A stretch of 22,212 nt of DNA from the IMG/VR virus record IMGVR_UViG_3300036791_000829, positions 1 to 22,212 of that record; one strand, 5' to 3'. Both the position numbers and the translations under genes were made by a program. The stretch is from a virus. The stretch's first letter is position 1; each line of letters begins with the position of its first letter. Below are positions 1-22,212 of this stretch, one piece after another. The notes under the pieces are model-generated. The model was not told the DNA's origin. It searched no databases and worked only from the letters and a program-made list of their open reading frames with translations.

Positions 1-124
1 GTATGCGTTGACAACAATGAGCTCTGCGGTTAAGCTAGAAAGGATGAAAATAATGGGATTAGCTAATCACAGTATTTTCATTCTTTCTACCTTAACCGCA
101 GAGCTCATTGTTGTCAACGCATAC
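1..124. repeat. 124-bp near-perfect palindrome
   Basis: Bases 1-62 are the reverse complement of 63-124 apart from four mismatched pairs (35/90, 43/82, 53/72, 56/69). The centre is the perfect 12-bp palindrome GATTAGCTAATC at 57-68. Each outer arm carries TTGACA or its complement, so two -35-like boxes face each other. The symmetry begins exactly at base 1 and ends at 124, so it may extend left of the window only if the sequence beyond 124 is also mirrored there. It could be a replication or telomere-type palindrome, a short palindromic mobile element (MITE-like), or a fold-back assembly product. The scattered mismatches argue against a simple fold-back. The stem is far longer than an ordinary terminator. 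Confidence 0.9.
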
Positions 125-203
125 ACCATCCTTACTCTATCCGTTGTTTTCATTCTTTTCATTTTGCGCGAAACCACCGGCACTTCCCAGCCTGTTACAC
201 CGC

Positions 204-230
204 TATTTATTGTGTGCCGTGTACTGTCAA
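204..230 (-). promoter_or_regulatory. possible leftward promoter
   Basis: On the minus strand a consensus -35 TTGACA (230-225) is followed after 15 bases by TAAATA (209-204). The spacer is short of the usual 16-18 bases, so the call is weak. It lies just beyond the stop of the 236-523 gene in the AT-rich, gene-free stretch 125-235 and would fire left towards the palindrome and the window edge. Confidence 0.2.
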
Positions 231-235
231 TTTAT

Positions 236-523
236 TTAATTAGCTTCGGACTTCTCATCAACCGCGCCCTCGACAACCACCGCCGCATGGTCCTCACGCA
301 AGGCCAAAACCGTGGCGATCGGCTGGCGCGGGTCAAACTCGATCGTATGGTTCGACGCAATCACAAGACGCCCAGGCCGAATCTCTGCACTGCCCTTGTG
401 GTTGATCCCCGTCACCAGGCCACCTTCTATGGCTTGCGTCACGCGGCCGAATAACTGCGGCCGATCTAAATTCAAAAACACCAGATCCCCAACCTTGAGC
501 TCATTGCCCATTGCATCTTTCAT
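236..523 (-). CDS. hypothetical small beta-rich protein
   Basis: A 95-aa protein of no family I can name. It opens with MKDAMGNELKVGDLVFLNLD and continues with alternating hydrophobic strands and a GRV turn, which resembles a small SH3/KOW-like barrel; that is inference from pattern only. The start at 523 is supported by a strong SD, AGGAGAG (535-529 on the minus strand), five bases before the ATG. It lies 24 bp downstream of the DUF1376-type replication gene on the same strand, so the two probably form a leftward operon and it may have an early or regulatory role. The upstream edge of its SD touches the TGCTTGAAGCA dyad at 535-545. The opposite-strand reading frame over this region is judged a shadow. 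Confidence 0.75.
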   Translation of the reverse strand: MKDAMGNELKVGDLVFLNLDRPQLFGRVTQAIEGGLVTGINHKGSAEIRPGRLVIASNHTIEFDPRQPIATVLALREDHAAVVVEGAVDEKSEAN

Positions 524-534
524 CCGCTCTCTCC

Positions 535-545
535 TGCTTGAAGCA
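535..545. repeat. TGCTTGAAGCA dyad, copy 1
   Basis: An 11-bp near-palindrome, TGCTTGAAGCA, preceded by C. It lies in the 24-bp gap between two leftward genes and abuts the SD of the 236-523 gene. The same 12 bases CTGCTTGAAGCA recur at 3163-3174 and 3904-3915 between genes, and inside a gene at 5053-5064. It may be an operator or a short translational signal; the function is unknown. Confidence 0.5.
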
Positions 546-547
546 CC

Positions 548-1675
548 CTACATGGTTCGCGGCACCTTAAGCGCATGCCGGTAGCGATCGAGTGGCCCAG
601 CTGCAAACAGTTTCAGGCCGGCAAGCCAATTCCGCGGTGGGTCCGAGGCTACAACCTCAGAATGCGCCCGATTCATCAGCAACCCCCTAAACGTCTCGAG
701 CGTCATTTCCGGCGATGCTCGAAGCAATCCCAAAAGCGCCGCCAGATCCCTGGTCGCCCAAGGGCATTTTCCCGCTTTTAGGTCCCCGAGATTCTGCTGT
801 TCCCAAAACCTGAAAACCTCATCTCGAAATAGCTCGACACGGCTGTCGACCGGGTTTTTGCCATTTCGCCGGTTGGATAGCTTTTTTAAGTGCTCAACGC
901 CGCCCCGTAGACCGACCGCCACGCTGTTTCTAGACCCCGCCGTGCCCGTTCCGCCATTCCCGCCTTTTGCGATGCGGCCTGACCCCGGTTTTCGCGGTTT
1001 CGCCTTTGTTTCGTTTTGCTTGCCGACGACCGCGGTTTTGCTTGGCGCAGGTTTGCCAGCCGGCGAGGCCGGGTTTGGGGATCCGCCTCTCGGCGCGGCG
1101 GCGCCGTCCGGGAGAGACGGAGATGAACGAAGTGAATCGGAGTCTCTTGTACTTGCTTTACCTTCTAAACTCTGTATCCGTTGACGCATCCGTAACGGAT
1201 CCGTCGACGGAGATGTTGACGGAGATGTTGACGGATCCGCTGGCGTACGATTTTTCCACCTGGCAAGCGTGGCTTTTTTAGTTCGTTCGCGGTTAATCTC
1301 CAGTGTTTTGAGGGCTTTATTCCGCTCTGCCTCTACACGTTTCTGCCTCCAGCAGTTATCTGGGCCTAACTCGAAATACAAACCGAGGAGGGCGTAAATC
1401 ATGCGTTCACGCTCTCCGTGGGCTCTCCGTGGCGCATCCGTCACGTTATCCGTGGAGGTATCCGTCAACGTATCCGTCAACAGAGGCGCATCTTTGGTTG
1501 AAAAAAGCCGCGCCTTATTACACAGAAATTCGATTTCATTCGGGAGAGGTCCGTTTATAAACTCCTCCTCTATCAACGACATATAGGCACCGTAGAGCGT
1601 GGCGTTGAGTCTCGATGTGTCCCTCTGGGCGGCCTGAATATCCCAACGCATCCAAAAAAGTTTGTTATGTGACAT
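548..1675 (-). CDS. DUF1376-type phage replication protein
   Basis: A 375-aa protein. The N-terminal half matches the DUF1376 layout seen in phage and prophage replication regions: a Trp-rich start (LFWMRWDIQAAQRDTSRL), a helix resembling the family's L-x-x-x-x-G-A-Y pattern (LNATLYGAYMSLIEEEF), GPLPNE, then CWRQKRVEAERNKALKT and a basic KKATLARWKNR. The middle (about residues 140-260) is low complexity, rich in Ser, Pro, Gly and Lys. The C-terminal ~100 residues (from about 280) form a second helical domain. The family is usually placed at the initiator position of phage replication modules; its biochemistry is poorly defined. The start at 1675 has GGAG about 11 bases upstream. Two arrays of 12-bp repeats lie inside the gene and two more copies lie in its leader, which suggests it contains its own origin or controls itself. 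Confidence 0.7.
   Translation of the reverse strand: MSHNKLFWMRWDIQAAQRDTSRLNATLYGAYMSLIEEEFINGPLPNEIEFLCNKARLFSTKDAPLLTDTLTDTSTDNVTDAPRRAHGERERMIYALLGLYFELGPDNCWRQKRVEAERNKALKTLEINRERTKKATLARWKNRTPADPSTSPSTSPSTDPLRMRQRIQSLEGKASTRDSDSLRSSPSLPDGAAAPRGGSPNPASPAGKPAPSKTAVVGKQNETKAKPRKPGSGRIAKGGNGGTGTAGSRNSVAVGLRGGVEHLKKLSNRRNGKNPVDSRVELFRDEVFRFWEQQNLGDLKAGKCPWATRDLAALLGLLRASPEMTLETFRGLLMNRAHSEVVASDPPRNWLAGLKLFAAGPLDRYRHALKVPRTM
1175..1245 (-). repeat. iteron-like array A inside the rep gene
   Basis: Six tandem units of 12 bp (one of 11 bp). On the + strand they begin near 1175, 1187, 1198, 1210, 1222 and 1234. On the minus strand the consensus is about GATCCGTCAACG. Several units include ACGGA/TCCGT and form local palindromes such as TCCGTCGACGGA. 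The 11-bp unit shifts the reading frame, yet the DNA repeat continues in the new frame. This indicates that the DNA motif, not the encoded peptide, is what is kept. The spacing is about one helical turn, as expected for iterons bound by a replication initiator. Confidence 0.6.
1413..1482 (+). repeat. iteron-like array B inside the rep gene
   Basis: Six TCCGT cores start at 1415, 1426, 1437, 1449, 1461 and 1473, a spacing of 11, 11, 12, 12 and 12 bp. The best units read TATCCGTCAACG. The array is in the opposite orientation to the one at 1175-1245. Because two intervals are 11 bp, the ACGGA core is read in all three frames of the gene (Thr-Asp, Arg-Arg, His-Gly), so selection at DNA level is likely. 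Confidence 0.6.
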
Positions 1676-1683
1676 AACGGCTA

Positions 1684-1707
1684 GTTCTCCGTAGAGTTCT
1701 CCGTCAA
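1684..1707 (+). repeat. two iteron-like copies in the rep leader
   Basis: GTTCTCCGT occurs twice, exactly 12 bp apart (TCCGT at 1688 and 1700); the second runs into the palindrome TCCGTCAACGGA (1700-1711). They lie just upstream of the ATG of the replication gene at 1675, and the first overlaps its SD. This fits autoregulation by the protein that binds the internal arrays. No protein repeat can explain these copies because they are non-coding. Confidence 0.5.
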
Positions 1708-1728
1708 CGGAGCAGGTAAGTAGACTGC

Positions 1729-1760
1729 AAAATAAAACCCGGCAAGAAAGCCGGCCGGGT
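1729..1760 (-). terminator. intrinsic terminator after the RHH gene
   Basis: Reading the minus strand, ACCCGGC (1760-1754) pairs with GCCGGGT (1743-1737) around a 10-base loop and runs directly into TTTTATTTT (1737-1729). It lies 19 bp past the stop of the leftward gene 1779-1997 and separates that transcript from the replication gene. Confidence 0.75.
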
Positions 1761-1778
1761 CAAAGAGAGGTTTTGAAA

Positions 1779-1997
1779 TCAGGCTGCAGCTGAATCGTCC
1801 GCCTCCCCGAGAAGTGGATCCCGAGGCGCTTTAAGCACAATCCGAGCAGCGGCGCTCGCAGCGCGCGTGGCAAATGTGTTCATACTCATGCCTCGCACCT
1901 TCGCCGCCGCACGGATTAGCGCAAGTTCATCAACGCGAAAGCGGAAGGTATGCGATTTGATCTGGGGAATAGAAGCAAATTTTCTCTTGGCTTTCAT
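1779..1997 (-). CDS. ribbon-helix-helix DNA-binding protein
   Basis: A 72-aa protein with the ribbon-helix-helix pattern: a short basic N-terminus, a beta strand SHTFRFRVD (about 15-23), helix A (ELALIRAAAKVRG), the turn GMSMNTF and helix B (ATRAASAAARIVLK). This resembles DUF1778/Arc-MetJ type regulators, which dimerise and bind short DNA repeats, often repressing their own promoter. No toxin gene lies beside it, so an antitoxin role is not supported. It is divergent from the RusA gene with only 22 bp between the ATGs. No SD is visible before its ATG. Its own intrinsic terminator follows at 1729-1760. The likely job is control of the divergent early promoters; the target is inferred. Confidence 0.7.
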   Translation of the reverse strand: MKAKRKFASIPQIKSHTFRFRVDELALIRAAAKVRGMSMNTFATRAASAAARIVLKAPRDPLLGEADDSAAA

Positions 1998-2007
1998 GGT
2001 TGCGAAA

Positions 2008-2038
2008 TGTACTTGAAATATGTACTATGCGTCAAGTA
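2008..2038. promoter_or_regulatory. candidate operator, divergent region
   Basis: ATGTACT occurs as a direct repeat 12 bp apart (2008-2014 and 2020-2026), inside an inverted repeat TACTTGA (2010-2016) and TCAAGTA (2032-2038). It occupies the short gap between the RHH regulator and the resolvase and overlaps the first candidate start of the latter. Short spaced repeats are typical RHH targets, so it is the best candidate site for the 1779-1997 product. Confidence 0.4.
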
Positions 2039-2433
2039 TGCCGACCGAGCCGGAAACGCTGATTATCGTCATCCCCATGCTTCCGCCGAGTGTCAATCAC
2101 TACATCGAGCACCCCGCGGCCGGCGTGCATGTCAAGAGCGCAGCTGCTAAAGCATGGGAGCGAGATTGGCCGATCTTCGCCCGCGGGCAGTTTATAACTG
2201 GCGAGCGATTCGCGGTGATTCTGCGCTACACTTTCGGACCTGGCGATATCTTCGACGTGGATAACCTCAACAAGCTCCCACTCGATTGCGCGGCCAAGTC
2301 CGGGATGTTCCGCAACGCTAAAGGAGAATGGCTCTCAGATGCTTGGGTCAAACGATTGAACATTGAAATTCTAGACTCGCCGGCAGACCGCAAAAAAGGC
2401 CCCAAAACGGAAGTCATCATCACCGCAATCTGA
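2020..2433 (+). CDS. rusA: RusA-type Holliday junction resolvase
   Basis: A 137-aa protein of the RusA endodeoxyribonuclease family, which cuts four-way DNA junctions symmetrically as a dimer during phage replication or recombination. The N-terminus has the family's PPSVNHY motif (about 22-28). The catalytic block is GDIFDVDNLNKLPLD: Asp79, Asp81 and Lys85 correspond to Asp70, Asp72 and Lys76 of E. coli RusA. Asp107 (LSDAWVKRL) would be the third acidic residue after a slightly longer loop. The start is uncertain: ATG 2020 overlaps the candidate operator, and ATG 2038 gives MPTEPETL and is also plausible; neither has an SD. It is the first gene of the rightward block, next to the replication module. 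Confidence 0.88.
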   Translation: MYYASSMPTEPETLIIVIPMLPPSVNHYIEHPAAGVHVKSAAAKAWERDWPIFARGQFITGERFAVILRYTFGPGDIFDVDNLNKLPLDCAAKSGMFRNAKGEWLSDAWVKRLNIEILDSPADRKKGPKTEVIITAI

Positions 2434-2443
2434 AAGGCATCAA

Positions 2444-2653
2444 GTGACCGAAAAAAATGAACGCCTCGACCGCATCGAGGCAATCCTTGAAAGTTTGGCT
2501 CAACGCGATGAAGTTTTCGACAAACGCATCGCGGCGCTGGTTTCCCGGCACGAGGCCTTGACAGCCCGTCACGAGGCTCTAAGCGAGTCAGTTGAGATGA
2601 TGGCTCAAAGCTGGTTCCGTAATCGAGGGAAAGAACCAGGAGAGAAGCCATGA
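2444..2653 (+). CDS. small coiled-coil protein
   Basis: A 69-aa, highly charged and almost wholly helical protein. It has heptad-like spacing and an internal near-repeat (RHEALTA, RHEALSE) around residues 35-48. It starts at GTG 2444 with GAAAGG nine to ten bases upstream and ends in a 4-bp overlap with the next gene. Short coiled-coil proteins of this kind are common in phage early regions, but no function can be assigned from sequence. Confidence 0.7.
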   Translation: MTEKNERLDRIEAILESLAQRDEVFDKRIAALVSRHEALTARHEALSESVEMMAQSWFRNRGKEPGEKP

Positions 2654-2871
2654 ATCTGCACACCGATATCGAGCTACGAGAGTGGGTCTTCGGAATCCTG
2701 CACGGAGAACCAAACCAGTCCGGCCAGTTCCTACACCACATAGCAGAAGCCGCGGTGCGCGCCGACCCCGAGTCTTACGCGGCCGTGCGCCCTGCGTTGG
2801 TAATTCTCAAAATCAGATTCCCCGAGTATGCCTGTATGTGCGCGCGCGTTCGGCCGGCAGGTGCGGCATGA
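2650..2871 (+). CDS. hypothetical protein
   Basis: A 73-aa protein of unknown family. It is predicted mostly helical, with MNLHTDIELREWVFGILHGE at the N-terminus and an Ala/Arg-rich C-terminus holding two Cys (YACMCARV). It overlaps its neighbours by ATGA at both ends (2650-2653 and 2868-2871), so it is translationally coupled within the 2444-3170 operon. A longer reading frame in another phase crosses it but lacks an appropriate start. Confidence 0.65.
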   Translation: MNLHTDIELREWVFGILHGEPNQSGQFLHHIAEAAVRADPESYAAVRPALVILKIRFPEYACMCARVRPAGAA

Positions 2872-3170
2872 AAGAAGGAACGATCTACTGCGTCATCTGC
2901 AAAAAGCCGGTACCGGAAGAACGGGTCATGCTTAAAGCAGTCACCTGCTCAACGGCGCACACCACCCAGCTGGCTAATCTCCGTCGACGGAAGCGGGACG
3001 CCAAAAAATGCCGCTACTGCCAGCAGCCCTCAACGCTCGAGGAACGCAAGTTGTTCAAGCTGTGGCGCGACAGTTACCGGGTCGAAACCCGCGGCCGCAA
3101 AAAGAAACCGCGGGATCCGGCGCCGGCCGAACAACCGGATGCGTCGACGGAGATTCAGCCGTCTGCTTGA
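2868..3170 (+). CDS. small zinc-ribbon-like protein
   Basis: A 100-aa basic protein. Cys pairs CVIC (about 8-11) and CRYC (about 48-51), with another Cys at TCS (27), suggest one zinc site. The centre is Arg/Lys-rich (LRRRKRDAKK) and the C-terminal 30 residues are Pro/Ala-rich and probably disordered. I chose ATG 2868 because it overlaps the preceding stop (ATGA) and leaves the Cys-bearing domain intact. A nucleic-acid-binding role is plausible but unproven. Its stop codon lies inside the second TGCTTGAAGCA dyad. Confidence 0.7.
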   Translation: MKEGTIYCVICKKPVPEERVMLKAVTCSTAHTTQLANLRRRKRDAKKCRYCQQPSTLEERKLFKLWRDSYRVETRGRKKKPRDPAPAEQPDASTEIQPSA

Positions 3171-3174
3171 AGCA
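3164..3174. repeat. TGCTTGAAGCA dyad, copy 2
   Basis: This copy spans the stop codon of the 2868-3170 gene and opens the 92-bp leader of the 3263-3835 gene. See 535-545 for the motif. Confidence 0.5.
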
Positions 3175-3262
3175 ACTTGCAAATTGTCGCGGTCAAGGCG
3201 CAATCTCTGAGGACAAAGGCAAGCTATCACCGGCCTCACTTCCTTCCGAGGAGAATACGACA

Positions 3263-3835
3263 ATGAGCAGTGCTGCAATCCGACGTGCACCACCGGCCAA
3301 TGTGGTCAATGCGTCCGTAGCCACGGCGCAAGTCTTTTCGCTCCAATCCAACTCCGCCCTTCCTTGTGTCTGTCCCGTCCCCGGCCACCTGGCCATTGAA
3401 GGCAAACGCTTCACCGTGAGAGCTGAAGGCAACGCGCACACTGCCGGGGCGTTCACCTGTCAAGCTACCCTGCTGGCCGCGCTCACCGTCCCCGCGGCGC
3501 CCTTCGTCACTGCCAACTGGACTGTGCTTGGATCTGGCACCGCGCGCGCGATCGCAACCACCTGGGCAAGCTGGTGGATCGAGGCCAGCTGCATTTTCGA
3601 TTCGAACGGCGGTCTGCTGCAGGGGACCTTTCAACAGATGGTCAACAATTTGTTCGACGGATCCGCGGCCCTGGCCAACGTTCTGAGCGGTATCAACGGC
3701 AGTAACTCCCCCGTACAGCAAGGCGCCAGCCTGGTGCAGCCGACCGACCCCGCGCTGGTTTTCGGCGTGGCCCTCACCTTCGGAACCGCGGGCGCGAATA
3801 CCGGGAGTATCTACAACTTCGAGGTTGCCTTTTAG
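3263..3835 (+). CDS. putative virion structural protein
   Basis: A 190-aa protein starting at ATG 3263, ten bases after GAGGAG. The frame is open further upstream, but only this start has an SD. The composition is Ala-, Ser-, Thr- and Asn-rich with regular beta-strand patterning, ends in an aromatic-hydrophobic strand (SIYNFEVAF), and has no catalytic motif. That looks like a jelly-roll or decoration-type virion protein. It is set apart from its neighbours by a 92-bp leader and an intrinsic terminator at 3851-3895, unlike the overlapping genes around it. This suggests separate, possibly high, expression. It could instead be an adhesin or capsid-decorating protein; the role is inferred. Confidence 0.65.
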   Translation: MSSAAIRRAPPANVVNASVATAQVFSLQSNSALPCVCPVPGHLAIEGKRFTVRAEGNAHTAGAFTCQATLLAALTVPAAPFVTANWTVLGSGTARAIATTWASWWIEASCIFDSNGGLLQGTFQQMVNNLFDGSAALANVLSGINGSNSPVQQGASLVQPTDPALVFGVALTFGTAGANTGSIYNFEVAF

Positions 3836-3850
3836 GCCAGTCAGCGGGCC

Positions 3851-3895
3851 CCGCGCCTGGTTGTACTCGTCTGCAGCCGGGCGCGGCCATTTTTT
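3851..3895 (+). terminator. intrinsic terminator
   Basis: CCGCGCCTGG (3851-3860) pairs with CCGGGCGCGG (3877-3886), ten pairs including one G-T, around a 16-base loop. CCA and six T (3890-3895) follow. It lies 15 bp beyond the stop of the 3263-3835 gene and ends that transcript before the 3931 gene. Confidence 0.75.
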
Positions 3896-3904
3896 CGGGG
3901 ATTC

Positions 3905-3915
3905 TGCTTGAAGCA
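3905..3915. repeat. TGCTTGAAGCA dyad, copy 3
   Basis: It lies just after the terminator at 3851-3895 and 15 bp before the ATG at 3931, upstream of the AAAGGAG SD. See 535-545 for the motif. Confidence 0.5.
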
Positions 3916-3930
3916 CAGCAAAGGAGACAT

Positions 3931-4266
3931 ATGGCGGAGAAGCACGAGGCAATCAAGAAGGCCCTAGGCGAAGGCAAGAAGGGCAAAACCCACACGCACG
4001 GCGTGCACTATGAGCGCGCAGACAACGGCGGATACACGGCGCACGTGACCAAGCATCACGGCGCGGGCCCGCACAGCGAAGGACACAGCCACGAGGAAAC
4101 CCACGTCCTGCCCGATAAGGAAGCCGCGGGCGAGCACTTCGACGAACACATGGGCGACCAGCCGGCGGCCGGCGAGATGCAGCCACCCGAGGAAGCGCAG
4201 AACCCCGCGGAGCAGGGCGCCGGCGCAATGGCGGGCGCAGGAGCGGGACCAACCCAGGGGATGTAG
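3931..4266 (+). CDS. histidine-rich phage protein
   Basis: A 111-aa protein. Thirteen His lie in the first 73 residues (motifs HTHGVHY, KHHGAGPH, GHSHEETH), followed by an acidic Pro/Ala/Gly tail (about 75-111) that is probably disordered. AAAGGAG precedes the ATG by five bases. The pattern of a His-rich core with NGGYTAHV resembles uncharacterised proteins found near head genes in other phages with N4-gp56-type capsids, from general recollection. Metal binding is plausible from the His content. It could be a virion or assembly factor. It begins the run of genes that leads into the terminase. Confidence 0.75.
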   Translation: MAEKHEAIKKALGEGKKGKTHTHGVHYERADNGGYTAHVTKHHGAGPHSEGHSHEETHVLPDKEAAGEHFDEHMGDQPAAGEMQPPEEAQNPAEQGAGAMAGAGAGPTQGM

Positions 4267-4279
4267 GGGGAGAATCCGG

Positions 4280-4930
4280 ATGATTGCGCTCATCAATCTG
4301 GAAAACGAGCTTTGGACTCCAGAGGTCGGCCCCGACATTAACGACCCGGCCGCCACCGCCTACTCCATTGTGCACACTCCCGCAGGCCTGGTGCTGCTCA
4401 TGAATTCCGTCGTGCCCTACGGCGGCTGGCTGGCCAAACAAGTGTCCCCCCTGCTTTTCCCCGCCAAGCACATCACCATGTTTTTCGATTTGATGATCGA
4501 CGACGCGACCCCCTACACAGCGCAAGTGATCGAGACGGACGCCAAGATAACCGACGAGGAAGGCTGGACCTATGACTTGTCGGCGCAGTTCAACCTGGCG
4601 AAAGGCTGGATGTTCGAGGTCGACGAAGTAAACGCGAATGGGAATTGGAGCTGGGTATCAACCGGCATTCAAGTCAAACCCCTGCGGCCGCTACGGCCGG
4701 CAGAGGTTGAAATCGCGTATGAGCTCGACTACGAAGCGCATACTTCGAGCATCCTGAGCGTGACCATCGACGAAGATGTGTACGAGGTTGACCCCAGGTT
4801 CCACGGTCTGACAGCCATGCAAGTGGGCTGGCAAAAGAAGACGATCGTTTCCCAATTGCAGCAGTGCAACAACAGCCAGCCGGGCGGCTACGAGCTGAGA
4901 TTCAACAACATCGGCTACACCCTGGAGTAA
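4280..4930 (+). CDS. putative beta-sandwich virion protein
   Basis: A 216-aa protein with GGGGGAGA upstream of ATG 4280. The alternating hydrophobic strands, conserved Trp residues and the ending LRFNNIGYTLE resemble a lectin or LamG-like beta-sandwich. Segments such as HITMFFDLMIDD and AEVEIAYELDY read as edge strands. No signal peptide or membrane helix is seen. A receptor-binding, decoration or glycan-binding role would fit, but I cannot place it in a named family. It sits 2 bp before the next gene in the operon that reaches TerL. Confidence 0.65.
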   Translation: MIALINLENELWTPEVGPDINDPAATAYSIVHTPAGLVLLMNSVVPYGGWLAKQVSPLLFPAKHITMFFDLMIDDATPYTAQVIETDAKITDEEGWTYDLSAQFNLAKGWMFEVDEVNANGNWSWVSTGIQVKPLRPLRPAEVEIAYELDYEAHTSSILSVTIDEDVYEVDPRFHGLTAMQVGWQKKTIVSQLQQCNNSQPGGYELRFNNIGYTLE

Positions 4931-4932
4931 CG

Positions 4933-5124
4933 ATGGCGGAGCATTACCCCAAAAGCACCGTGCAGGTGTCCGTATGGTGCAACCCATGCGGGAAGCACAC
5001 ACCGCACCGCGTCGACGACGGGCGCCGCGGGCCATGTCTCACCTGCCTGGCGCTGCTTGAAGCAGAACGCAAGAAACCACCCACGCCAGTAGTCGACCCG
5101 CGGCAACTCGAGCTATTCCAATGA
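4933..5124 (+). CDS. small zinc-ribbon protein
   Basis: A 63-aa protein with two CxxC knuckles, CNPC (about 16-19) and CLTC (about 35-38), separated by a basic loop: a compact four-Cys zinc ribbon. It ends in PRQLELFQ. ATG 4933 was chosen over upstream in-frame codons because GGAG precedes it and it begins right after the previous stop. It overlaps TerL by ATGA (5121-5124). The position immediately before terL is where a small terminase subunit often lies, but the protein is too short and lacks a helix-turn-helix, so that role is not supported. Confidence 0.75.
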   Translation: MAEHYPKSTVQVSVWCNPCGKHTPHRVDDGRRGPCLTCLALLEAERKKPPTPVVDPRQLELFQ

Positions 5125-6782
5125 ACGATACGATCGACGTTGCGCGCATCCAGGAGGATCCGGCCTACAAGGAGGAGCTGCGCTGGCGCGCGCAAACAGA
5201 CCTGCTCTGGCTGGCGAAACACGTTCTCGGCTACAGCCTGATTGACGAACACGACCACCGCGAAATCGCGGATATGTTCATCGAGAAAGACCCAACCAAG
5301 CCGATCGAGGAGCAGAGCGAAATCAAGGTGCGCATCATCCTGATGCCGCGGCGCACTTTCAAAACGACATTTAACATTGCCGACACCGTGCAGTGGATTC
5401 TGGGTTTCCCCGACGTTGCGGTAATGGCCATGACCGCCAGCAATAGCCCCGATTCGCCCCTGGCCGATGCATTCGTGATGGAATGCGCCATGCATTTCTA
5501 CGTGGCGCCGGGCGCCCCGCTCAAACCCCTGCATCTGCTCTTCCCCGAGCACGTTCTTTCGAAGATCCCCAAGGCCGGCGAATTCAACACCCCGGCGCGG
5601 ACCCACTACCGGCGCGACCCCACCGTGAAAGGCGTATCCATTGAACAATCGCTCTCGGGGTGGCACCCCGACGTCTTGAAAGGAGAGGATATTCAGGATA
5701 ATCGGAACTCCCAAACCAGCTTCGCGCTGCAAAAGGTCTGGAAGAACCTGCAAATTAACATCAAAATGCTGGCCGAATGGGCTTACCGTGACCACACCGG
5801 GACACGCTACGGACCCGCCGACGTCTACAGCCGCATGCTGGTAAACCCCGGACCGCGAACGAAGATCCTCTGGAAACCGGCTTACGTCCGCTTCCCCCAT
5901 GCTTTAAGCATCGAGGACGACGATTTGACCGAAGGCGATGTGATTTTGCAGTTTCCGCGGCTTTTATCGTGGGAATATCTGAGAAGCGTCAAGATCGACG
6001 ACGAAGACACGTTCTGGACGCAATATATGAACATCGCGCAAGGAAATTTCAAGCCGACCTTCCCACAAGAGAAGCTAGAGGCTGCTAAAGTGAGCGCAGA
6101 GCACGCACCCGATGAGCATAAAGCGCACATTGCCTGGCGATTCGAGTATGCCGAGTGCAAACACGCCGCCGGCGCCGTGGGAATCGAGCGCGACGGCCGG
6201 ATTACGATTGTCGAAGTCCTGCGCGGCATGTTCGTCCCCACCCAGCTGGCCCGCCGGGTTGTGCTTACAGCAAAGAAATGGGAGACGCACCGGGTCGAGA
6301 TTGAAGACACCCCCGGCGCCCGCACCATGGTCCCCCACATTCGTAACGTGGCGCTTGAGAATGACTGGCGCATTGAGCTCAGCTGGGGTGATTTCCTGCA
6401 GGACGACACCGCCCGAGCACTGGCCATCAAAAGCGCCGAGCCCCATCTGCTTGGCGGCCGGCTGCTCTTTGCTGATGACCTCCAGAACGGCGCGGAACTC
6501 TTTCGCCAGCTTTACCAGTTCGGCATGGTGGACGAATTCGAGCTGGCCAGCGTGGTAAGCCGAGTGGCTAACAAACTGCCCGCGTCGATCGCGGCCGAGG
6601 GATTCGAGGCGCAGGACGAGGAGATGTTTGCCAAGTATGTAGAAGAAGATGCGTACAACCGCGTCTACGGCCGCGGGCGGTACAAAGACGAAGAACCGGC
6701 GCCCGAGATGCCGGGCGAAGAATGGGAACCAGCCGAACCAGGCGCCGGGCTGAGCGACATGATGCCGGGGTTGACGGGATGA
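5121..6782 (+). CDS. terL: terminase large subunit
   Basis: A 553-aa protein. It is the ATPase-nuclease motor that cuts concatemeric phage DNA and drives it through the portal into the prohead. Near residues 75-83, MPRRTFKTT is a terminase-type Walker A. MTASN (104-108) is the next conserved strand. The acidic strand PDVLKGED (183-190) fits Walker B, with Glu189 the likely catalytic carboxylate. The C-terminal RNase H-like nuclease starts near 336 (HIAWRFEYAE, GRITIVEVLRG), with candidate acids at VEIED (392-396) and LLFADDL (448-454). The first nuclease Asp is not obvious. The tail (from about 515) is acidic and Pro-rich. Length is normal for the family. It overlaps its neighbours by ATGA at both ends. 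Confidence 0.9.
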   Translation: MNDTIDVARIQEDPAYKEELRWRAQTDLLWLAKHVLGYSLIDEHDHREIADMFIEKDPTKPIEEQSEIKVRIILMPRRTFKTTFNIADTVQWILGFPDVAVMAMTASNSPDSPLADAFVMECAMHFYVAPGAPLKPLHLLFPEHVLSKIPKAGEFNTPARTHYRRDPTVKGVSIEQSLSGWHPDVLKGEDIQDNRNSQTSFALQKVWKNLQINIKMLAEWAYRDHTGTRYGPADVYSRMLVNPGPRTKILWKPAYVRFPHALSIEDDDLTEGDVILQFPRLLSWEYLRSVKIDDEDTFWTQYMNIAQGNFKPTFPQEKLEAAKVSAEHAPDEHKAHIAWRFEYAECKHAAGAVGIERDGRITIVEVLRGMFVPTQLARRVVLTAKKWETHRVEIEDTPGARTMVPHIRNVALENDWRIELSWGDFLQDDTARALAIKSAEPHLLGGRLLFADDLQNGAELFRQLYQFGMVDEFELASVVSRVANKLPASIAAEGFEAQDEEMFAKYVEEDAYNRVYGRGRYKDEEPAPEMPGEEWEPAEPGAGLSDMMPGLTG

Positions 6783-6991
6783 GCGATTTTACTTTGCATG
6801 TACCGTGCGCCTGTAGCTGTGGATGTGACCAATCCGTCTCTGGGCCCGGCCCGCGGGTTTGCGCTTTTTGTCGACAGGGATACCACATGGCCAGAGTGGA
6901 ATTCCACACCAATAAAGTACCAGCCACCCTGCCTGAACACTCGGGGACCATATTGGTAGTGAAGCAGAACTCAGAAGGAAAGGTGAGCTGA
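6779..6991 (+). CDS. Cys-rich zinc-binding protein
   Basis: A 70-aa protein. CACSCGC (about 10-16), then CAFC (28-31) and GYH make a small zinc-knuckle domain; the C-terminal half is a plain beta-rich tail ending EGKVS. ATG 6779 overlaps the terL stop (ATGA), which fixes the start. It is the first member of the run of eight coupled genes between terL and portal. Its last codons contain a 22-bp stop/SD/start cassette repeated at the end of the next gene. No function can be assigned. Confidence 0.75.
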   Translation: MSDFTLHVPCACSCGCDQSVSGPGPRVCAFCRQGYHMARVEFHTNKVPATLPEHSGTILVVKQNSEGKVS

Positions 6992-6995
6992 TGCC
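6974..6995 (+). repeat. 22-bp stop/SD/start cassette, copy 1
   Basis: An exact copy lies at 7306-7327. It encodes EGKVS-stop of the upstream gene, supplies the SD AAGGTGAG and contains the ATG of the downstream gene (TGATG). The 12-bp core AAAGGTGAGCTG occurs again at 16690-16701 in a different reading frame, before a GTG start. Confidence 0.7.
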
Positions 6996-7323
6996 GTGTG
7001 AGCGGATCAAAATGCCGGATGGGTCCGTTGCGCACATCAACCGCGGCCGCGGAAGGAAGCAGCAGCGATGCGGGTTCTGTGGTCAGAAATACCGGGAAGG
7101 GAAAGCCTGCGATTTTCCAATAGGCAACGGCAAAACCTGCGATGCGGAGATGTGTAACAACTGCGCGACCACCGTAGGACGGCAACAGACCGAGTATGCT
7201 CCCGGCACCGGCATTGTCAGACTCAATGACACCGTTGACCTTTGCCCCCTGCATAGAGATGCCGCAAGCTGGTCAGCAGACGATGGCATAAAACGAATCC
7301 CGCTCGAAGGAAAGGTGAGCTGA
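6991..7323 (+). CDS. multi-Cys zinc-binding protein
   Basis: A 110-aa protein. It has CGFC (about 27-30), a Cys at ACD, then TCDAEMCNNCA (about 48-58) and CPLH (about 85-88), enough for two zinc sites. A basic segment, RGRGRKQQR, precedes the first knuckle. It is coupled to both neighbours by TGATG/TGA overlaps and ends in the same EGKVS peptide as the gene before it. Similar Cys-rich proteins beginning MPCE(P/R)IKMPDG are familiar from other phages, without a known role. Confidence 0.75.
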   Translation: MPCERIKMPDGSVAHINRGRGRKQQRCGFCGQKYREGKACDFPIGNGKTCDAEMCNNCATTVGRQQTEYAPGTGIVRLNDTVDLCPLHRDAASWSADDGIKRIPLEGKVS

Positions 7324-7327
7324 TGCC
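7306..7327 (+). repeat. 22-bp stop/SD/start cassette, copy 2
   Basis: Identical to 6974-6995. It provides the SD and start for the Acb2/Tad1-like gene at 7323. Confidence 0.7.
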
Positions 7328-7544
7328 AGTTAACCGCGACAATCTGCTGGATGTTTTCAGCTACCATGCCCCCAAACCAGGCCAAACGGAGAAGTATGAA
7401 GAACTGCGAAACGCAGCGTTCAGCTTCGCCAAGGCGATTCTTGAACTGACGCCAACCTGCGCCGACCAGCAGGCGGCCGTTCGCCTGGTACGTGAAGCGG
7501 TGATGACGGCGAATGCGGCGATCGCGTTGGAGGGAAAAATTTGA
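7323..7544 (+). CDS. Acb2/Tad1 hairpin-domain protein (anti-defence)
   Basis: A 73-aa protein matching the small helical-hairpin family named Acb2/Tad1. A FSYHAP motif (about 12-17) and P-x-x-x-x-x-Y-E-x-L-R lead into helix 1 (ELRNAAFSFAKAILEL). A turn with Pro follows, then helix 2 ending in the hallmark REAVMTANAAIAL (about 58-70). Known members form oligomers that bind cyclic oligonucleotides (Acb2) or cyclic ADP-ribose products (Tad1) and so blunt CBASS or Thoeris defence. The length equals the bare domain. It is translationally coupled to genes on both sides in the terL-portal accessory run. Family assignment is from pattern memory; which ligand it binds cannot be read here. Confidence 0.75.
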   Translation: MPVNRDNLLDVFSYHAPKPGQTEKYEELRNAAFSFAKAILELTPTCADQQAAVRLVREAVMTANAAIALEGKI

Positions 7545-7864
7545 ACACCACGGTTCCCACTGCAGTGCTTTCCGAGACTGAAGCTGTGAAGAAAGCAGAC
7601 CTGCGCCGCAAGAGCAGGCTGCGCGTGATCGACCAGGGCACACCTTACGACGCCACCGGCCGCATGATTAAATGGGCGCGCGAATTGAGAAGTGGGAAGC
7701 TAGGCCGCTGCACTGACATTCTCATCGTCGCCCGCACGATCAAGACGGAGACCGGCGATGGAAAGGGCGGACATGGATATGAATACTTCAGTAATGGCCC
7801 TGGGGATGCGAAAACTTTCTATGCGATGGCCGAAGCTCTAGCACTGAGGTACAGACTACGATGA
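7541..7864 (+). CDS. hypothetical protein
   Basis: A 107-aa protein starting at TTG 7541, which overlaps the previous stop (TTGA) and has GGAGGG seven bases upstream. It is mixed alpha/beta with a basic N-terminal third (KKADLRRKSRLRV) and a Gly-rich loop (GDGKGGHGYEYFSNGPGD). I do not recognise a family. Coupled translation with the Acb2/Tad1-like gene makes it a candidate accessory partner. Confidence 0.65.
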   Translation: MNTTVPTAVLSETEAVKKADLRRKSRLRVIDQGTPYDATGRMIKWARELRSGKLGRCTDILIVARTIKTETGDGKGGHGYEYFSNGPGDAKTFYAMAEALALRYRLR

Positions 7865-8103
7865 AAATTCTGGTTGAAAGCACCAACCGCATGGTTTCAA
7901 TCGAAGCCCGAGAGGGCGACTGCAGGTGTGCAGTCCCCGGCCGCGTCTGGGAAGGCCGCACCGAGAGCGGCATCTATGTGCAGTGCGTCATTACCCGCAT
8001 CGCGGCGCCGGCCGATGCGGACCAGAGAGAGTTTTTAGCAGAGCTGAGCGAACAATCCGCCCCAACGGGGCCAGAAGTGTTTCCGTTGCGAATGGTGATC
8101 TAG
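7861..8103 (+). CDS. hypothetical small beta protein
   Basis: An 80-aa protein with an ATGA overlap at its start. The core pattern VPGRVWEGRTESGIYVQCVITRIA resembles widespread phage proteins of about 80 aa that carry a P-x-R-V-W-E-G-x-T-x-x-G motif; none has a function known to me. The C-terminus is acidic. It lies in the middle of the coupled terL-portal run. Confidence 0.7.
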   Translation: MKILVESTNRMVSIEAREGDCRCAVPGRVWEGRTESGIYVQCVITRIAAPADADQREFLAELSEQSAPTGPEVFPLRMVI

Positions 8104-8104
8104 C

Positions 8105-8320
8105 ATGGCACATGGAAAGCTGAAACCAATCCGAGTCTTTTACTCCGAGCTGACCGGGCGTTTCTATGCGGCCAGGGCCTGGAAAGTTGTTGAATGCACA
8201 GACGACAAACAGCGAATCGAGGTTACCGGCGAAAAATTCGACGTGACCGATGACATTGGGGCTGCAGTCACCAAATATGACGTTGTATTCACCGCAATAG
8301 GCAAGCAGGAAGTCGCATGA
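8105..8320 (+). CDS. hypothetical small protein
   Basis: A 71-aa protein with the conserved-looking FYSELTGRFYAARAWK (about 12-27) and TGEKFDVTDDI (about 41-51). This combination is seen in small phage proteins of unknown role. It starts 1 bp after the previous stop and overlaps the next gene by ATGA. No metal site, signal or membrane segment is present. Confidence 0.7.
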   Translation: MAHGKLKPIRVFYSELTGRFYAARAWKVVECTDDKQRIEVTGEKFDVTDDIGAAVTKYDVVFTAIGKQEVA

Positions 8321-8529
8321 CCGACATAGACGCCCTAGTTGTGAACCTCACCGAAAATTCGGTGATCTTTGTCGACCCACGGACCTGCGACATAACCCAG
8401 CTCTGTAAGGCGCGCGCCGCGTTCAAAACTCATGTAATCCCAGTGATCCCGCAACCAGGGCAGTCCGTAGCTGATTGCGTCCACGTCGACGACGAGGCGA
8501 TGAAGCGGAACCCGATGTATAGGCTGTAG
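8317..8529 (+). CDS. hypothetical small protein
   Basis: A 70-aa protein with no recognisable family. It begins with beta strands (ALVVNLTENSVIFVDP) and ends VDDEAMKRNPMYRL. It is coupled by ATGA to the gene before. About 40 bp without a gene follow before the next start. Confidence 0.65.
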   Translation: MTDIDALVVNLTENSVIFVDPRTCDITQLCKARAAFKTHVIPVIPQPGQSVADCVHVDDEAMKRNPMYRL

Positions 8530-8570
8530 ACCGATGACGCCGGCGTGCATCACGTCGATGAGGTTAAATG

Positions 8571-8843
8571 ATGCCTCTACCCGCGAGACACACAATCAAA
8601 TTCCTTCGCTCTGGGCGAGGTAAGGCTCAATGCCCGTCTAATCCAGACTTCCCTCAAGGGAAAGCTATCCCGCCCACGACCCCTCATAGCTGCTTTGTCA
8701 AACTCCCTTATCCCGCTCCGGAATGTGGCATGTGGGAGGTCGATTGCAGTACTTGTAAATGCGCGGTGCTGGTTACGGCCGCCGGCAGGCCCGATGATCC
8801 AGTGAGTTTCTTTATGCCCTGCTTTTACGAGGCTAAGCCATGA
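8571..8843 (+). CDS. zinc-site phage protein
   Basis: A 90-aa protein with Cys at SCF, ECG, CSTCKC and PCF. The pattern ends W-E-V-D-C-S-T-C-K-C then TAAGRPDDPVS and PCF, as in a recurrent but uncharacterised phage family. Two adjacent ATG codons (8568, 8571) compete; GAGG at 8560-8563 is better spaced for 8571. It overlaps the portal gene by ATGA (8840-8843) and closes the small-gene run. Confidence 0.7.
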   Translation: MPLPARHTIKFLRSGRGKAQCPSNPDFPQGKAIPPTTPHSCFVKLPYPAPECGMWEVDCSTCKCAVLVTAAGRPDDPVSFFMPCFYEAKP

Positions 8844-10981
8844 CCGAACTTGCCAACACGGTGAACGGATCCCAGCGCATCAACAAAGACGATGTGGTGC
8901 TGGTCCCGCTCCTCGATCCGCGCTACACCGATGACGCCGCGGTGCAGCTGGTGATCCAGGACGCGCGCAAGGCGCGAACCTACCTCGATCAAAAACAATG
9001 GAATTTGCACTGGCGCGAAGCCGATGTGCTCTTTCAGAGTCCGCGGACCAACCAGAGCTTTGAAGGATCGACCACCGCCCGCGCGAACATTTCTCGTTTC
9101 ACCGTGGCCAAGCATGTAAACAGTCTGGTACCGGGAATGAAAAGCGGCATTTTTTACGAGATGCCCCCATTCCTGATTCGCCCGCGGCCGGCAACCAGCC
9201 AGCGCACCGCGCGCGCGAAAACCGCTCTCTATGGCGCCCTGCTTGATCAGGCATCTTTCGAAGACGAAAGCGAGCGCGCCCTTGAGAGCATGACCAACTT
9301 CGGGACCGTGGTTGTAAAGGGAATATGGAAGAAAGACACCAAGATCAAAAAGCTGCGCGCCCCCAAAGCCGCGCCAGTGAAAATGAAACTGCCCTTCGGC
9401 GGCGAACTCACGGTACACACCAGGGAATCAACCGAAATCATGGTGCAGAAAACGGAGGTTGAGGAAGAAGGGCTGGAGGTTGAAGTATGCGAGCTGGGCA
9501 GCGTTCTGATTGATCCGACCTGGCGCAAAGCCAACCAGTTGCACAAAGCGGCCAAATACGTGGTGCACGTCACCTATCCCACTTTCACCGACCTGGACAA
9601 GATGCGCGACCAACAGGCGATATTTGACGACGAAGGCAACCAGGTGGGCGGCTACGACATTCCGCCCGAAGAAGAACTGAAAGCCTATTTCTTTTCGCAC
9701 GAAGGCAATGCCGGCGCCCCCAGTCAGGTACAGCTCAACCTGGGCGGCCAGAACTGGGCCATCCACCACGCGCAGAACGAAGAAGAACCGGGCAGCGTCG
9801 ATCCGCTCGAGCGGCCCATACAGATGCTCGAACGATGGGACCACGGCAATGTTTACACCGTGCTCTGTCCAGATGGCGGCGATCGTGGCGTGCTAATCCG
9901 CAACGAGGCCCATGACCTTCCGTTTTTGCCGTTTTTCTCTGCCAACTTTTGGAACATCCCGAATGCCGGTTTCGGGCTGGGAGTAGGACGCCTGGCCGGC
10001 TCAGACCAGCGCATTGAAAAGGGACTTACGGACGCGGTGCTTGACATTCTCAGTTCATCCGTCAACCCCATGTATGCGCGCGACCGCGGGGCCAACGCGC
10101 CAACCCAGCAGATCCGGCAACGGCTGGGCGGGATTATCGACGTCGACACCAAGCCGGGCCAGAGCGTGAGGGATGTGTTTGGCATCATCGAACTGCCCAA
10201 GACGCCGGCGGAAGCGTTCACGGTACTCCAGAATGCATCCCAGAGCGCGCAGTCAACCACCGGCGCCGATGAGGCGTTTACCCAAGGAAACCTCCCCGGC
10301 CGCGGCAGCTCCGCGGCGCGCACCGCGACCGGCGCCGGAGGAATTATGTCCGCGAATGCCGGGAAGATCCAGGGGCCAGTGGGGCATTTCGTGAAGGGCA
10401 TTCTGTTGCCCATCATCGAGCTGCTTGAGCACTTCGTTAAATCGCGCATGAGCCTCAAGAAGATCCGGGATATTCTCGGGCAGGAACTGGGCGCCGCGTT
10501 CGAGCTCGACGCGCAAAATTTCTACGAGAGTGAAGACAGGTTTGAATGCCTGGCTGGCGCGCACCTGGCCGCCAAAAAAGCGATGGCCCAGGCGCTTCCC
10601 TTACTCGTGCAAATTTTTGAAAATGCGCCGCTCATTCAGCAACTCAATGCAACCGGCTGGATTGTGGACGTGAAACTGTTGCTCGAGATGTTTATGGAAG
10701 TGTCGGAATGGAAGGATGACCGTGAGCTGATCCGCCGCATGACGCCCGAGGAGGAGCAAAAGCACCAGCAGAACAACCCCGGCATGCAGAAGGTGCAGGG
10801 CCAGATTGTGGCGATCGGCGCCCGCCACCAGGCCAAGAGCGCGGAGATTGACCAGTCGAACGAAGCCGACCTGGCCAAAGACATGATTTCGAAGGCCAAC
10901 GATGAAGCGGCGCTGTGGGATGAGCGGAAGTGGGCGCGAACCGGAATTAACGAGAGCGTGTTTGCGCCGGCAGGAGCGTAG
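8840..10981 (+). CDS. portal protein
   Basis: A 713-aa protein of the size and composition of podovirus/P22-type portals. It would form the dodecameric ring at one capsid vertex through which TerL packages DNA and to which the tail attaches. Visible hallmarks are an N-terminal helical region with paired Trp (QKQWNLHWREADVLF), a central RDRG-NAP segment (about 415-425), GADEAFTQG before a Gly/Ser-rich linker with RTATGAGG (about 475-505), and a long helical C-terminus rich in Gln and Glu. Its place after terL and before the scaffold and capsid supports the call. The start overlaps the preceding stop. No frameshift is seen. Confidence 0.85.
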   Translation: MTELANTVNGSQRINKDDVVLVPLLDPRYTDDAAVQLVIQDARKARTYLDQKQWNLHWREADVLFQSPRTNQSFEGSTTARANISRFTVAKHVNSLVPGMKSGIFYEMPPFLIRPRPATSQRTARAKTALYGALLDQASFEDESERALESMTNFGTVVVKGIWKKDTKIKKLRAPKAAPVKMKLPFGGELTVHTRESTEIMVQKTEVEEEGLEVEVCELGSVLIDPTWRKANQLHKAAKYVVHVTYPTFTDLDKMRDQQAIFDDEGNQVGGYDIPPEEELKAYFFSHEGNAGAPSQVQLNLGGQNWAIHHAQNEEEPGSVDPLERPIQMLERWDHGNVYTVLCPDGGDRGVLIRNEAHDLPFLPFFSANFWNIPNAGFGLGVGRLAGSDQRIEKGLTDAVLDILSSSVNPMYARDRGANAPTQQIRQRLGGIIDVDTKPGQSVRDVFGIIELPKTPAEAFTVLQNASQSAQSTTGADEAFTQGNLPGRGSSAARTATGAGGIMSANAGKIQGPVGHFVKGILLPIIELLEHFVKSRMSLKKIRDILGQELGAAFELDAQNFYESEDRFECLAGAHLAAKKAMAQALPLLVQIFENAPLIQQLNATGWIVDVKLLLEMFMEVSEWKDDRELIRRMTPEEEQKHQQNNPGMQKVQGQIVAIGARHQAKSAEIDQSNEADLAKDMISKANDEAALWDERKWARTGINESVFAPAGA

Positions 10982-10984
10982 ACG

Positions 10985-11308
10985 ATGGACAAATACATTC
11001 TCGATGCAGCCGGCGAGCCGATGCTAGTTGATGACCTGCTTGAATGGGCTGCATGGTTCGAGAAGGTGGACCGGCGTGTTGACCGCACTGTCATTGACGG
11101 CAATTGCACCGTATCGACGGTATTTTTAGGTCTAGACCACAATTTTGCTCCTGTGGTTGATCCATTGACCTATCGCCCGCTCCTCTGGGAAACGATGATA
11201 TTTGGCGGCCCCTACGATCAGGAGATGAGACGCTATAGCTCGCGCGCCGAAGCTCTCGAGGGCCACCGGGCGATGGCCGACAAATGTAGAGTTGGCGTGA
11301 GGATCTGA
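10985..11308 (+). CDS. conserved phage protein, unknown role
   Basis: A 107-aa protein with NCTVSTVFLGLDHNF (about 39-53), LLWETMIFGG (about 66-75), RYSSRAEALEGH and C-terminal CRVGV. This set of motifs recurs in small proteins of many tailed phages, but no activity is known to me. It starts 3 bp after the portal stop and lies 2 bp before the next gene. Confidence 0.75.
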   Translation: MDKYILDAAGEPMLVDDLLEWAAWFEKVDRRVDRTVIDGNCTVSTVFLGLDHNFAPVVDPLTYRPLLWETMIFGGPYDQEMRRYSSRAEALEGHRAMADKCRVGVRI

Positions 11309-11310
11309 AG

Positions 11311-11652
11311 ATGGAAGCCAGATTGCGCACAACCCGAACCCTCAAGGTAACGGACATTGAAGTCACGCCGGAGGAGATTGCGCAGCTGGCCCAGCTGGCC
11401 GCGGACCCGCGGTATGTGGCGCTGCTCAACGTGATGGAACGCGCTTGTATCTCGATCGACACCGCGCACCTCAACACCCCGGTTGGTGATCCGGAATCCG
11501 TACTGGGCGGGCACTGTCTTTCCAAGGGCGTTTGGCTGTTCTTTACTTACGTCCAGAAGCAGGTGTTAAATGCGAGTTACACAGGTGCCCAGGAAGACGA
11601 CGGCGAGCAATCGCCAGCTAGCCTTGAGGAAGTGATTCAGGGAGTTGAATGA
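11311..11652 (+). CDS. hypothetical protein
   Basis: A 113-aa protein. It is probably helical in the middle (VTPEEIAQLAQLAADPRYVALLNVMERACI) with an acidic C-terminus. Its place in the portal-scaffold interval suggests a head-assembly or early accessory function, but no family is recognised. Its stop overlaps the start of a 45-codon membrane gene (TGATG). Confidence 0.65.
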   Translation: MEARLRTTRTLKVTDIEVTPEEIAQLAQLAADPRYVALLNVMERACISIDTAHLNTPVGDPESVLGGHCLSKGVWLFFTYVQKQVLNASYTGAQEDDGEQSPASLEEVIQGVE

Positions 11653-11789
11653 TGCCCACGATTATTCAAATCATGCTGGCATTCGCGGGCTGGGGATTGC
11701 TAGGTTTGATTGTCGGCTGGGTGGTCTACTGGCTGGAAGAACGGCGAGAAAAGAAGTGGAACGAGCAAATTTTTGGGCGGAGGCGATAG
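11652..11789 (+). CDS. 45-aa single-pass membrane protein
   Basis: A short gene of 45 codons. It opens MPTIIQIMLAFAGWGLLGLI, has one strong membrane segment (about residues 4-28), then a charged tail WLEERREKKWNEQIFGRRR. It starts at ATG 11652 inside TGATG with the stop of the previous gene, has GGAG eight bases upstream, and its stop abuts the ATG of the scaffold gene at 11790. The perfect fit between two genes and the positive-inside tail make it likely real. The longer frame from 11645 in another phase runs into the scaffold gene and is a shadow. Its role is unknown. Confidence 0.65.
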   Translation: MPTIIQIMLAFAGWGLLGLIVGWVVYWLEERREKKWNEQIFGRRR

Positions 11790-12632
11790 ATGGGGAAGAA
11801 CTGGACGGACCGCGGGAATGGACAATGGAAACTCACAGTGACCAGCGACATGGCCGGCGATTCTACTCCGCCTGTAGTGTTGTACGGAACCAAGGATGAG
11901 ATTTTAGACAAGCTGGCAGACTCGAAAATCAACGGCGACCGCCGGATTAACGAGTTACGACGTGGATACCCCAGTAACGGAGCTGCGCCCGCTGCAGCTG
12001 CAACGGTTCCCCGACCGTTGACGCCGGCGGAGCGTATGCAGACCGTGGCGGACTTGGCTAACCCCGCCACGGTTGATCGTGCTGTGACCCGCGTCATGGA
12101 AAGCGTCATTGGACCCGTAGAAGGGATGCGGGAAGACCGCGCGCAGGAACGCGCCGAGCGCGAAACCCGCGATGCGGTAGAAGCAGCCAAACAGTTTGCG
12201 GAGGCAACGCCGGACTGGTACCCGTCGCAGCACAACAAAAACACCCTGGTGGGCTACATGCAGCGCATGGGGCTCAATGCCAGCAACACCCAGGACTATA
12301 CAACCGCCTTTGAGGAATTGACCGCAGCCCACCTGCTGCAGATCAAACCCGCGGAGGATGACGAAACCGAGCCACCGGCACAGCGGCAAGAGCGGACTGC
12401 TCCCACGCCAGCGGCAGCGCCGAAGGCTCCAACCAGGTACTCGACAGGCGTGAGGCAAAGCGACATTAGCGGAACGCCCCCGAGGCCAACCACACGGTTG
12501 AAATACACGCGGGAGCAGATTGCCCGAATGGGCGCGGCCGCTTACAAGCAGGCGATGCTATCGGATCCCGAACTGAGCCGATCGGTCGAATACTACGCGC
12601 AGCAAGACAGGCAGAAACGCCGGGCAAGCTAA
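11790..12632 (+). CDS. putative capsid scaffold protein
   Basis: A 280-aa, highly charged protein directly before the capsid gene, the usual place of a scaffold, which guides shell assembly and is then released. The central helix is rich in Arg and Glu (REDRAQERAERETRDAVEAA, about 114-133) and probably coiled. FAEATPDWYPSQHNKNTLVG (about 136-155) is a pattern I know from scaffold-position phage proteins. Pro/Ala-rich linkers surround it (65-80, 195-235). The C-terminus is basic (QQDRQKRRAS), as in scaffolds that bind the shell electrostatically. It starts immediately after the stop of the 11652 gene. Confidence 0.65.
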   Translation: MGKNWTDRGNGQWKLTVTSDMAGDSTPPVVLYGTKDEILDKLADSKINGDRRINELRRGYPSNGAAPAAAATVPRPLTPAERMQTVADLANPATVDRAVTRVMESVIGPVEGMREDRAQERAERETRDAVEAAKQFAEATPDWYPSQHNKNTLVGYMQRMGLNASNTQDYTTAFEELTAAHLLQIKPAEDDETEPPAQRQERTAPTPAAAPKAPTRYSTGVRQSDISGTPPRPTTRLKYTREQIARMGAAAYKQAMLSDPELSRSVEYYAQQDRQKRRAS

Positions 12633-12635
12633 ACC

Positions 12636-12653
12636 CTCCCGCAGAAACGGGAG
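12636..12653 (+). promoter_or_regulatory. RNA hairpin masking the capsid SD
   Basis: CTCCCG (12636-12641) pairs with CGGGAG (12648-12653) around the loop CAGAAA. The 3' arm contains GGGAG, the only SD-like sequence before the capsid ATG at 12661. No T-run follows, so it is not a terminator. It may tune translation of the capsid gene or protect a processed mRNA 5' end. Confidence 0.45.
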
Positions 12654-12660
12654 CGGTACG

Positions 12661-13830
12661 ATGAACATTTCGAGTGATCCAAAATTTCTCCGCCGCAGAG
12701 ATTGGGTGGTCAAGAACATTTTGCGCCCCCTTCTCTATGCGCTGGCCGTCGCGGGCTCAGCGATTGCCTACCTGGTTCAAAGCGAGGGCAGTTACTTTGC
12801 TCATGCCGCGCAGCTGGGCGCCGGCTACTCGCCGGCATCGAACCAGACCTCGAACCTCACCCAGACGCAAGTCAACTACTACGACAAAAATTTTATTGCC
12901 AACCTCAAGCAAGAGACGCCGCAATATCGCTGTGTCGAGCGCCGGCCCTTGCCTGAAAATTCCGGCAACACGCTCAACCTGTTCGAATACGTTGCATTCG
13001 GTCCGGATCTCAGCCAGGCGCCCGAAGGCACGGTGCAGAGCGGCGAAACTATCACGATTTTGACCGACAAAATTGTGATAGGAAATTACGCGGACTATCT
13101 CAACTACAGCCGCTTTAGCATGCAACTGGCGATTGATCCGGCGCTCGAAAACGGCGGCAAAGAACTGGCTTATCAGTGCGCGTTGACCGTGGCGTACTTG
13201 ATAAAGAACACCACGGATGGAGTCTCGGCTGTCGACTCGAGCGCGCTCGAGCAGAATGCCTATAACATACCGTTCAACAAAAACAACATCACCACCGCGG
13301 TTGCCTCCCTGCGCCAGCGGGCAGTGAAGCCGATGGAAGGCGGAAACTTCTGCGGAATCATCTGCGGATTTTGCTGGGGCGACGCATTGAACGATGCGGC
13401 CAACAACAGCTTTACCGACGTGTTGAAACGCTCGATTGAAGGTTTCGACATTCTGCGCGAGCTGCCCGGCGGCGAAGGCGAATACGTGCAAGCGATGGAA
13501 TGGGCAGGGGTGAAGTTCTTTGAATCGTCGATTGTGACCACGACCCCCAACTATCTAACGCATGCCGGCGTGACCGCTTTCCGCACCTACATTTACGGTG
13601 AAAACGGAATCATCACCATCAGCATGGGGGCCAAGGAAAACACCGACATTGGCGACGGCGACTGGCGCAACCTAAAAGTCATCACCAAGCGGTATGACGA
13701 TGCCAGCGTTTCAGATCCGGCGATGATGATTGGCGGATCCACGGCTTACAACTTTAACTTTGCCGTGGGCGTGGTGCCCGATACCACCGCCCGCCTGCGC
13801 ATGATCGACGCGCCCACCCTGATTTCCTGA
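12661..13830 (+). CDS. major capsid protein, N4-gp56 type
   Basis: A 389-aa protein resembling the N4-gp56 family of major capsid proteins, which adopt the HK97 fold and build the icosahedral head. The family opening appears at about residue 72: NYYDKNFIANL, LPENSGNTLNLFEY, SQAPEGTVQSG. The body alternates strands and helices, ending with the TTARLRMIDAPTLIS tail. It is odd in having an extra N-terminus: residues 1-19 are basic and residues 20-40 (ILRPLLYALAVAGSAIAYLV) are strongly hydrophobic, followed by FAHA-AQ, which looks like a signal peptide with an AxA site. No later ATG is available, so this start is likely correct. The gene lies after the scaffold and is bracketed by two RNA hairpins. 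Confidence 0.82.
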   Translation: MNISSDPKFLRRRDWVVKNILRPLLYALAVAGSAIAYLVQSEGSYFAHAAQLGAGYSPASNQTSNLTQTQVNYYDKNFIANLKQETPQYRCVERRPLPENSGNTLNLFEYVAFGPDLSQAPEGTVQSGETITILTDKIVIGNYADYLNYSRFSMQLAIDPALENGGKELAYQCALTVAYLIKNTTDGVSAVDSSALEQNAYNIPFNKNNITTAVASLRQRAVKPMEGGNFCGIICGFCWGDALNDAANNSFTDVLKRSIEGFDILRELPGGEGEYVQAMEWAGVKFFESSIVTTTPNYLTHAGVTAFRTYIYGENGIITISMGAKENTDIGDGDWRNLKVITKRYDDASVSDPAMMIGGSTAYNFNFAVGVVPDTTARLRMIDAPTLIS

Positions 13831-13847
13831 TCGCAACTCGTGACGGA

Positions 13848-13867
13848 GCGGCGCCCCGCGGCGCCGC
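13848..13867 (+). promoter_or_regulatory. GC hairpin after the capsid gene
   Basis: An 8-bp GC stem (13848-13855 with 13860-13867, core CGGCGCC/GGCGCCG) encloses a CCGC loop in the 66-bp gap after the capsid stop. It is not followed by a T-run, so it is a weak or non-intrinsic terminator at best. mRNA 3'-end protection or processing is an alternative. Together with 12636-12653 it brackets the capsid cistron. Confidence 0.4.
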
Positions 13868-13896
13868 CTCTCGTTGATTGAAAGGAGAAAACCGCG

Positions 13897-14358
13897 ATGC
13901 CCGAACCGAGAGAAAAAACGTTGAGCGAATTCGACCAAGTTGACCTCGAATACAAGCGCATGCAGATAGAGGTTTTCCGCCAGCAGATGCAGGACAGAAA
14001 CGACAGAATAGCTGCGCTCGAGAGCCGGCGCGCCCGGCAGGTGGAAGAGTGGATGAAAGGGCAAGCCGTTCAGGCGCGCAAGGAGAGCATCTGCAAACAC
14101 CGCAAGGGCGGACGCGATAACAAGTTTGCCAAGGGCGACAGCAACAGTTATTCGATCAACAAAAACGTCTACCCCGATGGCAAAGAAATCATCTTCTGCA
14201 CCCGCTGCGGCAAAGAAGTGCCGAAACCGCAGCGCAGCTTGAAGAAGACCGACCCGAAACTCTACGCCGAGATGTGGGCGGAGTGGGTTAAGTGGAACGA
14301 GTACCCCACGGACAATTCGCCCAGTGGCGGGCAAATCTTTCTAATTGCAGCTGCCTGA
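13897..14358 (+). CDS. conserved phage protein with zinc site
   Basis: A 153-aa protein. The N-terminal 60 residues are a charged coiled coil (EYKRMQIEVFRQQMQDRNDR). The C-terminal half has CKHRKGG (about 65-71) and CTRCGKEV (about 101-108), consistent with a His/Cys zinc site, and ends with NSPSGGQIF. This architecture is common after the capsid gene in related phages, with no defined role. AAAGGAG precedes the ATG by nine bases. It begins the connector block. Confidence 0.75.
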   Translation: MPEPREKTLSEFDQVDLEYKRMQIEVFRQQMQDRNDRIAALESRRARQVEEWMKGQAVQARKESICKHRKGGRDNKFAKGDSNSYSINKNVYPDGKEIIFCTRCGKEVPKPQRSLKKTDPKLYAEMWAEWVKWNEYPTDNSPSGGQIFLIAAA

Positions 14359-14369
14359 GAGGGCATTCG

Positions 14370-14651
14370 ATGACCACGAAAAAGAAGGTGCAACCGCGGC
14401 CGAAGAAGAACGCGCCGCCGAAGCGAAGGAGCAGGCCGATGAGTTACGAAGACGAAACCCCCGCCAACCCGCCCGAGGAACAGCCCGCGGATCCACCCGA
14501 GGAAGAACAGCCCGAGCCGGCCGTTGCGGCCGCGGCGCCCACACCGAATGAGTTAATTGCCAGCGTCGTCACCCCGACCCCGCCGCGGCCGGCGGCGCCG
14601 AATGCGGCGCTCACACCCAACCAGATCATTGCAGCGTTGACACAACGATGA
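14370..14651 (+). CDS. proline-rich low-complexity protein
   Basis: A 93-aa protein starting at ATG 14370, with GAGAGGG upstream. A basic N-terminus (TTKKKVQPRPKKNAPPKRRS) is followed by an acidic Pro/Glu stretch. Two copies of a short helix motif follow, TPNELIAS (about 61-68) and TPNQIIAAL (about 82-90), joined by Pro/Ala linkers. Its disordered, bipolar charge pattern suggests a flexible linker or assembly peptide. It overlaps the next gene by ATGA. Confidence 0.7.
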   Translation: MTTKKKVQPRPKKNAPPKRRSRPMSYEDETPANPPEEQPADPPEEEQPEPAVAAAAPTPNELIASVVTPTPPRPAAPNAALTPNQIIAALTQR

Positions 14652-15655
14652 ACTCAACCACAACCATCCAGGCCGTTGCCGACTACGTGCAGAGCATGGG
14701 CGAGCTGGCGCCGGTGCTGCCCGCGGCCGGCTACAGCATCAACAACTGTCTCAACATCGCAACCGATGTAATGCTCGATTTGATTTCCCAGCGTTTCAAT
14801 TGGAAGTGGAACCGCATGAAAGTCCCGCCCTGGTATACGAACAGCTGGCAGCAGGACTATGCGCAACTGGGATCCACTTTCAAGCAGCCGATCGGCTGGA
14901 TTGAAACCGCCTACTGGGTGGACATAAACAACACCGCGCTACCGAAGCCGACCTATCCAATCGAAGTGCAGCGCGACCTTCCCGTTACTTCCATTTCCGG
15001 CAACCCGCCGGCGAAGCTCGACTGGGAATTTAATAACCAGCTGATACAAGGAGTGTGGCCGGGCCCCAGCCAGAAATACACGCCGCCCCTGGGCGCGACG
15101 ATCACGCCCACCAACCCCATCACCAACATCCTCGACTCGAACGGCAACATTCTGATTCTCACCACCTATGGAGTCACCAACGTAGCGAACACCCCGCCGA
15201 CATTGCCGGCGAACTCTCCGGAAGGCACCACCGTCAACGATGGTTCATGCATCTGGACGGTCGTAGATCCAATGGCGCAGGGATTCCGGCTGATGCCGTT
15301 GCCGCCACAACAGGGTGTGGTCTACCAAGTCAACGTGGTTGGGCAGATGAAGGCGCCGCCGCCGTTCACAACTGTGCAGCAATTCATCAACCCGATCCCC
15401 GACGACTACGCCAACTATTTCCGTGACGGCTTTCAGGCATACTGCTACAAGATCAGCCCTAACGGGCAAATGCGAGGCATGTTCCGGGAACAGCGGCAAT
15501 CCTGGCTGGCTTCGATCGAAGCGGCGATGAAGCAGGGCGACCGCGAACAGACCAACTCCGGGTTTATCCCGGATAGAAGTGTTGTGGCAGCCCAAGGCGG
15601 CTATGACCTTGGGCCATGTAACCCCTACCTCTATTGGCCATGGCCAGGAAGATAA
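14648..15655 (+). CDS. head-tail connector-like virion protein
   Basis: A 335-aa protein whose two ends look like a phage adaptor/connector. An N-terminal helical part (LNIATDVMLDLISQRFNWKW) and a C-terminal part (FINPIPDDYANYFRDGFQAY, then MRGMFREQRQSWLASIEAAMKQ) flank a beta region. Between about 155 and 208 lies an insert (SNGNILILTTYGVTN, PEGTTVNDGSCIWTVVDP) that resembles the Trp-ending modules repeated in the 17598-21170 tail protein. The place after the capsid suggests a ring linking portal to tail. It starts by ATGA overlap, and its last 25 bp overlap the antisense HNH gene. Confidence 0.6.
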   Translation: MNSTTTIQAVADYVQSMGELAPVLPAAGYSINNCLNIATDVMLDLISQRFNWKWNRMKVPPWYTNSWQQDYAQLGSTFKQPIGWIETAYWVDINNTALPKPTYPIEVQRDLPVTSISGNPPAKLDWEFNNQLIQGVWPGPSQKYTPPLGATITPTNPITNILDSNGNILILTTYGVTNVANTPPTLPANSPEGTTVNDGSCIWTVVDPMAQGFRLMPLPPQQGVVYQVNVVGQMKAPPPFTTVQQFINPIPDDYANYFRDGFQAYCYKISPNGQMRGMFREQRQSWLASIEAAMKQGDREQTNSGFIPDRSVVAAQGGYDLGPCNPYLYWPWPGR

Positions 15656-16482
15656 TTGGCAACGACTATCGAACGTCGGAGCCATTGTTCTCTTGAGGAG
15701 CTATCAGTCCAATGTATCTCGTAGTGACAATTCGCGCAGAGAGTTTCGAGATTTACATCTGCATTATTGCTGTGGTCCTCATCGCGATGGTGCACTGTGA
15801 GATGTCGCGGATTCTCATCCTTACATCGTTCGCAACAGACCTTTCCTATTCTTCTGATCGTGCCAACGAAACCTCGTATTCGATAGTTAAGACCGCCATT
15901 GAAGTAGGCGTAACGATCCGAACAATTGCGAGAACAAAAGGAATTCGTTCCCCAACTAGCGCCTTTGACGGGTTTCTGGCAAACCTTGCAGGGCTTAATC
16001 TTGTATCGCCGCGATGCTTCGTTGGCACATCGTCTCGAACAAAATTTAGGCTCAACTCTAGCACTAGTCACGGATCTAGCGAATTCTCCGCTGCATTGAG
16101 AACAGGTATAAGTACGCATCATGACATGCTTGCAATTTTCTTTGAAACAAGCGCGCGAGCAATACAGAGGAGATTTTTCTCGCCAGCGGTTAGCTGTAAA
16201 CGCGATGCCGCATCCCCGGCAACAGAAATTTCTGTTATGCCGCCGCGACAGATCATGACATTTTGGAGAACAGAATTGGGCCGGCTTGCCCTGCCTTGTC
16301 CGCCGCGCGAATTTAGAACCGCACTGTTTGCATACATGAATCGGCGCCACGTTCAAGCTGCGCACCCGCTTGAATTCATACCAGCATCGAAGACTGCAAA
16401 ATCTAGTTTTCCTGTTGCCTTTGAGGGTAGTAAAGGCAACATCGCAATGCTCGCATTTGTAAACTCTTTTTTGTGGGGTCAC
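15631..16482 (-). CDS. HNH endonuclease with five zinc-finger modules
   Basis: A 283-aa, probably free-standing homing endonuclease. Five modules of the form CxxC-(14-20 residues)-CSxxC occupy about 10-33, 51-75, 88-112, 127-152 and 165-187. The HNH nuclease follows: CERC (217-220), HLTVHH (227-232), N244 and CANCHYEIH (249-257), giving the His-Asn-His residues and a structural zinc site. GTG 16482 was chosen because AGGAG lies five bases upstream on the minus strand. ATG 16536 has no SD, and further extension would cross another gene. It runs against all neighbouring late genes and is visibly more AT-rich, as expected for a recently acquired mobile gene. It separates two connector-like genes. 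Confidence 0.85.
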   Translation of the reverse strand: MTPQKRVYKCEHCDVAFTTLKGNRKTRFCSLRCWYEFKRVRSLNVAPIHVCKQCGSKFARRTRQGKPAQFCSPKCHDLSRRHNRNFCCRGCGIAFTANRWREKSPLYCSRACFKENCKHVMMRTYTCSQCSGEFARSVTSARVEPKFCSRRCANEASRRYKIKPCKVCQKPVKGASWGTNSFCSRNCSDRYAYFNGGLNYRIRGFVGTIRRIGKVCCERCKDENPRHLTVHHRDEDHSNNADVNLETLCANCHYEIHWTDSSSREQWLRRSIVVANYLPGHGQ

Positions 16483-16556
16483 GGTCGCTCCTATCAGCGA
16501 TTGGGCTTGTCCGGTGCTTGCAACACCTGACCCCATCAGATTACAGGAGGTAAGCC

Positions 16557-16697
16557 ATGCCAGTGAAGCTCGAGCGCAAACTGAAACGCGCAGCCAAGAA
16601 GAAGGGGCTGGGCAAGAAGCGCGCGGGCGCGTACGTCTACCGGACGCTTCGCAAGACCGGGTGGACACCGAAGAAGAAGACCACAAAGAAAAGGTGA
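16557..16697 (+). CDS. 46-aa very basic protein
   Basis: A short gene of 46 codons, MPVKLERKLKRAAKKKGL then AYVYRTLRKTGWTPKK. It is extremely rich in Lys and Arg and has no Cys. A perfect AGGAGG lies six bases before ATG 16557, and the gene ends 3 bp before the next start. Small phage proteins with this KL-x-x-x-L plus AYVYGTLRKTGW pattern are familiar from connector regions; the function is unknown, and DNA or nucleoprotein binding is possible. The HNH gene lies just upstream on the opposite strand, so this gene may once have followed the 14648 gene directly. Confidence 0.75.
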   Translation: MPVKLERKLKRAAKKKGLGKKRAGAYVYRTLRKTGWTPKKKTTKKR

Positions 16698-16700
16698 GCT

Positions 16701-17405
16701 GTGGCCTCCACAATTACCGTGCAGAACACGATTAACTGGTCAGCTGCTTTCCTCGAACAGCAGCCAGTGCTGGTCAATGGACAGGAGCCGGCGCTTGGAT
16801 CCGCGAATCTTGTTTTGCAGACGATTCTGGGCGCGCCGTTCGCCTGGCCGTTCAACCGCGGCATCATCTCTTTTACGACGCTCAACCAGGACACGACGCA
16901 ATCGGGGCTATCTGATTTCGGTTTTCTCGAGGGAGGATCCGCGCAACCTGTGACCGGCGGCAAGTCGTGGGAGGTTGCAGTCAAGAATTTTCTCAACATC
17001 GACGTCAACCAGGCGCGCCCGCAGTGGTGCTCGCCGTTCATCGACGACGGGGCCGGCAACATAACGTTCAGACTTACGCCGGCGCCCGATACCGGCTACA
17101 TCGTGGTGCTGCCCTACCAGCGCCGCGCGCCGATCCTGTTGAGCCTGGCCTACAGCTGGGCGCCGCTCCCCGACGATAAGAACTACATCGCGCAGTGGGG
17201 ATTCCTGGCTCTCATGTCCCTGATCGGCAACGATGCACGCTTTAACGAGTACAACCAAAAATTTATTACCGCGCTGCTGGCCGCACAGGGAGGGTTGACC
17301 GACCTCGAGCGCAATGTTTTTCTCGCCAACTGGACGCGGGTTATGAGCCAGCTGCAGAGCACGCAGCTAGGCACAGCCGAACGCTACAAGGCAAGGGAAG
17401 TCTAA
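16701..17405 (+). CDS. second connector/tail-tube-like protein
   Basis: A 234-aa protein from GTG 16701, preceded by the AAAGGTGAG cassette. The beta-rich middle (AGNITFRLTPAPDTGYIVVL) and helical end (YIAQWGFLALMSLIGNDARF, then LTDLERNVFLANWTRVM) resemble adaptor or tail-tube components of podovirus-like tails. It shares an overall plan with the 14648 product but no clear sequence identity. Its stop is followed closely by an antisense membrane gene. The assignment rests mainly on position and fold-like pattern. Confidence 0.55.
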   Translation: MASTITVQNTINWSAAFLEQQPVLVNGQEPALGSANLVLQTILGAPFAWPFNRGIISFTTLNQDTTQSGLSDFGFLEGGSAQPVTGGKSWEVAVKNFLNIDVNQARPQWCSPFIDDGAGNITFRLTPAPDTGYIVVLPYQRRAPILLSLAYSWAPLPDDKNYIAQWGFLALMSLIGNDARFNEYNQKFITALLAAQGGLTDLERNVFLANWTRVMSQLQSTQLGTAERYKAREV

Positions 17406-17409
17406 TGCC

Positions 17410-17577
17410 CTACTTAACCAGAGTGGCCGCGGCCGGGCCGAAGCTGAGAAGGAAGGCGAGGAGTCCACAGAAAAATGTGATGCGCCCGATTTCCAGCAAT
17501 TTGGCGTTGTTATTTGCAAACGCATATATCAGCAGACCCACGACGGCCACAAGTAAGTCTATGGAAACTACAAGCAT
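17410..17577 (-). CDS. 55-aa membrane protein, antisense to late genes
   Basis: A 55-codon minus-strand gene, MLVVSIDLLVAVVGLLIYAF in helix 1, then ANNNAKLLEIGRI, and a second helix about 34-52. A textbook SD, GGAGG (17588-17584), lies six bases before the ATG at 17577. The pattern of membrane segment, short polar loop with EIGRI, then membrane segment is one I recognise from small phage membrane proteins of unknown role. It fills the gap between the 16701 gene (convergent) and the large tail gene (divergent). The + strand frame 17405-17617 over the same bases lacks any family signal. A holin-like or superinfection-related role is possible but unproven. Confidence 0.75.
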   Translation of the reverse strand: MLVVSIDLLVAVVGLLIYAFANNNAKLLEIGRITFFCGLLAFLLSFGPAAATLVK

Positions 17578-17597
17578 GGGATACCTCCGTAGATTGG

Positions 17598-20500
17598 ATG
17601 CGGCCGATGCCCACTAGCCCTCTGGAGAGCGCCGGCGCGGCTGTACAGCCTATCAGCGCGGCGCCCTTGCATGTCAATGAGTTTTTTACCGGGCTATGGA
17701 CCAACGGCAGCCCGCTGGGTCCGGGGCCGGTCCCCTACTTGTATCAAAAATTCTATTCAGCCTCACGCTACGATCGCATCGTAGGCGGCGGCGACAGCGA
17801 AGTTTCCACGCGGCTCACGCTCATGCGCCGGCCGGGATTCACGGTCTACAATCCGGGGCCATTCCCGCCCATCAATAGATTCTATGAATTTCGCGCCTTC
17901 ACGGCAACCGATGAAGTCATTCATCTGCTGGCCGACTGCGACGGGTCGACCAACCAGTTGCAAAATCCGAATTTTGATTCTGGCGCAACAGGATGGACCT
18001 TCGGCAGCGACCCGGTAAACGGAGGCAACTGGCATCTGGGTACCGGCAGCCCGTTTGCCGCCGGCAATCTAGCCCAGTGGAGCGGGACCGGCGCGGCGGC
18101 TCTGACCAATCAGCAGCACATGCCTTGCTCGGCCGGTACCCAGATGGAGGCCAGCTGCCAAGGCATTGGAGAACTGGGCGCGACTGGTACGGCGGTGCTG
18201 CAGATCAACTTCTATAACGCGGCCAATGCGCTCCTGCAGACAGTCAGCAGTCCCGCTTGCGTAGCGAACTACATCTGGACTCCTTTGCAAGTTCTGGCGC
18301 CGGCTCCCGCGGGCACCTCTTATGCCACCGTCGATTTCTCAGTTACAGGCGCGACGATGGCATCTGGCGGGCCACGCTGGGGCGCGGCAGTTTTCACCGG
18401 AGGCATTGCGCCGATCGTACCCACGGTGCGCGAGGTCACGCAGCCCAACACCAATAACATTCTCTGGACGAAGGCGGCGGGCGCGGGACGCACCAGCTTT
18501 GTGGACGTTGGCAATACAGTCTATGCGGGGGACGGAGTTACCACCCACCAATGGCTGACAAGCGCCCTGAGCTGGCAACCGAACGCGCAGTTTCAGCCTG
18601 GGGATTTTATTGTCGACAGCAACGGCAACCTGCAACGGTCTGTGGGCAGCGTGACCGCCACCATCGTAAACATTTCGGTTGTCGATGTGGTGCTGAGCGG
18701 CGGCGTGCATGGGCGCCAAGTGACACTCTATTTTTCTTCGGCCACGCCGTTTGACGTCCCGGATAACATCAGCATCATTACCAGCGGATTGACGACCGTG
18801 CCGGCCGCCAACGAAACCACACCCTACACAGTCATCGTAGAAAGCGTTTTGCAGTGCAGCTGGGTACAGTCGACCACCGCGATTCCGGTTACTCCGTTTT
18901 CTGTTGAGACAGGCACCGCGACCACCGGCAGCGGCAGTTCAGGCGCGACCATGCCGGCCTGGAATACCAGCCTGGGACTGGTCACGCAGGACGGCGGAAA
19001 CCAGTGGGTAAACATGGGGCCCGCGGTGATGGCCTGGGGGGCACAAGGGCCGGCCAACGCGCCCACCGTGACCACCGCTTCTGTGCCCAGCATTTACCCT
19101 AATGTGGCGATAAGCACCTGGTATGCACCGAACGGCGCTTTTGTGATTTTCGACGGCGCCAACCTGCAACAGCTGGTTGCTCCCGGCGGAACGACAGGCC
19201 CGACAGCGCCGACCTGGGCCACGGCCGTGGGCGCGATTACGAACGAAACGTCACCCGGCACCGCGCAATGGAAATGCCTGGGCGGCGGCGCATGGCAGGC
19301 TAACCATGCGTACATCGTGGGCAACACGATCAGAGCCACCTACACCTATTCGCAGACGGTCTATCAGTGGACCAGCGACGGGCACGGCGGTTTCATCCAG
19401 GTTCCAGTGCAGCAGCAGGTGACGACTACCAGCTTTTTTCAATGCGTGGTGGCGGGGACGAGCGGACCCAACCCGCCCAACTGGCTGAATGGCATTGGCG
19501 TAATCACCATAGACAACACGGTGAACTGGAAGAACCTGGGAAGCGCGAGCGGCGCCGCATGGCCGGGCGCGACCCAGACATTGAGCACCGCGATTCAGGT
19601 TGTGGATCCGAACGGCTATTTCCAGACGCCTACCAAACAGGCGGAGACCGGGGCCACGGCGCCCACAGGCGGATACAGCACCACCGTGGGCGCCTCGACC
19701 ACTGACGGCGCGCAGGTATGGAAGAACGCGGGACCCGCGGCGCCGGCCGCCACCGCGGTTTGGTACTGGGCGTACTCAGGAAAGAACAGCATCACCGGCG
19801 AGATTTCGAATGCTTCTCCTCTGAGCGCACCGCTCGCGCCCGGTATCGGGCAGCTGGCGGTAATTCAAGGGCAAGGTCTGCCGCAGCCACCCTGGGACAC
19901 CATCGTCCTGTGGCGGACCGCGGCCGGCGGATCGACGCTGCTCTATGACGATGAATTCCCCAACCCCGGACCAGGGCAGAACTGGATTTATACCGACACC
20001 AACGTTGACCCCGGCAATGTTGCGACCGGCGCGCAGGGCGTGCTCAATGCGCTCATTACGGCGCCGATCAACAACACGAACGACCCACCCCCGAGCAACT
20101 TTGTGCCCCAGGCTTATTTCCTCAACAGGATTTGGGGGTACGTCAACAATCAGCTGCGCTGGAGCGGCGGGCCCGATACTCTAACCGGCAGCGGCAACAG
20201 CGCCTTTCCACCGCTCAATGTGTTCAGATTCCCCGCCCGCGGCGTGTTGTGCTGGCCGACGTCGGTAGGTTTGATTTGTTTCACCACGTCTGACATTTGG
20301 GTTGTGCTGGGACAGGGTACCGGCAGTTCGCCGTTTTACGTGGTGAACTTTCAACAAAACATCGGAATGCAGTCCCAAGATGCCTTTGCGGTGAACGGCT
20401 CGACAGCGTACGCGATGATTAGCGCGCACCAGGTAATCAGCATCGACCCTGGCGCCGGCGAAGTGGAAGTAGGCTTTCCGATTGGGGATCTTCTCGATGG

Positions 20501-21170
20501 CTTCGATCCGGCCGCGGTCTACCTCACCTGGCACCAAGCGCAGAGCAAGGACACCGCGCTTTACGTTGCCAACGGAAGCGCATGGTGGTACCGCATGGCT
20601 GCGGCTTCGGCGCCGGAATCGGGCAACATCTGGTCTCCTGCAGGCGTGATGCGCGCCCCTGGGCAGGTGCGCGCCATGGCTTCGATCGAGATTACACCTG
20701 GCGTAAAGGTGCTGCTTGCGGGTCCGAACGTCGACGGCAACCCCATCCTGCAGCGTGACTACACAACCAACGCCGATAATGGAGTCTCTTTTATCGCGCG
20801 CGCCACGCTCGCCCCCACAGTGCTGGCCCAGCCGGGAACGACCGCGGGCGTGCAGTTTGTAGTGACCGAAGAAAAGAGCATCCCTGGCGCTTCCCTGCTC
20901 TCGGTGCGCATGCTCTTTGATGAGATTCAAGACTTTGTAAACATCCACGCCGGCGACTGGCGAACCCTGCGGAACATCACGACGGACCCGCCCAACCTTC
21001 CCCAGTCAAAAAGCGTGAAGTCACAGCGGCTATGGGGGCTGCAGGATCCGAGCACAGTTATCAAATGCAGGTTCTACCAGCAGGATATTTTCTGGCCGGC
21101 GGAGAACTTTGCGAGCGAGCTCTACACCAACACCGTTTACGGACGGCTCCCAGAGAAAGCGAGGAAATAA
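17598..21170 (+). CDS. large tail/adhesin protein
   Basis: A 1190-aa protein, probably at the distal tail. Residues 122-270 look like a carbohydrate-binding jelly roll (LQNPNFDSGATGW opening, strand-rich to GGPRWGAAVF). Between about 445 and 712 four short modules end in a Trp strand: GGNQWVNMG, GTAQWKCLG, NTVNWKNLG and GAQVWKNAG. The C-terminal ~400 residues are beta-rich, with propeller-like strands (RIWGYVNNQLRWSGGPD, YAMISAHQVISIDPG), and end with a strand-rich tip. No lyase or peptidase motif is visible. ATG 17598 was chosen; ATG 17607 is equally possible, neither has a good SD, and a TTG at 17514 would overlap the antisense membrane gene. Host-surface contact is inferred. Confidence 0.7.
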   Translation: MRPMPTSPLESAGAAVQPISAAPLHVNEFFTGLWTNGSPLGPGPVPYLYQKFYSASRYDRIVGGGDSEVSTRLTLMRRPGFTVYNPGPFPPINRFYEFRAFTATDEVIHLLADCDGSTNQLQNPNFDSGATGWTFGSDPVNGGNWHLGTGSPFAAGNLAQWSGTGAAALTNQQHMPCSAGTQMEASCQGIGELGATGTAVLQINFYNAANALLQTVSSPACVANYIWTPLQVLAPAPAGTSYATVDFSVTGATMASGGPRWGAAVFTGGIAPIVPTVREVTQPNTNNILWTKAAGAGRTSFVDVGNTVYAGDGVTTHQWLTSALSWQPNAQFQPGDFIVDSNGNLQRSVGSVTATIVNISVVDVVLSGGVHGRQVTLYFSSATPFDVPDNISIITSGLTTVPAANETTPYTVIVESVLQCSWVQSTTAIPVTPFSVETGTATTGSGSSGATMPAWNTSLGLVTQDGGNQWVNMGPAVMAWGAQGPANAPTVTTASVPSIYPNVAISTWYAPNGAFVIFDGANLQQLVAPGGTTGPTAPTWATAVGAITNETSPGTAQWKCLGGGAWQANHAYIVGNTIRATYTYSQTVYQWTSDGHGGFIQVPVQQQVTTTSFFQCVVAGTSGPNPPNWLNGIGVITIDNTVNWKNLGSASGAAWPGATQTLSTAIQVVDPNGYFQTPTKQAETGATAPTGGYSTTVGASTTDGAQVWKNAGPAAPAATAVWYWAYSGKNSITGEISNASPLSAPLAPGIGQLAVIQGQGLPQPPWDTIVLWRTAAGGSTLLYDDEFPNPGPGQNWIYTDTNVDPGNVATGAQGVLNALITAPINNTNDPPPSNFVPQAYFLNRIWGYVNNQLRWSGGPDTLTGSGNSAFPPLNVFRFPARGVLCWPTSVGLICFTTSDIWVVLGQGTGSSPFYVVNFQQNIGMQSQDAFAVNGSTAYAMISAHQVISIDPGAGEVEVGFPIGDLLDGFDPAAVYLTWHQAQSKDTALYVANGSAWWYRMAAASAPESGNIWSPAGVMRAPGQVRAMASIEITPGVKVLLAGPNVDGNPILQRDYTTNADNGVSFIARATLAPTVLAQPGTTAGVQFVVTEEKSIPGASLLSVRMLFDEIQDFVNIHAGDWRTLRNITTDPPNLPQSKSVKSQRLWGLQDPSTVIKCRFYQQDIFWPAENFASELYTNTVYGRLPEKARK

Positions 21171-21171
21171 A

Positions 21172-21378
21172 ATGGCGCCACCGCGACCACGGCCGCCGGT
21201 TCAAGTACCGCAGGAGAGCGAACCTGCGACCCCGCCGGAAGAAAGCCTGATTGGCGTAAATCCCATCATGATTTCGAGCCTGCCCCCGATCGTCAGCGGC
21301 GCCGATGTTTATGTGCGCCAATTCTATCGAGACAACAAATTGCCGTGGAGGAGATACCTCCCGATCAAAGGACTGTGA
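21172..21378 (+). CDS. hypothetical small protein
   Basis: A 68-aa protein starting 1 bp after the tail gene, with GAGGAA upstream. The N-terminal third is Pro-rich (MAPPRPRPPVQVP); the C-terminus reads SGADVYVRQFYRDNKLPWRR. It overlaps the next gene by TGATG. No family is recognised; a tail-associated linker peptide is one possibility. Confidence 0.65.
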   Translation: MAPPRPRPPVQVPQESEPATPPEESLIGVNPIMISSLPPIVSGADVYVRQFYRDNKLPWRRYLPIKGL

Positions 21379-21662
21379 TGGACGTAAAAGAGTGGCTGGC
21401 GGCGGTAGTGGCTGGCGGCGTGGTGGGGGCGGCCCTTGCGGCCGGCTTCGTTCTTAGCCGTGTTCCGCATCCGGCGCCGACACCCAGGGTCAAGGCCAGT
21501 AAGGCAGACGTCGGTTCGGGTTTCATCGTCACGGCCATTTGTCCTGATGGTTGGATGACTCACTTTGAGGCGAAAGACCTCAATGCCTATAACACCGGCC
21601 CCAGAGGCTATGTGGAAATGGTTAACTTCTTCGCCAGCGCAACCTGTGTTCCAAACAAATAA
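21378..21662 (+). CDS. small protein with N-terminal membrane anchor
   Basis: A 94-aa protein from ATG 21378. A single Ala/Gly/Val-rich membrane segment (AAVVAGGVVGAALAAGFVL, about 8-26) is followed by a soluble domain with two Cys (TAICPDGW and the ending ATCVPNK) that could form a disulfide outside the cytoplasm. The position between the tail and holin-like genes suggests a lysis or envelope function, perhaps spanin- or anti-holin-like; there is no lipobox and no direct evidence. It overlaps the previous gene (TGATG). Confidence 0.65.
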   Translation: MDVKEWLAAVVAGGVVGAALAAGFVLSRVPHPAPTPRVKASKADVGSGFIVTAICPDGWMTHFEAKDLNAYNTGPRGYVEMVNFFASATCVPNK

Positions 21663-21674
21663 GCAGGAGGGCCC

Positions 21675-21950
21675 ATGCACACGAAAGAGTGGTTGAAATC
21701 GGCCGCGGTAGCGATCGGCGGCGGAGCGGCTGCAGCTCTTTCAACGGCCATCATGGACCCGCATAAATTCAACCTCTCCGATGGATTCAAAGATGAATTC
21801 CTGATTGCGCTACAGGGGGCTTTGGTTGGATTAGGCGCACTTTTTATTCGCTCTCCGCTGGGAACATCGCTGATGACCGCGGTTGAACACGTCAAACAAC
21901 AAGCAAAGGATGACCAGGCACTCCTGGACAAAATCAACAAAGAGAAATGA
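21675..21950 (+). CDS. putative holin
   Basis: A 91-aa protein with two membrane segments: an Ala/Gly-rich one (about 9-26) and LIALQGALVGLGALFI (about 43-58). A DPHKFNLSDGFKDE loop lies between them, and the C-terminal tail is charged and helical. Size, topology and the late position fit a class II-type holin, which would open the inner membrane for a lysin. No endolysin gene lies within the window, so the call rests on topology. AGGAGGG precedes the ATG by three to four bases. It overlaps the next gene by ATGA. Confidence 0.55.
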   Translation: MHTKEWLKSAAVAIGGGAAAALSTAIMDPHKFNLSDGFKDEFLIALQGALVGLGALFIRSPLGTSLMTAVEHVKQQAKDDQALLDKINKEK

Positions 21951-22212
21951 ACAACATCACTGACAACACGGTAGCGATTTTCGATGGATACGCGCTGCGC
22001 ATGGTCACAGAAGCAGACCGGCCACAGCTCGAGGACTGGATTGCTGCAGATCCTTGCCACGCGGGAGTGAAGAAGCCGGAATTTTTCATGGGCGTGGAAG
22101 CCGAACTGGCGCCGGATCCGCGGGCGACTTGCTACGCACTCGAGCACGACGGGCACACGCTCTTTTACATCCGGCTGACCAGGGCGGCGCGAGTCAACAT
22201 TCAATTTGCGCC
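21947..22212 (+). CDS. GNAT-like acetyltransferase, 3' end missing
   Basis: The first 88 codons of a gene cut by the window edge. The start ATG 21947 overlaps the holin stop (ATGA). The sequence runs LRMVTEADRPQLEDWIAADP, then GVKKPEFFMGV, CYALEHDGHTLFYIRLTRAA and VNIQFA. This matches the N-terminal pattern of phage-encoded proteins annotated as GNAT-type acetyltransferases. The acetyl-CoA-binding segment would lie beyond the window, so activity cannot be judged. Confidence 0.6.
   Translation, partial: MNNITDNTVAIFDGYALRMVTEADRPQLEDWIAADPCHAGVKKPEFFMGVEAELAPDPRATCYALEHDGHTLFYIRLTRAARVNIQFA

Follow-up and report, generated by a model that had tools for sequence, protein, structure and literature searches.

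The window analysed here comprises the whole 22,212-nt stretch, positions 1 to 22,212, of the IMG/VR record IMGVR_UViG_3300036791_000829, from a soil-type phage. At 7323..7544 (+) it carries a gene of 73 aa, from ATG to TGA, for a putative immune-signal sponge that we assign to an Arg-type clade of Acb2/Tad1-hairpin proteins. As the first-pass annotation had placed it, the gene lies between terL (5121-6782, matching PHROG 38) and the portal gene (8840-10981, SU10-type, PF23899), within a run of small genes. Its upstream neighbour (6991..7323, +) encodes a 110-aa Cys-rich, zinc-ribbon-like protein and overlaps the sponge start by a TGATG. On the other side follow an overlapping ORF without family (7541..7864, +), common only to the relative L001, and a small gene (7861..8103, +) that recurs in the vicinity of the sponge gene in L001, L002, L003, L013 and L028, five relatives in all. 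Stop and start codons overlap at the gene junctions (TGATG at 6991 and 7323, TTGA at 7541, ATGA at 7861), which makes the translational coupling proposed earlier for this cassette plausible; the sponge, judged by its position only, would be made at packaging time.

The sponge gene is preceded by a 22-nt junction, GAAGGAAAGGTGAGCTGATGCC (7306..7327, +), which combines a Shine-Dalgarno-like segment, a stop and a start, and of which an exact copy occurs at 6974-6995. The same repeat thus marks the starts of two successive genes, where the number expected by chance is 0. In a search of viral_contigs, it was found outside the window only on the contig of L001, which lacks the ORF 6779-6991 and has the junction once. 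This arrangement suggests that the small Cys-rich ORF 6779-6991 may have been inserted together with a duplicated gene-start junction. Elsewhere in the window, an antisense ORF (15631-16713, -) between plus-strand structural genes contains repeated Cys-pair motifs resembling zinc fingers; its HNH match is weak (18.9 bits for a cut-off of 21.4), and it possibly encodes a homing-type endonuclease.

Comparison of the window gene with its counterpart in L001 revealed 24 synonymous and 4 non-synonymous codons, the differences falling 4/3/27 on the three codon positions. Such mainly synonymous change relative to close relatives is that of a maintained gene: the ORF 7323-7544 is genuine and evolves under purifying selection. 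With an HMM of the sister clade, the protein (P0001) reached 61.9 bits, where 20,000 composition-shuffled sequences gave 13.5 at most, and relatives of the sponge protein are encoded by 190 viral stretches.

The sponge gene and its Cys-rich neighbour move together. Positions 6991-7544 of the window correspond to 5669-6219 of L002, a segment of two genes with 85-87% DNA identity (86.8% for the Cys-rich gene and 85.1% for the sponge gene), in a phage whose terL protein is only 30% identical to that of the window. In L001 the two genes are equally close (86.8% and 84.7%), with a terL protein 94% identical. Furthermore, the cassette stands after the portal gene in L002 and before it in the window. 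Such behaviour is that of an accessory cassette exchanged between distant phages. Clustering of neighbours by longest ORFs was swamped by antisense ORFs and was set aside. Beyond these loci, the Tunturiibacter phage Tunturi_1, whose host belongs to Acidobacteriota, has a relative with 51% identity. Relatives also occur on 12 contigs of metagenome-assembled genomes, with labels that include Acidobacteriota, Pyrinomonadaceae and Planctomycetota; these contigs may be of phage origin.

These locations bear on one alternative, namely that the protein has kept the hairpin fold without being a sponge and serves, in co-expression with terL and portal, as a small helper of virion assembly or regulation. 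Such a role would fit the position of the gene in the late head module beside terL/portal in the window, L001 and L028, as well as after the portal gene in L002, L003, L041 and L046. However, the position of the gene moves, and a terL and portal of the same type were not detected nearby in most of 92 scanned loci; in Tunturi_1 it sits among small hypothetical genes and an RNase H. The exchange of the gene and its neighbour between phages with 30% identical terL proteins is also unlike the behaviour of a virion-matched part, and we regard a helper role as unlikely.

The assignment of the 73-aa product to the Acb2/Tad1 hairpin domain family, put forward in the first-pass annotation, is confirmed. 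The protein matches the Pfam profile PF24729 (Acb2_Tad1_hairpin) at 8.6e-10 with 39.1 bits, above the curated cut-off of 27, and the same profile is matched by 64/64 aligned relatives at E<=0.01, as well as by T4 Vs.4 (Acb2), PaP2 Acb2 and a protein of Paenibacillus phage Pahemo. The PHROG matches of the query are 31113 and 1454, neither of which has an assigned function; T4 Vs.4 matches PHROG 1454 at 7e-4 and in the same register as the query. No match to the sponge protein was returned by NCBIfam or PADLOC. An AlphaFold2 model of the protomer (pLDDT 95.3) predicts helices at residues 8-11, 21-42 and 47-68, that is, a short N-terminal helix followed by the expected two-helix hairpin. The Foldseek search among viral proteins (BFVD) agrees, its 13 best matches all being named Acb2/Tad1 hairpin proteins.

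Against the PDB, Foldseek gave no significant match for the monomer model, with Vs.4 at an E-value of about 4 and a probability of 0.08-0.51 depending on the chain. Since a control model of a true 74-aa Acb2 (L100) retrieved 8h2j at 1e-5 and Vs.4 at 0.04, the null result reflects a real difference and not only a lack of power: the query has the hairpin domain but is farther from Acb2 proper. Neither the single protein nor a 64-row profile retrieved an Acb2 or Tad1 chain when searched directly against solved structures. The domain can also occur fused, as indicated by gene 210 of Mycobacterium phage ScoobyDoobyDoo (L167 1001-1447), whose 148-aa product has an N-terminal hairpin and an extra C-terminal part. 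Family members in records of Paenibacillus and Brevibacillus phages (e.g. L169 983-1189) are labelled 'putative phosphomannomutase' in GenBank; since the protein of Brevibacillus phage Jenst aligns with the hairpin family, this name is likely wrong.

Profile-profile comparison with hhalign placed the query relative to the characterized members. The query clade aligns with a PHROG 1454-type clade at E=2e-25, and the latter with Acb2 at E=7e-7, whereas the direct comparison of the query clade with Acb2 is not significant (E=0.079). By sequence, homology between the query and Acb2 thus appears only transitive, through the intermediate PHROG 1454-like clade. The Acb2 matches of a profile that itself included Acb2 rows (A2) were discarded as circular, and the search was repeated without these rows. 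The resulting profile A3, built from the query and intermediate clades, had PDB 9ptq, 'Acb2 homolog 43', as its best PDB sequence (1.4e-4), and the other five of its six best were Tad1 (0.003-0.004). In an IQ-TREE phylogeny of 144 rows, the query clade is monophyletic on one side of a branch with 100/98 support and Acb2 on another (100/100), with the intermediate clade between them; this tree is based on 79 columns, diagnostic ones included, and many of its inner forks are open.

The earlier reading had taken FSYHAP (residues 12-17) and REAVMTANAAIA (residues 57-68) as marks of Acb2/Tad1. The family call was right, yet these motifs mark a separate clade rather than Acb2 or Tad1 themselves; Acb2 has in common with this clade just the Tyr, a basic residue in helix 1, the Met and small interface residues. 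The nesting of the query clade beside the intermediate clade in the tree, together with the helix RE..ALT..EEA.MW.N common to Tad1 and the intermediate clade, could point to a sponge that, like Tad1, takes up Thoeris signals of the ADP-ribose type. On the other hand, the query has 73 aa, compared with 123-138 aa for Tad1 chains, and the Arg that follows the MWMN motif of Tad1 (residue 109 in 7uav) is Ala65 here. The N-terminal beta-domain of Tad1 is absent from the protein, which was accordingly rejected as a Tad1 in the narrow sense, and we consider sequestration of Thoeris signals in the Tad1 manner quite improbable.

To compare individual residues, we used the register given by the Pfam end points, which agrees with PHROG 1454 and hhalign. 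The pocket of T4 Vs.4 is composed of Y8, H11, K23, R79 and F82, and its hexamer interface of L29, A66, A73 and A77 (PMC10097602). The earlier expectation of Acb2-type pocket residues held for two positions: the Tyr, Y8 in T4 and Y11 in PaP2, corresponds to Tyr14 (codon 7362..7364, +; Y in 59/64 and H in 5/64 relatives), and the helix 1 Lys, K23 in T4 and K26 in PaP2, to Arg29 (codon 7407..7409, +; R in 63/64 relatives). The latter position is K in 44/44 Acb2 rows and R in 73/73 rows of the intermediate clade. The expectation failed for the three others, His11, Arg79 and Phe82 being replaced by Pro17, Ala65 and Ala68, respectively. The hexamer-face counterparts are F35, A52, A59 and A63, which correspond to those of T4 by residue similarity only; among the 64 relatives, F35 is F/L/M, A59 is A/C/S, and A52 and A63 are each conserved in 64/64.

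Other positions are specific to the query clade, in which Arg54, Arg57, Thr62 and Asn64 are invariant, Asn64 being common to the intermediate clade. The codons of Arg54 to Arg57 span 7482..7493 (+), and both arginines, present in 64/64 relatives, are replaced by Thr and Glu/Gln in other clades. In the alignment of relatives, the segment TANAAIA (residues 62-68; 7506..7526, +) forms the signature of the C-terminal helix. Arg54 is the counterpart of T4 T68, and T68M has been reported to lower binding (PMC12657230). By their spacing, R54, R57, M61, A65 and A68 would lie roughly on one side of the second helix, so that basic charge may have shifted along the pocket-facing helix. The loss of Arg79, together with the new Arg54 and Arg57, suggests that the ligand or its geometry differs from that of 3',3'-cGAMP in Acb2.

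These residues also weigh on the possibility of a plain Acb2 orthologue, with an Acb2 pocket that binds 3',3'-cGAMP and cyclic dinucleotides related to it. The protomer topology and the length class are those of Acb2, 74-aa forms of which exist, and the pocket Tyr, a basic residue and the interface residues are retained. Nevertheless, 44/44 Acb2 rows have Arg79 where 65/66 rows of the query clade have Ala, H11 and F82 of T4 are lost, the tree separates the query from the Acb2 clade at 100/98 support, and its direct similarity to Acb2 is not significant. Given its pocket residues and the direct profile comparison, the protein was rejected as an Acb2 in the narrow sense, and simple orthology is, in our judgement, distinctly unlikely.

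We favour, with reasonable confidence, a phage anti-defence sponge that is built on the Acb2/Tad1 hairpin scaffold and is oligomeric, with a re-made pocket. Pairing of protomers along the face of the C-terminal helix that bears small residues would yield an Acb2-like, probably hexameric oligomer, whose pockets, composed of Tyr14, Arg29 and the clade-specific Arg54/Arg57, would bind an anionic nucleotide immune signal. The bound signal would be kept from its effector and not destroyed; candidates include a cyclic di- or trinucleotide, an ADP-ribose-type molecule or another signal. Of the sponge of CBASS/Thoeris signals originally proposed, the hairpin family stands, but the narrower Acb2-type sponge of cGAMP/gcADPR finds only partial support, R79, H11 and F82 not being kept. 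The sequestering of cyclic oligonucleotides or gcADPR would be a reasonable guide to the mode of action, not to the ligand. Since the branch is separate and its ligand-binding residues are unlike those of the tested members, this protein probably blocks a bacterial alarm signal that may not be theirs.

Considered alone, the gene adds one member to a family already named in databases. Tentatively, and with more doubt than for the favoured sponge itself, the Arg54/Arg57 clade could be a class of hairpin sponges in its own right, carried by phages of soil and of uncultured hosts such as Acidobacteriota and Planctomycetota, with a pocket remodelled for an immune signal that neither Acb2 nor Tad1 binds. 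If so, the clade could be used to fish out this signal. A single fold can serve sponges for different immune signals, and a widespread clade in which the oligomer face is kept and the pocket residues are exchanged provides a ready test case for specificity shifts. Furthermore, its ligand may lead to a signalling defence of soil bacteria that have received little study.

Compared with Tad1 (PDB 7uav, 8kbb-8kbh), the query has the C-terminal helix of the hairpin domain in common, with a two-clade profile match at E 0.003, but only 12 residues precede its domain, where the longer Tad1 chains carry the extra beta-domain, and Ala65 takes the place of the Tad1 Arg. With Acb2 (T4 Vs.4, PDB 7uq2; PaP2 p26, PDB 8h2j) it shares PF24729, the two-helix hairpin protomer, the length class of the short Acb2 forms (74 aa), the pocket Tyr, a basic residue in helix 1 and small residues on the hexamer face. 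It differs from Acb2 by its separate clade and lack of a direct significant profile match, by replacement of T4 R79, H11 and F82 and of the PaP2-type loop Arg67 (Ala47 in the query), and by the gain of invariant Arg54, Arg57, Thr62 and Asn64. PDB 9ptq, the best PDB match of the Acb2-free profile, is likewise short and hairpin-only, though it bears the REKS..TKLEEA signature of the intermediate clade. Finally, the PHROG 1454 proteins (e.g. gene 73 of Paenibacillus phage Pahemo) have R-E at 47-48, T54, E57, W62 and R69 where the query has A-D, R54, R57, T62 and L69, but share with it the FxYHxP start, R29, N64 and the A63-A68 helix.
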